Assembly (NCBI RefSeq): GCF_014842925.1
Contig: NZ_JACYXJ010000006.1
Location: forward strand, 62,001-126,000
Length of the DNA stretch: 64,000 bases
Reading direction: 5' to 3'
Source: Roseibium polysiphoniae
GTDB taxonomy: Bacteria > Pseudomonadota > Alphaproteobacteria > Rhizobiales > Stappiaceae
Position numbers and translations under genes: made by a program. Below are positions 1 through 64,000 of this stretch, piece by piece. Positions within the stretch are counted from its first letter, which is position 1. Each line of letters starts with the position of its first letter. The notes beneath the pieces were generated by a model. That model did not search any database and had not been told where the DNA came from. It saw only the letters and a program-made list of their open reading frames with translations.

Positions 1-1170
1 CATCAGTCCTTCGACCGCAGACGCATCTGATCCAGGCAAGAACTCGGCCGGAGCCTTTCTCGCCTGAGCATAATCCGCCCAGTTCGAGACGTGAATTTCG
101 GGCGAGAGATCCAGTTTTGGATTGTCCAATGATCGAAGAAAACTCTCCAATTTGCCTCGCCGTTCCAAAAACGGCAACGGCCGCAAGTCTTCGCCTTCAA
201 GTGACAAGAGATCATAGACCCGGACGGCCGCCGGATATTCCGCGATCAGTTTTGGACCCGCAGTCTTCCGGTTCAAGCGACGCTGCAGATCCGAAAACGG
301 GCGAACCTTGCCATCCGAGACGATGAGCAATTCGCCATCCAGCGTTGCATCAAAGTCGAGAAGGTCGACAACGTCTGGAAACGCTCTGGAAATGTCTTCG
401 CCTGTGCGCGAGTAGAGTCGTGACACCCTGTTCCCGGCCTTGTCGACACCACTCGCCGCCTGGATGCGAATACCGTCCCATTTCCACTCGGCAAAAAACT
501 CGTCTGCGTTCAAGATCTCGGGATCTTTTTCTTCATCGAGTGGATGCGCCAGCATGACCGGTCGGAAGGGTGCCGGATCGCTTGTGTCTGGTGGTCCTGC
601 CCTGCCCTCCACCCATGCAAAAAGACTCTCAAAGGGAGGTTTCAAGCCATGCCAGACCTCCTCGATCTGATTTGGCTCCAGATCGCCGAGGCGTGCTACG
701 GCTGTTTTGGCAAGACGCGCCGAGACGCCGACACGCAGACCTCCGGTGACGAGTTTTAGCAGGGCCCAACGTTCGGTCTCGTCGAGCGCGTCAAGCCAGC
801 CTGCGATCACGCCCGGGAGTTCGGACTTACCCGTCAGCTCCAATTTTGTGACCACCTCGGCAAGGCCTGGCGCTGACACACTGTCGCCAGAACCCTTCGC
901 AGCAGGCCAAAGCAGCGCGATGGTTTCGGACAGATCGCCCACAAAATCATAAGAGAGTTCAAAAAGCCTGGGGTCAGTTCGATCTGCAATCAAAGCTCTC
1001 AAGAGCGCGGGTTTGGCGTTCTTGAAAGTCAGATCCCCGGTCAGAGCGGCAAGCGCATAACCCCGGTCCGGATCAGCGCTGCGTCGCAAGTAGTCGCACA
1101 GCATAGCCTCCTTGGCGGAGCGACGTGGCTCGAAGGAGAGGCGATCAAGAAGGCTGGAAAATGCAAGCAT
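1..1170 (-). CDS. ATP-dependent DNA ligase (ligase of the Lhr-Pde-Exo-Lig repair set), C-terminus beyond window
   Basis: Joins nicked DNA using ATP; members of this bacterial family travel with an Lhr-type helicase, a metallo-beta-lactamase exonuclease and a PdeM phosphoesterase, all found within the next 10 kb. The frame is open to the left edge, giving 390 residues of a protein that is usually over 500. The N-terminal ligase domain (about 1-180) is followed by the nucleotidyltransferase core: motif I KWDG with the adenylated Lys at 230, SRTGED near 254-259, DGEL near 278-281, RVYDLL near 317-322 and EGLM at 387-390. The start is ATG at 1170; the frame reads TGA-TTG-ATG just before it, so only a TTG one codon upstream competes. 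No strong Shine-Dalgarno is visible. It is divergent from the DEAD-box helicase. Confidence 0.93.
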   Translation of the reverse strand, partial: MLAFSSLLDRLSFEPRRSAKEAMLCDYLRRSADPDRGYALAALTGDLTFKNAKPALLRALIADRTDPRLFELSYDFVGDLSETIALLWPAAKGSGDSVSAPGLAEVVTKLELTGKSELPGVIAGWLDALDETERWALLKLVTGGLRVGVSARLAKTAVARLGDLEPNQIEEVWHGLKPPFESLFAWVEGRAGPPDTSDPAPFRPVMLAHPLDEEKDPEILNADEFFAEWKWDGIRIQAASGVDKAGNRVSRLYSRTGEDISRAFPDVVDLLDFDATLDGELLIVSDGKVRPFSDLQRRLNRKTAGPKLIAEYPAAVRVYDLLSLEGEDLRPLPFLERRGKLESFLRSLDNPKLDLSPEIHVSNWADYAQARKAPAEFLPGSDASAVEGLM

Positions 1171-1543
1171 CAATCAAGATCCGGGAGTTGTGCCCCGCCG
1201 GGTTTTCAGGGCCGTGCAAAACTAAGATGGGTCTCACCTACCAAAGGGCAACATCGCGTCGTGCGCGTGAGTACTGCCCTCCGTTGCTGTCGTTGTTCGA
1301 ACGGGCCGCGATGACACGACGACCCCGGCTTCCGGTCGCCACTCGAATGAGCGGCAGCTATCCACGTCTGCTCAGTTGCATCGATTTGCCGGAAAACAGT
1401 TATGGGGACCACAACCGCTGTACGGTTTCTATGGACCTTTCGTGCTTTCCCCCCTATACACAGGTCAAATAGTTTTGCGCCCAATCGCAAAGAATGGCTG
1501 TTCAAGCCTCCTGCGCGGCGCCTGTTTCCTTTGAAAGAGCTTA
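1171..1543. other. Intergenic region between divergent ligase and deaD
   Basis: This 373-base gap must hold the promoters of the ligase (-) and the RNA helicase (+). An open frame on the minus strand (1206-1505) has no recognisable protein and I treat it as chance. I found no GAAC-N7-GAAC site here, unlike in front of the Lhr helicase. The length upstream of deaD would allow a long 5' leader, as is common for cold-shock helicases, but I see no definable structure. Confidence 0.5.
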
Positions 1544-3619
1544 ATGACCGACTTCAATAACGTCACCCCGGCGTTGGCAACCGCTTTGGCGAACCGCGGC
1601 TACGAGACCCTCACGCCCGTGCAGGAAAGTATCCTCAAGGACGCTCCGCCGGCCGCTGACCTTCTCGTTTCAGCCCAGACCGGGTCAGGCAAGACCGTGG
1701 CTTTCGGCCTCGCGCTGGCGCCAACCCTTCTTGGCGACGAACCTGCCCTTGGCAAAGCAGACGCTCCGATTGCACTGGCAATTGCGCCAACCCGCGAGCT
1801 CGCCCTTCAGGTCAAGGAAGAGCTGACATGGCTTTACAAGGAAGCCGGTGCGCAGACCACATCATGCGTTGGTGGCATGGACCCCAGGACCGAGCGCCGT
1901 GCCCTCGAACGCGGGGTCCACATCGTTGTGGGAACGCCAGGCCGGCTCAAGGATCACATTGAGCGCGGTGCACTGGATCTTTCGCAGATCCGCGCAGTCG
2001 TCCTTGATGAAGCCGATGAAATGCTCGACATGGGCTTTCGTGAAGATCTTGAGTTCATTCTGGATGCAGCGCCGGCCAGCCGACGCACGCTCATGTTCTC
2101 GGCGACGGTCCCGCGCCAGATCGCGGATCTGGCGAAGCGCTTTCAAAAAGATGCGGTCCGCCTGAATACCGTCAGCGCACGCGAACAGCATGGCGACATT
2201 GACTACATTGCCCATCCGGTCGCCCCGAATGAGCGCGAAAACGCGATCATCAACGTGCTGCGACTGCATGAAGCGGAAAAAGCCATTCTTTTCTGTTCGA
2301 CCCGTGAGGCCGTCAAGCGTCTGACCAGCCGGCTGGCCAACCGTGGCTTCTCGATCGTTTCGCTTTCGGGGGAACTGAGCCAGGCCGAACGTTCGAATGC
2401 GCTTCAAGCCATGAAAGACGGCCGCGCGCGCGTCTGCGTTGCCACGGATGTCGCCGCGCGCGGTATCGACTTGCCAAACCTTGACCTTGTCATCCACGCT
2501 GACCTGCCGACCGGCAAGGCTGCACTCTTGCACCGTTCAGGCCGTACCGGTCGTGCAGGCCGCAAGGGTACATGCGTGCTGATGGTGCCCTATCCGCGCC
2601 GACGCGCTGCTGAACGGACGCTCCAGTTCGCCGGTGTCAAAGTCACCTGGAAGCCGGCGCCAACGGCAGCTGACATTCGCGCAAAGGACAAGGAACGTCT
2701 GCTTGCAGATCCGTCGCTCTCTGCCGATCTTGACGGCGACGATCTGGCAATTGCCCGCGAACTTCTCGAAGCACACGGCGCCGAGAAGATTGCGGCTGCC
2801 TTCGTCAAATTGCATCAGGCTCGCCTTCCTGCCGCCGAAGATGTTTCTGAAGCAACAGAAGACAGTCTACGCGGGCGCGGTCCAGGTGAACGCGGCGGGC
2901 GCGTCGCGGAGATTCAGGGCAAGTTCGAAGGCGGCACCTGGTTCCGTCTTTCACTGGGCCACAAGCATCGTGCCGATCCCCGATGGCTGCTTCCGATGAT
3001 CTGCCGGGCAGGTCACGTCACCAAACGCGAAGTCGGTGCAATCAAGATTTTCCAGAACGAGACCCGCTTCGAGATCGATGGTGAGCACGCCCAGCGCTAC
3101 GCCGACGTCATCAAGCGCGACGGCTCTGGCGAAGAAAATGTTACCATCCAGGTCCTTGATTCCAAAGGGGCCAAAGCGCCGCCGTCAGAGGACCGTGGAC
3201 GCCGCGGACCGCCGCGGGATCGCAGCGGCGACCGCCCGTTCAAACGCGGCGGACGTGACGCCTATGAGGGTGGCAAGGAAGACCGCAACGATGGTGAAGG
3301 CCGTCGTGCGCGCCCGCCCCGTGACGGGGCGCCCAGGGACTTCGCTGCCAAGGGCAAGAAGCGCCGCCGCTTCAATGACGACGATCCGCCCCCTTCCCAC
3401 CCGGCGTATGAACCTCTGGATGCCAAGCAGCTCGGCGGCGACAATCGCGAAGAAAAGCCAAAGCGCGAAACCGTCGTTCGCCCGGCAAAGTCTGACGAAG
3501 AGCGTGGACCACGCAAGCCTTCCAAGGGCAAAAAACCTGCAACGTCCAAGCCGGCTGGAAAGAAGAAGCCTGCCAAGGGCAAGCCGTCTCGTGCTGAACG
3601 CAAGGCTTCCAAGGCCTAG
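1544..3619 (+). CDS. deaD: DEAD-box ATP-dependent RNA helicase with DbpA-type RNA-binding domain
   Basis: Unwinds RNA duplexes in ribosome assembly and mRNA turnover; cytoplasmic. All helicase motifs are present: Q-motif region near residue 20, AQTGSGKT near 44-51, PTREL, TPGR, DEAD at about 155-158, SAT near 186, and HRSGRTGRAG near 329. Residues about 450-545 resemble the DbpA/DeaD C-terminal RNA-binding fold. The last 140 residues are a low-complexity Arg/Gly/Lys-rich tail typical of RNA helicases. At 691 residues it is close to DeaD/CsdA-type proteins and longer than RhlE or DbpA. It is monocistronic, ending at a clear intrinsic terminator. The exact subfamily (DeaD versus another DbpA-domain helicase) is inferred from domain order. 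Confidence 0.9.
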   Translation: MTDFNNVTPALATALANRGYETLTPVQESILKDAPPAADLLVSAQTGSGKTVAFGLALAPTLLGDEPALGKADAPIALAIAPTRELALQVKEELTWLYKEAGAQTTSCVGGMDPRTERRALERGVHIVVGTPGRLKDHIERGALDLSQIRAVVLDEADEMLDMGFREDLEFILDAAPASRRTLMFSATVPRQIADLAKRFQKDAVRLNTVSAREQHGDIDYIAHPVAPNERENAIINVLRLHEAEKAILFCSTREAVKRLTSRLANRGFSIVSLSGELSQAERSNALQAMKDGRARVCVATDVAARGIDLPNLDLVIHADLPTGKAALLHRSGRTGRAGRKGTCVLMVPYPRRRAAERTLQFAGVKVTWKPAPTAADIRAKDKERLLADPSLSADLDGDDLAIARELLEAHGAEKIAAAFVKLHQARLPAAEDVSEATEDSLRGRGPGERGGRVAEIQGKFEGGTWFRLSLGHKHRADPRWLLPMICRAGHVTKREVGAIKIFQNETRFEIDGEHAQRYADVIKRDGSGEENVTIQVLDSKGAKAPPSEDRGRRGPPRDRSGDRPFKRGGRDAYEGGKEDRNDGEGRRARPPRDGAPRDFAAKGKKRRRFNDDDPPPSHPAYEPLDAKQLGGDNREEKPKRETVVRPAKSDEERGPRKPSKGKKPATSKPAGKKKPAKGKPSRAERKASKA

Positions 3620-3641
3620 GGATTTCGATCCCACAGAACAA

Positions 3642-3689
3642 CTGCCCCGCGCCTGTATCGTCAGTTGCTCGGGGCAGCTGTTTCTTTTT
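3642..3689 (+). terminator. Rho-independent terminator of deaD
   Basis: An 8-bp stem (CTGCCCCG at 3642-3649 pairing with CGGGGCAG at 3670-3677) is followed by a T-rich run (TTTCTTTTT). It begins 22 bases after the deaD stop codon. Confidence 0.8.
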
Positions 3690-3762
3690 CACATACGACT
3701 GATAGTCTCTCGAACACTGTCTGCTGCAAATTAAGCAGCGACTTTGGTGTTTTGGGGGAAAC

Positions 3763-4404
3763 ATGCCTTTCGCAAGACTTCTCACGATCCTCGTTGGTGC
3801 CTTGGCGCTCTTGCAGCTGCCGGTGGAGGCCGCCGCGCAGGACATCGTCGACTTTCACATGGATTGTCACCAAGCGCGCAGCAACAACGAGACCTTTATC
3901 TGCGCAGATGACGATCTTCTGCGTCGGGACGCCCGCATGGGCGAGCTTTCCGACAAGCTGTACGCCTTCCTAGATCGGCCTGCGCGATCTGAAATGGAGC
4001 GCGAATTTGCCGAATGGCTCGCGACCCGTGACGACTGCGAAGACCACTATCACTGCAATGCCTCGATGTACGAGGAGCGCATTGCCTTCCTGGAAGAAGA
4101 ACTTGATCATATGGACGCGCCAGCAGCCTCATCCGGGACTGGAGGCGTTGACGGCGACGGTTTCGGCATGGTGGCAAACGCAGGCATTCCCGGGCACAAT
4201 CAGGAAAGCTACCCCGGATTGACCATCGACATCTGCAAATCGATCTGTGTGCAAAGGGACTGGTGCAAGAGCATAGACTTTGATCGCGGTAACGGCGCCT
4301 GCTACGTGCAACCTGTCGCGGAAGAAGACGTCGGCGCCCTTAGAACCGACTATCCCGGACATCCTTATGATCACTATTATTACGCACCACGTCTCAGAAA
4401 CTGA
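3763..4404 (+). CDS. Secreted protein: LprI/DUF1311-like N-terminus plus PAN/Apple-like C-terminus
   Basis: Probable periplasmic or secreted protein of unknown function. Residues 1-25 form a signal peptide (hydrophobic core, cleavage likely after AAAQ). Residues about 30-110 have the Cys/Glu/Asp pattern of LprI-like (DUF1311) domains, here C-x-A-R..ETFICAD..LL..D. Residues about 125-213 resemble a PAN/Apple-type module: GFGMVANAGIPG followed by C-KSIC-VQ-RDWCKS and a late Cys. LprI-type domains are linked to lysozyme inhibition and PAN domains to protein or carbohydrate binding, so an envelope binding role is inferred. The start has a GGGGGA Shine-Dalgarno. It is a single gene between deaD and a convergent operon. 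Confidence 0.75.
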   Translation: MPFARLLTILVGALALLQLPVEAAAQDIVDFHMDCHQARSNNETFICADDDLLRRDARMGELSDKLYAFLDRPARSEMEREFAEWLATRDDCEDHYHCNASMYEERIAFLEEELDHMDAPAASSGTGGVDGDGFGMVANAGIPGHNQESYPGLTIDICKSICVQRDWCKSIDFDRGNGACYVQPVAEEDVGALRTDYPGHPYDHYYYAPRLRN

Positions 4405-4431
4405 GGACCAGCGAATACAATGAGCGGCTGA

Positions 4432-4860
4432 TCACTCGTTGATGATCATGGCAATGAGCCAATCGTCACCGTCCTGAAGCAGCTGATAGTGGCAGGTGAA
4501 CTCGAGCGCTGTTTCGCCGCTGGAACTTTCCTGGCTCCAGTCGAGTGTTACCAGTGCGGATGCCCCGCTGATGTGACTTGAGGCCACGTGGAATTCGGAC
4601 ACGGTGACGCCCTCCTTGTCGAGAGCTGAGAGCAAGGCCTCTACATTCTCAAGCAGCTCTTCTTCATCATTGAAGACGTGACCCTTTTCATGCTGCCAGA
4701 TGGTCGTCGGCAATGCGAAGCAATCACAGATCCTTTCCGCATCGAAATCGTTGAAGCCGGTCAGATAGTCCTCGAACAGCTGGGAAATCGCTTCTTCGGC
4801 CTCGCTCTTGCCGTTGTCATGCGGCTCCGCGTCGGGATCCATATCGATTTGATCAGACAT
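4432..4860 (-). CDS. NTF2/SnoaL-like domain protein
   Basis: Small 142-residue protein of the cone-shaped NTF2-like fold (DUF4440/SnoaL-like). Evidence is the arrangement of an N-terminal helix (EEAISQLFEDYLTGFNDFD), the ICDCFALP..IW segment, and late beta strands ending in DDWLIAMIIN. No catalytic residues can be assigned. The N-terminal 20 residues are acidic. It lies 12 bases downstream of the ligase-associated exonuclease on the same strand with its own AGGAGA Shine-Dalgarno, so the two are probably co-transcribed. Whether it has any role in repair is unknown. Confidence 0.75.
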   Translation of the reverse strand: MSDQIDMDPDAEPHDNGKSEAEEAISQLFEDYLTGFNDFDAERICDCFALPTTIWQHEKGHVFNDEEELLENVEALLSALDKEGVTVSEFHVASSHISGASALVTLDWSQESSSGETALEFTCHYQLLQDGDDWLIAMIINE

Positions 4861-4872
4861 GGCTTTCTCCTG

Positions 4873-5901
4873 CTAGCCGGTCTCTACAGCCGTTTCCGAG
4901 GCCTCGGCCTCTTCCCCGTCGTCATAGCCTATCATATTGAGAGGACGGGCCTTTCGTCCATTGGTTTCACACCAATGCACAAGAGCTTCCTCGGCGCCAT
5001 GTGTCACCCAGATCTGCGAAGCTTGCGTTTCGATGATGGTCTTGCAGAGGTCGTCCCAATCGGCGTGATCGGACATGATTAACGGCAGTTCTGCGCCGCT
5101 CTGCCGCGCCCTTGCACGGACCCGCATCCATCCTGACGCCATGACCGTCACCGCGTCACCAAAGCGCCGCGCCCATCGGTCTGCCAGTTGACCGGGTGGG
5201 CACAGGACGATCTCGCCGGCCAGCTCTTTGCCGCGCTTTGCGGCAGGTTCCACCGGGCCGAGCATGATCCCCTGCTCTTCATAGTAAGTGGTCAAGGCGA
5301 CCAGCGCACCGTGCAGATAAATCGTTCGGTCGTAGCCAGCTGCCCGCAGCTCACCGATGACCCGCTGCGCTTTGCCCAGAGCATAGGCCCCGACAAGGTG
5401 CGTCTTGTCGGGAAAGAGCCTCAGGGAGGTCAGCAGCTTCTGCAGCTCCTTAAGAGCCGGCGGATGTCTGAAAACGGGAAGACCGAATGTCGCCTCGGTC
5501 ACGAAGGTGTCACAGGTGATAAGTTCGAAGGCCGAGCATGTCGGATCGGATTGCCGCTTGTAGTCGCCCGAAACCACAGTCCTCCCGCCCTCGCCTGAGA
5601 GAAGAACCTGCGCGGACCCTAGAACATGACCCGCCGGATGGAGGGAAATCTCAATTCCGGAAAGGTCGATTTGCTCGCCATAGTTCAAGGACTGCGGCTG
5701 GCCGCAAAAGTCGGTGCCATAACGCAGGCCCATGATATCGAGCGTCTGGGGCGTCGCCAACACGGACCCATGACCGGACCTCGCATGATCTGCATGACCA
5801 TGAGTGATGATCGCCCGTTCCACCGGGCGGATCGGGTCGATATGGGCCTTGATCGCCGGGCAATAGAGGCCTTCGGGCGTGAGGGTCAGGAGATCGGACA
5901 T
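4873..5901 (-). CDS. Ligase-associated DNA exonuclease (metallo-beta-lactamase fold)
   Basis: Predicted 3' exonuclease of the Lhr-Pde-Exo-Lig set, related to SNM1/Artemis and CPSF-type nucleases. The metal-binding motif HGHADHARSG is at about residues 34-43, and VVSGDYKRQ near 108-116 supplies a conserved Asp. The beta-CASP-like region contains YALGKAQRV near 170 and MSDHADWDDL near 275-284, with a late His in WVTHG. At 342 residues the length is normal for the family. No Shine-Dalgarno precedes the ATG. Instead, a long perfect hairpin (5911-5947) lies 9 bases upstream. The NTF2-like gene follows in the same direction. Confidence 0.92.
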   Translation of the reverse strand: MSDLLTLTPEGLYCPAIKAHIDPIRPVERAIITHGHADHARSGHGSVLATPQTLDIMGLRYGTDFCGQPQSLNYGEQIDLSGIEISLHPAGHVLGSAQVLLSGEGGRTVVSGDYKRQSDPTCSAFELITCDTFVTEATFGLPVFRHPPALKELQKLLTSLRLFPDKTHLVGAYALGKAQRVIGELRAAGYDRTIYLHGALVALTTYYEEQGIMLGPVEPAAKRGKELAGEIVLCPPGQLADRWARRFGDAVTVMASGWMRVRARARQSGAELPLIMSDHADWDDLCKTIIETQASQIWVTHGAEEALVHWCETNGRKARPLNMIGYDDGEEAEASETAVETG

Positions 5902-5910
5902 GACAAAGAG

Positions 5911-5947
5911 AATAGGTGGGTTGGTTCAAATAACCAGCCCACCTATT
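5911..5947 (-). promoter_or_regulatory. 16-bp hairpin in the leader of the exonuclease gene
   Basis: AATAGGTGGG (5911-5920) pairs with CCCACCTATT (5938-5947), and TGGTT (5922-5926) with AACCA (5932-5936), separated by one T-G wobble and a five-base loop. The hairpin is between the stop of the upstream SH3/DUF4189 gene and the exonuclease ATG. On the minus strand it is followed by a mildly T-rich stretch that runs into the start codon. It could terminate the upstream transcript or hide the translation start. Confidence 0.6.
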
Positions 5948-5981
5948 CAGTCACCATTTTCGACTTAAGTGTTTGCCCCGC

Positions 5982-6881
5982 CTATTGGCAGTAGGTGTAT
6001 TCAATCTTGCACCCGGAGGCCCCGGCGTTGGTGCAAAAGCCGAGAGCGAAGCTCCTCGCGGCTTGTTCATTCTGCCCGGCACCGAACCAGGATCCGCCGG
6101 GCACCTGGGCAAGAGCATGACACTTTGCGTCGGTGACGTCGAAGATCTGACATCCCTGCTCACCACAGTACTGCATCGCAAATTTCTCGGCATCAGCGAC
6201 AGTTCGGCCCGCACCATGACCAAAGCGCCCATCGCTGCCAACTGCAAAGGCCATGAAGCCGCTGCCTTTACGTGTGATGGTCGACTGGTTTGCGGGCGCC
6301 TGTGATATGTTTTGGCAGGAACTGTAGATCCCCTCGATCCTCGGACCGTTCGAGCACATAATGCCACCCCATTGGTAGCCGCGCTTGCCGTTGTCAAAGA
6401 CAACCTCAAACCAGTCATAGCCATCAAAGCGAACGTTTGTGTTGTTCAGGATGGTCAGCCACATGCCTTCTGCGACGCTGCCGATCTGGCTAAAATTGGT
6501 CCCCGGTCCATCTCTCAACTTCCCGCCAAGAGACTGTCCGACAGCATTGATCGCTTCGGCCTGCGCTTGGGCCCTCGGTTGCGCGAAGACACTCTCGCAA
6601 GGAAAGGACACATCGCCGAACCAGAGCGTCGCGCGCCGCCCTTTCATCTCGAGCGAGATCTCTTCAGCGTCATTTGCATAGACGTTCTCTTGATGAGGCG
6701 TCATTGAAAAACGAGAATTAGCATCTTCATAATATGCCCTTCCCTCTTCAGGAACCACTTTAACGAGAGCACTTCCATCGCCCATAGAACAGCGGTACTC
6801 GCTGTTTGCGCTTGCGGACGCCTGACCAATGGCAGATCCAGACAGACACAGGGTTGCTGCGACGACCCAAATTGATTTCAT
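5982..6881 (-). CDS. Secreted SH3-like and DUF4189 domain protein
   Basis: Exported protein with a signal peptide (residues 1-23 of the chosen start). A bacterial SH3-type domain lies around 110-180: LRDGPGTNFSQIGSVAEG, then WLTILN, WFEV and GKRGYQWGG. A C-terminal DUF4189-like domain spans about 210-299, built from AFAVGSDGRFGHGAGRTVADAEKFAMQYC, with paired cysteines. Such domains occur in envelope and host-contact proteins; the ligand is unknown. ATG at 6881 is preferred over an upstream TTG at 6899 because AAGGGG lies nine bases before it and the signal peptide then starts correctly. It is divergent from the Lhr helicase across a LexA-type site. Confidence 0.8.
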   Translation of the reverse strand: MKSIWVVAATLCLSGSAIGQASASANSEYRCSMGDGSALVKVVPEEGRAYYEDANSRFSMTPHQENVYANDAEEISLEMKGRRATLWFGDVSFPCESVFAQPRAQAQAEAINAVGQSLGGKLRDGPGTNFSQIGSVAEGMWLTILNNTNVRFDGYDWFEVVFDNGKRGYQWGGIMCSNGPRIEGIYSSCQNISQAPANQSTITRKGSGFMAFAVGSDGRFGHGAGRTVADAEKFAMQYCGEQGCQIFDVTDAKCHALAQVPGGSWFGAGQNEQAARSFALGFCTNAGASGCKIEYTYCQ

Positions 6882-6940
6882 ATTCAAAGCCCCTTCCAAA
6901 TCACTTTCATAAAGTGTCGCGATTTAGCCGTACCCTAACT

Positions 6941-6955
6941 GAACCGCGAATGAAC
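6941..6955. promoter_or_regulatory. LexA-type SOS box (GAAC-N7-GAAC)
   Basis: Perfect direct repeat GAAC CGCGAAT GAAC, the form used by LexA in alphaproteobacteria. It lies 66 bases before the Lhr helicase start and 60 bases before the divergent SH3/DUF4189 gene. Position and neighbour (a DNA damage operon) support a functional site; binding has not been shown. Confidence 0.7.
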
Positions 6956-7020
6956 GCCTGTGACATGGAACACATTTGTAAGCCTCGCCAAGGGACCGGA
7001 AGCGCCTTAAAAACAATGCC

Positions 7021-9531
7021 ATGGATAGAGGTTTGCTTCCCGAGCGTTTCAAGAACTGGTTTGACCGTCGCGGCTGGAGCCCCCGCCCGCACCAGCTCGC
7101 CCTCCTGGACCAGCTTTCCAGCGGCCATTCCACGCTCCTGATTGCGCCGACTGGCGCAGGAAAGACGCTGGCCGGTTTCCTTCCGAGCCTAGTGGAGTTG
7201 TCGGAAAGGGGTCCGCGAAAACCCGGGAGCAGAGGAACAAAGGGCATTCACACGCTCTATATCTCCCCGTTGAAAGCTCTGGCCGTCGATATCGCCCGAA
7301 ATCTGGACGCCCCTGTTTCAGAGATGGGCCTGGATATTCGGATCGAGACGCGCACAGGAGACACGCCTTCCCATAAAAGGCAGCGGCAGAAGACCAATCC
7401 ACCGGACATGCTGCTCACGACACCGGAGCAGATTGCATTGCTGCTGTCTGATCCTGCGTCGGAAAAGCTCTTCGCATCCCTGGAAACCATCATCCTTGAT
7501 GAACTCCACGCCCTGGTGACATCCAAGCGCGGGGATCTTCTGGCGCTTGGCCTTGCCCGGTTGAGAAAGCTGGCCCCAAGGCTCAAAACCATCGGGCTGT
7601 CTGCGACCGTTGCAAAACCGGAAGATCTGCGGGCCTATCTGGTCGATCAACCGGATCCCGCAACCAGAGCGCAATCGCATGTGGTGGAAGTCGCAGGCGG
7701 GGCGGCACCTGATATCGGCATCCTCGAGTCACAAGAGCGGATCCCCTGGTCCGGGCACTCGGCGCGCTACGCGCTCGATGACATGTATCAGCTCATCAAG
7801 GATCACCGGGTCACGCTTCTTTTCGTCAATACGAGGTCCCAGGCAGAAGCGATCTTTCAGGAACTTTGGCGCATCAACGAAGAGACGCTGCCTATTGCCC
7901 TGCATCATGGTTCTCTTGACGTTGGCCAAAGGCGGAAGGTGGAAGCGGCCATGGCAGACGGCCAATTGCGGGCCGTGGTTGCGACATCGTCTCTGGACCT
8001 TGGCATCGACTGGGGTGACATCGACCTGGTGGTGAACATTGGCGCGCCGAAGGGCGCCAGCCGCCTCGCCCAGAGGATCGGCCGTGCGAACCACCGAATG
8101 GACGAACCCTCCAAGGCCGTCCTCGTGCCAGCCAACCGCTTCGAGGTTCTGGAATGTCAGGCGGCCCTTGCAGCCTCCAGGTGCGGCGACCAGGACACGC
8201 CCGCCTTGCGCAAAGGAGCACTTGATGTGCTGGCCCAACACCTGCTTGGTCTGGCCTGCGCAGCCCCGCTGAATGCGGACGAAACATTTTACGAGATCCG
8301 TTCCTGTGAAACCTACCGGCATCTGGACAGAGAAACGTTCGACCGTGTTCTCGATTTCGTGGCCACCGGCGGCTATGCGCTAAAGAGCTACGAACGCTAC
8401 GCAAGGCTGAAGCAAGACAAGGAGGGTAACTGGAGAATTGCTCATCCAAAGATCGCGCAACAGTACCGGCTGAATGTCGGCACCATCGTGGAGGCGCCTA
8501 TGCTGAAGGTGCGTCTGGTCAAATCAAAAGCTCAAGGACGCCGATCGCCGATCGGCCGTGGCGGACGCGTGCTTGGTGAAATCGAGGAATGGTTCGTCGA
8601 GCAGCTGGAGCCCGGCGATACATTCATTTTCGGCGGAGAGGTCCTGCGTTTCGAGGCCCTGCGCGAAAACGAGGCCTTCGTCTCGCGAACGCGATCTCAG
8701 TCCCCAATGATCCCATCCTACATGGGCGGCAAGTTTCCTCTCTCCACCTATCTGGCCAAAAGCGTCAGGCATATGCTCGCAACCCCGGCCAGCTGGAAGC
8801 AGTTGCCAAAGCAGGTCGGAGAATGGCTTTCTCTTCAACAACAAAACTCCAAACTGCCTGAAGAAGACGGACTTCTGGTCGAAACCTTCCCGCGCGCCGA
8901 CAAGCACTACATGGTCTGCTATCCATTCGAAGGGCGACTGGCACATCAAACCCTCGGCATGCTGCTGACCAAACGGCTGGAACGTCTCGGCGCACAGCCC
9001 ATGGGTTTTGTTGCCAATGACTATGCTCTCAGCATCTGGGGTCTGCGTGATCTCTCAGCCCTTTTCGAGAGCGGGCAGATTTCTCTCGATAGCTTGTTCG
9101 AGGAAGACATTCTCGGCGACGATCTGGATGCCTGGCTTGCGGAGTCCAGCTTGATGAAACGCACGTTTCGAAACTGCGCGGTGATCGCTGGACTGATAGA
9201 GCGCCGTCACCCTGGACAAGAAAAGTCTGGCCGGCAGGTCACCATCTCATCGGATCTCATTTACGACGTATTGCGCGCGCATGAACCCGATCACATCCTT
9301 CTGCGCGCCACTTGGAACGATGCAGCCGAAGGACTTCTGGATATCTCTCGTCTGGGCGAACTTCTTGCGCGTATCAAGGGTCGAATCACGCATACTCGCC
9401 TCAGCCGAGTATCTCCACTCGCTGTGCCGATCCTCCTCGAGATCGGCCGAGAACCGATCTACGGTGAGGCCATGGAAAGCATTTTGGAAGACGCAGCTGA
9501 CGATCTGGTCACAGAGGCTCTCGGACAATGA
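7021..9531 (+). CDS. Ligase-associated DEXH-box helicase (Lhr-core type)
   Basis: ATP-dependent 3'-5' DNA helicase of the Lhr-core family. Walker A APTGAGKT is near residues 40-47, DEXH is DELH near 160-163, and SAT near 194-196. The second RecA domain holds NTRSQAE, TSSLDLGID and QRIGRANHR, followed by the winged-helix and C-terminal Lhr region. At 836 residues the size is right for this subfamily and much shorter than full-length Lhr. The stop codon overlaps the PdeM start (ATGA), so the two are translationally coupled. A LexA-type box upstream suggests SOS induction. Confidence 0.93.
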   Translation: MDRGLLPERFKNWFDRRGWSPRPHQLALLDQLSSGHSTLLIAPTGAGKTLAGFLPSLVELSERGPRKPGSRGTKGIHTLYISPLKALAVDIARNLDAPVSEMGLDIRIETRTGDTPSHKRQRQKTNPPDMLLTTPEQIALLLSDPASEKLFASLETIILDELHALVTSKRGDLLALGLARLRKLAPRLKTIGLSATVAKPEDLRAYLVDQPDPATRAQSHVVEVAGGAAPDIGILESQERIPWSGHSARYALDDMYQLIKDHRVTLLFVNTRSQAEAIFQELWRINEETLPIALHHGSLDVGQRRKVEAAMADGQLRAVVATSSLDLGIDWGDIDLVVNIGAPKGASRLAQRIGRANHRMDEPSKAVLVPANRFEVLECQAALAASRCGDQDTPALRKGALDVLAQHLLGLACAAPLNADETFYEIRSCETYRHLDRETFDRVLDFVATGGYALKSYERYARLKQDKEGNWRIAHPKIAQQYRLNVGTIVEAPMLKVRLVKSKAQGRRSPIGRGGRVLGEIEEWFVEQLEPGDTFIFGGEVLRFEALRENEAFVSRTRSQSPMIPSYMGGKFPLSTYLAKSVRHMLATPASWKQLPKQVGEWLSLQQQNSKLPEEDGLLVETFPRADKHYMVCYPFEGRLAHQTLGMLLTKRLERLGAQPMGFVANDYALSIWGLRDLSALFESGQISLDSLFEEDILGDDLDAWLAESSLMKRTFRNCAVIAGLIERRHPGQEKSGRQVTISSDLIYDVLRAHEPDHILLRATWNDAAEGLLDISRLGELLARIKGRITHTRLSRVSPLAVPILLEIGREPIYGEAMESILEDAADDLVTEALGQ

Positions 9532-10262
9532 ACCTTCTGCCCTCCCATATGAGCGACTTCAACGTGGTACCAGTCTGCCACGATATCCAGATCAATGGTC
9601 AGACCATCGGCTTGCATGACAGCGGGATCTTGTGGTGGCCGGAACAATCGACGCTTGTGGTCGCCGATATGCATCTCGAAAAAGGCTCCGCCTATGCCCG
9701 TAGAGGCGTGATGCTGCCGCCCTATGATACCGCCGCCACCCTCGAAAAACTCGCCGCCGTTGTGTACGCCTTTGACCCGGCGCGGGTCATCGCGCTCGGC
9801 GACAGCTTCCACGACACTCATGGCTCTGATCGTTTGCCACCGGCCTACCGCGCGATGCTGACGACCTTGCAGCTTGACCGGGAATGGATCTGGATTACCG
9901 GCAACCATGACCCGATCGCACCTGTGCGCCTTTGCGGTGAGGCCATGGATGAAGTGACCATCGGCGCTTTGACCTTCCGGCATGAGCCGCGCGAAGACGT
10001 TCACGACGCCGGCCGCGGCGAGGTTTGCGGACATCTTCATCCAGCTGCGCGGGTACGCCGCTACGGACGATCCATCCGGCGCTCCTGCTTTGTCACAGAT
10101 GGCTCGAGACTGGTTTTGCCGGCCTTCGGCGCATTGACCGGTGGTCTCAACGTGATGGACGACGCGTTCTCCACACTGTTCGAGCCACGTCGTTTTTCGG
10201 CGTTTCTTCTGGGCGAGAACCGGCTTTATCCGTTCACGGCTGCACGGCTGATCGCGGACTAG
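9528..10262 (+). CDS. pdeM: Ligase-associated DNA damage response endonuclease PdeM
   Basis: Calcineurin-like metallophosphoesterase, second gene of the lhr-pdeM operon. The metal-binding blocks are in order: ADMHLEKG near residues 46-53, GDSFHD near 86-91, GNHDP near 124-128, and CGHLHPAAR near 166-174. The length of 244 residues is normal. The start overlaps the helicase stop by four bases; a second ATG ten codons in is possible. It acts with the helicase, exonuclease and ligase in a repair pathway whose exact substrate is not settled. Confidence 0.92.
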   Translation: MNLLPSHMSDFNVVPVCHDIQINGQTIGLHDSGILWWPEQSTLVVADMHLEKGSAYARRGVMLPPYDTAATLEKLAAVVYAFDPARVIALGDSFHDTHGSDRLPPAYRAMLTTLQLDREWIWITGNHDPIAPVRLCGEAMDEVTIGALTFRHEPREDVHDAGRGEVCGHLHPAARVRRYGRSIRRSCFVTDGSRLVLPAFGALTGGLNVMDDAFSTLFEPRRFSAFLLGENRLYPFTAARLIAD

Positions 10263-10307
10263 GTGTCACGCGAGCGACGGCACTAGCCAACCTTCGGAAA
10301 TATTGCG

Positions 10308-11081
10308 TCAGTCCTTGCGGAAGATAACGCCGGCGAGCCAGCCGGTGAAAATGGCAAGCGTCACGGCAAGCAAACCGTAGATCAGCGAATAATTGTTCGC
10401 CAGATTATAGGTCACCTGCTCAAAGCCGCTCTTGGCAACGGTCAATTCGGACTCTTTTGCCGAGAGGAGCCCACCGTCCTGCAAGAGATAGCTCTTCACC
10501 TTGTACTGACCGACCGGAATGTTGGCCGGCAGCGGCACTTTCGTCCTAAACATTGTTTCGGTCAAAAACTCGATCGACTGAGGCCGCTCAGAATAGAGCC
10601 CCTGTTGCTGCCGCAGACGAAGGAAGGCATTGCGGAAATCATCCCGCTCGGAAAGGGGCACCCCCGAATGGCCTGAGACGGCGAGGTTCAGGTGGTGAAG
10701 GCCAATGGCATATTCATCGAGCAGATCCCGGTCCCCCAGCTCTCCGACACTCCGCGTGCTGGCCAGCGCATAAAATGACGGAACACCCTGGAAGGTCTCG
10801 TATTCACGATTGACCCAGACGCCGAGAAAACGCCCTTTGCGGCGGGTCGTGATATCCTGCGAGGGACCTTCGACCGTGATCGCCAGATCGTAGACCCCCG
10901 GACGGGCAATGGTGTTCAGGTCACGGCTGATCTGGCCGAAAATCACGATTTCCGTCCCGGTGAAATTGGACTGAATCGAAACTTCGTCCGAGGACAGCGC
11001 CGTCACCAGGTCTTCGGCCCGAGTTTGCGTTCCAAACAGGCAGACGACCATAGCCAGAAGCAGGGCAACTCGGCTTATCAT
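10308..11081 (-). CDS. TIGR02186-type membrane-anchored protein
   Basis: Conserved protein of unknown function normally encoded beside a TauE/SafE permease. It has a signal peptide (residues 1-22), a large periplasmic beta-rich region, and a C-terminal transmembrane helix around 232-252 ending in GVIFRKD. The start overlaps the stop of the upstream permease by four bases, which indicates coupled expression and probably a joint complex for export of a sulfur-containing anion. The substrate is inferred only from the partner family. Confidence 0.82.
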   Translation of the reverse strand: MISRVALLLAMVVCLFGTQTRAEDLVTALSSDEVSIQSNFTGTEIVIFGQISRDLNTIARPGVYDLAITVEGPSQDITTRRKGRFLGVWVNREYETFQGVPSFYALASTRSVGELGDRDLLDEYAIGLHHLNLAVSGHSGVPLSERDDFRNAFLRLRQQQGLYSERPQSIEFLTETMFRTKVPLPANIPVGQYKVKSYLLQDGGLLSAKESELTVAKSGFEQVTYNLANNYSLIYGLLAVTLAIFTGWLAGVIFRKD

Positions 11082-12007
11082 GCGCCTGCTCCCTTCATGA
11101 TCGCAATCGAATAGAAGTCTTCCGGCGTCAGCAACAAATCGATGGCAAAGCGCATGCCGACCAGCAGCACAAGAAGGGCGAGCAGGAGGCGCAACTGATC
11201 GCCGCGCAGGTTCTGACCCATACGCGCGCCGAACTGGGCACCGATCACGCCGCCGATCATCAAGGTCAAGGCCAGGACGATATCAACCGTCTGGGTGCCG
11301 ATCGAATGAAAGATAGTGGCGGCAGCCATGGTGAACATGATCTGCAGAAGCGATGTTCCGATAACGATGTTCGTGGGCACGCGCAGCAGGTAAATCAGCG
11401 CCGGCACCATCATGAAGCCGCCGCCGATGCCGAGCACCGTGCCCAGAAAGCCGATGATGCCCCCCAGCGCCAGAATGGGCAAAACGCTGACGTAGAGCTT
11501 CGACTGGCGGAACCGCATCTTGAACGGCAGCCCGTGGATCCAGTTGTGCTGTCCGGGCCGCCGGGCTGTCACCCTTGCCCCACTCTTGCGCCTTCGGATT
11601 GCACGCACCGACTCAATCAGCATCAGGCTGCCGATCGCGCCAAGGAAGGTGACATAGGCAAGGGAAATCACCAGGTCCAGTTGGCCGACCGATTGCAAGA
11701 CATCAAACAGGATCACGCCCAGCAAGGAGCCGACGACACCGCCGATCAGCAACATGGTCGCAAGCTTGAGGTCGATCGCCTTGCGGCGCCAGTAAGTCAC
11801 CACGGCGGACGCGGAGGACGCCACGACCTGCGTCGTGACGGTCGCGACAGAGACCGCAGGCGGAATGCCAGAGAAGATCAGAAGCGGCGTCAGGAGAAAC
11901 CCACCGCCAATGCCGAAAAGGCCCGAGAGAAATCCCACGGCGCCGCCCATGCCGAAGATGACAAACATATTGACCGGTATTTCGGCGATGGGCAGATAGA
12001 CTTGCAC
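11078..12007 (-). CDS. TauE/SafE (TSUP) family anion exporter
   Basis: Inner-membrane permease with about eight transmembrane segments. The TSUP repeat signature GFLSGLFGIGGGFLLTPLL occurs near the N-terminus and a second copy GFLGTVLGIGGGFMMVPAL follows in the second half. Family members export sulfite, sulfoacetate or related anions. A GTG at 12007 is chosen because the conserved family N-terminus (YLPIAEIPVN) begins right after it; the longer frame would need a TTG at 12055 and adds 16 unconserved residues. It is first in a two-gene operon with the TIGR02186 protein. Confidence 0.85.
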   Translation of the reverse strand: MQVYLPIAEIPVNMFVIFGMGGAVGFLSGLFGIGGGFLLTPLLIFSGIPPAVSVATVTTQVVASSASAVVTYWRRKAIDLKLATMLLIGGVVGSLLGVILFDVLQSVGQLDLVISLAYVTFLGAIGSLMLIESVRAIRRRKSGARVTARRPGQHNWIHGLPFKMRFRQSKLYVSVLPILALGGIIGFLGTVLGIGGGFMMVPALIYLLRVPTNIVIGTSLLQIMFTMAAATIFHSIGTQTVDIVLALTLMIGGVIGAQFGARMGQNLRGDQLRLLLALLVLLVGMRFAIDLLLTPEDFYSIAIMKGAGA

Positions 12008-12181
12008 GATAAATTGCCGGTTTTGGGGTACCCGGTCAGGGACCCGTGGATACAATGCTCCGGTTTAAGACCCTCTTGGAAAGATCTGTCAACCAGAGTC
12101 AGGCCATCACGGTCACAAAGCCTGCCCGCGTTGATCTTTTTATACGCCAACGTGTCTTGCGAGCAGGTAAACCGGCTTGGG

Positions 12182-15100
12182 TCAGATCGACTGGCTTTCC
12201 AGTTCCTTGATCAAATCCGCATCGACTTCACCGGTCTCGACCTTGCCAAGACTGCGCTGGAAGGCGCGAATTGCACTGCGGGTGCGCGGACCCATCTGGC
12301 CATCGGGCGTGCCAGTTTCAAAGCCGAGTTGATTCAGCCTCGTCTGCGCCTCTCGCACCATTCCCTCATAGTCAACGACATTGCCGAGGGAAATGGAGGC
12401 GTTGGTCGACAGGTCTCCCGCTGCCGCCCATTCGGGATCGGTGGCCACCTTGTTGGCGACCGGATTCGGCGTCTTGAGCTTGAACGTCTCGACCGCGAGG
12501 CGCGCGGCAGCCAGTGTCTCCTGGTCCATCATGTTCGCAACGTCGTCGCGTTTCTTGGCAGCGTCACGGTCACCCTGGTCGGCTGCAATCGCAAACCACT
12601 TGTAACTCGCCACGAGGTCCTTTTCGACACCAAGACCGCGCGCATAGAGGATACCCAGGTTGAACAGGCTGTCCTTCACGCCATAGTTGGCTGCGCTCTC
12701 GAACCACTTGCCGGCCTTGGCAAAGTCGGGCGCGCCGTCCGCGCCTTCGGCGTATAGCACTGCAAGATTGTGCATTGCCTTGGCGTTGCCCGCTTCAGCA
12801 GCCTTTGTATAGAGCTCGCGGGCCTTATCGAGGTCCTTATCAACCCCGCGGCCCTTCTCATAAAGGCTCGCAAGGCGATATTCCGCTGGCGCAAGGCCAA
12901 GATCGGCAGCTTTCTGGTACCATTTGGCCGCTTCCGCCAGATCAGCCGGAACGCTTTTGCCCTCGGTGTATTTCACACCGACGAGGAAAGCAGCTGCGGC
13001 ATTGCCGCTGGCTGCAGCGCTGCGCAAGGCCATCGGGCCAACCGCTTCCGGTGGCAACTTCGCAACGAGGCTGGCTGGAACCACATCCTGCCCTGCCGGC
13101 GAAATCTCGTTTTCGAGCGGAGGCACTGCTGCGCCGAAGCTTCCGCCAACGCCACTCGGCGGTGCAAATGCCAGCGTGTCAGGTGTCTCGGGACCGGGCG
13201 CGACTGGCGTTGACGCTTGCTGAGGCGCCGGTTTCACGGGCTGGATTGCCGGGGCAGATGCAAGCTGAGGCGCGGGCTGTGCAGGTTCTGCAGGTGGCGC
13301 AACCTTTGGCGCCGCTGCGCTCTCGGCCGTACCGGGTCCACTTTCCGGCGGGCTCTTGACCGCTCCCGCGGCTCTGACCGGTGCCACCTCCTCCGGGCTG
13401 GGTGTGGCGACGGCAGGTTCCTCTACTTTTGCCACCTGCGGAGCAGCTGGCTCCTGGGTGGTTACGGCAACCTTGTCGGCTTCAGGTGATCCATCGCCAG
13501 CCGTCGTGACCATCTTGAAGACCTGCAAGGTGCCGATCATCAGAACAACTGCTGCTGCTGCAAAGAGCAATGCCCTGCGTCGCCCGCCGCCGGCGGCAAG
13601 CGTGTCTTCAGGCGCTGGCCGATCGCCGGGAAGAACCTTGTTTTCTTCTGCAGGGTCAGGATCAAACGCCGGCGTGTCCAGCACCAGTTCATCCGCGACC
13701 GCGTCGTCAGATTTCTTCGAATTGCGTTTCAAGACATTGCGCAGCCAGCCGGTACGCGCAGCATTGCGATCTTCGGTGCTGTCGTCTTTGGAACCGCTCG
13801 GCACAGCAGCCGCCTCGATCATTGCCGCTTCTTGAGATGCCGCTTGTGCAGCCCTGCGCGCCGCAGCGATGAAGTCAGCCTTGCGATCCCGCACGCGCTC
13901 AGAAGAGCGCTCTTCCTGAGCCTCGGGCTGGCGCAGCTTATTCAGCCCGCGGCCGAGAAACCCTGCTTCGCCACCTGCGGACGCCGATGCCGGTGACGCG
14001 GGTGCCGGATGATCCATCCGCTCCAGCCGTTCCAGTCGGTCCGTAAGCGAACCAAGAACCGACTGAACGCCGTTGAATGTATTTATTGTGCGCTCTTCCG
14101 AACCGTCAGCGGCATCCAGAAGCCTGCGCAGATCGCCTTGCAGACCCTCAATGGCCTTGTCGTATTCAGGTGCACGTGCCGAGGGATTTGCCGAAACGGC
14201 TTCTTTCGCCGCGTCCCTGGCAATTGCAACCACTTCTTCGCGAGTGGTCTTCAATCCGTCTTCGATGCGGGCCAACGCAGTCGTGACGCGTTTCATGCCC
14301 TCGTCGCGATCGCCGGAGGTCTCGAGCTGTTCGGCGAGCGCTGCGACCTTGGAGCCGAGCTGCTCCAGGCGTTGCTCATCAAGTCCTTCGCTGCCGCGAG
14401 CCACGGCATCCGCCAGATCACTGATGCGTTGCTCCAGCGCATCCGTCGAAGCCGGTGCGGCGACAGCCTTGCGCATGTCCCCGATTTCCTGGCGCAATGC
14501 GTCCAGATCACTCGTGGTGACGTTATCGCGAGGCTTATCAAGCTGTTCGGCCAGATCAGAGATCCGCATCTGGAGCTCGCCGAGCGCCTCGATCCCTGCT
14601 GGATCAGCAGCAGCCAGTGCGGCAGCATCCATGGCCGCCGCCGGACGGCTGGCGGTCTTTTCAATTGTATCGATCTTGCCCGAGATCGTTGCGAGGCGCT
14701 CTTCAAGCGCCGCAAACGCCTTTGGTGCCTCCCCCATCGCGCGCTCGTCGGACATCATGCCGACGATGTCTTCCAGCCTGCCCTGGAGCCGGTTCAGCGT
14801 ATCGGCATCGGGAAGCCGGTCTTCCATGGCAGAGAGGCGTGTATCAAGACCACGTTGCTCGCGCGCCAGAATTTCAAGTTCATCCAGGCGACCTGCAACG
14901 AAACGCATCCTGTCATCGATGCTTTCAACCAGACCGCCAATGTCGATCTGCTCAACAAAGTTGCGCACTTCGCGCAGCTCGAGCCGGAGAGGTTCGATTT
15001 CCTCATGGCTGTTTCGATGGAGCAATTCCTCGACGCGTTCAGCAATGCCGGACACGCGGTCTTCAAGCACGATCATATGTTCGCCGCGCGGCAGAGCCGC

Positions 15101-16201
15101 GAAGGAATCCTCGATCTCGTTCAAGCGCGCCGTAACGCCGCGCAGAACCCTGGGGTCGATGGTTGCCCGGCTGAGCTCATCCAAACGCTGCAGGATATGG
15201 GCATAGCCGTGCTCGAGGGTCTTGAGCGTCCCGTCGACATTGGTGCGGCCAACAAGCGACTTGAGTTCGGAAACTTCCTTGCGGACTTCTTTTGCAAAGC
15301 GATCGTCCTGTCGCTCGACACGCAGCCGCTCGACCATGTTCGCCAGACGGCGCAGTTCGGCGTTTTGCTTGCCGGTCCGTTCCTGGGTGACGGAGGAATA
15401 CCCGCCAATGGCGTCGCGCAAGGAACCGAGTTCCTGACGCACCATGTTGAAGGCTTCCATCTGCGGCTTGCGCAAAGAGTCTATGCGGCGGCCAAGATCC
15501 TTATAAGCGCCAATTCCCGGATCGTTGGGCGCGCGGTGCGACCCCGAAGGCATCCGCCTGCGTCCACGCGGCTCTGCGTAGGCATAGGCCTGTTCTTCGT
15601 AGTCATCATACTCATCGGCACCATAGTCATCGTCGTGACCCAGATCGGCGCCGTACGCATCTGGTTCGTAATCGTCATCCGGATAAGGCGCATCGTACGC
15701 TGAGCGACGGTCATCCGCATCGAAATCATGATGCGCGCCAAAATCCTCGCGATACTCGTCTTCATACTGCGACTTGTCGGCAAGTCCTTCGACTTTCCGG
15801 TCCAGCTTTTCAAGTGCACCAATCACCTGATCAAGACGCCCACCATCGCGCGGGGGAGACCGATCTCTCTTTGACCGACGGGCGGGGGCCTGCCCACGCG
15901 ACGGGCGCCGGGGCGCAGCATCAGCTTCACGGTCGCTCAGCAAACGATCGAGTTCGTTGGCAACCGCCTCGAGCTCGCCTTCGCCGCCCATCGGGCGCGC
16001 ACGTCGCCGTCTGCCCTGATCACCAAGAGAAGTCGCGGTTCTCGTCAGACGTTCAATCCGATCGCCTGGTTGCTCGTGCCGTGACGGCCGCGGACGGCGG
16101 GCATCGCGCTCGTCAAGGCCCGCATCGAAATAGCCCTCATCGTGTGGCTCATTTCTGATGCGTCCGCGGCGTCCTGCTTCACGGTTCTTCCAAGCCGGCA
16201 T
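12182..16201 (-). CDS. PodJ-like polar organelle protein: coiled coil, one TM helix, Sel1 repeats, peptidoglycan-binding domain
   Basis: Large 1339-residue protein with the PodJ domain order. The first 250 residues are charged and disordered (Arg/Asp/Tyr-rich). A long coiled-coil region covers about 250-760, with many heptads such as LEERLATISGKIDTIEK. A single transmembrane helix lies near 878-897 (LLFAAAAVVLMIGTL), followed by a Pro/Ala-rich periplasmic linker. At least four Sel1-type repeats occupy about 1055-1220, and a PG_binding_1 domain about 1277-1335. In Caulobacter, PodJ marks the new pole and organises pili and holdfast; in rhizobia it controls growth-pole switching. The orthologue assignment is by architecture only. 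A GAATC methylation-type site is 94 bases upstream. Confidence 0.82.
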   Translation of the reverse strand: MPAWKNREAGRRGRIRNEPHDEGYFDAGLDERDARRPRPSRHEQPGDRIERLTRTATSLGDQGRRRRARPMGGEGELEAVANELDRLLSDREADAAPRRPSRGQAPARRSKRDRSPPRDGGRLDQVIGALEKLDRKVEGLADKSQYEDEYREDFGAHHDFDADDRRSAYDAPYPDDDYEPDAYGADLGHDDDYGADEYDDYEEQAYAYAEPRGRRRMPSGSHRAPNDPGIGAYKDLGRRIDSLRKPQMEAFNMVRQELGSLRDAIGGYSSVTQERTGKQNAELRRLANMVERLRVERQDDRFAKEVRKEVSELKSLVGRTNVDGTLKTLEHGYAHILQRLDELSRATIDPRVLRGVTARLNEIEDSFAALPRGEHMIVLEDRVSGIAERVEELLHRNSHEEIEPLRLELREVRNFVEQIDIGGLVESIDDRMRFVAGRLDELEILAREQRGLDTRLSAMEDRLPDADTLNRLQGRLEDIVGMMSDERAMGEAPKAFAALEERLATISGKIDTIEKTASRPAAAMDAAALAAADPAGIEALGELQMRISDLAEQLDKPRDNVTTSDLDALRQEIGDMRKAVAAPASTDALEQRISDLADAVARGSEGLDEQRLEQLGSKVAALAEQLETSGDRDEGMKRVTTALARIEDGLKTTREEVVAIARDAAKEAVSANPSARAPEYDKAIEGLQGDLRRLLDAADGSEERTINTFNGVQSVLGSLTDRLERLERMDHPAPASPASASAGGEAGFLGRGLNKLRQPEAQEERSSERVRDRKADFIAAARRAAQAASQEAAMIEAAAVPSGSKDDSTEDRNAARTGWLRNVLKRNSKKSDDAVADELVLDTPAFDPDPAEENKVLPGDRPAPEDTLAAGGGRRRALLFAAAAVVLMIGTLQVFKMVTTAGDGSPEADKVAVTTQEPAAPQVAKVEEPAVATPSPEEVAPVRAAGAVKSPPESGPGTAESAAAPKVAPPAEPAQPAPQLASAPAIQPVKPAPQQASTPVAPGPETPDTLAFAPPSGVGGSFGAAVPPLENEISPAGQDVVPASLVAKLPPEAVGPMALRSAAASGNAAAAFLVGVKYTEGKSVPADLAEAAKWYQKAADLGLAPAEYRLASLYEKGRGVDKDLDKARELYTKAAEAGNAKAMHNLAVLYAEGADGAPDFAKAGKWFESAANYGVKDSLFNLGILYARGLGVEKDLVASYKWFAIAADQGDRDAAKKRDDVANMMDQETLAAARLAVETFKLKTPNPVANKVATDPEWAAAGDLSTNASISLGNVVDYEGMVREAQTRLNQLGFETGTPDGQMGPRTRSAIRAFQRSLGKVETGEVDADLIKELESQSI

Positions 16202-16608
16202 GTCTTGACCCTGGGGTTACGATCTTCTGACCGCTCATTTTTGACGGGCTGCGCCAAGCCAACAAAAAATACACATAGCGCCGCAGCATTTGCCGAATCT
16301 TTGTCCAGACAGGGTAAACAGCGCGTTAATTGCGGTTGCCAAATGCAAGAAACCAGAGCGGGTTAACCGTTGAGAAAACATCATCTGTCCGCCTCAGCAG
16401 GCCATCGGTTAACGATTTCCTGACAAGCCCGCTGCCGTGACTGGACCTTTACCTTCGCGTAAGGTACACGTTCCTGCAAAGTAACCGAGATTGATGTGTG
16501 TCGGGTTATCCACATTTGGCGTTTCGGTGGACGGTGAGATCCTCTCAGCCACACAGCGGCGCAAATAAAAACAAAGCTCCGGAACCGGAGATGACAAGGT
16601 AAGACGCT
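16202..16608. other. Intergenic region between podJ-like gene and merR
   Basis: This gap holds divergent promoters. Visible elements are GAATC at 16295-16299 (a GANTC, CcrM-type methylation site), a 6-5-6 inverted repeat at 16450-16466, TTATCCACA at 16506-16514 (a match to the DnaA box), and the palindrome CTCCGG-AA-CCGGAG at 16577-16590 just before the MerR Shine-Dalgarno. No gene is seen. Confidence 0.5.
16450..16466. promoter_or_regulatory. Inverted repeat upstream of merR, candidate autoregulatory operator
   Basis: TACCTT-CGCGT-AAGGTA, a perfect 6-bp inverted repeat 143 bases before the MerR start. It shares the CTTTAC and GTAA elements of the larger operator at 17416 only loosely, so autoregulation is a guess. 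Confidence 0.3.
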
Positions 16609-17073
16609 ATGAGCGAAGCTCTTTCGATTTTGAACGACAACGAACTGGTCGATGTTGTCGCTGCCGGGGACGAAAGTACAAAAAAGACCCAATTCACCAT
16701 TGGTGACCTCGCCAAGGAATTCAAATGTACACTTCGGACCCTTCGCTTCTATGAGGACAAGGGACTTCTGAATCCCAAGCGCGATGGGCTGAACCGGGTT
16801 TACACGCGCCGCGACCGCGCGCGGCTGAAGCTGGTGCTCATGGGCAAACGTGTCGGCTTTTCGCTGTCCGAGATCCGGGACATGCTGGATCTTTACGATC
16901 TGCGCGATGGCCAGGTCACCCAGCTCAGGGTCGCACTTTCACGCTTCAACGGGCAGATTTCGGTGCTCGAGGAACAGCGCCGGGATATCGAGCAGGCGAT
17001 CGAGGAACTGTCGCGGACCGTCGAGATCATCTCCGGCATGCTGAAGCAGAAAGAAGCGGAAGGAGAGGAATAG
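16609..17073 (+). CDS. MerR-family regulator of the beta-oxidation block (LiuR-like)
   Basis: Dimeric DNA-binding regulator of 154 residues. The MerR winged helix spans about 25-95: FTIGDLAKEFKCTLRTLRFYEDKGLL then R-VYTRRDRARLKLV. A long dimerisation coil follows, from about 100 to 150. There are no effector-binding cysteines as in metal sensors, which fits the LiuR-type subgroup that controls acyl-CoA degradation genes. It sits directly upstream of acyl-CoA dehydrogenase, thiolase and a multifunctional enzyme, and a perfect inverted repeat overlaps their transcription start region. A terminator separates it from those genes, so it is transcribed independently. Confidence 0.85.
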   Translation: MSEALSILNDNELVDVVAAGDESTKKTQFTIGDLAKEFKCTLRTLRFYEDKGLLNPKRDGLNRVYTRRDRARLKLVLMGKRVGFSLSEIRDMLDLYDLRDGQVTQLRVALSRFNGQISVLEEQRRDIEQAIEELSRTVEIISGMLKQKEAEGEE

Positions 17074-17111
17074 GGCTCTTCCTACCCTCCCCCGCCAATT
17101 GAGAACTTTTC

Positions 17112-17152
17112 AACGCCTGCAGCGACCCGTGTCGCGGCAGGCGTTTTTGTTT
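17112..17152 (+). terminator. Rho-independent terminator of merR
   Basis: AACGCCTGC (17112-17120) pairs with GCAGGCGTT (17137-17145), with an inner GCGAC/GTCGC pairing, followed by TTTTGTTTG. It lies 38 bases after the merR stop. Confidence 0.88.
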
Positions 17153-17376
17153 GTCCGCTGCGCTTCCAGACGCAGCACATACTGTCGCTGCCCCACAAAC
17201 CGACGCCTTGGCTTAGGCTATGAAGCCGTACGACTCTCAGCGTTCTGATCCCTAAATGTCAAAAATGGTCCCAAAATTGGACTTCGGCTTGTGGTTTTCG
17301 TAACGGTGGACGCCAATTTTTGCCCAAAAGCCTTCAAAAACGCATTTTTTCAGTGCCCCTTCCCCAAGGACACCAC

Positions 17377-17405
17377 TTGCTCGGACGCGCAGAGGAACGT
17401 ATATA
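17377..17405 (+). promoter_or_regulatory. Sigma70-like promoter of the acyl-CoA dehydrogenase operon
   Basis: TTGCTC (17377-17382), a 17-base spacer, and TATATA (17400-17405). The predicted transcription start near 17412 is immediately before the inverted-repeat operator. Confidence 0.6.
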
Positions 17406-17415
17406 GCGATCAAGG

Positions 17416-17435
17416 TGACGTTTACGGAAACGTCA
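17416..17435. promoter_or_regulatory. Palindromic operator, probable MerR/LiuR-type site
   Basis: TGACGTTTACGGAAACGTCA: two perfect 8-bp arms around ACGG. It covers the predicted start of transcription, so bound protein would block or bend the promoter. It resembles the TTTACG-type palindromes of LiuR-like regulators, and the adjacent merR gene supplies the likely protein. The link is inferred. Confidence 0.65.
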
Positions 17436-17470
17436 GGTATAAGATAAATGGCAAATCTGGGAGGATTTCC

Positions 17471-19267
17471 ATGCCGAGCTACAGCGCACCAGTCGACGAC
17501 ACCCTGTTTCTCCTGAACGATGTTCTGGGCTACGAGCAATATTCCGACCTGCCCGGCTTCGCCGACGCCAGCCCTGACCTGCTGGAAGCGATCTTGCGCG
17601 AGGGCGCGAAGTTTTCCGAGGAAATTGCCCAGCCGATCAACCAGAGCGGTGACCACGAGGGCTGCTCGCGCTCGGACGATGGCGTCGTAACACCGCCCAA
17701 AGGCTTCAAGGAAGCCTATGCCGCATTCTGTGAAGGCGGTTGGGGCACGCTTTCGGCTGATCCGGACTATGGCGGGCAAGGCCTGCCCCATACTCTTGCG
17801 ACGGTTTTCAACGAGTTCCTGTCTTCCGCCAACATGGCTTTCGCCATGTACCCGGGCCTGACGGCAGGTGCCGTTGCCGCTTTGTCGCTGCATGCCACAG
17901 ACGAGATCAAGCAAAAGTATCTGCCGAACATGATCGCCGGCACATGGACCGGCACCATGAACCTGACCGAGCCTCATTGCGGCACGGACCTTGGTTTGAT
18001 CCGCACCAAGGCGTCTCCCCAGGGAGACGGCAGCTACAAGATTTCCGGCACAAAGATCTTCATCTCTGCTGGCGACCACGAGATGTCGGACAACATCATT
18101 CACCTGGTGCTTGCCCGCATTGAAGGCGCGCCTGAGGGAACCAAGGGCATCTCTCTTTTCGTCGTTCCCAAGAAGATGGTTGCAGACGATGGGACCATTG
18201 GCGACCTCAACGGCGTTTCCTGTGGCTCTCTCGAGCACAAGATGGGCATTCACGCCAACGCGACTTGCGTGATGAACTATGATGAATCCATTGGCTGGCT
18301 CGTCGGTGAAGAGAACAAGGGTCTGCGCGCCATGTTCACGATGATGAACGAAGCGCGTCTCGGCGTCGCCGTTCAGGGCCTGGCACAGTCGGAAGTCGCC
18401 TATCAGAATGCAGTCGTCTACGCCAAGGACCGACTGCAGGGACGTTCCCTGACAGGCCCGAAAGCTCCCGAGAAGGCAGCCGACCCGATCATCGTGCATC
18501 CGGACGTTCGCCGTACGCTGATGCACATCCGCTCATTCAACGAAGCGGCGCGGGCTCTCGTTCTCTGGACCGCTTTGCAGGGCGACGTCTCGCATCGCTC
18601 TCCCGATGAAAAAGCCCGGACCAAGGCCGACGACATGATGGGGCTGATGACCCCTGTTCTCAAAGGCGTCCTAACGGATACCGGTTTTGCCAACACCGTG
18701 AACGCACAGCAAATGTTCGGCGGACACGGCTATATCGCAGAGTGGGGGATGGAGCAGTTCGTCCGCGATGCACGGATAGCCATGATCTATGAGGGTGCGA
18801 ACGGCATTCAGGCGCTGGACCTGGTTGGTCGCAAGCTGCCGGCCAACGGTGGCCGCGCAGTGATGGGCTTCTTCGAGGAAGTCGGCGCCTTCATCAAGGA
18901 TAACGCCGAAGATGAAGCGATGAAGCCATACATCGCACCCCTCAAGGCGGGCCTCGATGACCTTCAGAAAGCGACCATGTGGTTCATGAACAACGCCATG
19001 GCCAAGCCGGACAACGCCGGCGCAGGCTCGGTCGACTACATGCATCTCTTCGGCCTCGTCGGCCTTGGCTACATGTGGGCCAAGATCGCGAAGACCGTCA
19101 ACGCCAAGCTCGAAAGTGGATCGGACGGCAAGGAAGACTGGCTTAAGGCAAAGCTGACGTTTGCAAGCTTCTTCATGGAGCGTACCATGCCGGAAACGTC
19201 TGCCCACCTGGCACGAATTTCCAGTGGCGCCGACACGCTCATGTCGCTCGACGTCAACGCATTTTAA
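17471..19267 (+). CDS. Acyl-CoA dehydrogenase (large form with C-terminal extension)
   Basis: FAD-dependent enzyme for the first step of fatty acid beta-oxidation, 598 residues. The N-terminal extension and alpha domain are followed by the middle beta domain with MNLTEPHCGTDLG, KISGTKIFISAGDHE and the C-terminal helical domain with MFGGHGYIAEWGMEQFVRD. The glutamate of MIYEGANGIQ is in the position of the catalytic base. Length matches the FadE-like group of about 590-600 residues carrying an extra C-terminal domain. ATG at 17471 is chosen because GGGAGGA precedes it by five to six bases and family members begin with this PSY-AP sequence. First gene of an operon with thiolase and a FadB-like enzyme. 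Confidence 0.93.
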   Translation: MPSYSAPVDDTLFLLNDVLGYEQYSDLPGFADASPDLLEAILREGAKFSEEIAQPINQSGDHEGCSRSDDGVVTPPKGFKEAYAAFCEGGWGTLSADPDYGGQGLPHTLATVFNEFLSSANMAFAMYPGLTAGAVAALSLHATDEIKQKYLPNMIAGTWTGTMNLTEPHCGTDLGLIRTKASPQGDGSYKISGTKIFISAGDHEMSDNIIHLVLARIEGAPEGTKGISLFVVPKKMVADDGTIGDLNGVSCGSLEHKMGIHANATCVMNYDESIGWLVGEENKGLRAMFTMMNEARLGVAVQGLAQSEVAYQNAVVYAKDRLQGRSLTGPKAPEKAADPIIVHPDVRRTLMHIRSFNEAARALVLWTALQGDVSHRSPDEKARTKADDMMGLMTPVLKGVLTDTGFANTVNAQQMFGGHGYIAEWGMEQFVRDARIAMIYEGANGIQALDLVGRKLPANGGRAVMGFFEEVGAFIKDNAEDEAMKPYIAPLKAGLDDLQKATMWFMNNAMAKPDNAGAGSVDYMHLFGLVGLGYMWAKIAKTVNAKLESGSDGKEDWLKAKLTFASFFMERTMPETSAHLARISSGADTLMSLDVNAF

Positions 19268-19274
19268 GGCACTC

Positions 19275-19299
19275 CCGGCCCGGCTAATGACCGGGCCGG
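19275..19299 (+). terminator. Intercistronic hairpin between acyl-CoA dehydrogenase and thiolase
   Basis: CCGGCCCGG (19275-19283), a seven-base loop, and CCGGGCCGG (19291-19299): a perfect 9-bp GC-rich stem seven bases after the stop. No T-run follows, so it is more likely an mRNA-stabilising or attenuating element than a full terminator. Confidence 0.55.
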
Positions 19300-19411
19300 T
19301 CATAGAGTATGCGGCGCTGTCTGCCGCCGAAGCCGAAAGAAATACTTCGTCATCTGGCCACTCCCGTTCGACAGGGAGCCGAGGCGGAGAAGAAACTCTG
19401 AGGAGGATATG

Positions 19412-20620
19412 ATGCCTGAAGCCTATATCTACGATCACGTGCGCACGCCGCGAGGCCGCGGCAAAAAAGACGGCGCTCTGCATGAAGTACCCGCAGTCCG
19501 TCTGGCGGCCACGACCCTTGAAGCGCTCCGTGACCGAAACGGTCTGGATACGTCAAAGGTCGACGACGTGGTCCTGGGCTGTGTTGATCCGGTTGGTGAG
19601 GCAGGCGGCGACATCGGACGCGCATCAGTTTTTGCCGCGGGCTATGATACGTCTGTTCCGGGCATGCAGATCAACCGGTTCTGCGCTTCGGGCCTTGATG
19701 CGGTGAACATGGCCTCCGCCCAGGTCATGGCCGGCCAGCACAAGCTCGTTGTTGCAGGCGGCGTTGAAAGCATGAGCCGCGTTGGCCTTGGCGCCTCGGG
19801 CGGCGCATGGCCGATCGAACCGCAGGTCGCCATCCCGTCCTACTTCATGCCCCAGGGCGTCTCCGCTGACCTGATCGCCACAAAATATGGTTTCTCGCGC
19901 GACGACTGTGACGCCTATGCCGTCGAGAGTCAGAAGCGGACGGCTAAATCCTGGCAAGATGGCCGCTTCAAGAACTCGGTCGTGCCAGTCAAAGACATCA
20001 ACGGCATCACCATCCTTGATCGCGATGAACACATGCGGCCCGAGACCGACATGCAGTCTCTGGCTTCGCTCAATGCGTCGTTCGAGCTGATGGGCAATAT
20101 GGGAGGCTTCGATGCGGTCGCCGTTCAGGCCCACCCGGAGCTGGAAGCAATCAAGCATGTCCATCACGCAGGCAACTCTTCCGGTATCGTCGATGGTGCT
20201 GCTGCCGTCCTGATCGGCTCGCGCACAGCCGGTCGTTCCGCTGGCCTGAAAGCACGCGCGCGCATCAAGGCATTTGCCAACATCGGGTCGGAACCAGCCT
20301 TGATGCTGACCGGACCGGTGGATGTAACCGAAAAGCTGCTCCGCAACGCAAAGATGGACCTCAAGGACATCGACCTGTTCGAGATCAACGAAGCCTTCGC
20401 CGCAGTTGTCCTGCGCTATCAGCAGGCTTTCGACCTCGATCCGGAAACCGTCAACGTCAATGGCGGCGCCATTGCGATGGGACATCCGCTCGGAGCCACC
20501 GGAGCAATGATCCTCGGAACCGTGCTCGATGAACTGGAACGCCGGGATCTGAACACGGCCCTGGTCACACTGTGCATTGGCGCGGGCATGGGCACCGCGA
20601 CCATCATTGAGCGCGTTTGA
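19412..20620 (+). CDS. Acetyl-CoA C-acyltransferase (thiolase)
   Basis: Cleaves 3-ketoacyl-CoA to acetyl-CoA and a shortened acyl-CoA, the last step of beta-oxidation. The nucleophilic cysteine is in [11 protein letters not shown] (about residue 88), the histidine in [17 protein letters not shown] (near 350), and the second catalytic Cys in TLCIGAGMG near 388. The length of 402 residues is normal. Two ATGs are adjacent (19409 and 19412). AGGAGG ends five bases before the second and only two before the first, so 19412 is chosen. It sits between the dehydrogenase and the multifunctional enzyme in one operon. Confidence 0.93.
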
Positions 20621-20643
20621 GGCGAGACGGAGGAGACAAAACA

Positions 20644-22857
20644 ATGACCTACAAGAACTTCACCATCGAAACCGACGCGAACGGCATTGCGACCATCACC
20701 TGGGATATGGCGGACAAGTCGATGAATGTCATCGACCTTTCGGTCATGGAAGACCTGGACCGGCTTGTTGACGATGTCGCCAATGACGACGCGATCAAGG
20801 GCGCTGTGATCACTTCCGGCAAAGCTGCTTTTTCCGGTGGTGCCGATCTGACGATGCTGGAAGGCCTGCTCCAGAACTTCCACAAGCAGAAGTCCAAGGA
20901 ACCGGAAGCTGCTGCCAGGGCCCTGTTCGACGGATCGCGCAAACTGTCGCTGATCTACCGGAAGCTGGAAACCTGCGGCAAGCCGTTCGTCGCGACGCTG
21001 ACAGGCGCTTGCATGGGCGGTGGCACGGAACTGGCGCTCGCCTGTCATGCCCGCGTCGCGGCCGATGACGACGGCTTCAAGATGGGGCTGCCTGAAGTGA
21101 AGGTCGGCCTCTTCCCCGGCGCAGGCGGCACTCAGCGCGTCATGCGCATGGCCGATGGTCAGCAGGGCATGCAGTTCCTGCTTCAGGGCCGTACCCTGCG
21201 TTCCAAGCAGGCAAAGTCGATGAAGTTGGTCGACGAAATCGTTCCGCCCAAGAAGCTGGTCGAAACGGCGAAGAAATTGCTCGCAGCCGGTGTCGACCCC
21301 GTCAAGCCATGGGACAAAAAGGGCTTCAAGCTACCGAACGGCAAAGTCTACTCACCGGCAGGCTTCCAGTTTTGGCCGGCAGCCAATGCGATCTATCGCC
21401 GCGAGACCTTCGACAACTATCCTGGACCGCGTTACTTGCTCCATGCGGTGGTCGAAGGCCTTCAGCTGCCCATGGACCTCGCGCTTCAGGTCGAAAGCCG
21501 TTACTTCGCCAAGGTCCTGCAAAGCCCTGAAGCGAGCAACATGATCCGGTCCCTGTTTGTCTCTATGCAGGAGCTGAACAAGGGAGCACGCCGTCCGGTC
21601 GATCAACGCCCGAACAAGATCAAGAAGGTCGGCATTCTTGGCGCCGGCTTCATGGGTGCCGGCATTGCCTATGTCAGCGCACAGGCCGGTATCGACGTTG
21701 TGCTTATCGATCGCAGCCAAGAAGCGGCCGACAAGGGCAAGTCCTATTCGGAAGGCCTTCTGGCCAAGGCGATCCATCGCGGGCGTTCGACGGAAGAGCA
21801 GAAAGAAAAGCTGCTCTCGCGCATCAACGCCACGACCGACTATGACGCGCTTGGCGATTGCGACCTTGTCATCGAGGCTGTCTTTGAAGACCGTGAAATC
21901 AAGAAGACCGTTACAGAACAGGCCGAGGCGGCCATGAAGTCCCGCGCGATCTTTGCGTCGAACACCTCGACTTTGCCGATCACCTCTCTGGCGGAAGCCT
22001 CCAGCCGTCCCAAAAACTTCATCGGCATTCACTTCTTCTCTCCAGTCGACAAGATGATGCTGGTAGAGGTGATCATGGGCAAGAAGACGTCTGACCGGGC
22101 GCTGGCCATGGCGCTCGACTATATCAAGGCAATCAAGAAGACCCCTATCGTGGTCAACGACAGTCGTGGTTTTTACACCTCACGCGTCGTGATGACCTAC
22201 ATTCGCGAAGGCCTGATGATGCTCGCCGATGGTGTGCCTGCCGCCATGATCGAAAATGCGGGGCGGATGGCCGGCATGCCGGTCGGCCCCCTGTCATTGG
22301 GAGATGAGGTCGCGCTCGATCTTGCCTGGAAAATCGTCTCGGCGACCCGCAAGGACCTGGGTGTCAAATACGTCGAAGGTCCGCTCGACAACATTCTTGA
22401 AGAGATGGTCGTGAAGCGCGAAAGGTTTGGCCGGAAGAACGGCAAGGGCTTTTATGACTACGCCGGCCGGGACAAAAAACTGTGGCCCGGTATCCCTGAC
22501 GTTGTCGGACAGCCAAAGCCCGCTGAGAGTTTCAACATCGACGAACTTCAACAGCGCCTGCTGGTCATGCAGGCTCTGGAAACGGCGCGCATCTTTGAGG
22601 AAAAGTGCCTCACGGACGTTCGTGAAGCGGATGTGGGATCGATCCTCGGCTTCGGCTTTGCCCCTTACTCCGGCGGCACCCTGAGCTACATCGACACCAT
22701 GGGAACAACCGAATTCGTCGATCTGTGCAAGAAGTTCACCCGCAAATGGGGCCCGCGCTTCAAGCCGAACAAACTGCTGCGTGACATGGCGAAGACCGGG
22801 GACACCTTCTACGGCAAGTTCCCGCCTGTGGTCGCTGTAAAAGACGAGGCGGCCTGA
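20644..22857 (+). CDS. FadB/FadJ-type enoyl-CoA hydratase / 3-hydroxyacyl-CoA dehydrogenase
   Basis: Bifunctional enzyme for steps two and three of beta-oxidation, 737 residues. The N-terminal crotonase domain has [15 protein letters not shown] and the oxyanion-hole/catalytic region [14 protein letters not shown], with the Glu of [17 protein letters not shown]. The NAD-binding domain begins near 330 with [18 protein letters not shown] (GxGxxG) and includes [13 protein letters not shown]; a C-terminal dehydrogenase domain follows. ATG at 20644 is chosen for the GGAGGAG Shine-Dalgarno; the upstream ATG overlaps the thiolase end. The operon therefore encodes a complete beta-oxidation cycle apart from acyl-CoA synthetase and electron transfer. 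Confidence 0.93.
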
Positions 22858-22900
22858 CCCAAACACCCTTCTGCAGCAGCGCTTAGACTTAGAGACGATC

Positions 22901-22928
22901 ACGGGCGGCGAGGAAACTTGCCGCCCGT
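22901..22928 (+). terminator. Hairpin ending the beta-oxidation operon
   Basis: ACGGGCGGC (22901-22909) pairs with GCCGCCCGT (22920-22928); the stem can extend inward to close on a GAAA tetraloop. Only a short CTTG follows, so termination may be weak. It lies 43 bases after the multifunctional enzyme. Confidence 0.6.
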
Positions 22929-23079
22929 CTTGCCATGGCTATAGCTTAACGTGGAATATTGACGACTAGTCTTCCCCGCTCTACCCCTTTGATGTTCGGC
23001 ATTTTTTACGATTTAAGCCCACGAACGTCGCGCTATATTGATATGGTGGGACTTGGGTGCGGAGGGCGAAGCAACAAAA

Positions 23080-24096
23080 ATGAATGCCACCGATGAATGG
23101 GCACGATCAGAAATTCTGAACGCGCTGAAAATGGCGCTTCCTTCAGAGAGTTTCTGCTGGCCGACACTGGCGAAAAGATTTGGTTTCGATCTCCAGGCAC
23201 TGGCCGAGCCAGACGGAGTGGTGCCTTTCCGCGCAACCACCGCCGTCTTTGAACATGTTGCCGAAGTGCTTCAGGATGACGCCGCCCTTTTTGACATTTT
23301 CCACGAGATGGACCTCGGCAAGTTCACGCTTTACGACTACCTCTTCGTCTGCGCGCCGACGCTGAGAGACGGTTGCCTTGCATGGAAACGCTTCCTCGCG
23401 ATGAGAACCAACTGCGTCTCGCTTACGTTCACCGAAGATGACAGCACTGGCACTCTGGAGTGGGTCATTCCACCTCGGCTGGGCAATTACACTCAGAACA
23501 TGTTTGCCCGCATCGGCTGGTCGGTAAAGCGTGTCGAAACGGCTCTTGATCAAAGCCCTGCGCCGGTAAGAATTGAACTGATTGCAAATGCGCCTTCCAA
23601 GACTTCAAGGCTTCAGGAGCGCTACGGCGACAGGATCAAGTTCGGTCAGTCGCGAAACTGCCTCGTCTTCAGCAAGGAGGTCCTGTCGCAGGCACCAAAG
23701 CGGAATGATGAGAACCTCTACTCAATCATTCAAAAAGCGGCCTGCGAAGAGCAAGCTTCTTTTGCCCAACGAGGCTCACCACTCTGCAGGATTGCCGACG
23801 AAATTTCGGAAACCATGAAAACCGGCACGTGCAGCTTGCAGACGGTGGCATCCAACCTGGGCATTTCGCAACGGTCAATTCAAAGGCTTCTCGCAGAAGA
23901 AGGGACTTCGTTCCGCCAGATGACCGAGGAAATCCGGCGCTCAGCAGCGGGCCGCTATCTGCGCGAAACAAACCTGCCCATGAAAGAAATAGCGTTTCTG
24001 CTCGGCTTTTCAGAAATCAGCACGTTCTCACGCGCTGTAAAGTCCTGGTACGGCCAGCCTCCCAAGGAAATCCGGCGCACGATCTCCGGCAGCTAG
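23080..24096 (+). CDS. AraC-family regulator, first of three tandem paralogues
   Basis: Transcriptional regulator of 338 residues with an N-terminal AraC-type ligand-binding domain of the OruR/ArgR-like kind (FDIFHEMDLGKFTLYDYLFVCAPTL) and a C-terminal double helix-turn-helix (about 245-335): IADEISETMKTG, LGISQRSIQRLL, MKEIAFLLGFSEISTFSRAVKSW. ATG at 23080 is chosen from alignment with the other two copies; GGAGGG is 13 bases upstream, rather far. The ligand and targets are unknown. It follows the beta-oxidation operon after a hairpin, so it may sense a lipid-derived signal, but nothing proves it. Confidence 0.85.
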   Translation: MNATDEWARSEILNALKMALPSESFCWPTLAKRFGFDLQALAEPDGVVPFRATTAVFEHVAEVLQDDAALFDIFHEMDLGKFTLYDYLFVCAPTLRDGCLAWKRFLAMRTNCVSLTFTEDDSTGTLEWVIPPRLGNYTQNMFARIGWSVKRVETALDQSPAPVRIELIANAPSKTSRLQERYGDRIKFGQSRNCLVFSKEVLSQAPKRNDENLYSIIQKAACEEQASFAQRGSPLCRIADEISETMKTGTCSLQTVASNLGISQRSIQRLLAEEGTSFRQMTEEIRRSAAGRYLRETNLPMKEIAFLLGFSEISTFSRAVKSWYGQPPKEIRRTISGS

Positions 24097-24266
24097 ATTG
24101 CGCATACCTGATGCTGGAGAAGGCTCGCTTGCAGACCCCTATCGATTTTCACCTGAAACCTGTCGATAATCGACATCTTGCAGACTGACGTCACGACACC
24201 CCGTTGACCCGTGCCCGAGCTGTGCCCTACGCTTTGTCCGGGTTTGAAAAAGGTGGGCTGCTAGCT

Positions 24267-25286
24267 TTGTCGGAAAAAGATCTTGGACGCCTGAGAGCCG
24301 GCCCTTTGGCTGCCGTCGAAGCTCGCGCAATCCGGAATGGCCTGTGCTGGGAATCCATCGCGTCGGACATCGGCTTCGACCCTTACCTGTATCGACGGCA
24401 CGATGGATTTATCTCAGCCAGGAAGCTCGTTGATCTTCTTGAGCACGTCGCCGACGCGTCCCGACGCGACGCGGAAATATTCGACGAGGCAAGCACACTC
24501 CAGATCGGAACGCTGTCAATTCTGGACTATGTGACCCTTTGCGCACCAAGCATCGAGGTGGGACTGCGCAACTGGGCCAGGTTCCAGATCACCTGCAACA
24601 CCGCGGTTTCTGTCTCTTTCAGGGTCGAAGACAACTGGGGCTGCATGGAATACGGGCCAATGGCACAGTTGGGGAAGCACAACCAGCTGTCTTACGCCAT
24701 GGCGACAGCTGCATCGTCGCGCTTCATGACACTCTCTGAAGGCATTCCTGACGCGATCCGTATCGAGATTGACGCCCCTGCTCCCTCGGGCCAGGCGGCA
24801 TTTCTGACAAAACATCTTTCAAAAATTCAGTTTGATTGTCCCAGGACCCGCATTTTGATTCCCGCCAAGGTCCTCGATGAACAACCACCTCGCTCCGAAT
24901 CAAACCTTTACCGCGTTGTTGAAAAAGCCGCTCTTGAAGACGTCACGGCTCAGATCGGCGTCGAAAGCCCGCTTGGCGAGATTGTGGAGACAATCAACAC
25001 ACAGCTGAAAAATGGCCACATTTCGATCTCCACCGTTTCCTCTGCCCTCGACATCTCGGAGCGCAAACTCCAGCGCGTGATCTCTGCCGAAGGAACAACT
25101 TTCCGACAACTCATTGAAGAAACACGTAAATCTCTTGCGCAGCACTATCTTCACGACACGCAGCTATCGATGAAGGAAATCTGCTATTTGCTGGGTTTTT
25201 CAGAAACAAGCGCTTTCTCGCGCGCCGCAAAATCGTGGTTCGGTAAGCCCCCGAGGCTGTATCGGGAGCAGGTCAACAAGAGCTGA
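24267..25286 (+). CDS. AraC-family regulator, second tandem paralogue
   Basis: Same architecture as its neighbours: AraC-type ligand-binding domain (STLQIGTLSILDYVTLCAPS) and C-terminal double HTH (SERKLQRVISAEGTTFRQL, MKEICYLLGFSETSAFSRAAKSWFG). No ATG is available near the expected N-terminus. A TTG at 24267 follows AGGTGGG by nine bases and matches the N-terminal length of the third copy, while an earlier TTG at 24204 would add 21 residues. With the TTG at 24267 it has 339 residues. The start is uncertain. Confidence 0.8.
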   Translation: MSEKDLGRLRAGPLAAVEARAIRNGLCWESIASDIGFDPYLYRRHDGFISARKLVDLLEHVADASRRDAEIFDEASTLQIGTLSILDYVTLCAPSIEVGLRNWARFQITCNTAVSVSFRVEDNWGCMEYGPMAQLGKHNQLSYAMATAASSRFMTLSEGIPDAIRIEIDAPAPSGQAAFLTKHLSKIQFDCPRTRILIPAKVLDEQPPRSESNLYRVVEKAALEDVTAQIGVESPLGEIVETINTQLKNGHISISTVSSALDISERKLQRVISAEGTTFRQLIEETRKSLAQHYLHDTQLSMKEICYLLGFSETSAFSRAAKSWFGKPPRLYREQVNKS

Positions 25287-25439
25287 AGCGTAAAATTGCC
25301 ACTTTTATGCCTTTCTTGCTGAGAGGAGAAACACGCGCCTAAACTGCAGAACGGTCAAGAGCGCAACCTTTTATTTCTGGATATGGCCCTTGGTCGCCCT
25401 CAAGAGCGGCAGGCTAAAAACTAGAGCTGGAAAAGAGCG

Positions 25440-26492
25440 ATGCTCGCGCCAATGGAGAGTGAATGGGTCATTGCGAGACCCCTCAAGTATCTCGGCGAAG
25501 CCGCCCGTCAAAATGATATTAACTGGGACGCCGCGCTGCTGGATTGTGGCCTCGACCCTGACGATCTGAATGACCCCGAAAACCATATAGGTGTCAGGTC
25601 CGCACTCCTGGCCTTCGAGTTCTTCGCCGAAAAACTCGACAATGATGCGCGCGTCTTTGACGTCTTCGATCAGGCCCCGGTCGGCTACGAAAGCGTGTTC
25701 GACTATGTCTTTCTCTGCGCTTCCAGCCTCAGAGAGGGCCTGCGAAACTGGGCGCGTTTCTGCCCGGCCCGCAGCAACTGCATGACGATCGCGTACCAGG
25801 AAAATCAGCACTTTGCTGTCCTAAGCTTCTCATTTCCGGATCATTTCGGACCCTACGCGCAGTTTGCCTATGGCTTCATGGGCTATCTTTGTGGCCGGAT
25901 TGAAAGGGTCGGAAGCGAGGGGCAAGCGCTGGTTCGAATGGAGATGTCCGCCAAGCAACCGCGCCATAGCAGTGCCTTTCTCGAAAGGCACAGTGGTCAG
26001 ATCGCATTTGACGCCGAGGAAAACCGTATACTGCTGCCTCTCCAAAGCCTGCAACGGGTTCCAGAGAGTGCCGATCCGATCCTTTTCAGAATTGTCGAGA
26101 TGGCAGCCCTGCAGGAACTTGAGGCTGTCGGCGCGCCAGCAACCAAGACATCGGCGATTGCAGAGAAGATCAGTCAAGGGTTAAGAGCCGGAGACTGTTC
26201 CATCGAATACGTCGCCTCCTCTCTTGGCATGTCGAACCGCAGCTTGCAGCGGGCCTTGGAAAACGAGGGGACCAGCTATCGCAAGGTCCATGATGACGTT
26301 CGCCGCTCCATCGCCCAGCGCTATCTCGTCGACACCGATATTCCGATCAAGGAGATTGCCTTTCTTCTCGGGTTCTCGGAGGTCAGTGCGTTTTCTCGCG
26401 CGGTGCGGAACTGGTTCGGACTTGCGCCCCGCGCGCTCCGCCGACAGCCCTCGTCAGGAATGCCCAAGCCTCAGCTAAGCAGAGCCCCCTGA
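25440..26492 (+). CDS. AraC-family regulator, third tandem paralogue
   Basis: Regulator of 350 residues with the same two domains as the two genes upstream: a ligand-binding region (FDVFDQAPVGYESVFDYVFLCASSL) and a double HTH (SNRSLQRALENEGTSYRKV, IKEIAFLLGFSEVSAFSRAVRNWFG). The ATG at 25440 has only a weak GGAAAAG before it; a second ATG at 25452 is possible. About 150 bases separate it from the second copy, so each gene may have its own promoter. The three copies are clearly related but well diverged, suggesting old duplications and separate ligands. Confidence 0.85.
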   Translation: MLAPMESEWVIARPLKYLGEAARQNDINWDAALLDCGLDPDDLNDPENHIGVRSALLAFEFFAEKLDNDARVFDVFDQAPVGYESVFDYVFLCASSLREGLRNWARFCPARSNCMTIAYQENQHFAVLSFSFPDHFGPYAQFAYGFMGYLCGRIERVGSEGQALVRMEMSAKQPRHSSAFLERHSGQIAFDAEENRILLPLQSLQRVPESADPILFRIVEMAALQELEAVGAPATKTSAIAEKISQGLRAGDCSIEYVASSLGMSNRSLQRALENEGTSYRKVHDDVRRSIAQRYLVDTDIPIKEIAFLLGFSEVSAFSRAVRNWFGLAPRALRRQPSSGMPKPQLSRAP

Positions 26493-27101
26493 TCAGAGCA
26501 GGACTTCAGTACAAAAAACCAAGCATCTGCGGTAATGGCACGAGACCGCCCGTTGGCCTCTATAGCGATCCCGTGCCACAATTTGCCTGTCGGGCCGACG
26601 CGAGATGGGAGGAGATCGCATCGAACCGAAAATGCTCTTCACGGGGGTTCCTCCAGGTCCGCCAACCTGATTGAACTGCCTCGTTCCCGAGCACCAGACA
26701 CCGCCCAATCTTGTAAGCGCTCTTCCAGACCCACTTGCGGCTGGGAGGATCTCAGATGCGGCCGATGGGGCACGTGCTTCTGAAAACCAAAAACCCTGCC
26801 AAGGTCTGGCGGCAGATTGGACAGAGGACCGAGCTGCGCATACACCGGGAGAAGGTGATTCTCACATCTGCAACCCTCATAAATTAGATAGCTATTTGAA
26901 TTTGACGGGCCTGTAATTGGCAGAACTCGTCTTACTTTTATCCATTCATGCCAATTGGGATTGCAGAATGGCGTGATTGGCGAAAAACATCCGTTTTCCC
27001 TCAGGCATTCGGATCAAAACTGACAAAGCCGGTTGTCTGGGCCTACAACGCTGCTTAACTACGGAGCAGTCACACGTTTTCGCAGGATGACAGGAGCAAT
27101 G
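26493..27101. other. Long intergenic region with no recognised gene
   Basis: About 600 bases between the third AraC gene and the DUF6460-like gene. Short open frames on both strands (for example 26639-26845 on -, 26671-26916 on +) have no recognisable family. TGGCACG (26536-26542) and CGTGCCA (26572-26578) form a 7-bp inverted repeat. The part after 26880 is AT-richer and probably holds the promoter of the downstream gene. A small RNA or gene remnant cannot be excluded. Confidence 0.4.
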
Positions 27102-27377
27102 ATGTCCGAGCGCAATCTTTCCCGTTTCATGGGCGGGTCTCCCGGGCAAGTCATCCTTCGCCTCGTCTTTCTTTCTTTTGTCGTCGGCGTAATTCTCTCC
27201 GCCCTCGACCTGGATCCACTGGAGATCGTCGATATCGTTGTCGGCTTCTTCAAGCGACTTTGGGAAATGGGCTTTGACGCGATTGGCAGCCTGCTGCGCT
27301 ACTTCGCTCTTGGCGCTGTAATCGTGGTGCCTCTTTGGCTCATTTCCAGAGTGCTGAACCTGGGAAGCAAAGGCTAG
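27102..27377 (+). CDS. Small membrane protein, DUF6460-like
   Basis: Protein of 91 residues with two hydrophobic segments, about 18-38 (VILRLVFLSFVVGVILSAL) and 62-83 (LRYFALGAVIVVPLWLISRV), separated by a short amphipathic part with LWEMGFDAIGSLLRY. This pattern fits the DUF6460 family common in Hyphomicrobiales; the assignment is from memory of the family and moderate in confidence. AGGAG lies five bases before the second of two adjacent ATGs, which fixes the start at 27102. It is convergent with and abuts the deacetylase-family gene. Function unknown. Confidence 0.65.
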   Translation: MSERNLSRFMGGSPGQVILRLVFLSFVVGVILSALDLDPLEIVDIVVGFFKRLWEMGFDAIGSLLRYFALGAVIVVPLWLISRVLNLGSKG

Positions 27378-28304
27378 CTAAACGATCGCGGATTTGCTGA
27401 GGTCGGCGACTGCAGTCGCCGCTCTGTGCAGGGACACGTGGCGGTCGGAGAGTTCGTCCATGTCCTTTGAGTAGCCGCCGCCCAACACACCTGCCAATGG
27501 CAGCCCGGCTGCGCGCACGGTCTCGATGACATATCGGTCGCGGCGCGCGAGGCCTTCACGCGTCAATGCCAGTCGGCCCAGACGGTCGCCTGAATAGGGA
27601 TCCACACCGGCGTTGTAAAAGACGATGTCGTATGAACCGTCCTTCAAGAGCTCGGGCAAGATTGTAGTCAGCTGCTCTAGATAAGGCTGATCGGCATGCC
27701 CATCAGGCAGCGCGACATCGAGGCTGGAGGGCACCTTGCGCACCGGATAGTTTTTCGCCGAATGCATCGAAAAGGTGAAGACACTGTCGTCGCCTGCAAA
27801 GATGTCGGCAGTGCCATCCCCCTGATGCACGTCGAGATCGATGACCAAGGCTCGGCGAACCACACCATCGGTCTGCATGACCTTGATGGCAACAGCGACA
27901 TCGTTGAACACGCAAAAGCCTGCCCCATGTGCCCGGCGCGCGTGATGACTGCCTCCGGCGGTGTTGCATGCCAAGCCATGCTCCATCGCGAGATATCCCG
28001 TCAGAACAGTGCCCCCCGTCGCACATCGCGCGCGCAAGGCGATGTCCGGCTTCATCGGAAAGCCGATTTCGCGGGCGATTTCCGCTGGCACATTTCCGGA
28101 AAAAACCTGGTCGACGTAAGTCTCGTCGTGAGCGAGCGCAACCCATTCGAATGGCGCCGGCCTCGGCCGATGAAACTTGCCCCCTGCCAAGAGGCCATCC
28201 TCGACTATCCGGCTCGCCACGGCCCTGAACTTGTCCATCGGAAAACGATGGTCTTCGGGAAGCTCGGCGCAATAGGCGGGATGGTGGACGATCGGCACGC
28301 TCAT
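27378..28304 (-). CDS. Histone deacetylase-family hydrolase
   Basis: Zinc-dependent hydrolase of the arginase/deacetylase fold, 308 residues; bacterial members act on acetylated polyamines, small acetyl amides or acetyl-lysines. Key blocks are GGSHHARRAHGAGFCVFND, DLDVHQGDGTADIF (zinc ligands Asp, His), FSMHSAKNYP, and YNAGVDPYSGDRLGRL. ATG at 28304 is chosen from the family N-terminus (VPIVHHPAYC); an ATG seven codons upstream is possible, and the full open frame would overlap the divergent MATE gene. The substrate is unknown. Confidence 0.85.
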   Translation of the reverse strand: MSVPIVHHPAYCAELPEDHRFPMDKFRAVASRIVEDGLLAGGKFHRPRPAPFEWVALAHDETYVDQVFSGNVPAEIAREIGFPMKPDIALRARCATGGTVLTGYLAMEHGLACNTAGGSHHARRAHGAGFCVFNDVAVAIKVMQTDGVVRRALVIDLDVHQGDGTADIFAGDDSVFTFSMHSAKNYPVRKVPSSLDVALPDGHADQPYLEQLTTILPELLKDGSYDIVFYNAGVDPYSGDRLGRLALTREGLARRDRYVIETVRAAGLPLAGVLGGGYSKDMDELSDRHVSLHRAATAVADLSKSAIV

Positions 28305-28419
28305 TTGCGGACCATATAGCGGCATTAGAGTTTTTGGGAAGGCCTGAACCGGGGCCTGTATTGGCTTGACGACATCGCTCGGCAGGGTCAAAGCATGGCT
28401 GCCAATGCCAAGGAATTCC

Positions 28420-29769
28420 ATGACCCAAGCCAGCCATTCCGCCGAGCAGACCTTTTCCGTCACCCATCGCAGCGTGCTCGCGATCGCCATTCCGATGACA
28501 TTCGCCTATCTGTCGACGCCTATTCTGGGCGTGGTCGATACTGCAGTCATAGGCCGGCTGGGTGATGCAGCCCTCGTCGGCGGCATTGCCATAGGCGGCG
28601 TGATCTTCGACCTTGTGTTCACGACCTTCAATTTTCTGCGTTCGGGCACCACTGGCCTGACTGCCCAGGCCATGGGCGCTGGCAACAACTCAGAAATCAA
28701 GGCGACCTTCTTGCGCGCCCTGGTCATTGCCTTGGCCGCAGGTCTTGCCGTGATCCTGCTGCAAGCGCCCTTCCTGGATCTTGGCCTTAGCTTTCTGGGT
28801 GGAAGTTCCGAAGTTCAATCGGCGACACGACGCTACTTTGAGATCCGGATTTACAGCGCTCCATTCCTGCTCGCCAACTATGCGATCCTCGGCTGGTTCC
28901 TGGGTCTCGGCCGCGCCGGAACGGGCCTCATGCTGCAATTGGTGCTCAATGGTCTGAACATTGGCCTTTCGATTTTCTTTGTGATGGGCCTTGGCTGGAG
29001 CATCGAAGGCGTTGCGCTCGCGACAGTGCTCAGCGAAATCGCGGCCACGCTGTTCGGCCTCATCCTCATTTTGCGCGCAGTCCGCGGCACGTCATGGCCA
29101 GCCCTTGCAGAGGTCTTTGATCGTCGGCTGTTTTTGCGCATGCTTGCCGTCAACCGTGACATCATGATCCGGTCGTTTTCGCTGCTGTTTGCCTTTGCCT
29201 TCTTCACCGCCCGCTCCGCCGACCAAGGCGACGTCATGCTCGCCAGCAATGCGATCCTGGAGAAGTTCTTTATCGTCGGAGGCTACTTTCTCGACGGCCT
29301 CGCAACAGCCGCAGAGCAATTGGTAGGCCGGGCCATTGGCGCGCGGCACAGGCCAGCTTTCGATCGAACAATACGCTTGACCACAGTCTGGAGTTTCGTC
29401 CTGGCGGCGCTGCTCGCCATCTTCTACTTCATAGCCGGTCCAGCCCTTTTTGACCTGATGACAATTTCGCCGGACGTGCGCGAAATTGGGCGCATATATC
29501 TGCCCTGGGCGGCCCTGACACCACTGCTTGCTGTTCTCGCCTTTCAGATGGATGGCGTCTTCATTGGTGCGACGTGGTCAAAAGACATGCGCAACATGAT
29601 GCTTCTGTCCCTGGCGATCTACATCGCAGCTTTCTATGCTCTGTTTCCGCTGTTGGAGAACCATGGGCTCTGGCTGTCTCTGGAGATCTTTCTGGGCCTG
29701 AGAGGCATCAGTCTGGCATTCATTTGCCGACGACGCGCGGATGAGATCTTTGCTGCGGCCAAACCCTAG
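28420..29769 (+). CDS. MATE-family multidrug/toxin exporter (DinF-like)
   Basis: Inner-membrane antiporter of 449 residues with about twelve transmembrane helices. N-terminal blocks include IAIPMTFAYLSTPILGVVDTAVIGRLG and, after the first pair of helices, FNFLRSGTTGLTAQAMGAGN, which match the DinF branch of MATE proteins. AAGGA precedes the ATG at 28420 by five bases; upstream ATGs at 28366 and 28405 lack such a site. The 3' end overlaps pyrD by four bases tail to tail. The exported compound cannot be deduced. Confidence 0.88.
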   Translation: MTQASHSAEQTFSVTHRSVLAIAIPMTFAYLSTPILGVVDTAVIGRLGDAALVGGIAIGGVIFDLVFTTFNFLRSGTTGLTAQAMGAGNNSEIKATFLRALVIALAAGLAVILLQAPFLDLGLSFLGGSSEVQSATRRYFEIRIYSAPFLLANYAILGWFLGLGRAGTGLMLQLVLNGLNIGLSIFFVMGLGWSIEGVALATVLSEIAATLFGLILILRAVRGTSWPALAEVFDRRLFLRMLAVNRDIMIRSFSLLFAFAFFTARSADQGDVMLASNAILEKFFIVGGYFLDGLATAAEQLVGRAIGARHRPAFDRTIRLTTVWSFVLAALLAIFYFIAGPALFDLMTISPDVREIGRIYLPWAALTPLLAVLAFQMDGVFIGATWSKDMRNMMLLSLAIYIAAFYALFPLLENHGLWLSLEIFLGLRGISLAFICRRRADEIFAAAKP

Positions 29770-30863
29770 TCAGGGTCTGCTTCAGCCCAGGCGTCTACAT
29801 TGACGCCACGCGCCTCTTCAAGGTTCGAAAAGCCGTGTTTGTCGAGCTCTCTGGAAAGGCCTTCGACAATGCGGCCAACGAGCCCGACACCCTGAAAGAC
29901 GAGGGCTGAGTAGAGCTGAAGTAGGTTCCCGCCCGCGGTGATCTTGGTCCAGGCCGCCGCTGCGCTATCGATCCCTCCGACACCGATGATCGGAAGATCT
30001 GGCCCCGCCAGCTTGCGCGCCTTGGCAAGTACAATGGTCGAGCGCCGGAACAGGGGTTTCCCGGAAAGCCCGCCAGCTTCATCGCGATGCGTCGCCGAGC
30101 GCAGTCCCCCACGTTCGATGCTGGTGTTGGAGATAATCAGGCCATCGACACCCTTGGCAAGAACTTCCTCGATGATCTCTGCGAGTTCGTCATCCCCAAC
30201 ATCCGGGGCAATCTTGAGCAGCACCGGCACCTTGCGGCCCACGACTTCTGTTCTTGCGTCCCGGGCACTTATGACGCCTGTCAGGAGTTCCGAAAGGGCA
30301 TCGCGCGCCTGCAAATTGCGAAGGCCTGGCGTGTTCGGCGATGAAACATTGATTGTGAAATAGGACGCCATGTCGGCAAAGGCTTCAATGCCATCGACAT
30401 AGTCGGCAACCCGGTCAGTCGCATCCTTGTTGGCTCCGACATTGATCCCGACAATCCCGGTCTGGGTGACACGCGCTTCAAGCCGGGCGCGCAAAGCTGC
30501 ATGTCCTTCGTTGTTGAAACCATACCGGTTGATCACGCCCAGATCTGCCGGCAGGCGAAACACCCGCGGGCGCGGATTTCCGGGCTGCGCCCTTGGGGTC
30601 ACGGAACCGACTTCGGTGAAGCCAAAGCCCAGTTTCAAGAGCGCGTCGGGCACTTCGCCATTCTTGTCGAACCCTGCCGCCATTCCGAGCGGATTGGCAA
30701 ACTCCAAATCCCAAAGCTTCACATTCAATCGCGGATCACGTTCGAAGCGCGCAGGCGGTAGAAGGCCCGACTTCAAAGCCTTGATCGTCACACCATGTGC
30801 CGTTTCAGCGTCCAGCTGGTGAAGTCCAGCCAATGCAATCTTTTCAAGGGATAGGAAAGTCAT
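29766..30863 (-). CDS. pyrD: Dihydroorotate dehydrogenase (quinone), class 2
   Basis: Membrane-associated flavoprotein that oxidises dihydroorotate to orotate with quinone in pyrimidine synthesis; 365 residues. It has the class 2 N-terminal helix region (residues 1-40), NPLGMAAGFDKNGE near 57-70, INRYGFNNEGH, the catalytic-Ser segment FTINVSSPNTPGLRNLQ near 167-184, and the FMN-binding VGGIDSAAAAWTKITAGGNLLQLYSAL near 298-324. It starts within the stop of the DUF952 gene (ATGA overlap), so the two form a translationally coupled pair. Confidence 0.95.
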   Translation of the reverse strand: MTFLSLEKIALAGLHQLDAETAHGVTIKALKSGLLPPARFERDPRLNVKLWDLEFANPLGMAAGFDKNGEVPDALLKLGFGFTEVGSVTPRAQPGNPRPRVFRLPADLGVINRYGFNNEGHAALRARLEARVTQTGIVGINVGANKDATDRVADYVDGIEAFADMASYFTINVSSPNTPGLRNLQARDALSELLTGVISARDARTEVVGRKVPVLLKIAPDVGDDELAEIIEEVLAKGVDGLIISNTSIERGGLRSATHRDEAGGLSGKPLFRRSTIVLAKARKLAGPDLPIIGVGGIDSAAAAWTKITAGGNLLQLYSALVFQGVGLVGRIVEGLSRELDKHGFSNLEEARGVNVDAWAEADPD

Positions 30864-31204
30864 TGATCAAGATCCGGAAACACGTGAACGCCATCTTCGC
30901 CCAGCGGAAGCTCGCGAACCCATATGGCCGTTTTCGTCGTGAGAGTGGCATAAAGATGCGGGAACAGCGCACCTCCTCGCGATGGCTCCCACTTCATGTC
31001 CGCACCGAAATCGTCAGCCTCGAAGGCGGCAAGAAGCAGGTCATCCTGGCCTGCGAAATGTTTCGCCGCTGTTTCGCGGGCTTGCTCCGCGGTCGAAAAA
31101 TGGATGTAGCCATCCGCCAGATCCACCGGTGCGCCCTTGAACTCGCCGACTGCCTCGGCCGATTGCCAAAGAGAACGTGGAAGGATCTTGTAAATCAGCG
31201 CCAT
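30860..31204 (-). CDS. DUF952 domain protein
   Basis: Small cytoplasmic protein of 114 residues. Family marks are IYKILPRSLW at the start, DGYIHFSTAEQARETAAKHFAGQDDLLLAAFEA, WEPSRGGALFPHLYATL and a DG-HVFPDL ending. Function is unknown; the fold is related to glutathione S-transferase-like or ADP-ribosyl-type hydrolases in some annotations, which I cannot confirm. ATG at 31204 is chosen because the family begins at this MALIYK; the longer frame adds 27 unconserved residues. It is coupled to pyrD. Confidence 0.85.
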   Translation of the reverse strand: MALIYKILPRSLWQSAEAVGEFKGAPVDLADGYIHFSTAEQARETAAKHFAGQDDLLLAAFEADDFGADMKWEPSRGGALFPHLYATLTTKTAIWVRELPLGEDGVHVFPDLDQ

Positions 31205-31421
31205 GGGTTTCCGTTTCCGCCTGCATCGTCCGACATGTATTGCCCCGAACCTAAATTTCGAGGCGGACCCTAACGCCCCCGCCAAATAGGGACAAGCGTC
31301 GAAGAAACCGGATCAACCCGAGGTCCTGGATATTAACGCTTTGACAGGGCTTTTGCCGACGAACATAATCCGGAAAAGGGATTTATTCCTGTTAACCAAT
31401 GATGAACCGGAGGCGAAATTC

Positions 31422-32066
31422 ATGCTGTCGCATGCGCAAGTCTGGGCTGCCATAGACGGACTGGCACGACGCAATGGACTGTCTCCGTCCGGACTGGCCA
31501 AGCGCGCCGGTTTGGATCCCACCACGTTCAATCCCTCCAAGCGCTTCGCAGGCGATGGCCGCGCGCGCTGGCCCTCGACAGAGTCGCTGGCGAAAATCCT
31601 TGAAGCAACGGGCGAACCCCTGAAGCTCTTCGTCGCCGAGATCCAGGCTCCGAAAACACTAGAAAGCGAAGGCGAGCCAGGACGGCAATTGCCGCTGACC
31701 GGACTTGCCGAGGCAAGCGGCGAAGGATCCTTTGATGATCAGGGTGCCCCCCAAGGCAAATCCTGGGCGCAAATGGCGTTTCCCGATCCCAAGGCCAAGG
31801 GACTTTTCGCCCTCGAAGTGAGCGGTGACGCCATGCTGCCGCTTTACAGGGATGGCGATATCATCATCGTCGCGCCAGAGATGGCGCTTCGCAAGGGCGA
31901 CAGGGTTGTCGTGAAGCAGCGTCGTCAATCGCTTTCGGTGCTGATGTTGCAGCAACGCACGGAAACTGCGATGGAGTTTCGTCCTCTTGACCAATCCCTG
32001 CCGTCCATTCGAATGGAGCACGGCGACATCGACTGGGTCGGGCGCATCATCTGGGCCAGCCAGTAG
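31422..32066 (+). CDS. XRE/S24 LexA-like regulator without the serine nucleophile
   Basis: Helix-turn-helix plus S24-peptidase-like regulator of 214 residues. HTH residues about 6-70 include GLSPSGLAKRAGLDPTTFNPSKRF. The C-terminal LexA/CI-like domain carries FALEVSGDAMLPLYRDGDIIIV near 132-151. In self-cleaving members the sequence is GDSM; here Ala137 replaces the nucleophilic Ser, so cleavage-dependent induction is unlikely. GGAGG lies eight bases before the ATG. It is 24 bases upstream of an SNase-like gene and probably co-transcribed with it. Confidence 0.85.
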   Translation: MLSHAQVWAAIDGLARRNGLSPSGLAKRAGLDPTTFNPSKRFAGDGRARWPSTESLAKILEATGEPLKLFVAEIQAPKTLESEGEPGRQLPLTGLAEASGEGSFDDQGAPQGKSWAQMAFPDPKAKGLFALEVSGDAMLPLYRDGDIIIVAPEMALRKGDRVVVKQRRQSLSVLMLQQRTETAMEFRPLDQSLPSIRMEHGDIDWVGRIIWASQ

Positions 32067-32090
32067 GCTTCTAAAGCTGTCGGAGATCGC

Positions 32091-33023
32091 ATGGCACTGC
32101 GCCAACTTATGATTCCACTGCTGCTGGTTTGCCTTTTCGGTGCCGCGGTTGCCTGGCTCATGTTGGCAGAGCCACCGGCCGTACCTGAGCGAACAGCCAA
32201 GGCTCAGCTGCCTGCCCGGGAAACTGAGGAAGAGCCGACTACATCAGCCACGATTTCGGAGGCCCCGACAACGGCGGCACCGCTTCCAAACGAAATCCGC
32301 AATGTCTCACCTGAAGGCGTCACACCGCCCAGGATCACCGGCGTCCTGACGCGGGTAGAACCTTCGGAGACCTATCAAAAGCTCAAAGACCCACCTGTTG
32401 AACCAATCCCTCGTGGTCCGTTGCAACTGCACAGGCCTCGTGTTCCAGCTGCTGGAATCTTGATCACAGACGACATGGTGGTTCATCTTGCCCATGTGAC
32501 CGCCTTGAAGGCCGACGAGACCTGCGTTTCGCGCCTTGGAGGGCAGTGGCCGTGCGGTGCGCGCGCGAGGACCTCCCTTCGCGGCTTGGTCCGGCTTTTC
32601 ACGATCACTTGCGAGAAGGTCGATGAAATTGGCCCACGGGAGATTTCCGCAGTCTGCTATCGGCGAAAGACCGACCTGGGCGCGTGGTTGACCGAATACG
32701 GTTGGGCGGATGCCGACGACGGCGCACCACAAGCCTATCAGGAGCTTGCCAAACAGGCCCGTGAGAAGAAAATCGGGAAATGGCAGTCCGAATGGCTTTC
32801 TGAGACCCTCGGCTCAACTGCAGAAACAGACTTTTCAGACAATGCGGGGCTTGAAGCGCTTTTGCCAAGCCTGGCTGAAACAGATCCGCCCCTTTCTGGC
32901 GACGCGCCGTTCAACCCTTTCGATCTGCCTGAAAGCGATCTTGAGACGCTGCCGGGTCTCGCACCCAACCCTAATTCTATAGAGCCTTCAGTGTCTCTTC
33001 CGGGCCTTCAACCAGCAAGATGA
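32091..33023 (+). CDS. Membrane-tethered SNase-like (thermonuclease-family) protein with atypical active site
   Basis: Protein of 310 residues with an N-terminal signal anchor (about 5-26) and a Pro/Thr/Glu-rich linker to about 115. An SNase-like OB fold follows at about 125-240, with family marks RLGGQWPCGARARTSLRGLV, Cys174, C189, TDLGAWLTEYGWA and the A-K-A-R-E-IGKW helix. Catalytic positions of staphylococcal nuclease look replaced: the first Arg is His132, and the Tyr-Gly-Arg region reads IGPRE. The acidic C-terminal 70 residues appear disordered. It may be a binding domain rather than a nuclease. Its 3' end overlaps yigZ by 47 bases, convergent. Confidence 0.75.
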   Translation: MALRQLMIPLLLVCLFGAAVAWLMLAEPPAVPERTAKAQLPARETEEEPTTSATISEAPTTAAPLPNEIRNVSPEGVTPPRITGVLTRVEPSETYQKLKDPPVEPIPRGPLQLHRPRVPAAGILITDDMVVHLAHVTALKADETCVSRLGGQWPCGARARTSLRGLVRLFTITCEKVDEIGPREISAVCYRRKTDLGAWLTEYGWADADDGAPQAYQELAKQAREKKIGKWQSEWLSETLGSTAETDFSDNAGLEALLPSLAETDPPLSGDAPFNPFDLPESDLETLPGLAPNPNSIEPSVSLPGLQPAR

Positions 33024-33525
33024 CACCGGTCGCTGTGTACTCGCGGCTTACGACGGTCAACGACAGGCCGGAGACACGTCGTTCGAGCTCAGAGCCTTCG
33101 GCGAAGGTCGCCTCCACGTTTTTTCGAGCAATCTTCACAAAGGGGACCAACGAGGCATGGGCAATCGCGTCACTTGCCGCGCCGGAGTAGCCGCGGGCGA
33201 GACCGCCACCGCCCAATTTGATGCCACCGAAATAGCGAACAACGATCACCGCAACTTCGATCAGTTTGGCACCTTGCAACACTTTCAGGGTCGGCATGCC
33301 AGACGTGCCTGACGGCTCACCATCATCCTTGCCGCTCTCCTCGACACGCCCATCGTCGAGAAGATGCCGGTGGGCCGTTACAAAGTGATTGGCTTTGCGA
33401 TGCTCCTTGCGCAGAGCATCCAACCGGTCACCAAATTGCGCGTAGGGGACCAGATGTGCCAGGAACCTGGACTTGCGATCTTCGAGCGCACCACCAGCTT
33501 CCTGGTCAATCGTCAGGTAACCCAT
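32977..33525 (-). CDS. YigZ/IMPACT-family protein
   Basis: Protein of 182 residues with the UPF0029/IMPACT N-terminal domain: SRFLAHLVPY near 19-28, KANHFVTAHRH, DGEPSGTSGMPTLKVLQGA near 66-84, VIVVRYFGGIKLGGGGLARGYSGAA near 93-117, then the ferredoxin-like C-terminal domain. Bacterial YigZ-type proteins may take part in translation quality control or act as oligoendopeptidases; the role is unsettled. It starts five bases after the dcd stop and so is probably in its operon. Confidence 0.88.
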   Translation of the reverse strand: MGYLTIDQEAGGALEDRKSRFLAHLVPYAQFGDRLDALRKEHRKANHFVTAHRHLLDDGRVEESGKDDGEPSGTSGMPTLKVLQGAKLIEVAVIVVRYFGGIKLGGGGLARGYSGAASDAIAHASLVPFVKIARKNVEATFAEGSELERRVSGLSLTVVSREYTATGVILLVEGPEETLKAL

Positions 33526-33530
33526 GGCGG

Positions 33531-34631
33531 TCAGGTTGGCGTCTTGAAGTGCTTCGAAAGCTTCAACGCCTGGCCCTGGTAGTTGGAGCCTATGCCCTCG
33601 CCATAGAGCTGCGCCGGCCGCTCGGCCATCTTCTCATAGACCAGGCGGCCCACGGTCTGGCCGTGTTCCAGAATGAACGGGACGTCGTGAGAGCGAACTT
33701 CGAGCACGGCACGCGCGCCAACGCCCCCTACTCCCGCGTGACCAAAGCCAGGGTCAAAAAAGCCTGCGTAGTGGACACGGAATTCGCCGACCAACGCATC
33801 AAAGGGCACCATTTCCGCTGCAAAGTCAGGTGGAACATGCACAGCTTCCTGGCTCACGAGAATGTAGAATTCATTCGGATCGAGGATCAGTTCTGCCGAT
33901 CCACGCCGGTAGATCGGCTCCCAGAAATCGAGCGGCTCCTGCGCGCCGGGCTTGTCGACATCGATCAAACCAGAGTGATGCTTTGCGCGATAGCCGACAA
34001 GGCTCCCCTCGCCTTTGCCCTCCAGATCGATGGACAATTGAACGCCGCCGCCGATGCGCTCGTTCCCGCCGCTCATGAGAACGTTCGTCCGGTGCACTTC
34101 TTCCAGATCTGCATCACTGACCAGAGATGCGCCGACGCGAAAGCGGATCTGACTGAGGCGTGACCCGGCACGGACCAGGATCGGAAAGGTCAGAGGCGAA
34201 ATTTCCGCGTAAAGCGGACCGTTGTAGCCCGCAGGAACTGTGTCAAACGCAAGGCCCCGATCAGTGATCACCCGGGTGAAGACATCAAGGCGCCCAGTCG
34301 AGCTCTTGGGGTTCGCCGTGGCGGAGATCCCCTTGGGCAGCGCAAGGTTTTCCTGAAGGGGCACGATATAGACGCAACCGGTCTCGAGAACCGCACCATC
34401 GTTCAAATCGAAGCGATGCAGTTTCAGGTTTTCCAGCTTCTCCATGACAGTGCTTTCCGGCCCAGTCAGGAAACTTGCGCGAACACGATAGGCAGAGTGC
34501 CCAAGACGCAAATCAAGGCTGGCGGGTTGGATTTGTCCGTCGACCGGATCAGCCTCGGCGAAGATCGTTCCTTCCTGGAACATTTTCTCGATCGTATGCG
34601 CCGGCAAAATGCCTGTCGGTGTCTGCGTCAT
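33531..34631 (-). CDS. dcd: 2'-deoxycytidine 5'-triphosphate deaminase, long (two-domain) form
   Basis: Converts dCTP to dUTP for dTMP supply. At 366 residues it is twice the size of E. coli Dcd and has two dUTPase-like halves: the first with VDGQIQPASLDLRLG near 26-40 and KSSTGRLDVFTRVITDRG..DTVPAGYNGPLYAEISP near 130-165; the second, from about 250, with VPPDFAAEMVPFDALVGEF and DPGFGHAG. The long form is typical of alphaproteobacteria. The C-terminal half probably serves as structural partner. yigZ follows directly. Confidence 0.9.
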   Translation of the reverse strand: MTQTPTGILPAHTIEKMFQEGTIFAEADPVDGQIQPASLDLRLGHSAYRVRASFLTGPESTVMEKLENLKLHRFDLNDGAVLETGCVYIVPLQENLALPKGISATANPKSSTGRLDVFTRVITDRGLAFDTVPAGYNGPLYAEISPLTFPILVRAGSRLSQIRFRVGASLVSDADLEEVHRTNVLMSGGNERIGGGVQLSIDLEGKGEGSLVGYRAKHHSGLIDVDKPGAQEPLDFWEPIYRRGSAELILDPNEFYILVSQEAVHVPPDFAAEMVPFDALVGEFRVHYAGFFDPGFGHAGVGGVGARAVLEVRSHDVPFILEHGQTVGRLVYEKMAERPAQLYGEGIGSNYQGQALKLSKHFKTPT

Positions 34632-34798
34632 GTGTCGTCCCGCAAAAAAGCCGTCTGTCTCTTGCTAACGTGCTTAGCGGATTGAGCCTACAACGCCAAC
34701 AGCCCTCAGCCTTATTCTTTGCCTTGCCGGAGCGGTGAATGTCGCAGGGCCACAGAATGAACCGATCCGTGCGTCAAAGGTAGTTTGGTTCCCGGCAA

Positions 34799-34827
34799 TT
34801 GACGAAACTGGGCTTTTGACGTATCCA
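34799..34827 (+). promoter_or_regulatory. Sigma70-like promoter of the SAM-II/metZ transcript
   Basis: TTGACG (34799-34804), a 17-base spacer, TATCCA (34822-34827). Transcription would begin near 34834, only a few bases before the aptamer. Confidence 0.65.
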
Positions 34828-34837
34828 CGATGTGGAT

Positions 34838-34891
34838 CTGTGGTGATTTGGGCCGGCCGGCTTGCAGCCACATTAAACAAGTAGCTAAAAC
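34838..34891 (+). ncRNA. SAM-II riboswitch aptamer
   Basis: Matches the SAM-II consensus over its full length: TGTGGTGATTTG, a GGCC-GGCC segment, GCTTGCAGCCACA, TTAAACAA and GCTAAAA. The P1 stem is TGTGG (34839-34843) with CCACA (34868-34872), and the 3' part supplies the pseudoknot. It binds S-adenosylmethionine and lowers expression of methionine genes when SAM is plentiful. It is followed by a terminator and then metZ. Confidence 0.95.
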
Positions 34892-34906
34892 GGTCGGGTT
34901 GCAGAA

Positions 34907-34931
34907 CCCCGGCCCGAGGCCGGGTTTTTTG
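34907..34931 (+). terminator. Riboswitch-linked intrinsic terminator before metZ
   Basis: CCCGGCC (34908-34914), loop CGA, GGCCGGG (34918-34924), then six T and a further T-rich stretch. It lies 16 bases after the SAM-II core and 20 before metZ, so control by premature termination is likely. Confidence 0.88.
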
Positions 34932-34950
34932 CTTTTTGGAGTAACTTTCG

Positions 34951-36153
34951 ATGACAGACCACGAAACCAAAACCAGCCGCTCCTTGCGGCCCGCGACGCA
35001 GCTCGTTCACGGCGGCACAACGCGCTCACAACACGGCGAGACGTCAGAAGCCCTGTTCCTGACGCAGGGCTTTGTCTATGGCTCAGCAGAAGCAGCTGAA
35101 GCGCGTTTCAATGGTGAAGACCCCGGTTTCGTTTACTCCCGCTACGCTAATCCAACTGTCGCGATGTTCGAAGACCGCATGAAGATGCTGGAAGGGGCAG
35201 AGGCCGCACGCGCCACGGCCTCCGGCATGGCGGCTGTGAACCTGGCCTTGATGGCTTCCGTGAAGGCCGGCGATCATGTTGTCGCCGCCAAGGCGCTATT
35301 TGGCTCCTGCCGTTACATCGTCGAAACCCTGCTGCCGCGTTTCGGCGTTGAATCGACCTTGGTCGATGGTACGGATCTGGACCAGTGGAAGGCGGCCGTA
35401 AAGCCGAATACAGCGGCTCTCTTTCTGGAGAGCCCGACCAACCCGACGCTTGAAGTCATTGATATAGCCGCCGTTGCCGAGATCGCGCATTCGGTTGATG
35501 CACGGCTTATCGTCGACAATGTCTTCGCAACTCCGATGTTCCAGTCGCCTCTGAAACTTGGCGCGGATGTCGTGGTCTATTCGGCAACCAAGCACATAGA
35601 CGGCCAAGGCCGCTGTCTTGGCGGTGTGGTTCTGTCCGATGAAGAATGGATCGTTGACGAGGTGATGCCTTTCGTCAAACACACCGGTCCGCATATGAGC
35701 CCCTTCAACGCGTGGGTGCTTTTGAAGGGACTTGAAACCCTGCCACTGCGCGTCGGACGCCAAACATCAAGCGCCAGCAAGATTGCGGATTTTCTGGCGC
35801 AGCAATCCTCCGTGAGTCGGCTGATTTATCCGGGGCGCGATGACCATCCTCAGGCGGACGTCGTCAAGAAACAAATGACAGGTGGCTCCACGATGCTTGC
35901 CTTCGAGATCGAAGGCGGCAAGGACGCGGCCTTCCGCTTCACCAATGCATTGGAAGTCATCAAGCTTTCCAACAATCTGGGTGATGCGAAAAGTCTGATC
36001 ACTCACCCGGCGACGACAACACACCAGTCACTCGGCGAGGAAGCCAGGGCAGAGCTCGACATCTCGGACGGGCTGCTGCGGTTGTCCATCGGCCTCGAAG
36101 ACCCTCTGGACCTCATCGAAGACATTGAGGCAGCGCTTCAGGCCATTTCCTGA
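34951..36153 (+). CDS. metZ: O-succinylhomoserine sulfhydrylase
   Basis: PLP enzyme making homocysteine from O-succinylhomoserine and sulfide in methionine synthesis; 400 residues. It belongs to the Cys/Met-metabolism family: YSRYANPTVAMFEDRMKMLEGAEAARATASGMAAV, DNVFATPMFQSPL, and the PLP-binding lysine in YSATKHIDGQGR (about 213). Late marks are SLGDAKSLITHPATTTHQ-like residues (NNLGDAKSLITHPATTTH). GGAG precedes the ATG by nine bases. The SAM-II riboswitch upstream supports the methionine role over other family members. Confidence 0.93.
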   Translation: MTDHETKTSRSLRPATQLVHGGTTRSQHGETSEALFLTQGFVYGSAEAAEARFNGEDPGFVYSRYANPTVAMFEDRMKMLEGAEAARATASGMAAVNLALMASVKAGDHVVAAKALFGSCRYIVETLLPRFGVESTLVDGTDLDQWKAAVKPNTAALFLESPTNPTLEVIDIAAVAEIAHSVDARLIVDNVFATPMFQSPLKLGADVVVYSATKHIDGQGRCLGGVVLSDEEWIVDEVMPFVKHTGPHMSPFNAWVLLKGLETLPLRVGRQTSSASKIADFLAQQSSVSRLIYPGRDDHPQADVVKKQMTGGSTMLAFEIEGGKDAAFRFTNALEVIKLSNNLGDAKSLITHPATTTHQSLGEEARAELDISDGLLRLSIGLEDPLDLIEDIEAALQAIS

Positions 36154-36762
36154 TCAAGAAAGTGACAGATACCCGGCGGCTCCAAGCAAGGCAGAGCCGC
36201 CGGTCCGGTTCAGGGCTGTGGGGTGCTGGCCCAGAAACTGCAGAAATTTACGGGCTGTCAGCGCGTAGAGCATCACCCAGCTGAAATCGAGAACAGCCAT
36301 GGTTGGGCACATGGCAACAAGTTGCGGCCATACGGGTAACGTCGGATCCAGAAACTGCGGAAAAAACGCGCTGAAAAACACAAGCGCCTTTGGATTTCCC
36401 AGCGCGACAACAAATCCACTCGAAAACAGGCGCAAGCGGCTGCCCTCTTCCACGATATCTATCGACACAGCGGCTGCCGGGCGGGCGCGCAGCATTTTCA
36501 CACTCATGTAGACAAGCGCCGCAACTCCAAACCACTTGATCACCTGAAAAGCCACCGGTGAAGTTGCGATTACGACACCAAGGCCAAGTGCAACAATCGT
36601 CATTTGCAGCATGTTCGCTGAGATGTCGCCAAGGGCGGTGAAGATGGTCCTGCAGGCCCCATATTTGAGCGCATGAACCACACCGAGCAAAATGCTTGGC
36701 CCGGGTGTCATCGTCAGGATCAAGGAAGCCGCGACAAAGGCCAGCCAGATTTCGAAACTCAT
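36154..36762 (-). CDS. LysE/RhtB-family amino-acid exporter
   Basis: Inner-membrane exporter of 202 residues with about six helices. The family N-terminal segment TMTPGPSILLGVVHALKYG is at about 18-36, and GFVVALGNPKALVFFSAFFPQF near 113-134 is the second conserved block. It is divergent from a LysR regulator 77 bases away, the usual layout for such exporters. The stop codon abuts that of metZ. A GC-rich 10-bp inverted repeat (36173-36182 with 36194-36203) lies in its last codons. The substrate is unknown. Confidence 0.9.
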   Translation of the reverse strand: MSFEIWLAFVAASLILTMTPGPSILLGVVHALKYGACRTIFTALGDISANMLQMTIVALGLGVVIATSPVAFQVIKWFGVAALVYMSVKMLRARPAAAVSIDIVEEGSRLRLFSSGFVVALGNPKALVFFSAFFPQFLDPTLPVWPQLVAMCPTMAVLDFSWVMLYALTARKFLQFLGQHPTALNRTGGSALLGAAGYLSLS

Positions 36763-36826
36763 TTTATTTATCCGGAAACATCGTTTGAGAGGCCTCCGGT
36801 CTAGGATTTTCGGCAGCCATAGACTA

Positions 36827-36841
36827 ATAACTCTAGGTTAT
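36827..36841. promoter_or_regulatory. T-N11-A LysR-type operator
   Basis: ATAAC-TCTAG-GTTAT, a perfect 5-bp inverted repeat with T-N11-A spacing, in the gap between the LysE exporter and LysR gene. It overlaps the first possible LysR ATG, which would allow autorepression or means the real start is further in. Confidence 0.55.
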
Positions 36842-37772
36842 GGAAAATAAGGATCTCATTCTCGAATCTCCAGAGCGTGAAATACCCATGTCGGTTGCGC
36901 GCGGACTTGTCCTGATACAGGAACGTGGCAGCGTATCTGCAGCCGCACGCGAGTTGGCAATTAGCCAGCCCGCCTTGAGCAAGGGCATTGCCCAGCTTGA
37001 GAAACGCCTTAATTTGACGTTGCTTCGCCGCGGCACACGCCCGCTGGAACTCACCGAGGAAGGCTCGGCGATCGCACTTTACGCCTTGAAGGTAGATCAG
37101 CTTCTAGGTTCCACTCTGCACAGCCTGGAGGAACGCCGCCGCAACAGGGTCGGCGTCGTACGCGTCGGCTCCTCGGGCGCGTCTGCAACGACCCATATCC
37201 TGCCAAAGGCTCTGCGGCGATTTCGGCAGGCTTATCCGGACATCGGTGTCGAGATCCTGGAATACACAGATCAGGCGCTGCTTTCGGCCTTGAGGGACGG
37301 GCTCGTTGACTGTGGTGTGATGTCGAACCCGCGCGAGCGTGATCTTGAGGTTCTTTCGATCGCCTCAGACGAACTGGTCGCGCTTTTGCCAGAACACTCG
37401 GATCTCGCAGAGGCAGGATCGGTCACCGCAAAGGCACTTGGCAAGGAGCCGTTTATTTTCACCAAAGGCGGCAGTGGTCCCTTGGTGGACAAATGGTTCG
37501 CAGACGCCGGGATCCGCCCCAACATCGTCCATTCGATCCTTCAGGTGACGTCGATAGCGTCTTGCGTTCGGGCCGGTCTTGGCAATTCGATCATCGCTCA
37601 GCTCGCCGTGCCGGAGAACTTTGGCGGTCTCAAGGTCGTCCCTCTTTCACCAACCGTTCGGCGCGATATCGTCTACGCGCGCGAGCCGAACGGGTTCCGC
37701 TCGCGCGCCTCAGAGATATTCTGGCGCTTCTGTGAGTTGTCGGCTGAAAGCGCTAATCCGCCAGGGGACTAG
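36840..37772 (+). CDS. LysR-family transcriptional regulator
   Basis: Regulator of 310 residues. The winged HTH spans about 20-80 (RGSVSAAARELAISQPALSKGIAQLEKRLNLTLLRR), followed by the periplasmic-binding-like effector domain from about 105 (VGVVRVGSSGASATTHILPKALRRF). It probably controls the divergent LysE exporter. An ATG at 36888 would remove 16 residues and give the normal distance to the HTH; neither start has a good Shine-Dalgarno, so the start is open. Its 3' end overlaps the next gene by four bases, convergent. Confidence 0.88.
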   Translation: MENKDLILESPEREIPMSVARGLVLIQERGSVSAAARELAISQPALSKGIAQLEKRLNLTLLRRGTRPLELTEEGSAIALYALKVDQLLGSTLHSLEERRRNRVGVVRVGSSGASATTHILPKALRRFRQAYPDIGVEILEYTDQALLSALRDGLVDCGVMSNPRERDLEVLSIASDELVALLPEHSDLAEAGSVTAKALGKEPFIFTKGGSGPLVDKWFADAGIRPNIVHSILQVTSIASCVRAGLGNSIIAQLAVPENFGGLKVVPLSPTVRRDIVYAREPNGFRSRASEIFWRFCELSAESANPPGD

Positions 37773-38386
37773 CCGGGGGTCTCGCGCAGGGTGCGCACGG
37801 CGATGATTACGCGAGCACCGGCCGAGAGCACACAGACCGCGGCAAAGCTGTAGGCCAGCACCGGAAAGCCCGCTGGCCATAGGCACATCAAACAGAAAAG
37901 AGCGATCGTCTCTCCGCCTTCCGCAAGTCCACCGAGATAATAGAGCGATTTGGATCCCTGCTTGTCCGTTTCAAGACCCCGCTTTTCTGCCATGATTGCA
38001 TAAGCAAGAAAGGCCGATCCATTGGCATAGAAGCTGAACAGAAGGGCTGCCGCCGGCAAGGCATTTCGGCCCGGGTCAGCAAATGCAAAGGCGATTGGAA
38101 CGCTACCGTAGAAGAAGAAGTCAAAGACGATATCCAGATAGCCACCAAGATCTGTCTTGCCGTTGACCCGAGCAACCGCGCCATCCAGTCCGTCACACAA
38201 TCTGTTTAACAGCACGAAGAGCAAGCCAAACAGGGGGCCGACCCATGCGATCGCACCTGCTGCGGCTATCGCAAACCCGAAGCCAACCATGGTGATCTGG
38301 TTCGCAGTCGCGCCAGAGCGCGCAAGACGCGACCCCAGCATTTCCAAGGGCGGATCAATCAGAGTGCGAAGTCGAGCGTCGAACAT
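37769..38386 (-). CDS. CDP-alcohol phosphatidyltransferase-family protein
   Basis: Integral membrane enzyme of 205 residues that would transfer a phosphatidyl or related group from a CDP-linked donor. The active-site motif is present: DGLDGAVAR near residues 67-75 and GGYLDIVFD near 83-91, with the four aspartates in order. About five or six hydrophobic segments follow. The donor and acceptor are not identifiable; the size is near that of small phospholipid or inositol-phosphate synthases. It is a single gene, convergent with LysR. Confidence 0.87.
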   Translation of the reverse strand: MFDARLRTLIDPPLEMLGSRLARSGATANQITMVGFGFAIAAAGAIAWVGPLFGLLFVLLNRLCDGLDGAVARVNGKTDLGGYLDIVFDFFFYGSVPIAFAFADPGRNALPAAALLFSFYANGSAFLAYAIMAEKRGLETDKQGSKSLYYLGGLAEGGETIALFCLMCLWPAGFPVLAYSFAAVCVLSAGARVIIAVRTLRETPG

Positions 38387-38542
38387 TACGTTGTTGATCC
38401 TGCTGAAACAGATTGTGCTTCACCCCTAAATGCTGAATCCGAGACGCCGCTGCAAGCTGATCCCTTTCACGGATGCGTCAACCACTCTATAACCTGCAAA
38501 AATTATGCGCCGGCGAGTCCGGCACAAAACAGGTGATCAGAG

Positions 38543-38944
38543 TTGTCAGACATGTATAGAGCCACCACCAACGGTATCGAGGTTGCGGTAGAGCCGTTTT
38601 ATCTGGACGATGAGTCTGACCCGGAAAAAAGCCACTTCGTCTGGGCTTATATGGTCGAGATCCGCAACGACACAAATGCGCCAGTCCAATTGCGCACACG
38701 CTACTGGAAAATCATGGACGCGATTGGCCGTGTCGAGGAGGTGCGAGGCGCTGGGGTCATCGGCGAAGAACCCTGGATCGAACCAGGCGAAACCTTCGAA
38801 TATTCCTCAGGTTGCCCGCTGAAGACCAAGTCCGGCATCATGCAGGGAAGCTACGGCATGGTGCGCGAGGACGGCAGCATGTTCGATGCCGCGATCCCCG
38901 CCTTTTCCCTGGACCTGCCTGATGAGATCAGAAGCTTGAACTAG
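38543..38944 (+). CDS. apaG: ApaG domain protein
   Basis: Protein of 133 residues with the ApaG immunoglobulin-like fold: RATTNGIEVAVEPFYLDDESDPEKSHFVWAY, RYWKIMDAIGRVEEVRGAGVIGEEPWIEPGETFEYSSGCPL, and GSYGMVREDGSMFDAAIPAFSLD. It is linked to cobalt resistance and Mg2+ efflux in enterobacteria and may bind pyrophosphate. The frame starts at TTG 38543, six bases after AGGTGA; the ATG at 38552 (usual family start) is 15 bases from that site, so TTG use is likely. The 3' end overlaps the next gene by four bases. Confidence 0.92.
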   Translation: MSDMYRATTNGIEVAVEPFYLDDESDPEKSHFVWAYMVEIRNDTNAPVQLRTRYWKIMDAIGRVEEVRGAGVIGEEPWIEPGETFEYSSGCPLKTKSGIMQGSYGMVREDGSMFDAAIPAFSLDLPDEIRSLN

Positions 38945-39345
38945 GCGAAAACCGCGACCGGCGTCGCAAAACCCATAATCACGCCGCCCAGATACCACCT
39001 GGTTTTTCGCGCTTGTCTGAAATTAAACAGCACATAAACGACCATTGCGGCGAAAACCAAATAGGCGAACAGGCCGACCAACCCGGCGCCCAGGACGGTG
39101 GAGTACATTTCTATGCCGTCCAATTTCGAACGGGCATAGTTTGCACCTGAAAATGCGACGAGAAGTTTCGCGACAACGCTCGAAAGCCAGCCCAAGGCCG
39201 CGAAGCCAATTCCCGAGAGCTGACTGTTGTTAGCCAGACCGTCGTGAACCGCTGCGTCTCCAGCACTGTTTGGGGTACTAGAATGATTGTTCTGCCCAGC
39301 ATTTTGCTGAGCTTGCCCACGCCGTCCAAATTGCTTTTTTGCCAT
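38941..39345 (-). CDS. Hypothetical membrane protein, three TM segments
   Basis: Unrecognised protein of 134 residues. The first 45 are polar, rich in Asn, Gln and Ser. Three hydrophobic segments follow at about 46-68, 82-106 and 116-134; the last ends at the C-terminus. ATG at 39345 is preferred over one seven codons upstream because GGTGG lies just before it. It overlaps apaG by four bases, convergent. No family could be named. Confidence 0.6.
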   Translation of the reverse strand: MAKKQFGRRGQAQQNAGQNNHSSTPNSAGDAAVHDGLANNSQLSGIGFAALGWLSSVVAKLLVAFSGANYARSKLDGIEMYSTVLGAGLVGLFAYLVFAAMVVYVLFNFRQARKTRWYLGGVIMGFATPVAVFA

Positions 39346-39474
39346 CACCACCACCCAAAAATGCATTTATCAACTACACATCTTTAGGCTGCGACGCCTA
39401 ATCGACGGTAAAAATACGCATCTTGGGTAGCGGTTTTACGAAAAACCCGGCGCGTGCCGGAATGAACCCGCGTA

Positions 39475-39888
39475 TCAGGCCTTCTTGAAGCGGGCAATTG
39501 CGCCGCGCTCAATGGCGGCCGTCGTCAGCTTGTCGAGATTGAAGCGATCGCGCAGCAGCTGCAGAATGCGCAATTCTTCTTTGGAAACGCCAAGGTCGGC
39601 AGCTGCCACTTCAACCGCAAGCGCATAGCCCGTGTCAAAGAGATGAACCGGAAGCGTGTCCGCGATCAGATCGAGAACTTCGGCGAGGCCATTTTCAGCC
39701 TGCAAACGCTCACCGCAGCGCTGAGCTGCCGGCAGAACATTCGCCGGATCATAGTCGGCAAATACAGGAAGCGTCTTTGCGACTTCCCCCATCGTTGAGA
39801 GTTCGCTGTCGGTCATGGAACTGTCGGCCGCGGACATGATTACCATGACGTAGACGAGGGCTTCCTGAATGCTGATCGTATCGTTCAT
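39475..39888 (-). CDS. TerB-family (tellurite resistance-like) protein
   Basis: All-helical cytoplasmic protein of 137 residues with the TerB pattern: EALVYVMVIMSAADSSMTDSELSTM near residues 9-33 (acidic metal-binding region), and a second half with EVAAADLGVSKEELRILQLLRDRFNLD. TerB domains are found in stress and metal-resistance systems. No other ter genes are nearby, so tellurite resistance is not implied. It is divergent from lysK. Confidence 0.85.
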   Translation of the reverse strand: MNDTISIQEALVYVMVIMSAADSSMTDSELSTMGEVAKTLPVFADYDPANVLPAAQRCGERLQAENGLAEVLDLIADTLPVHLFDTGYALAVEVAAADLGVSKEELRILQLLRDRFNLDKLTTAAIERGAIARFKKA

Positions 39889-39951
39889 CGTGTGAATTCG
39901 CCTTTCCTGCGGCTATTTTCCGGGTAATTTCTACCACGCAGCGAGAGGTAG

Positions 39952-39984
39952 CCCTTTGTGCCTTTACCTTCAAGGCGCAAAGGG
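39952..39984. promoter_or_regulatory. 13-bp hairpin between terB and lysK
   Basis: CCCTTTGTGCCTT (39952-39964) pairs with AAGGCGCAAAGGG (39972-39984) with one G-T wobble and a seven-base loop. There is no T-run on either side, so it is unlikely to be a terminator. It could be an operator or part of a 5' leader. Confidence 0.5.
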
Positions 39985-40106
39985 AGATATCGACATTGAC
40001 GGAAGCCCGCGGCTTTTCTAGTGTCGCGGCGCTTCCTGCAGGTCAGAAATGACCTTGCGCGTCAGAAGCTTTCGAATTTCCAAACAAGCAGAACGAACCC
40101 CAAATC

Positions 40107-41765
40107 ATGACCGACCGATCCCTGCCACCGCTTGACCTATCGCCAGAACTCGTCGCAGCGGCCCACACTTCTAAAGCCTGGCCGTTCGAAGAGGCGCGAA
40201 AACTGGTCAAACGGATCGAGAAACGGGATCCATCGCGTCCGGTTCTGTTCGAGACCGGCTATGGCCCCTCGGGCCTGCCCCATATCGGGACCTTCGGCGA
40301 AGTCGCCCGCACCACCATGGTGCGCACGGCGTTCCGTCTTCTGACCGAAGACAAGATCCCGACGCGCCTCCTGTGCTTCTCCGATGACATGGACGGCATG
40401 CGCAAGGTGCCGGACAATGTGCCGGACAAGTCCGCCCTGGAGCCGTACCTGCAGATGCCGCTCAGTGTCGTGCCGAACCCCTTCGGCAGCGAACACAAGA
40501 GCTTTGGCGATCACAACAACGCCATGCTGCGCCGGTTCCTTGACACTTTCGGCTTCGACTATGAATTCGCAAGCGCGACCGAATACTACAAGTCCGGCAA
40601 GTTCGACGAGATCCTGCTGACGGCCGTTGCCCGCTACCGTAAGCTGATGGACGTCATGCTGCCGACGCTTGGCGAAGAACGTCAGGCGACCTACAGCCCG
40701 TTCCTGCCGATTTCACCGACCTCCGGCCGCGTGCTCTACGTGCCGATGAAGGATGTCAACGGCAAGGACGGCACGATCACCTTTGAGGATGAGGACGGCA
40801 CGGATGTAACCGTTTCCGTCACCGGCGGGAATGTGAAACTGCAGTGGAAGCCCGACTTCGGCGCCCGCTGGGCCGCCCTTGGCGTCGATTTTGAAATGTT
40901 CGGCAAGGACCACGGTCCGAATATGGCTCTCTACGACAAGATCTGTGAGGTTCTTGGCGGCGATGCTCCGGATCATTTCGTCTATGAGCTGTTCCTGGCC
41001 GATGATGGCGCGAAGATCTCCAAGTCCAAGGGCAACGGCCTGACCATCGACGAGTGGCTGACCTACGCCCCGACCGAGAGCCTGTCGCTCTACATGTTCC
41101 AGAAGCCTAAGACCGCCAAGAAGCTCTATTTCGACGTGATCCCGAAGGCCGTGGACGAGTACTTCACCTTTGCGCAGAAATATGACGCGATGCCGGTGGA
41201 GCAGAAGCTGCAGAACCCGACCTGGCACATTCATTCCGGCAAGGTACCGGAGATCGATCTGCCGGTTCCCTTCGCGATGCTCTTGAACCTCGTGTCAGCC
41301 TCCAATGCGGAAAACAAGGATGTGCTTTGGGCCTTCATCACCCGTTACGCTCCGGGTGTGACGGCTGAGACCCATCCGCATCTGGACGAGCTGGTCGGCT
41401 ATGCGATCCGCTACTTCGACGACTTCGTGAAACCGAACAAGTCGTTCAAGACACCCGATGATGTGGAGCGCGAGGCTTTGGAGAAGGTCGACGCATCTCT
41501 TGCTGCCCTGCCCGCGGATGCGGACGGCGCGGTCATTCAGGATGCAATCCTCGATGTTGCCCGCAAGATCGAACGCTATCAGGATCCGAAAAAGAAGAGC
41601 CCGGATGGTGGCCCCGGCGTGTCCGTGGTCTGGTTCCAGGCACTCTATCAGGTGCTGCTTGGTCAGGAACGCGGCCCACGCTTCGGCTCCTTCGTCGCTC
41701 TTTACGGCATCGACGAAACCCGTGCTCTGATCGCCAAAGCCCTTGCCGGCGAACTCAGCGTCTGA
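40107..41765 (+). CDS. lysK: Lysyl-tRNA synthetase, class I
   Basis: Charges tRNA-Lys; cytoplasmic, 552 residues. It is a class I Rossmann-fold enzyme, unlike the class II LysS/LysU of most bacteria, and the class I form is standard in alphaproteobacteria. The HIGH motif is HIGTFGE near 56-62 and the KMSKS motif is KISKSKGN near 307-314. The C-terminal anticodon-binding region includes the LysRS class I specific part. No class II copy is in the window. It ends at a strong terminator. No Shine-Dalgarno is obvious before the ATG. Confidence 0.95.
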
Positions 41766-41790
41766 TCTGACTTTTCATCTGGGACAATCG

Positions 41791-41819
41791 AAAGAGCGGT
41801 GCCCGGCGCCGCTCTTTTT
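41791..41819 (+). terminator. Rho-independent terminator of lysK
   Basis: AAAGAGCGG (41791-41799) pairs with CCGCTCTTT (41809-41817), followed by TT. The A-rich 5' arm also makes it usable for the convergent gene that ends at 41837. Confidence 0.88.
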
Positions 41820-41836
41820 CATTTTCAGGCGTGAGG

Positions 41837-42745
41837 CTATCGCGGGAAACGCCTCTGGCTCTCGCGGTAGTGCGCCATTTCCTGCTTGAGCTTTTCGATC
41901 TGCTGCAGAACCCGCTCTGTCTCCCGGCGGATCAGAAGTCGTTCGGCCTCCGCCTCAACGGCGATTTCCTCGCTCACCAACTCACTTTCCAGCCGCATCA
42001 GGCGCATCTCGGAAAGATCCTCATCAATCTCTTCCTGCTCGATTTCAGTTTGCACAAGCTCGGCAAAAGACAAACCCAACAGCGGATTGATCAGAGCAAC
42101 GAGCAAGATCGTCCAAAACAGACAGACCGGGAGCCAGACGAGCGGATCGCGCTCAGCCAAGGCAAACAGCTCATACCAGGGCGCAAGGTCGGACAGGCAC
42201 AGACGAAAAAGGGTTTCACACGCCCGGATGAAGCTGCCGAATTCGACCGGATGTTTATGGCCGAGCAGATCCACTGCCAAGACGGCCACTGCACAGACCC
42301 CTGAAACCAAAAGGCCGAGCGAGAGCAGTAACTCCCGCAGCAGACGGCCGCACCAACGGAACACAAAGGCAGGAAGGCGCCAGCGAGCCACGACATCTGG
42401 CCAGCCAATGATGGCCACCAAGCGAAAGACAAGGATCGCCGGTGCATTCAATCCGATCGCAAGGACGGCGATGCTCAGATGATAGAGGTTCCAGTGCCAG
42501 CGGAAAAAACGCAAACCTTCCAGCAGAAAGCGGAGCAGAAGCTCCAGTGCCACGACGACAAGAATCGCGCCCTTCAGGAGTTGCCATAGCTCCGCAAGGT
42601 CCTGCCCCTCCGCCCTTTCGCCTCTAAAAACAGACGCCAACACCAAGAGCACGAGCGCCAGCAGCGTGAGGCCTAACCCCAGGCGTTCTAATCGATATCG
42701 CTCGTCCCATGATAACCTTCGCCACCCCATCGCCGTCTCCCGCAT
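41837..42745 (-). CDS. Degenerate voltage-gated-channel-like membrane protein (no S4 charges)
   Basis: Membrane protein of 302 residues that aligns with the adjacent voltage-gated channel. RFFRWHWNLYHL (79-90) matches the channel's RFFKDPWNLFDF at the S2-S3 boundary. Residues 162-191 (LGHKHPVEFG and SFIRACETLF onward) match its pore region almost without gaps, with G, P, F, G, R, T, L, F identical. The four S4 arginines are missing (APAILVFRLVAIIGW instead). The filter TLESW reads LSDLA, keeping one acid (Asp186). A long charged C-terminal coiled coil covers about 228-298. It is 84 bases downstream of the channel gene on the same strand, so they may be one operon. A regulatory or ancillary subunit is an inference. 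Confidence 0.7.
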   Translation of the reverse strand: MRETAMGWRRLSWDERYRLERLGLGLTLLALVLLVLASVFRGERAEGQDLAELWQLLKGAILVVVALELLLRFLLEGLRFFRWHWNLYHLSIAVLAIGLNAPAILVFRLVAIIGWPDVVARWRLPAFVFRWCGRLLRELLLSLGLLVSGVCAVAVLAVDLLGHKHPVEFGSFIRACETLFRLCLSDLAPWYELFALAERDPLVWLPVCLFWTILLVALINPLLGLSFAELVQTEIEQEEIDEDLSEMRLMRLESELVSEEIAVEAEAERLLIRRETERVLQQIEKLKQEMAHYRESQRRFPR

Positions 42746-42829
42746 CTCTCCCTCTCGAAAGGGGACGCATGAGCGGGCGGAAAATGACGACCGCCGAGAC
42801 GTTTTCTATCGGGTAAGCAACATCCGGCC

Positions 42830-43627
42830 TTACCGTCCCTGTTCCTGACTGCGTCTGAATTCCGCCATTTCGGCACGCAACTCGCGAACCTCTGTCAGGA
42901 TATGCTCGGCTTCCGTGTGAATGGCCTTGCGGTCTTCATCGGCGGTGTGCTCGTGCTCCTCCTGCATGGCGGAGACGATGATACCGATAAACAGGTTCAA
43001 CACCGTGAAGGCCGTGCACAGGATGAAAGGCACGAAGAAAAGCCAGGAATTCGGGAAGACCTCCATCACTGGGCGCACGATGCCCATGGACCAGCTTTCC
43101 AGCGTCATGATCTGGAACAGCGTGTAGATCGACCGGCCAAGATTTCCGAACCATTCCGGAAAGGCCTCGCCGTAAAGCTTGGTCGCCATGACGGCAAAGA
43201 CATAGAAAACCAGTGCCATCAGAACCACGATAGAGCCCATGCCGGGCAGCGCGGAAACCAGCCCGCCGATGACCCTGCGCAGCGACGGCACGACGGAAAT
43301 CAGACGCAGAACACGCAGGATACGCAAAGCGCGCAGCACCGCAAATGGCCCGCTCGTCGGGACGAGGGCAATGCTGACGATGATGAAATCGAAGAGGTTC
43401 CAGGGATCCTTGAAGAAGCGAAACCCGTTGGCCACGATCCGCAGGCTGATCTCCACGACGAAGACCATCAGGATGAAGCGGTCGAAGCCCGTCAACACGC
43501 CACCGAGCGCTTCTGTGGCGGCTGTGGAGGTTTCCAGGCCCAATGTGATCGCATTGATGACAATCAGCCCTACGATGGCCAGTTCCCACTCACGCGATCC
43601 CGTGAGCGCCTTCAATTTGTCGCGCAT
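42830..43627 (-). CDS. NaChBac-type voltage-gated cation channel
   Basis: Six-helix ion channel subunit of 265 residues, expected to form tetramers in the inner membrane. The voltage sensor S4 has arginines every third residue: VLRALRILRVLRLI (Arg99, 102, 105, 108). The pore holds FQIMTLESWSMGIVRP with the TLESW filter at 175-179, the signature of bacterial sodium channels. S6 is FILCTAFTVLNLFIGIIVSAM, followed by a C-terminal coiled coil (about 235-262). ATG at 43627 with AGGGTG upstream is chosen; the longer frame adds 45 unconserved residues. A second, degenerate channel-like gene follows. Confidence 0.93.
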   Translation of the reverse strand: MRDKLKALTGSREWELAIVGLIVINAITLGLETSTAATEALGGVLTGFDRFILMVFVVEISLRIVANGFRFFKDPWNLFDFIIVSIALVPTSGPFAVLRALRILRVLRLISVVPSLRRVIGGLVSALPGMGSIVVLMALVFYVFAVMATKLYGEAFPEWFGNLGRSIYTLFQIMTLESWSMGIVRPVMEVFPNSWLFFVPFILCTAFTVLNLFIGIIVSAMQEEHEHTADEDRKAIHTEAEHILTEVRELRAEMAEFRRSQEQGR

Positions 43628-43794
43628 GCCGTGGTTCACCCTGTCGTTCGATAGCGGGAGCAAAATCGAGGTGAAAATGGCGGTTGATGTCCGTGAGCGC
43701 AAGGGTGGATATGGCTTTCCACCCAGCTCCCCGCGCCGACATGGTGCGCACTCAATCGACATGAGGAGAACAAAGACCGGAGAAATGCTTCACC

Positions 43795-43823
43795 TTGACA
43801 GCGCGGCCATCAAAGGCGCACAA
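43795..43823 (+). promoter_or_regulatory. Promoter of tRNA-Gly
   Basis: A perfect TTGACA at 43795-43800 and, after 17-18 bases, a weak -10 (GCACAA/CACAAA) near 43818-43824. The predicted start is a few bases before the tRNA. Confidence 0.5.
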
Positions 43824-43833
43824 AACCTCGCAT

Positions 43834-43907
43834 GCGGGTGTAGCTCAATGGTAGAGCAGAAGCTTCCCAAGCTTAAGACGAGGGTTCGATTCCCTTCACC
43901 CGCTCCA
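43834..43907 (+). tRNA. tRNA-Gly (CCC)
   Basis: A 74-base tRNA with the 3' CCA encoded. The acceptor stem is GCGGGTG with CACCCGC, the D-arm AGCTCAATGGTAGAGCA, the anticodon loop TTCCCAA (anticodon CCC at 43866-43868), and the T-arm AGGGTTCGATTCCCT. It reads GGG codons. Its last 12 bases are overlapped antisense by the end of the glycosyltransferase gene. Confidence 0.97.
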
Positions 43908-45752
43908 ATTCGTTTTGCCTTTCCCGCTTTTGACCCGCTGCCGGGACAAGCCATGTTCGGTCTTGTTCCACTCGAAGGGCTTGACGGCGAACTCCCAAAC
44001 AGCCCGGTAAAAGGCCAGGCTGGTGAAGAGCCAATAGACCGGCAGCAAAGCTATATCGGAGAAGTTCGGCCGATACCCGCGGCGCCTGCCGGCACGCAGT
44101 GTGGCAAAAGCTGCGCCGATGTATCCAAACAACGCACCGCAGGTACATAGCGCCAGGTAGAGTTCACCGGCGAAGCCGTGGCTCGACGGCCACGGCAGCA
44201 AACCCGAGACATAGCCAAGACACGCAAGTACCACGAAGGGGTGGAGCGCCATCATGACAAAGCTTCCCCCGATCATGGAAGATATGGCCATAAGCCGTGT
44301 CAGGCCGATTTCCTGACAGGTGCGCCCCGGGTCGCGCAGATGAACGCAAAGGGTTTGCAGCCAGCCCTTGTACCATCTGGCTCTCTGGGATAGCCAAGCG
44401 CGCCATTGCAGCGGCGCTTCCTCGTAAGTCGTGCTTGGCAAGACACCGCAAATGTAACCGAACCTGGCAAGGCGAATGCCCAGATCAGCATCTTCTGTAA
44501 CGTTGTATTTGTCCCAACCGCCGACACTATCGAGGATGGATCTGCGGAAGTGATTTGAAGTTCCTCCGAGCGGGAACGGCCAGGACAGCTGGTGAAACCA
44601 GGGAATAAGCTGGTCAAAAAGGCAAGCGTATTCAAGCGCATACTGCCGCGAGAAAAAGCTCTCATCGAAATTGTCGATGGCAAGCCTGGCCTGCAGACAG
44701 GCCAGTTCCTTGGGGCCGAGCGAAAAGAAGAGAGCCGCCTTCTTCAGCTGATCGGGCTGCGGCTGATCCTCTGCATCGAAAATCGTGATGAACTCGCCTT
44801 GCGCGAGTTCAAGCCCATAGGCCAGGGCCCGCGGTTTTGTTCTTGGAAACCCGTCGGGCACGACCACAACATGCATATGAGGATCGAGGTGGCCCGCGAA
44901 GGCCTCGCGCGTCTCCTTGTCCTCTTTCTCCAGAAGGAACTTTATCTCGAGCCGGGAGGTCGGATAGTCCAATCGGCGAAGCCCCTCCACAAGCTCGGGA
45001 ACAATCCTGGCCTCGCGATAGAGCGGAACGAGGACCGTATAAGCGGGCCACCGGATCAACGGGCTCGTGAGCGCAACTGGCAACACCAGATCGAGACTGT
45101 CATCTTCGGTCGCTCGTGCGCTTTGCCAGCGCGCGAGACCGGTCAAGACGCAGGCCATGGAAAAGAGTGAGGAGAGGCCATAGAACAAGACCGCTTTTGG
45201 CATCAAAAGGCCGACCAGAAACGCGAGAAACGCAACCGCAAACGTCACGAATTGCGTCCTTGAAAAGCGAACCTTCGCGCTGAACTCGGGAAACCTGCTT
45301 TCCAGGTCGCCGGAGGGTGCATTCATCACAGTGCTCGCGTGACGTATCGCACTCGGTGTCGAGATCCGGATCTGGCCGGCCAAATCGGGAAACTTCTGCA
45401 GGTGCGCCCTAACTTGCGTAAACTGCGAGTACGCGGGCGCAATGACGTAGTGGGGGCTGGTTGCACTGACGCCGACCAGCAGAGGTCCGTTGTCCAGACT
45501 TCCAAGACCGAGCGGTATGCTGTTTACAGATTGCGGACGAAACCCCATTTCGGGAACAAACGGCACGCCGCAATGTTCAGCCAGCGCGCTGTAGATCGCA
45601 GCTTCCGAAACGATTGCCCGTTTGACCAAGTACTCGGCAGCGGAAATACCGATTTTCTCTGCCTCTCGCCGTGCGGCGCTGAGAGCGCTGTCTGCGATGC
45701 CCCGCTGTCGCAAGATCTCCAACTCGCCTGAATAGGACTCATGCACTACCAT
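43896..45752 (-). CDS. Family 2 glycosyltransferase with N-terminal T2SS-E-like domain
   Basis: Inner-membrane processive-type glycosyltransferase of 618 residues. Residues about 10-130 resemble the type II secretion ATPase N-terminal domain (LRQRGIADSALSAARREAEKIG and IYSALAEHCGVPFV). Two TM helices follow near 170-220. The GT2 catalytic domain has VLVPLYREARIV, FDAEDQPQP, FPLGGTSNHFRR, VTEDADLG and QRARWYKG (the QxxRW motif). Three or more C-terminal helices follow. This architecture is seen in NfrB-like and exopolysaccharide enzymes. The sugar donor is unknown. The stop codon lies inside the tRNA-Gly gene on the other strand. A cluster of polysaccharide genes is not visible. Confidence 0.85.
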   Translation of the reverse strand: MVVHESYSGELEILRQRGIADSALSAARREAEKIGISAAEYLVKRAIVSEAAIYSALAEHCGVPFVPEMGFRPQSVNSIPLGLGSLDNGPLLVGVSATSPHYVIAPAYSQFTQVRAHLQKFPDLAGQIRISTPSAIRHASTVMNAPSGDLESRFPEFSAKVRFSRTQFVTFAVAFLAFLVGLLMPKAVLFYGLSSLFSMACVLTGLARWQSARATEDDSLDLVLPVALTSPLIRWPAYTVLVPLYREARIVPELVEGLRRLDYPTSRLEIKFLLEKEDKETREAFAGHLDPHMHVVVVPDGFPRTKPRALAYGLELAQGEFITIFDAEDQPQPDQLKKAALFFSLGPKELACLQARLAIDNFDESFFSRQYALEYACLFDQLIPWFHQLSWPFPLGGTSNHFRRSILDSVGGWDKYNVTEDADLGIRLARFGYICGVLPSTTYEEAPLQWRAWLSQRARWYKGWLQTLCVHLRDPGRTCQEIGLTRLMAISSMIGGSFVMMALHPFVVLACLGYVSGLLPWPSSHGFAGELYLALCTCGALFGYIGAAFATLRAGRRRGYRPNFSDIALLPVYWLFTSLAFYRAVWEFAVKPFEWNKTEHGLSRQRVKSGKGKTNWSG

Positions 45753-45831
45753 ACCCCCCGAGCAGCCAGAGGACCGGTGCGAGTCGTACTTCCCCTAAAC
45801 ACGCAACAACCCCTGAGGGACATTTGGCCAC

Positions 45832-46686
45832 ATGAACGTTATGCGCGCAATAGTTTATGTCGTTCCGGCATTTCTATCTTTAATTGCACTCATTCATCCG
45901 AGCCACGCGACCGAGCCCGCGACCGATGATCCGGTGGTGCCCAGCTTCTGGAACCCCAAGGGCGTCTATGACCGTCCGAACAGTTTCCCGGAAAAGATAC
46001 AGTTCCTTGCGAGCGATGACTTTCCGCCGTTTGTTTTCCGCGATGCCAGTGGCCGCCTCACAGGCTTCAACGTCGACCTCTCGCGGGCGATTTGCATAGA
46101 GCTGGGAAGCTCGTGCTCTTTAAGGATCAAGGAATTTGAAGCATTGGTGCCGGCACTGGTTGAAGAAGAAGGAGACGCCATCATTGCCGGTCTGGCGCCC
46201 TCCCCCGGCTTATCCGAGCAGCTGAGTTTCTCTGCGGACTACCTGAAACTGCCTGCACGTTTCGTGACGCGCAAGGCTGAGAATGCGCCCTTCGATGAAA
46301 CAGCCATGGACGGGGTCAAGATCGCCGTTGAGGCCGGGTCACGTCATGAACGCTTTGCGCTCAAGTTCTGGCCGGAGGCACTGCTTCTCACCTACCCGGA
46401 TCTTTCAAAGGCACGTCTCGCCGTTAAAGACGGCAGAGCGGATGCGCATTTCGGCGATGGCCTGGCCCTCTCAATCTGGATCAACAGCGAAGCATCCCAA
46501 AATTGCTGCACCTTTGCCGGAGGTCCATGGTTGGAGCCGGGGTATTTCGACACCGGTCTGTCGATTGCCATGCGCAAGCAGGACATAGAGCGAGCGGAAG
46601 CCATTGACTACGCACTGCGACAGCTTGCTCAAAAGGGTACGTTTCGCGAGCTCTATCTTCGTTATTTTCCCCTGAGCTTCTACTGA
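45832..46686 (+). CDS. Periplasmic solute-binding protein (SBP family 3)
   Basis: Secreted binding protein of 284 residues with a signal peptide (about 1-27). Family 3 features are FLASDDFPPFVFRDASGRLTGFNVDLSRAICIELG near 60-95, the FEALVPALVEEEGDAIIAGL segment, and a C-terminal LAQKGTFRELYLRYF. It has the pattern for amino-acid-type ligands. No permease or ATPase genes are adjacent, so it may act as an orphan binding protein or sensor. The ATG at 45832 has GAGGGA upstream; it is divergent from the glycosyltransferase. The 3' end overlaps the next gene by seven bases, convergent. Confidence 0.85.
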   Translation: MNVMRAIVYVVPAFLSLIALIHPSHATEPATDDPVVPSFWNPKGVYDRPNSFPEKIQFLASDDFPPFVFRDASGRLTGFNVDLSRAICIELGSSCSLRIKEFEALVPALVEEEGDAIIAGLAPSPGLSEQLSFSADYLKLPARFVTRKAENAPFDETAMDGVKIAVEAGSRHERFALKFWPEALLLTYPDLSKARLAVKDGRADAHFGDGLALSIWINSEASQNCCTFAGGPWLEPGYFDTGLSIAMRKQDIERAEAIDYALRQLAQKGTFRELYLRYFPLSFY

Positions 46687-47489
46687 CGCCGGGACCTCAG
46701 CGGACGGAATGGCAGCATCAAGCTCCAGGGCAACTTGCGAGCCCCAGCCGTCATGTCATCGGAGAGACCGATGGTCATACCAAGATGCCCCTTGGCCGGT
46801 TGATCGATATAGGTGCGAAACAATCTGTCCCAGATCGAGAGGTTGAATCCGTAGTTTGAATCTGTCTCCACCCAGTCAGCAGAGTGGTGTACGCGGTGCA
46901 TGTCGGGCGTCACGATGATCAGCCGCAGGACAGCGTCAATCGGCTTCGGCAGGGTTACATTGGCATGATTGAACATCGCTGCTCCATTGAGAACGATCTC
47001 AAACACGAGAACAGCCTCTGGCGGCGCACCGAGAGCGACAATCAGCAATCCCTTCCAGACAAATGACAGCAGGATCTCCAGCGGGTGGAAGCGAAGTGCC
47101 GTTGTAACGTCCACGTCTCCGTCCGCATGATGCACCTGATGCATGCGCCAAAGAAGCGGCACCTTGTGCGCAGCCCAATGCTGAAACCAGACAGCGAAAT
47201 CAAGAACAAGAAATGCGGCGACGCCGACAAGCCATCCTTGCCAGCCAAATGCGTTGAACAGACCGAGATCATTGGACTGAGCCCAGATCGCGAGACCGAC
47301 GCCGCTGATCGGGAAAATGAGCCTTACGAGCACTGCGTCCAAAACAACGATCGACCAATTTGTCGGCCAACGAGACAGGCGACCAACAGACAAATCTCTC
47401 CGTGGCAGCAGAAGTTCGGCGACCGACATCACCAAGAAGATGCTCGAGAAGGCCAGAAGGCGGACGGTTCCGATATCCAGATCAGCCAT
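46680..47489 (-). CDS. Sterol desaturase / fatty acid hydroxylase family protein
   Basis: Membrane di-iron oxygenase of 269 residues. The three histidine boxes are present: HWAAH, HQVHH and HRVHH, with an additional H in FNHANV. Several hydrophobic helices surround them. Bacterial members hydroxylate or desaturate fatty acids, carotenoids or ornithine lipids; the substrate here is unknown. ATG at 47489 is preferred to a GTG at 47525 because family N-terminal helices follow soon after it. Confidence 0.87.
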   Translation of the reverse strand: MADLDIGTVRLLAFSSIFLVMSVAELLLPRRDLSVGRLSRWPTNWSIVVLDAVLVRLIFPISGVGLAIWAQSNDLGLFNAFGWQGWLVGVAAFLVLDFAVWFQHWAAHKVPLLWRMHQVHHADGDVDVTTALRFHPLEILLSFVWKGLLIVALGAPPEAVLVFEIVLNGAAMFNHANVTLPKPIDAVLRLIIVTPDMHRVHHSADWVETDSNYGFNLSIWDRLFRTYIDQPAKGHLGMTIGLSDDMTAGARKLPWSLMLPFRPLRSRRQ

Positions 47490-47635
47490 TTCCAGTTTAC
47501 CTGTCCCGTTGCTGTCGTTGACCACTGACCGACAGCCATTGAAGTTGCGCGTGAAACATAATACGCCCGACCAAACTTTTCAGGTCACACTTTGTCACTT
47601 CCGACGGACCTTTAGACGAGACGGATCGCCACACC

Positions 47636-48298
47636 ATGTCCGAAATGCTCTGGACTCAGCCAGAAACGCCGCCGATTGCCACCTTGCTGCTGGCCCACGG
47701 CGCGGGCGCCGCCATGGATTCAACGTTCATGACCCGGCTCGCCAACCACCTCGCAGAGGAAGGCCTGGCAGTGGCCCGTTTCGAGTTTTCCTACATGGCC
47801 GCAAGACGCACTGGCGGCTCAAAACGTCCACCGCCCAAGGCGGAAAAGTTGATCGGCGAATTCCAGACGGCGCTTCAAAAGGTCCTCGGTGAAGCAAAAG
47901 GACCAATCCTGATTGGTGGCAAGTCCATGGGTGGCCGTGTCGCGGCCATGCTTGCAGGAGGCTCTTCGTTGCCAGCGCGTGTGCTTGGGGTCGCCTGTTT
48001 CGGCTATCCTTTTCACCCGACCGGTAAAGCGGACGCAGAATGGCGCCTTTCTCCACTCGAAGAAGCAAAACGCCCTGTTCAGATCCTGCAAGGCGAGCGG
48101 GATCCATTTGGTTCCAAGGCTGAAGTTGACGCAGTCACATTGCCGGAGAAGGTCTCTGTCCACTACCTTGAGGATGGCAACCACGACTTTGGCCCCCGCG
48201 GCAAGTCTCCGGCGACGCTCGACGGCAACATCACAGAAGCTGCGAAGGCCACGGCCGACTTTGCCAAAGCACTGATCCAGGGGCAGACCGGCCTCTGA
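47636..48298 (+). CDS. Alpha/beta hydrolase (TEX30/KANL3-like)
   Basis: Cytoplasmic alpha/beta-hydrolase of 220 residues. The oxyanion segment is LLLAHGAGAAMDS near 18-30, the nucleophile elbow GGKSMGGR near 92-99, and late acidic/His positions are QGERDPFG and EDGNHDF. This set matches the TEX30/KANL3-like hydrolases often of unknown substrate. No operon partner: the gene is flanked by divergent and convergent genes. Confidence 0.85.
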   Translation: MSEMLWTQPETPPIATLLLAHGAGAAMDSTFMTRLANHLAEEGLAVARFEFSYMAARRTGGSKRPPPKAEKLIGEFQTALQKVLGEAKGPILIGGKSMGGRVAAMLAGGSSLPARVLGVACFGYPFHPTGKADAEWRLSPLEEAKRPVQILQGERDPFGSKAEVDAVTLPEKVSVHYLEDGNHDFGPRGKSPATLDGNITEAAKATADFAKALIQGQTGL

Positions 48299-48326
48299 GC
48301 TTTTCAGCCCGAGGTGCGCCCACTCA

Positions 48327-51300
48327 TCATTCTGCCGGTGCGATGTCCGTCGAAGAGGAAGCAGTTGGCGGCTTCCCTTCCTGGCGCCGCAAAAGAACAA
48401 TCCCGGAGAGATCATCGCCGACCTTCAAGAGCGCCGGCACCAGCATGAGAACCAGCACGGTTGCCGTCGCCAGACCAAAGACGATGGTGATGGCCATCGG
48501 CAACAGAAACTGTGCCTGAAGGCTCGTCTCGAACATCAGCGGCAGCAATCCACCCACCGTTGTGAGGGAGGTCAGGAAGACCGCCCGCAGACGGTCGCAG
48601 CTCGATCGAATGGCGGCTTCGGTGACGTCCTCACCGGTCGCCCGGCGTTCTTCAAAGCGGGCAACCAGAATGATCGAGTTGTTCACCAGGATACCCGCCA
48701 GCCCGAGCAGACCGATCAGGCTCAAGATGGTCACGCTAAAGCCCATCAGATAGTGGCCCGTTATGGCGCCAACGATCCCAAACGGAATGATCGACATGAC
48801 CACGATGGGGCGTGCGTAACTCGCAAAGATCGCTGCCAGGATGATGTAAATGCCTGCAACGGCCATTGCCACGCCGGTCATCAGATCGTTGAAGGCGGTC
48901 GACTGCTCCTCCGCCTTGCCCGCAAACGAATAGGTCAGCCCGTATTCGTCGGCAAGCGCCGGCAAAAATGACTTGCTGAGCTCCTGAATGATCTCGGTGT
49001 TTGACGTGATCTTGCTGTCGACGTCGGCCACGACCGTCACGACGGTCCTACCGTCCCGACGCAGGATCACGGAGAAGCCCTGAGCATCAGTCAGCTGCAC
49101 GACTTCGGTCAGCGGAACGAATTCTCCGGCGCTAGTGCGCAGTGACAGGCGCCTCAGGGTCTCGCTGCCGCCGCTTTCCAGATCCTGCTTCACGCGCAGC
49201 GTGACTTCTTCGTCCCCTTCCGCGAACCGGCGCGCGATCCGTCCCTCGAAGGCATTGCGGATCTGACGGGCAGCACTTTCCACGGAAAACCCGAGCGCAC
49301 GGCCGCGCGGTGTCAGTTCGATCAGGAGTTCCGGTTTGCCGTAGGGAAGATCATCGGTGACGCCACTGGTTCCTGGAAAGCCGGAAAGCTCTTCCTGCAG
49401 CTCGATGGCGGCAAACTTCAGATCCTGAAGAGGTGCGCCGGTCAAGCGAATATCAAGGTCCCTCCCGGGAGGTCCTCCTCTCCGCTCGGCGATCGCAATT
49501 CGCGACGCGCCAGGGATCTCGGGAACGGCACTTCGCCAAGCCTGAACAATCTGCGGCGTTCGTATCGTCCGCTCTTCAGAAAGCGTCAGCTGGACATTGA
49601 TATTGGCGACATTGTCGCCGCGGTTATTGCCGCTCTGCCCCAGTGTCACATAGCTCGCAACAACCAGCTTTTCGCCAGTCTCGGCGGTGATATTGGTTTC
49701 GGCCTGCCGCAGGGCAGCCTCGATGCGGGCGACGCTGTCGATCGCTTCGGCCTCAGGAATACCTGCGTGGAAGAAGATCGAGGCGGTCAGGTTTTCAGCT
49801 TCGGGTGAGGGAAAGAACGTGAAACCAACACGCCCGCCGCGCATCAAGCCCGCCGCCATGATCAGACAGGCAATGGCCAGAGCCAGAGTGACATACCGCC
49901 AGTTTACAGCAAGACGGACCACACCATGGAAAGGATTGTCCCGGAACCAATCGAAGCCGGCATCAAAGCTTCGCCGGAACCAACCCGGTGTCCCCTCGAC
50001 GTTTTTGCCAGCTTTTCGCCTGCGCAGAACCTGCAGGAGAGACTCCACGGCGACCGCGACGGCAAAACAGATCACGATCAAAACAAGCTCGAAGCCGAAA
50101 CCACCCGCCAGATCGTGAAGTCCGCGCAATGGTACAGCGATGGCATCAAGATAAGGCGGCACGGACAGGTCCGGCCGGCTCGCAAGCCCGGAAAGAAACA
50201 ATGCCGGAGCTCCGGCCAAGATGACCACCCGCCACCAAGTCCAGCCGGAGCGGCTGCCAAGCGCATGTGCAAGGTGCCCGGGCAGGATGAAAAAACACTC
50301 GATTAGAGATGCTATGACAACGGAGACGACCACAACCGGCAAAGTGCCCATGATCTGACCGAGAACGTCGCTGATCAACAAGATGGGCAGGAATGCCGCA
50401 ACCGTTGTCGCGCCGGCGGCGATGACCGGCGCCAGCATCGTGTTGGCGCCCCTGATCGCCGCCTCATCCGGCGTGTCACCAAGCGCCAGACGCGTCGCCG
50501 TATGCTCGCCCACCACGATGGCATCATCAACAATCACACCAAGCATCATGATCAAGGCAAAGAGAGAGATCATGTTGATGCTCTCGCCCGCCAGCCACAT
50601 GATCCCGAGCGTCGCCATCATGGCGACAGGGATGCCCATTGCGACCCAGAGTGCAATGCGGGCGTTCAAGAACAAAAACAGGATGCCGACGACCAGGACC
50701 AGACCGCTAAGTCCGTTCTCAACCAGGAGAGAAATTCGGCCTTTAACCGCGTCCGCTCGGACATCGTACTTGAGGATTTCCAGCGTTGGAGGCAGCTGCG
50801 GGCGGATGTCTTCCAGATACTCATCAAGAATAGCTGCGGCCTTGAGCGTGTCCGTCGCTTCGACCCTCAGGACATCGATCTCGATCGCACGTGTGCCATT
50901 CGAAAACCCCTGAAGGGCACCATCCTCGAAATCCGGATAAACGCGGCCGATGTCGGCAATCGTCGTCTTTTCACCGGACGCGAGCGACTTGACCTCGATA
51001 CGGCCAATGCTCTCGGGCGATTTGGTTTCCGCCATCGCCCGGATCTGACGCTCAACCGATCCGTTAAGGCTGCCGGCAGGAATGTCGACTGTGTTGTCCG
51101 CTACCAGGTCGGCGACGTTGGAAACGGTCAGATCGAGACGGCGAAGTTCGCGCTCCGGGATCTCGACCACATATTCGGGAGCCCGGTAACCGCCGAGCTC
51201 GACCTTGTCGATCCCACGGGCAAGCAGATCGTCGCGTATCTGGCGTGCAAATACCTTGAGGGCCTGCTCTGAAAAGGGACCGCGAATGGCAAGAGTTGCG

Positions 51301-51728
51301 ACACTGTCGGTGAAGGTGGACGCAGAGATCACAGGGGTCTCGGAATCCTCGGGCAAGGTGGTGACGCCTGCCACCGCCATCTCGACATCCGAGAGCGCGG
51401 TTTGCATGTCAGAGCCTTCAACGAACTCCAGCATGACCGTCGCTGCGCCCTCGCGACCGTAGGAGACGATTTCATCGACGCCATCAATAAAGCGAAGTTC
51501 GGGCTCAATCACCTCGAGGATGTTGGAGGTGACATCCTCCGCGCTGGCCCCGGACCAGCTGATGGTCACTGTCACACGGTCCGTCTTCACAGTCGGGAAG
51601 AACTGGGTGTTCAGCTTGGAAAGACCAAAGGCACCAAACAGAACCATGATGACCATGATCAGGTTGGCAGCGTTTGGATGTCGAACGATGGTCTGAAGGA
51701 AACCGCGGGGTTCAGCATGAAGCGGCAT
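48327..51728 (-). CDS. RND-family (HAE1) efflux permease
   Basis: Inner-membrane proton-driven pump of 1133 residues. The usual duplicated topology is visible: TM1 near 15-35, large periplasmic loop, TM2-6, TM7 near 615, second loop, TM8-12. TM4 carries LGVIVDDAIVVGEHTA with the paired Asp used for proton transfer. N-terminal HPNAANLIMVIMVLFGAFG and the periplasmic TISWSGASAEDV are characteristic. It is 11 bases downstream of its adaptor gene. An outer-membrane channel is not encoded nearby, so TolC-type partner must come from elsewhere. Substrate unknown. Confidence 0.93.
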   Translation of the reverse strand: MPLHAEPRGFLQTIVRHPNAANLIMVIMVLFGAFGLSKLNTQFFPTVKTDRVTVTISWSGASAEDVTSNILEVIEPELRFIDGVDEIVSYGREGAATVMLEFVEGSDMQTALSDVEMAVAGVTTLPEDSETPVISASTFTDSVATLAIRGPFSEQALKVFARQIRDDLLARGIDKVELGGYRAPEYVVEIPERELRRLDLTVSNVADLVADNTVDIPAGSLNGSVERQIRAMAETKSPESIGRIEVKSLASGEKTTIADIGRVYPDFEDGALQGFSNGTRAIEIDVLRVEATDTLKAAAILDEYLEDIRPQLPPTLEILKYDVRADAVKGRISLLVENGLSGLVLVVGILFLFLNARIALWVAMGIPVAMMATLGIMWLAGESINMISLFALIMMLGVIVDDAIVVGEHTATRLALGDTPDEAAIRGANTMLAPVIAAGATTVAAFLPILLISDVLGQIMGTLPVVVVSVVIASLIECFFILPGHLAHALGSRSGWTWWRVVILAGAPALFLSGLASRPDLSVPPYLDAIAVPLRGLHDLAGGFGFELVLIVICFAVAVAVESLLQVLRRRKAGKNVEGTPGWFRRSFDAGFDWFRDNPFHGVVRLAVNWRYVTLALAIACLIMAAGLMRGGRVGFTFFPSPEAENLTASIFFHAGIPEAEAIDSVARIEAALRQAETNITAETGEKLVVASYVTLGQSGNNRGDNVANINVQLTLSEERTIRTPQIVQAWRSAVPEIPGASRIAIAERRGGPPGRDLDIRLTGAPLQDLKFAAIELQEELSGFPGTSGVTDDLPYGKPELLIELTPRGRALGFSVESAARQIRNAFEGRIARRFAEGDEEVTLRVKQDLESGGSETLRRLSLRTSAGEFVPLTEVVQLTDAQGFSVILRRDGRTVVTVVADVDSKITSNTEIIQELSKSFLPALADEYGLTYSFAGKAEEQSTAFNDLMTGVAMAVAGIYIILAAIFASYARPIVVMSIIPFGIVGAITGHYLMGFSVTILSLIGLLGLAGILVNNSIILVARFEERRATGEDVTEAAIRSSCDRLRAVFLTSLTTVGGLLPLMFETSLQAQFLLPMAITIVFGLATATVLVLMLVPALLKVGDDLSGIVLLRRQEGKPPTASSSTDIAPAE

Positions 51729-51739
51729 GACGTGATCCC

Positions 51740-53134
51740 CTAGTTGTTCGCTGTGTCGGTTTGGCTTGAATCAGCCGTGCCCTGACTTTCCAGAGGGCGG
51801 ACCAGGAGGCCCTCACCGGCCTCCGGCACTCTGGTTGCCAGCACCGTTTCGCCGTCGCTCAGATCACCCTGGACAAGAATGAAGCCTGAATCGAAAGCCA
51901 AGGCTTTGACCCGCCGTTCGACCAGGCGGTTTTCCGCGTCGACGACATAGACCTTTCCTTCGCCGTAGAAGGCGGCCTCGGGGATCCGGAAGCTGCCGGA
52001 ATAGGTCTGATCGGGCACCGTCACTTCAACAAAGGCCCCCGGTCGCAGGGGTGTCTGCTGCGGCGTCACATCGATCATCGCGAAAACATCGACGCCGCCG
52101 CGCGTGCTGGCAACATCGGCTCCCACCCGGTCAATCTCCGCCGTATAGAGCAAGGGCTGATTTCCCAGGAACCACTCGAGCTCAGCCTGTCGGCCGACAA
52201 CTGTGCCGCTTTCGGCAACAAGGCGGCCATACTGATTGTCCGAAAGAGTGAAACGAACTTCCAGCTCATCACTGCTGTAGATCGAGGCCACGACATCATT
52301 TGCGCTCGTCAGCCGGCCAACCTGAGCGGCTTCAGAGCGAACGATGGCGTCGAAGGGCGCCTTCAACACGGTGTTGGCCAGCTTGCGCACGGCGTCCTCC
52401 AGACGCCATTCCAGCCGCTCGATTACGGCCTCCTGCTGCTCAACCTTGGCTTCTTCCAATGCAAGCGTGTTGAGTCTCTGCTCGAGACTTTGCTGGCGCT
52501 GGGACACAAGCAGATTTCTCTCGTCGACCGTGCGTTCGGTCACAGATCCTCTTTCGAGAAGATCCTGAGCACGTTCGAGATCCTTCTGGGCGAACTCCAG
52601 CTGCTCTCGCGCGCGAACCACGTTGGCCTTTTCGAGCTCGACACGCCCGCGGTTTTCAACCTGTCCAGCCTTTGCCTCAGCAAGATTGGCCTTGGCTTCC
52701 GTCAATGCGCCTTCGTATTCAAACCTGTCAATTGACACAAGAACGTCGCCCTTGGCGACAATGCCACCTGCCTTCAGCTCGTCATTGACGGCGACGATTT
52801 CGCCAGCAACGAGTGCTCGAAGGTCCACCTGACGCCCGGCGGTTACCTCGCCGTAGACGCTTATGGACGGGGTATAGTCACCCTGCACGATGGTGGCGGT
52901 TTCGACGGCATAGGACTTCTCCGTGACCGGACGCTTGGCGACCTCCGGTTTCGTGTTCACGAGATAGTTCATGCCCTTGAAGGCGGCGAAGAGCACCAGA
53001 AAGGCGAGCACGGCTTGAAGGATTGCCTTGGCGATCAGCTTCGCGCGACCCACTGACGGCTTGGGCGCCGGCATTTCCGCATATTCTACGGGTGCCTTCT
53101 TCTCGCTGTCGCTTTGTTCAACAGACTGCAACAT
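51740..53134 (-). CDS. RND efflux periplasmic adaptor subunit
   Basis: Membrane-fusion protein of 464 residues with an N-terminal membrane anchor (about 35-56), lipoyl/barrel-sandwich part, a long alpha-hairpin coiled coil (ANLAEAKAGQVENRGRVELEKANVVRAREQLEF and on), beta-barrel and proximal domains. It links the inner-membrane pump to an outer-membrane channel. GGAAGGA lies six bases before the ATG at 53134; the longer frame is not supported. A 179-base gap separates it from hslO and must hold the operon promoter. The pump gene follows. Confidence 0.92.
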   Translation of the reverse strand: MLQSVEQSDSEKKAPVEYAEMPAPKPSVGRAKLIAKAILQAVLAFLVLFAAFKGMNYLVNTKPEVAKRPVTEKSYAVETATIVQGDYTPSISVYGEVTAGRQVDLRALVAGEIVAVNDELKAGGIVAKGDVLVSIDRFEYEGALTEAKANLAEAKAGQVENRGRVELEKANVVRAREQLEFAQKDLERAQDLLERGSVTERTVDERNLLVSQRQQSLEQRLNTLALEEAKVEQQEAVIERLEWRLEDAVRKLANTVLKAPFDAIVRSEAAQVGRLTSANDVVASIYSSDELEVRFTLSDNQYGRLVAESGTVVGRQAELEWFLGNQPLLYTAEIDRVGADVASTRGGVDVFAMIDVTPQQTPLRPGAFVEVTVPDQTYSGSFRIPEAAFYGEGKVYVVDAENRLVERRVKALAFDSGFILVQGDLSDGETVLATRVPEAGEGLLVRPLESQGTADSSQTDTANN

Positions 53135-53313
53135 GAAGATCCTTCCGACTGGGCTCACCCAAGTTTACGGCGCGGAGGGCCTCTTGGCTCATCCCGCACC
53201 GCAAAAAATTCGATCCCCCGATATTCACGGCTTATGCGCCTTTGGCAAGACCGCAATTTGTGTCGCCTCGTCGCAGGAATGCTATCGAGAAATATTTAGA
53301 AATAAATCTGGTA

Positions 53314-54291
53314 TCAGATCTCGTCGAATTCGTAGCTTGCACTACAAAATTCGCACTTCACGACGATCTTGTCGTCAACGGTCATCTGATCAACTTCTTC
53401 AGCGCTGAAGCTTGTCAGAATGCCTTTGACTTTTTCGCGCGAGCAGCTGCATTGGTCTGCAATCGGCTGCGGGTCAAAGAGCCGGACACCGCGTTCATGG
53501 AACAACCGAAACAGCAGCTCCTCCACGCTTACGGACGGGTCCGTTAACTCGACGTCCTTGACCGTGTCGACCAGAGCCTTGGCTTCAACCCAGGCATCAT
53601 CTTCATCGATGATGTGTACGTCGGCTCCGGCCGGTGCATCGCCTGGATCCAGATCGGGCTGGCGCATGCGCTCGGGAGCCTCGGGCAGGAACTGCACCAT
53701 GACACCGCCTGCGGTCCATTTATGGTTGGGACCGCCGCCTTGCGTGCGCGTATACAATTCACCGACAGCAAGCCGGACTTCCGTCGGGATCTGCTCCGAG
53801 CGCGCGAAATAGCGTCGTGCAACCTCTTCCAGCGAAATGCCGTCGAGTTCAACCAGGCCCTGGTAGCGCTGCATATGCTTGCCCTGATCGATGGTCATCG
53901 CGAGATGGCCACGACCGAGCAACCGCTCCGGTGTCGCCGCTCCAGCCTCGATCACTGCTGCGACCAACTCCTCATCGAAAGTTGCACATGCACGAATCGC
54001 CTCGGGCGACGAGAAATCGACCACAAGCATGGACACCGGTCCATCGGTCTGGGTTTGCAGGGTGAACCGCCCCTGAAACTTAAGCGAGGTGCCGAGCAGG
54101 CTGGTCAGGACGATCGCCTCTGCAAGCAGACGCGAGACCGGTTCGGGATAGGCATGCCTTTCCAGAATGCTATCGACCACCGGTCCCAGGGTGATCGCAC
54201 GCCCACGCACATCCAGCCCCTCGACCGCAAAAGGACGCACGGCGTCCTGCCCAGCCGGGGTTACACCGAATTCCGATAAATCAAATGCCAC
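53314..54291 (-). CDS. hslO: Hsp33 redox-regulated chaperone
   Basis: Oxidation-activated holdase chaperone, 325 residues. The C-terminal redox switch has CSCSREK and, after 27 residues, CEFC, the zinc-binding Cys-X-Cys and Cys-X-X-Cys pair. The N-terminal domain carries FTLQTQTDGPVSMLVVDF and GHLAMTIDQG. It begins with a GTG, 12 bases after the argF stop, and is third in an argD-argF-hslO operon, an order seen in related bacteria. Confidence 0.93.
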   Translation of the reverse strand: MAFDLSEFGVTPAGQDAVRPFAVEGLDVRGRAITLGPVVDSILERHAYPEPVSRLLAEAIVLTSLLGTSLKFQGRFTLQTQTDGPVSMLVVDFSSPEAIRACATFDEELVAAVIEAGAATPERLLGRGHLAMTIDQGKHMQRYQGLVELDGISLEEVARRYFARSEQIPTEVRLAVGELYTRTQGGGPNHKWTAGGVMVQFLPEAPERMRQPDLDPGDAPAGADVHIIDEDDAWVEAKALVDTVKDVELTDPSVSVEELLFRLFHERGVRLFDPQPIADQCSCSREKVKGILTSFSAEEVDQMTVDDKIVVKCEFCSASYEFDEI

Positions 54292-54303
54292 GCCTTATGC
54301 CTT

Positions 54304-55233
54304 TCACACAGCGTTGAAGCACCAGGCGAGAATGCCCTTCTGTGCATGGAGACGGTTTTCCGCCTCGTCAAAAACCACCGAGTTCGGGCCGTCCATGATC
54401 TCCGATGTCACTTCCTCACCGCGGTGTGCGGGCAGGCAATGCATGAAGAGCGCGTCGGGGTTGGCTTCTGACATCAAACGCTTGTTGACCTGATAGGCAC
54501 TCAGAAGATTGTGTCGACTCTCCGCATCGTCGTCTCCCATGGAAACCCAGCAGTCGGTCACGACACAATCGGTGCCCTTTACTGCCTCATATGGGTCGTC
54601 CGTGACGAGAATCGAGCCCCCATCCTTGCGTGCTTTTTCGATGAGGTCTGCGGGAGGTGCCAGTTCGGACGGGGTTGCGATGCGCAACTCGAAATCGAAC
54701 CGAGGAGCTGCATGAACCCAGGACGCCAGAACATTGTTGCTGTCGCCGGTCCAGGCCACCGACTTGCCCTTGATGTTGCCGCGATGCTCTTCGAAGGTCA
54801 GCAAATCCGCCATGATCTGGCAGGGATGAGATTCTTTCGTCAGGCCGTTGATCACAGGCACAGTGGCATTTTCAGCCAATTCGCACAGCTGATCGTGATC
54901 GAGGATACGAATCATGATCGCGTCAACGAAGCGCGACAGGACTTTGGCGGTGTCTGCGATCGTTTCGCCGCGCCCAAGCTGCATTTCCGCGCCGGTGAGC
55001 ATCAAGGTCTCGCCGCCGAGTTCACGCATGCCCACATCAAAGGAGATACGCGTACGCGTCGACGGCTGCTCGAAGATCATGGCAAGCACTTTGCCTGCAA
55101 GCGGGCCGACACCGCGATGGACGCCGTTGCGCTTGCTCTTGATCCGCTTGCTGGCGTCAAGAATGTGCCGCAACTCGTCGGAGCTGACTTCGGTCAGATC
55201 AAGAAAATTCCGCGACAAACCGGTGCTGGTCAT
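54304..55233 (-). CDS. argF: Ornithine carbamoyltransferase
   Basis: Makes citrulline from ornithine and carbamoyl phosphate in arginine synthesis; 309 residues. The carbamoyl-phosphate motif is STRTRISF near 57-64, and the ornithine/active-site motif [10 protein letters not shown] near 267-276, with DCWVSMGDD between. The start overlaps the argD stop by four bases (ATGA). Confidence 0.95.
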
Positions 55234-56432
55234 TCTGCCGCTCCCTCAAGTGTCATTTTTTGTTCCAGTGATTGAGCAGCAGCTTCAAGCCGTGCAACGG
55301 CTTCGGAGATTTCCTCCTCGGAGATCGTCAGCGGCGGCATGATGCGCACGACATTGTCTCCTGCAGGAACGGCCAGAAGTCCGTGCTCGCGGGCCATGGA
55401 GACCAGTTCAGCCACAGGAACGACGCACTTCAAGCCCAGCATCAAACCCGTGCCACGCACGTCGGACAGAACCTTTGGATGGTTATCGACCAGTCCGGCG
55501 AGCTTCTGCTTGAAACTCAGTCCTTTTGACTTGACCGCATCGAGAAACTCATCCGCGAGGATCACGTCGAGAACAGCGTTGCCCACTGCCATGGCGAGGG
55601 GATTGCCGCCAAACGTCGTTCCATGAGTGCCCGGCACCATGCCGGCAGACGCTTCTGCAGTCGCGAGACATGCGCCCACGGGGAAACCGCCGCCGATGCC
55701 TTTCGCAATTGCCATGATGTCCGGGTTAACGCCGCTCCATTCATGGGCAAAGAGCTTTCCAGTCCGGCCCACGCCGGTCTGGATTTCGTCGAAGATCAGC
55801 AGAAGGCCTTCGTCATCACAGATCTTGCGCAGCTGACGCAGGAATTCCGCCGGCACTTCACGGACACCGCCCTCGCCCTGGATCGGCTCAATGGCGATGG
55901 CAGCGGTCTGCGGGCCGATCACCTGCTTCAGCGCCTCGAGATCGCCCGTGGGCACCTGGTCGAAGCCTGGCGCCTTGGGACCAAAGCCTTCAAGGTATTT
56001 GGCCTGCCCGCCAGCCGCGATCGTCGCAAGGGTACGGCCATGAAAGGCGCCCTCGAACGTCACGACATGAAAGCGCTCCGGATGACCTTGATCATATTGG
56101 TAGCGCCGCGCTGTCTTGATCGCCGCTTCCATGGCTTCCGCACCCGAATTGGTGAAGAAAACCCGATCAGCGAAGGTAACATCTGCAAGACGACGTCCGA
56201 GACGCTCCTGCCCGGCAACCGGATGCAGGTTCGAGACATGCCAGAGTTTTTCCGCCTGGGTCTTGAGCGCCTCCACCAGGTGCGGATGGCTGTGCCCAAG
56301 CGCATTGACGGCGATGCCGGAGCCGCAGTCCAGGAATCGTCGGCCATCGCTCGCCACCAGCCAGACACCTTCCCCATGATCGAACTCCAGGCCCGATCTT
56401 GCGTAAGTTCCAAACAGCGCAGACGCCGACAT
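55230..56432 (-). CDS. argD: Acetylornithine aminotransferase
   Basis: PLP transaminase for arginine (and possibly lysine) synthesis, 400 residues. It is a class III aminotransferase: [49 protein letters not shown], and the PLP lysine in [16 protein letters not shown] (about 248). GGAGT lies eight bases before the ATG. It is first of the argD-argF-hslO operon. Confidence 0.95.
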
Positions 56433-56866
56433 TACTCTTTACTCCTGTGGAGAGACTAAACTTCTGATAAGCGCACCAGGCAATCCTGGCTGTTTACGCC
56501 GGGAACAGGACCCGCCCCCAAAACGAAACATGCCGCCCGGAAGGCGGCACGCGCATATCAGAATTGCTTATACACCCCTTCCACTCTTTGCTGTCAATGC
56601 AATTGGCGGGTTTCCGCCAATTCCGGCAGCGTTCCCATAGGGATGGCTATTCTGGGGAAAAGTGGGTTCATCCCCATCTCAATGGCCTGCCAACCTTGCC
56701 TCAACTTTTCGCGCTATTGTAGTCTTCAACCCGTCGGATACGACATCTCGTGCGACAAATCACTTAATGGCACTAAATATGCCACGACTGGCACGCATGC
56801 ACGTGCCTTAACACCAGGTTAATGCCTCGTGGCTATTGGCCACAGACCAGACGGGGTGCGGCAAAA
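56433..56866. other. Intergenic region between argD and gcrA
   Basis: A 434-base gap with divergent promoters. On the argD side there is a hairpin, GCCGCC-CGGAA-GGCGGC (56531-56547), which would lie in the argD leader; it has no proper T-run. Toward gcrA are the 6-bp inverted repeat GGCACG/CGTGCC (56790-56807) and a perfect CtrA-type box. No gene is seen. Confidence 0.55.
56808..56822 (+). promoter_or_regulatory. CtrA-binding box upstream of gcrA (TTAA-N7-TTAA)
   Basis: TTAA-CACCAGG-TTAA, a perfect match to the CtrA consensus, 45 bases before the gcrA ATG. In Caulobacter, CtrA represses gcrA while DnaA activates it. The match suggests the same circuit here; binding is inferred. Confidence 0.75.
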
Positions 56867-57403
56867 ATGAGTTGGACGAACGAACGCGTGGAGCTGCTGA
56901 AGAAGCTCTGGACCGAAGGCCACAGCGCGAGCCAGATCGCAGGCGAACTAGGCGGCGTCACGCGCAATGCCGTTATCGGAAAGGTACACCGTCTTGGCTT
57001 GTCGGGCCGTGCCAAGACGCCTGCGCCGGCTTCCAAGCCGCGCCGCAGCCGGACGACCACTGCGTCAACATCCTCATCAAGCCGCCCCAGCGCGCCGCAG
57101 CCGCAGACCCAGGGCGCTACGGCGCTCAAGATGGAGACAGCGCCTGCACCGGTCGCCCAAATCAAGCCGGAAGCCGAGCCCATTGCGGAATTGGTGCCGA
57201 TTTCAGAGCGGGCGTCGATCCTGACCCTGACCGAACGCACATGCAAATGGCCGATCGGCGATCCGAGCAGCGATGACTTCTATTTCTGCGGACGCTCGTC
57301 TGATGCGGGAGTTCCCTATTGCGCACATCACTGCAAGATCGCCTACCAGCCCGTCAGCGACCGTCGGCGTGATCGCAAGGCCGTCACAGCCCGCGCGTCC
57401 TGA
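56867..57403 (+). CDS. gcrA: Cell-cycle regulator GcrA
   Basis: Sigma70-associated, methylation-sensitive transcription factor that controls S-phase genes with CcrM (GANTC) methylation; 178 residues. The N-terminal DNA-binding helix pattern is WTNERVELLKKLWTEGHSAS and GGVTRNAVIGKVHRLGL (conserved to the family). A Pro/Ser/Thr linker follows, and the C-terminal Cys-rich part is ERTCKWPIGDPSSDDFYFCGR then YCAHHCKIAYQP. ATG at 56867 is the family start; the longer frame begins inside the CtrA box. It ends at a terminator shared with phoB. Confidence 0.95.
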   Translation: MSWTNERVELLKKLWTEGHSASQIAGELGGVTRNAVIGKVHRLGLSGRAKTPAPASKPRRSRTTTASTSSSSRPSAPQPQTQGATALKMETAPAPVAQIKPEAEPIAELVPISERASILTLTERTCKWPIGDPSSDDFYFCGRSSDAGVPYCAHHCKIAYQPVSDRRRDRKAVTARAS

Positions 57404-57423
57404 CATCACTGAGATATCAAACG

Positions 57424-57457
57424 AAAAAGCCCGCCGATTTTCATCGGCGGGCTTTTT
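57424..57457. terminator. Bidirectional Rho-independent terminator (gcrA/phoB)
   Basis: A perfect 15-bp stem (57424-57438 with 57443-57457) around a TTTC loop. It starts with five A and ends in six T, so it can stop transcription from both the gcrA (+) and the phoB (-) side. Confidence 0.93.
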
Positions 57458-57478
57458 TGATCTCGGAACCTATAAAAA

Positions 57479-58174
57479 TCAGGCGACCGCGAACTGGTCA
57501 TTGAAGGCATAGCCCGCGCCGCGGACGGTTCTGATCGGATCCTTGGCCTTACCGCGGTTCAAAGCCTTGCGGAGACGGCCGACATGCACATCGACGGTGC
57601 GCTCGTCGACATAGACATCATGCCCCCAAACCCCGTCCAGAAGCTGTTCGCGTGAGAAAACCCGGCCCGGTGACGTCATCAGGAATTCCAGCAAGCGGAA
57701 TTCAGTTGGACCAAGATGAATTTCCTTGGTGCTCCGACGCACGCGATGTGTTTCCCGATCGAGTTCAATATCACCCGAGCGCAGCATGGACGACACGACT
57801 TCAGGATTGGCTCTGCGCAGGATCGCCCGTACCCGCGCCATGAGCTCGGGTACGGAAAAGGGCTTGACGACATAGTCGTCGGCGCCGGTCGACAGACCAC
57901 GAATACGCTCGGCTTCTTCGCCACGGGCTGTGAGCATGATGATCGGAAGGCGCTCTGTGTCCTCCCGCATGCGCAGCCTACGGCAAAGTTCGATCCCTGA
58001 AATACCTGGCAGCATCCAATCCAAAAGCAGCAGATCCGGCACGCTTTCGCGAAGCCGCACTTCTGCATCATCGCCGCGCATGCAGGATTCAACCGCATAG
58101 CCTTCAGCTTCAAGATTGTACCTTAGCAAGAGGCTAAGCGGCTCCTCGTCTTCAACGATGAGTACCTTAGGCAT
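57479..58174 (-). CDS. phoB: Phosphate regulon response regulator PhoB
   Basis: OmpR-type response regulator of 231 residues. The receiver domain has VEDEEPL, the phosphorylated Asp in LLLDWMLPG (about 54), and PFSVPELMARV with the conserved Lys before it (VVKPF). The winged-helix effector domain spans about 130-228 (HVRRSTKEIHLGPTEFRLLEFLMTSPGRVFSREQLL). It activates genes with PHO boxes at low phosphate. It is last of the pst-phoU-phoB set; the PhoR kinase is not in the window. Confidence 0.95.
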   Translation of the reverse strand: MPKVLIVEDEEPLSLLLRYNLEAEGYAVESCMRGDDAEVRLRESVPDLLLLDWMLPGISGIELCRRLRMREDTERLPIIMLTARGEEAERIRGLSTGADDYVVKPFSVPELMARVRAILRRANPEVVSSMLRSGDIELDRETHRVRRSTKEIHLGPTEFRLLEFLMTSPGRVFSREQLLDGVWGHDVYVDERTVDVHVGRLRKALNRGKAKDPIRTVRGAGYAFNDQFAVA

Positions 58175-58214
58175 TCCATTTCACTCCGACACACTCGTGC
58201 CTGACGGGGTCCCG

Positions 58215-58925
58215 TCAGGCGTTTTCCTTGTCCGCAACGCCCGTCTCGTCCATGCGAGGACGGTCGTCCGTCAGTCGGTCACCCGTGACCATGTAGTAGA
58301 CGTTCTCGGCAATGTTCGTCGCGTGATCACCGATGCGCTCGATGTTCTTGGCACAGAAGAGCAAATGAGCACACTGCGTGATGTTACGCGGATCTTCCAT
58401 CATGTAAGTCAGGAGCTCGCGGAAGATGGACGTGTAAATGGCGTCGACTTCGCTGTCGCGGTCCCGAACCAGCTTTGCAGCATCCGCGTCACGGCGTGTG
58501 TAGGCGTCCAGAACGGCCTTGAGCTGCGCGAGGGCGAGCTCGGTCATGTGCTCAACACCGATCGCCAGTGTCGAAGACTTGAGGCCTTCGTCCATGGCAA
58601 TAACGCGCTTCGCGACGTTCTTGGCCATGTCGCCGACACGCTCAAGATCGTTGGCAATACGACCGGCTGCCATGATCTCGCGCAGATCCTGCCCCATCGG
58701 CTGACGGCGCGCGATCACCTGCACATTGCGCATTTCGATATCAAGCAGGAGTTCATCCAGCTTGACGTCCTTGGCAATGGTCTGATCAGCCAGCACGAGA
58801 TCGCGTCTCATCAACGCCGACACCGCGTCGCTGACCAGTTCTTCGGCAACGCCACCCATTTCTGCGATGCGACCAGCAATCGTGGTCAGTTCTTCGTCGT
58901 AGGACGATACCGTATGTTCGGTCAT
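58215..58925 (-). CDS. phoU: Phosphate signalling regulator PhoU
   Basis: All-helical protein of 236 residues with two PhoU repeats that bind metal clusters: the first with EMGGVAEELVSDAVSAL, the second with RIGDHATNIAENVYYMVTG. It connects the Pst transporter to PhoR and keeps the Pho regulon off when phosphate is ample. It sits between pstB and phoB. Confidence 0.95.
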   Translation of the reverse strand: MTEHTVSSYDEELTTIAGRIAEMGGVAEELVSDAVSALMRRDLVLADQTIAKDVKLDELLLDIEMRNVQVIARRQPMGQDLREIMAAGRIANDLERVGDMAKNVAKRVIAMDEGLKSSTLAIGVEHMTELALAQLKAVLDAYTRRDADAAKLVRDRDSEVDAIYTSIFRELLTYMMEDPRNITQCAHLLFCAKNIERIGDHATNIAENVYYMVTGDRLTDDRPRMDETGVADKENA

Positions 58926-58959
58926 CTAAGTTTCCCTTTCCAGCCTGGAACCAGCGCGA

Positions 58960-59760
58960 TCAACCAAAGCGTCCAGTGATGTAATCCTGGGTGCGCTTGT
59001 CTTGCGGGTTTGTGAAGATATCCTGCGTAGCGCCAAGCTCAACGAGAATACCAAGGTGGAAGAATGCTGTCTGCTGCGAGACACGCGCGGCCTGCTGCAT
59101 GGAGTGCGTCACGATGACGATCGTGTAGTTTTCACGAAGTTCGTCGATCAGTTCCTCGACCTTTGCCGTTGCAATCGGATCCAGTGCCGAGCAGGGTTCA
59201 TCCATCAGGATCACTTCCGGGCTGACCGCGATCGCACGAGCAATACAAAGGCGCTGCTGCTGACCACCAGAAAGACCGGTGCCCGGACCGTCAAGGCGGT
59301 CCTTGACCTCGTTCCACAGACCTGCCTTCTGCAAGCTCGAAGCAACGATCTCATCGAGCTCCGCTTTCTTGCTGGCCAGACCATGGATCCGCGGTCCGTA
59401 GGCGACGTTGTCGTAGATCGACTTCGGAAACGGGTTCGGTTTCTGGAACACCATTCCGACCTTGGCCCGCAGCTGAACCGGGTCAACCTTCGGGTCATAG
59501 ATGTCTTCGCCATCGATCTTGATGTCGCCTTCAACGCGGCAGACATCAATGGTGTCGTTCATGCGGTTCAACGTGCGCAGGAAAGTCGACTTGCCGCAGC
59601 CCGACGGGCCGATAAACGCGGTAACCGCCTTCGCCTGGATGTCGATATCAACGTCTTGGATCGCATGCGTGTCGCCGTAGTAGACTTGGACCTTGCGAGC
59701 GGCGATTTTCGTCTCAGTCATATCGGTGACCTTTTCGACTGTATTAGGCATCTCATTCAT
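58960..59760 (-). CDS. pstB: Phosphate ABC transporter ATPase PstB
   Basis: ATP-binding subunit of the high-affinity phosphate importer. Walker A is GPSGCGKS, the signature LSGGQQQR, Walker [14 protein letters not shown], and the H-loop VTHSM. ATG at 59760 gives 266 residues; the longest frame would start at a TTG overlapping pstA, and a further ATG at 59721 (with AAAGG) is also possible. The ATPase core starts near [16 protein letters not shown] in either case. Confidence 0.94.
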
Positions 59761-59774
59761 GGGAAGCGGCTTTC

Positions 59775-61127
59775 TTACCAACGGCGCTCAAACCTGCGGC
59801 GCAGGATGATCGCAAGAATATTCATTGAGAGCAGGAAGACGAGCAGGACGATGATGCCGCCCCAGGCTTTCTCGTAGAAAGCGTAGTCCGCACGTGCCGC
59901 CCAAGTGTAGATCTGTGCAGGCATGGCCGAGTTTGGCTCGGTGAAGCCGGCGATCAGGCCATCGGGATAACCGCGGGCAACGAAACCAACCATGCCGATC
60001 AGAAGCAGCGGAGCTGTTTCTCCAAGGGCCTGCGCAAGACCGATGATCGTCCCGGTCAAAATTCCCGGCATCGCCAGTGGCAGCACATGATGGAAAATGG
60101 CCTGCATCTTGGAGGCGCCAATACCCAGCGCAGCATCGCGGATGCTCGGCGGGACAGCCTTCAAGGACGCCCGCGTCGAGATGATGATTGTCGGCAGGGT
60201 CATTAGCGTCAGCACCAGACCGCCAACCAGCGGCGCGGACTGCGGCAGATGCATGAACTGGATGAACACAGCAAGGCCGAGGATACCAAACACGATGGAC
60301 GGAACGGCGGCCAGGTTCGAGATGTTCACCTCGATCATGTCCGTGATCCGGTTCTGGGGTGCGAACTCTTCCAGATAGATCGACGCGGCCACACCAATTG
60401 GCAGCGACAGGAAGAGAACAACCAGCATCATGAAGAAGGAACCGACAGCCGAAGCGCCGATGCCAGCTCCGCCCGGGTTATCAACGCCGGAGTCTGCCCC
60501 GGTGATGAAGTTCCAGTTGAATGCGGTCTTGATGATTCCGGCCTCGACAAGTGCGTCAGCAATATCCAGGTCCGACTTCATCAGGAAGCGGCTGTCGACG
60601 ATATTGTCACGCGTGACGCGGCCATTCATGTAGCCATCGACACGCGACGAAGCTGCCAGTTCGAAGCCAACCGGCTGGCCGATCTGATCCGGGTTTTCCC
60701 GGAAGAAGGACCGGATCGTGTTGCCCGGCTTACCGAGCAGACGCTCGATTGCAGCTTCATCGAAGGGAACCGTCACGCCGCTCTCATCGAGCTGCTGCTT
60801 GAGGCCTGAGATAAACAGGTTCTCGTAGGCACGTGTCTTGAAGAGCTGCTTTTCAGCATCATCAAACTGTTCCTGGGAGACTGCAAACTCAACCTCGACG
60901 ACAGTCCGGGTAAATGCCGGAGTGCCTTCGCTGATGATGGACACAGCAAGCACCACGAGGAAGAACAGCCCGATCAGGATCGCGGTAATGCCGTAGGCCT
61001 TGAAGCGTGTCTCGGAGGCGTTGCGCTTTTGCGTCAGCTTGTCCAGCGCATAGAGGGATTTCCCCTTGGCTGGCGCTGCTGGCGTCTCGGCAGATGATGG
61101 TGCCGGAGAAAGGGTTGTCTCGGTCAT
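59775..61127 (-). CDS. pstA: Phosphate ABC transporter permease PstA (enlarged, DUF3333 type)
   Basis: Inner-membrane permease of 450 residues, against about 300 in E. coli. The C-terminal 270 residues hold the core permease with [20 protein letters not shown] and the ABC-coupling loop [24 protein letters not shown]. The N-terminal half has an early helix (about 48-70) and a periplasmic segment of about 150 residues, the DUF3333 type known in alphaproteobacteria. It starts in the pstC stop (TGATG, one-base overlap). Confidence 0.93.
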
Positions 61128-62599
61128 CAGTCGTACTGCTCCCGGTATTTGCGCACGATGTAGAGCGCGACGATGTTCAGACCAAGGGTCACGACAAAGA
61201 GGGTCATCCCCAGTGCAAAGGCCACCAGAGCTTCGGGAGACGCGAAGTCCGCATCACCGGTCAGCTGGCTGACGATCTTGGCGGTGACAGTCGTCATGGC
61301 CTCGAAAGGATTGAGGCTGAGGCGGGCCGCAGCACCGGCTCCCAGCACCACGATCATGGTTTCACCAATGGCGCGCGAAGCTGCCAGCAGGATGGCACCG
61401 ACGATGCCCGGAAGAGCGGCCGGCAGGATCACCTGTTTGACGGTCTCGGATTTGGTTGCGCCCAGTCCATAAGAACCATCACGCATGGCCTGAGGCACTG
61501 CATTGATGATGTCATCGGACAGAGAGCTGACGAACGGGATCAACATGATGCCCATGACCAGACCGGCTGTCATCACGGCCGTTCCGGCCTGCATGATGCC
61601 GATACCCTCATCGCCGAAGACCGACAGAAGCAGAGGGCCGACTGTCAGGAGTGCGAAGAGACCGTAAACGATGGTCGGGATACCGGCGAGAACCTCCAGA
61701 AGCGGCTTGGCCACCGCACGAACGCGGGGACCGGCGTATTCCGAGAGATAGATCGCCGCGAAAAGGCCGACCGGGACGGCAACCGCAAGAGCAACGATCG
61801 AAATATAGAACGTGCCCCAGAGCAGCGGGATAATGCCCAGCTCTGACGATCCGCCGCGACCGGAGAAGCTCGGCGACCAGGTCAGACCTGTGAAGAAGTC
61901 AATGGCCGGATAGAGCCTGAAGAATTCGATGGTGTTGAACACCAGCGACAGCACGATACCGATCGTCGTCAAAATGGCGATCGAAGCAGCACCAATCAGA
62001 AGCGCCTTCACGCCGCCTTCAACGGTGTTGCGCGCCCAGAAATCGGCTTTGGTCTCGCGCAAACCCCACAGGGCGCCAATGACAGCAACAAGAAGCACGG
62101 CGATTGCCATGATCAGGCTTGCGGTCGCATCCAGAATTCGGAACCGCTGAGCCGCGCGCATAACGGGCTGTGTGATCTCGGAGGTGACGATCTGGCCGGC
62201 CTCCTTGAGGCGGGCGGTGATGTCGTTGAAGTCAGCGCGTGCGTTGCGAGCGAAATCATCCGTGATCTCACCCATCGCAACTGCGTTGTCCAATCCCCTG
62301 GCTGCACGCCGAACTTCCGCCATCACCAGACCGCGAGAAGACCCCTCGCTGATCGCAGAGTCCGGGATCATGCCGGAGATGGAGTTGTCAATGTAGAATG
62401 GCTGCGCCAAGAGCCAGACAATCATCAGCAAGAAGGCCGGCACGGCGGCTTTCATCGCGACGTTGGCACCGTAATATGATGGAAGCGAGTGCAGTTTCCG
62501 CCGCTCTCCCCCAGCACTGGCCAAGGCCCGCGACCGCCCCAGAACGTAACCCACCGTAGCGACGGCGAGGACGATCAAGATGAGCCAAAATAAAGGCAT
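61127..62599 (-). CDS. pstC: Phosphate ABC transporter permease PstC (enlarged)
   Basis: Inner-membrane permease of 490 residues, against about 320 in E. coli. Two N-terminal helices (about 2-22 and 50-70) flank an additional periplasmic part up to about 160. The core permease has SIVALAVAVPVGLFAAIYLSEYAGPRVR and the ABC-contact YGLGATKSETVKQVILPAALPGIVGA. It pairs with PstA, coupled by overlapping codons, and follows pstS after an intercistronic hairpin. Confidence 0.93.
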   Translation of the reverse strand: MPLFWLILIVLAVATVGYVLGRSRALASAGGERRKLHSLPSYYGANVAMKAAVPAFLLMIVWLLAQPFYIDNSISGMIPDSAISEGSSRGLVMAEVRRAARGLDNAVAMGEITDDFARNARADFNDITARLKEAGQIVTSEITQPVMRAAQRFRILDATASLIMAIAVLLVAVIGALWGLRETKADFWARNTVEGGVKALLIGAASIAILTTIGIVLSLVFNTIEFFRLYPAIDFFTGLTWSPSFSGRGGSSELGIIPLLWGTFYISIVALAVAVPVGLFAAIYLSEYAGPRVRAVAKPLLEVLAGIPTIVYGLFALLTVGPLLLSVFGDEGIGIMQAGTAVMTAGLVMGIMLIPFVSSLSDDIINAVPQAMRDGSYGLGATKSETVKQVILPAALPGIVGAILLAASRAIGETMIVVLGAGAAARLSLNPFEAMTTVTAKIVSQLTGDADFASPEALVAFALGMTLFVVTLGLNIVALYIVRKYREQYD

Positions 62600-62640
62600 C
62601 TGCTTCCCCGAAAGTTTTTCGACAATGTAAGTCAGGAAGG

Positions 62641-62666
62641 AAAAGGGGCGGCGAAAGCGCCGCCCC
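62641..62666 (-). terminator. Intercistronic hairpin between pstS and pstC
   Basis: A perfect 9-bp stem (GGGGCGGCG at 62645-62653 with CGCCGCCCC at 62658-62666), loop AAAG. On the minus strand it is followed by TTTTCC, a partial terminator. It would favour pstS mRNA over the downstream genes. Confidence 0.75.
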
Positions 62667-62683
62667 GATCGAGCGAAACTCGA

Positions 62684-63721
62684 TTACTTCATTGTTTCTT
62701 CAGCATCGATCGATGCCTGAACGGCAGCGAGCTCTGGATCGGAAACCAGGCCATACTGAGCCAGCGGGCCCTGAGGACCAGCGATTTCGTCAGCGATGAA
62801 GAACTGTGCGTATTCCTTCAGACCTGGGATCACGCCGATGTGTGCCTTCTTGACGTAGAAGAACAGCGGGCGGGAAACCGGATACTCGCCAGAAGCGATG
62901 GTCTCGGTGGAAGGAGCAACGTCGCCCATGGTGGCAACCTTGAGCTTGTCGGTGTTGTTCTCGTAGAACGCCAGACCGAAGACGCCGATGCCGTTGGAGT
63001 TGGAGTCGATGCGTGCCAGGGTCTCGGTGTAGTCACCGTCGATGTCGGTGGACTTGCCGTCAGCGCGAACGTTGAGACATGCGTCTTCAGCGTCGTCTTC
63101 AGACATGCCGCCGTCCATCATGGCTTTCATGGCACCAGTGTCTTCACAACCTTTAAGAAGAACCTTGTCTTCGAAAACTTCGCGAGTACCGTGCTTTGTG
63201 CCCGGGATGAACATGGCAATTTCAACGTCCGGCAGGTCAGAGTTGAACTCAGCCCAAGAGTTGTATGAGTTGTCGACGATTGCGCCGTCCTTGAGAACCT
63301 TTGCGCCGATAGCATTGAAGATATCGGAAGGCTGGAACGCCGTGAAAGCCGGGCCGCTCTGCTGAGAAGCGAAAACGATCCCATCGTAGCCGATGCGAAC
63401 TTCGATGATGTCTTTGACACCAGCTTCAGCACAGGCCTTGATTTCTTTTTCGCGGATTTTGCGCGATGCGTTTGCAACGTCGATGGTGTTCTCGCCGACG
63501 CCTTCACAGAAACGCTTCAGGCCAGCGGAGGAACCGCCGGACTCAACGACTGGAGTCGGGAAGTCGGTGTTTTCGCCGAAAGCTTCTGCAACGATGGACG
63601 CGTAAGGCAGAACTGTGGAAGAACCAGCGATCTGGACCTGGTCACGAGCCTGAGCAGCGCCAACAAATGCGGTGGAAGCAACGGCCAGAGCGGTTGCGCT
63701 AACGAGGGTCTTAAATTTCAC
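62684..63721 (-). CDS. pstS: Phosphate-binding protein PstS
   Basis: Periplasmic phosphate receptor of the Pst importer, 345 residues. A signal peptide covers about 1-25 (KTLVSATALAVASTAFVGAAQA). Phosphate-contact segments are IAGSSTVLPYASI near 31-43, ESGGSSAGLKRFCEGVG near 59-75, PGTKHGTREVFED and the late SNGIGVFGLAFYE. Start is a GTG at 63721, nine bases after AGGGAG; a TTG at 63745 is the only upstream alternative. First of the pst operon with a candidate PHO box upstream. Confidence 0.94.
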   Translation of the reverse strand: MKFKTLVSATALAVASTAFVGAAQARDQVQIAGSSTVLPYASIVAEAFGENTDFPTPVVESGGSSAGLKRFCEGVGENTIDVANASRKIREKEIKACAEAGVKDIIEVRIGYDGIVFASQQSGPAFTAFQPSDIFNAIGAKVLKDGAIVDNSYNSWAEFNSDLPDVEIAMFIPGTKHGTREVFEDKVLLKGCEDTGAMKAMMDGGMSEDDAEDACLNVRADGKSTDIDGDYTETLARIDSNSNGIGVFGLAFYENNTDKLKVATMGDVAPSTETIASGEYPVSRPLFFYVKKAHIGVIPGLKEYAQFFIADEIAGPQGPLAQYGLVSDPELAAVQASIDAEETMK

Positions 63722-63817
63722 TTGACCACTCCCTTTGAATGTCAAGGTTTCTTGGATATCGCAGACTTTCTAGCCTGTGCGATGGCTGCGACCCTAGTGG
63801 TCACGCATGTGACTTCT

Positions 63818-63846
63818 ATGACTATTTGATATCAGTTTTGTGACGA
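63818..63846 (-). promoter_or_regulatory. Candidate PHO box upstream of pstS
   Basis: On the minus strand three 7-mers occur at exact 11-base spacing: TCGTCAC-AAAA-CTGATAT-CAAA-TAGTCAT. They match the PhoB half-site CTGTCAT at 4, 5 and 5 of 7 positions. The 3' edge is 97 bases before the pstS start. The 150 bases beyond it to the window edge are AT-rich; a short minus-strand frame entering from the edge and stopping at 63937 could be the end of an upstream gene but is not recognised. Confidence 0.5.
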
Positions 63847-64000
63847 TATAAATTATTGATTTTATTGATAATTTTTATATTTTACGGCTTTTCCTTACAA
63901 AGCGCTGAACGGCTTTATGAAAGGGCCTTAGCAATTATCGCAGGGCTTGAAGTCCGTAAGGTAAAATACCCTCATCGAGACGAACTGTAATCCGCCATGG

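Follow-up and report, generated by a model that had tools for sequence, protein, structure and literature searches.

Can a bacterial voltage-gated sodium channel (Nav) be accompanied by a degenerate subunit encoded in the adjacent gene? The question is raised by a locus of Roseibium polysiphoniae within a 64,000-nucleotide stretch of DNA, hereafter the window, where the channel gene P1 has a diverged relative, P2, next to it in the same orientation. A preliminary description of the sequence proposed that the second protein could form hetero-oligomers with the channel or act as a modulatory subunit. The sources consulted present the known bacterial channels as homotetramers (PMC4225499, PMC6487023, PMC7764494). 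The features of the locus are as follows.

42830..43627, minus strand: P1, a bacterial voltage-gated sodium channel of the NavMs/NavAb type, 265 residues (PF00520 E 1.9e-42; NavMs 5hvx, the closest solved relative, E 3.2e-82)
42839..42967, minus strand: residues 221-263 of P1, its C-terminal linker and coiled coil, which share homology with the tail of P2 (aligned without gaps to P2 residues 257-299)
41837..42745, minus strand: P2, a diverged Nav paralogue of 302 residues with no RxxRxxR in S4 and no TLESW (PF00520 E 4e-10; present in 4 genomes)
42068..42745, minus strand: residues 1-226 of P2, its membrane part (S1-S6), which evolves fast and is predicted to fold like a Nav (AF2; dN/dS 0.65 and 0.40)
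41840..42067, minus strand: long C-terminal helix of P2, residues 227-302, its most conserved part (AF2 helix 227-299; dN/dS 0.04 between the window and G026)
41849..41977, minus strand: segment of the P2 tail, residues 257-299, with homology to the linker and coiled coil at the Nav C-terminus (alignment score 74)
41790..41818, no strand assigned: weak 13-pair hairpin resembling a terminator, in the space between P2 and lysS, which converge there (4 such sites in the region against a shuffle mean of 2.8)

A sodium channel gene and its diverged neighbour

Both open reading frames are intact and lie on the minus strand, with lysS next to them in the opposite direction. P1 displays every feature of the bacterial Nav family that was looked for, namely Ion_trans homology, S4 arginines at every third residue (R99/R102/R105/R108) and a TLE[SG]W filter (TLESW, residues 175-179), and the initial assignment of a channel gene with a normal S4 and filter is thereby confirmed. 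The distance between P1 and P2 varies by species, being 44-84 bp when counted to the first ATG of P2 and 71-99 bp when counted to the second in-frame ATG. The latter, at 42730 in the window, is perhaps the real start (giving 297 residues), since the proteins of the relatives align there; the three sequences read each have a purine-rich segment ahead of it. Scans of three of the P1-P2 gaps revealed no terminator-like site. A tRNA-Gly (CCC) gene is located just upstream of P1 on the opposite strand (43834-43907).

Judged by its sequence, P2 is a true divergent Nav homologue. The profile search that had been proposed as a check finds the window's P2 similar to the ion-channel family, with an hmmscan match to PF00520 of 39.8 bits against a curated cut-off of 25; P1 and P2 match each other in blastp at E 7e-5, and P2 matches NavAb-type PDB chains at E 3.5e-6. 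The S2-S3 alignment (RFFRWHWNLYHL against RFFKDPWNLFDF) and the common register of P, F, G, R, T, L and F in the two pore helices read as they had been reported. Besides the window's genome, P2 is carried by G026 (90% identical), R. suaedae G021 (40%) and R. litorale G029 (33%), and three of the four proteins match Pfam Ion_trans at E <= 0.1; taken alone, R. litorale P2 reaches 19.3 bits, below the PF00520 cut-off, and the R. suaedae protein matches nothing in Pfam. The first PF00520 search of the window's genome, which gave three matches, was less sensitive than hmmscan, because P2 was missed there. Chance similarity of helical membrane proteins was considered and rejected in view of the Pfam score of the window's P2, the adjacency of the two genes in all four carriers, and the tail shuffle tests described below. 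Two further PF00520 genes are present in the window's genome (L003 1357-2385, L002 1345-2724), and one of them bears a TTTGFGD stretch, which we take to be potassium-channel-like.

That P2 is a diverged copy of P1 without a normal voltage sensor is supported by this homology together with the loss of the RxxRxxR spacing in 4/4 P2s. The stronger claim that S4 arginines are altogether missing has to be narrowed: the every-third-residue arrangement is gone in all four proteins, but single arginines remain, R108 being kept in 4/4 in alignment A1. In a second alignment, arginine stands at two, three, one, and two of the four S4 columns of P1 in the P2s of the window, G026, R. suaedae, and R. litorale, respectively, and S4 is broken by a 7-residue insert in the first two. 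Charge partners have been lost as well, E59 of P1 in two and D80 in three of the four proteins, and N25 and E32 in all of them; by comparison with 40 Nav rows, W159, Q172, T175, S178, and W179 are likewise lost in 4/4, and F71, W76, P157, F160, and G161 are kept in 4/4.

The reported replacement of TLESW by LSDLA in the window's P2 holds, and TxExW occurs in none of the four P2s. All of them lack a TLE[SG]W filter, with the T, S, and W columns changed throughout; the column of the filter glutamate (177) holds D, E, E, and T, i.e., it is acidic in 3/4 in one alignment. The filter segment differs among the members and is gapped in R. litorale. Since P2 lacks two defining Nav features, the S4 spacing and the filter, it is not filed here as a Nav channel; the loss of the usual filter is suggestive of a protein that no longer conducts, and P2 is classed as Nav-derived, with a probable role as a subunit. 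A proline is present in S6 of 4/4 P2s (A1), and S6 of the R. suaedae and R. litorale proteins also holds a histidine and an arginine. Arginines and a histidine of polycystin-1 are said, in the accessible part of one source, to block the PC1/PC2 pore (PMC12183636), and by analogy the S6 residues of these two P2s could plug a pore, an idea that is only a lead because the window's P2 has neither.

The fold of P2 was predicted by AF2. With Nav rows in the alignment, the mean pLDDT was 82.7, the helices matched S1-S6 and the pore helices, the pore part superposed on a Nav pore at 2.1 A over 89 residues, and CatSper chains were among the structural matches. The good model partly reflects the added Nav rows, because the model built from P2 sequences only was poor in its membrane part (mean pLDDT 58.3) and gave no Foldseek match at E <= 0.001; the helix 227-299 was predicted both with and without the Nav rows. 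For the second fold, alignment A6 was used, in which the Nav rows were cut after NLFIG because the Nav tails had been spread across P2 in alignments A4 and A5. The predicted six helices and pore helices, the superposition on a Nav pore, and the mostly acidic column of the filter glutamate would suit a P2 that forms a homotetrameric ion channel of its own, with changed selectivity and voltage-independent gating. Such a channel is nevertheless very unlikely, as no conserved pore chemistry is evident in a family with a variable filter segment, a gap there in R. litorale, and an S6 proline in every member.

Distribution and history of P2

Among the 45 Roseibium genomes searched, 42 contain a Nav gene (E <= 1e-30) and four contain P2. 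All four carriers have P2 directly downstream of Nav in the same orientation, with the convergent lysS as its other neighbour; thus, the gene-neighbour survey found no sign of the regular separation from channel genes that would have spoken against a link between the two. Of the 42 Roseibium genomes with a Nav gene, 38 gave no P2, which is therefore not generally needed for the channel. In R. limicola (G014), 89 bp separate the Nav gene from lysS, and P2 is absent from that interval. A weak match elsewhere in the same genome (E 0.016) was rejected as P2: it has no Nav-profile match, scores 14 bits against the P2 profile, and covers the first half only.

Beyond the genus, profile A1 recovered the four P2s at E <= 1.4e-125 in the 87 genomes of the family (the genus included), everything else lying at E >= 5.5e-15, and the 18 regions fetched from other genera of the family hold Navs or Nav pieces and no P2. 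In samples of the order (397) and the class (385), with up to six candidates scored per genome, seven further proteins were found at E <= 1e-17, all of them with TLE[SG]W and none a P2; a very diverged P2 would have escaped these searches. Scans of genomic and viral contig collections with the P2 alignment confirmed no relative, the genomic scan being one that missed the R. suaedae and R. litorale P2 records present in that collection. A search of 297 genomes of the order with a single P2 gave matches at E <= 0.001 in 90. The listed open reading frames of loci L001-L058, drawn from two other searches and from the stronger matches of this one, were rejected as P2 since, the P2s and the other channels of the window's genome (L002/L003) aside, they score far higher against P1 than against P2; nine of them did not match the filter pattern and were judged by score alone.

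The history of P2 was examined on trees of Nav (48 rows), LysRS (30 of the 45 genomes), and both jointly (27 rows). On the LysRS and joint trees, the presence of P2 needs two changes, and among 200 bootstrap trees a single change suffices in 0% and 20%; the starred branches of these trees are compatible with a single P2 change. P2 may have been acquired a single time with later losses, or have had another history.

Other Nav pairs were met along the way. Tandem Nav genes, one with TLEGW and one with TLESW, are present in four of 16 g125 genomes of the same family (L100 1456-3501; L101 2664-4857; L102 2315-4481; L103 2252-4257, the first Nav copy of L103 being split over two overlapping frames). 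These are natural pairs of different channels, which could also mix. In G357 (L108 1800-3089), a 107-residue open reading frame matching only the pore part of Navs comes after an intact Nav gene and runs in the same direction, and the MAG contig L170 carries two TLESW Nav genes on the same strand, about 2.6 kb apart (2170-3348 and 5944-6798).

Selection and the C-terminal tail

Between the window and G026, dN/dS is 0.01 for P1 and 0.31 (95% 0.18-0.58) for P2, where it divides into 0.65 (95% 0.35-1.33) for the membrane part and 0.04 (0-0.12) for the tail. Between R. suaedae and R. litorale, the values are 0.08 for P1, 0.25 (0.16-0.37) for P2, and 0.40 (0.27-0.58) for the membrane part of P2; the ratio of the tail is not estimable because synonymous sites are saturated, and, compared as proteins, the two P2s are more alike in the tail than in the membrane part (79% vs. 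49%, with slightly different boundaries). The whole-gene ratios are well below 1, and P2 is therefore a protein under purifying selection, with the constraint gathered, as far as measurable, in the tail. A decaying functionless duplicate would match the patchy distribution (4/45 Roseibium genomes) and the membrane part of the window/G026 pair, where selection is indistinguishable from none; set against the open frame in 4/4 P2s, the whole-gene omega in both pairs, and the 0.04 of one tail, decay appears highly improbable. In the window/G026 comparison of P2 (41840-42730), the tail shows more synonymous divergence (0.425) than the membrane part does (0.094), for which recombination or codon bias might be responsible.

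The preliminary description credited P2 with a longer C-terminal coiled coil. The tail is indeed longer, but the extra length is an insert of 27 residues between the S6 asparagine and the part homologous to P1. In that part, residues 257-299 of P2 align with 221-263 of P1 without gaps over 43 residues, with a score of 74 vs. 32 +/- 5.4 for shuffles, and the score was matched by 0/2000 plain and 0/2000 heptad-keeping shuffles; across the 15 tail pairs tested, at most 2/2000 shuffles reached it. Thus, both sequence homology and the predicted helix identify a C-terminal coiled coil in P2.

The P2 tails are closer to Roseibium Nav tails than to others, with AUC values of 0.86, 0.87, 0.98, and 0.96 for the window, G026, R. 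suaedae, and R. litorale; for the membrane parts, the corresponding values are 0.63, 0.77, 0.43, and 0.52, that of G026 still being significant (p 9e-7). The comparison set comprised 130 distinct Nav rows (39 Roseibium, 91 others), rows without a filter or tail pattern having been left out. Because the tails resemble Roseibium Navs much more than the membrane parts do, P2 is read as originating from a Roseibium Nav gene, with its membrane part under relaxed constraint.

Only the window's P2 tail scores highest with its own partner (74 vs. 57-71). The Nav tail of G006, a genome without P2, fits the R. suaedae and R. litorale P2 tails like those of their own partners (63 vs. 63 and 63 vs. 64). 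This absence of a preference for the own partner in two of three species tested, together with a tail helix longer than that of Nav and a fast-evolving membrane part, is in line with P2 forming homo-oligomers via its long coiled coil and acting in the membrane as a scaffold or sensor that has nothing to do with the Nav current, its adjacency to Nav only recording its origin. It is an unlikely explanation, though: P2 adjoins Nav in every carrier despite divergence to 33-40% identity, and its tail keeps the Nav register.

The corresponding region of NavMs is composed of a flexible linker and a four-helix coiled coil, with one helix per subunit; in the portion of the paper available, the authors think that it stabilises the tetramer, and it couples inactivation to opening (PMC3791462). 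If P2 joined a shared bundle of this kind, its 27-residue insert would offset the bundle or need to loop out. A tail that is the most constrained part of P2 and a NavMs tail that may stabilise the tetramer (PMC3791462) could also mean that P2 is an assembly factor or dominant-negative trap only, whose tail binds nascent Nav and lowers the number of channels, P2 itself being absent from the mature channel. We consider this quite improbable, since the membrane part of P2 is still somewhat constrained in one pair (0.40, 95% 0.27-0.58).

A candidate silent subunit

The explanation preferred here, which we hold with about even confidence, is that P2 is a Nav duplicate turned into a silent, modulatory subunit that joins Nav via the C-terminal bundle. 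P2 would have arisen in place by duplication of a Roseibium Nav gene and would be co-transcribed and co-expressed with Nav; it would then join the Nav subunits through the shared helical bundle, taking one or two places in the tetramer or docking on the cytoplasmic bundle. With neither a normal voltage sensor nor a normal selectivity filter, it would be voltage-insensitive and probably no longer conduct, and may lower or tune the Nav current. The subunit reading is the simplest one because the adjoining gene keeps its tail under selection while shedding the sensor and the filter. The original suggestion of a hetero-oligomer or modulatory subunit appears to gain support from the tail, conserved and homologous to that of Nav.

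Like the bacterial Navs NaChBac, NavAb, and NavMs, P2 has Ion_trans homology and a homologous C-terminal linker and coiled coil, and its gene adjoins that of a bacterial Nav; it differs from them in having neither the RxxRxxR spacing nor TLESW and in the insert after S6. P2 is, in keeping with silent and regulatory subunits, a diverged paralogue of the channel that it accompanies. Silent subunits are known from KvS channels, according to the text seen of one source (PMC12113274); those electrically silent proteins (Kv5/6/8/9) are subunits of mammalian potassium channels, whereas P2 is bacterial, is a paralogue of Nav, and lacks the usual filter. The proposed role of P2 also resembles that of polycystin-1 as a degenerate subunit beside channel subunits: structural data suggest one degenerate and three channel subunits in the PC1/PC2 heterotetramer (PMC12183636, in part), and the C-terminal domain matters for the assembly of PKD2L1 (PMC4377555, in part). 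Polycystin-1, however, belongs to an animal TRP-type channel, and the likeness lies in the proposed role. In CatSper, single-domain channel proteins are believed to assemble as a heteromer (PMC2572835, in part), but there four different subunits are combined in animals, whereas P2 is a single degenerate protein encoded beside a single bacterial channel. Among the matches listed from the open-licence literature, none describes a bacterial sodium channel with a degenerate subunit encoded alongside it.

A bolder and distinctly tentative proposal is that this is a naturally heteromeric bacterial sodium channel, in which a voltage-insensitive, filterless paralogue enters the tetramer via its extended coiled coil and sets gating or current, as an independently evolved counterpart of KvS and polycystin-1. 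It is the symmetry of their homotetramers that makes bacterial Navs the standard simple models of voltage-gated sodium channels, and a degenerate partner that occurs naturally and is maintained would make this family asymmetric in part. Nav and P2 together would give a minimal system for the control of a channel by a pseudo-subunit, and P2 would show, within a single genus, how silent subunits arise: the sensor and the filter go, and the assembly domain stays.
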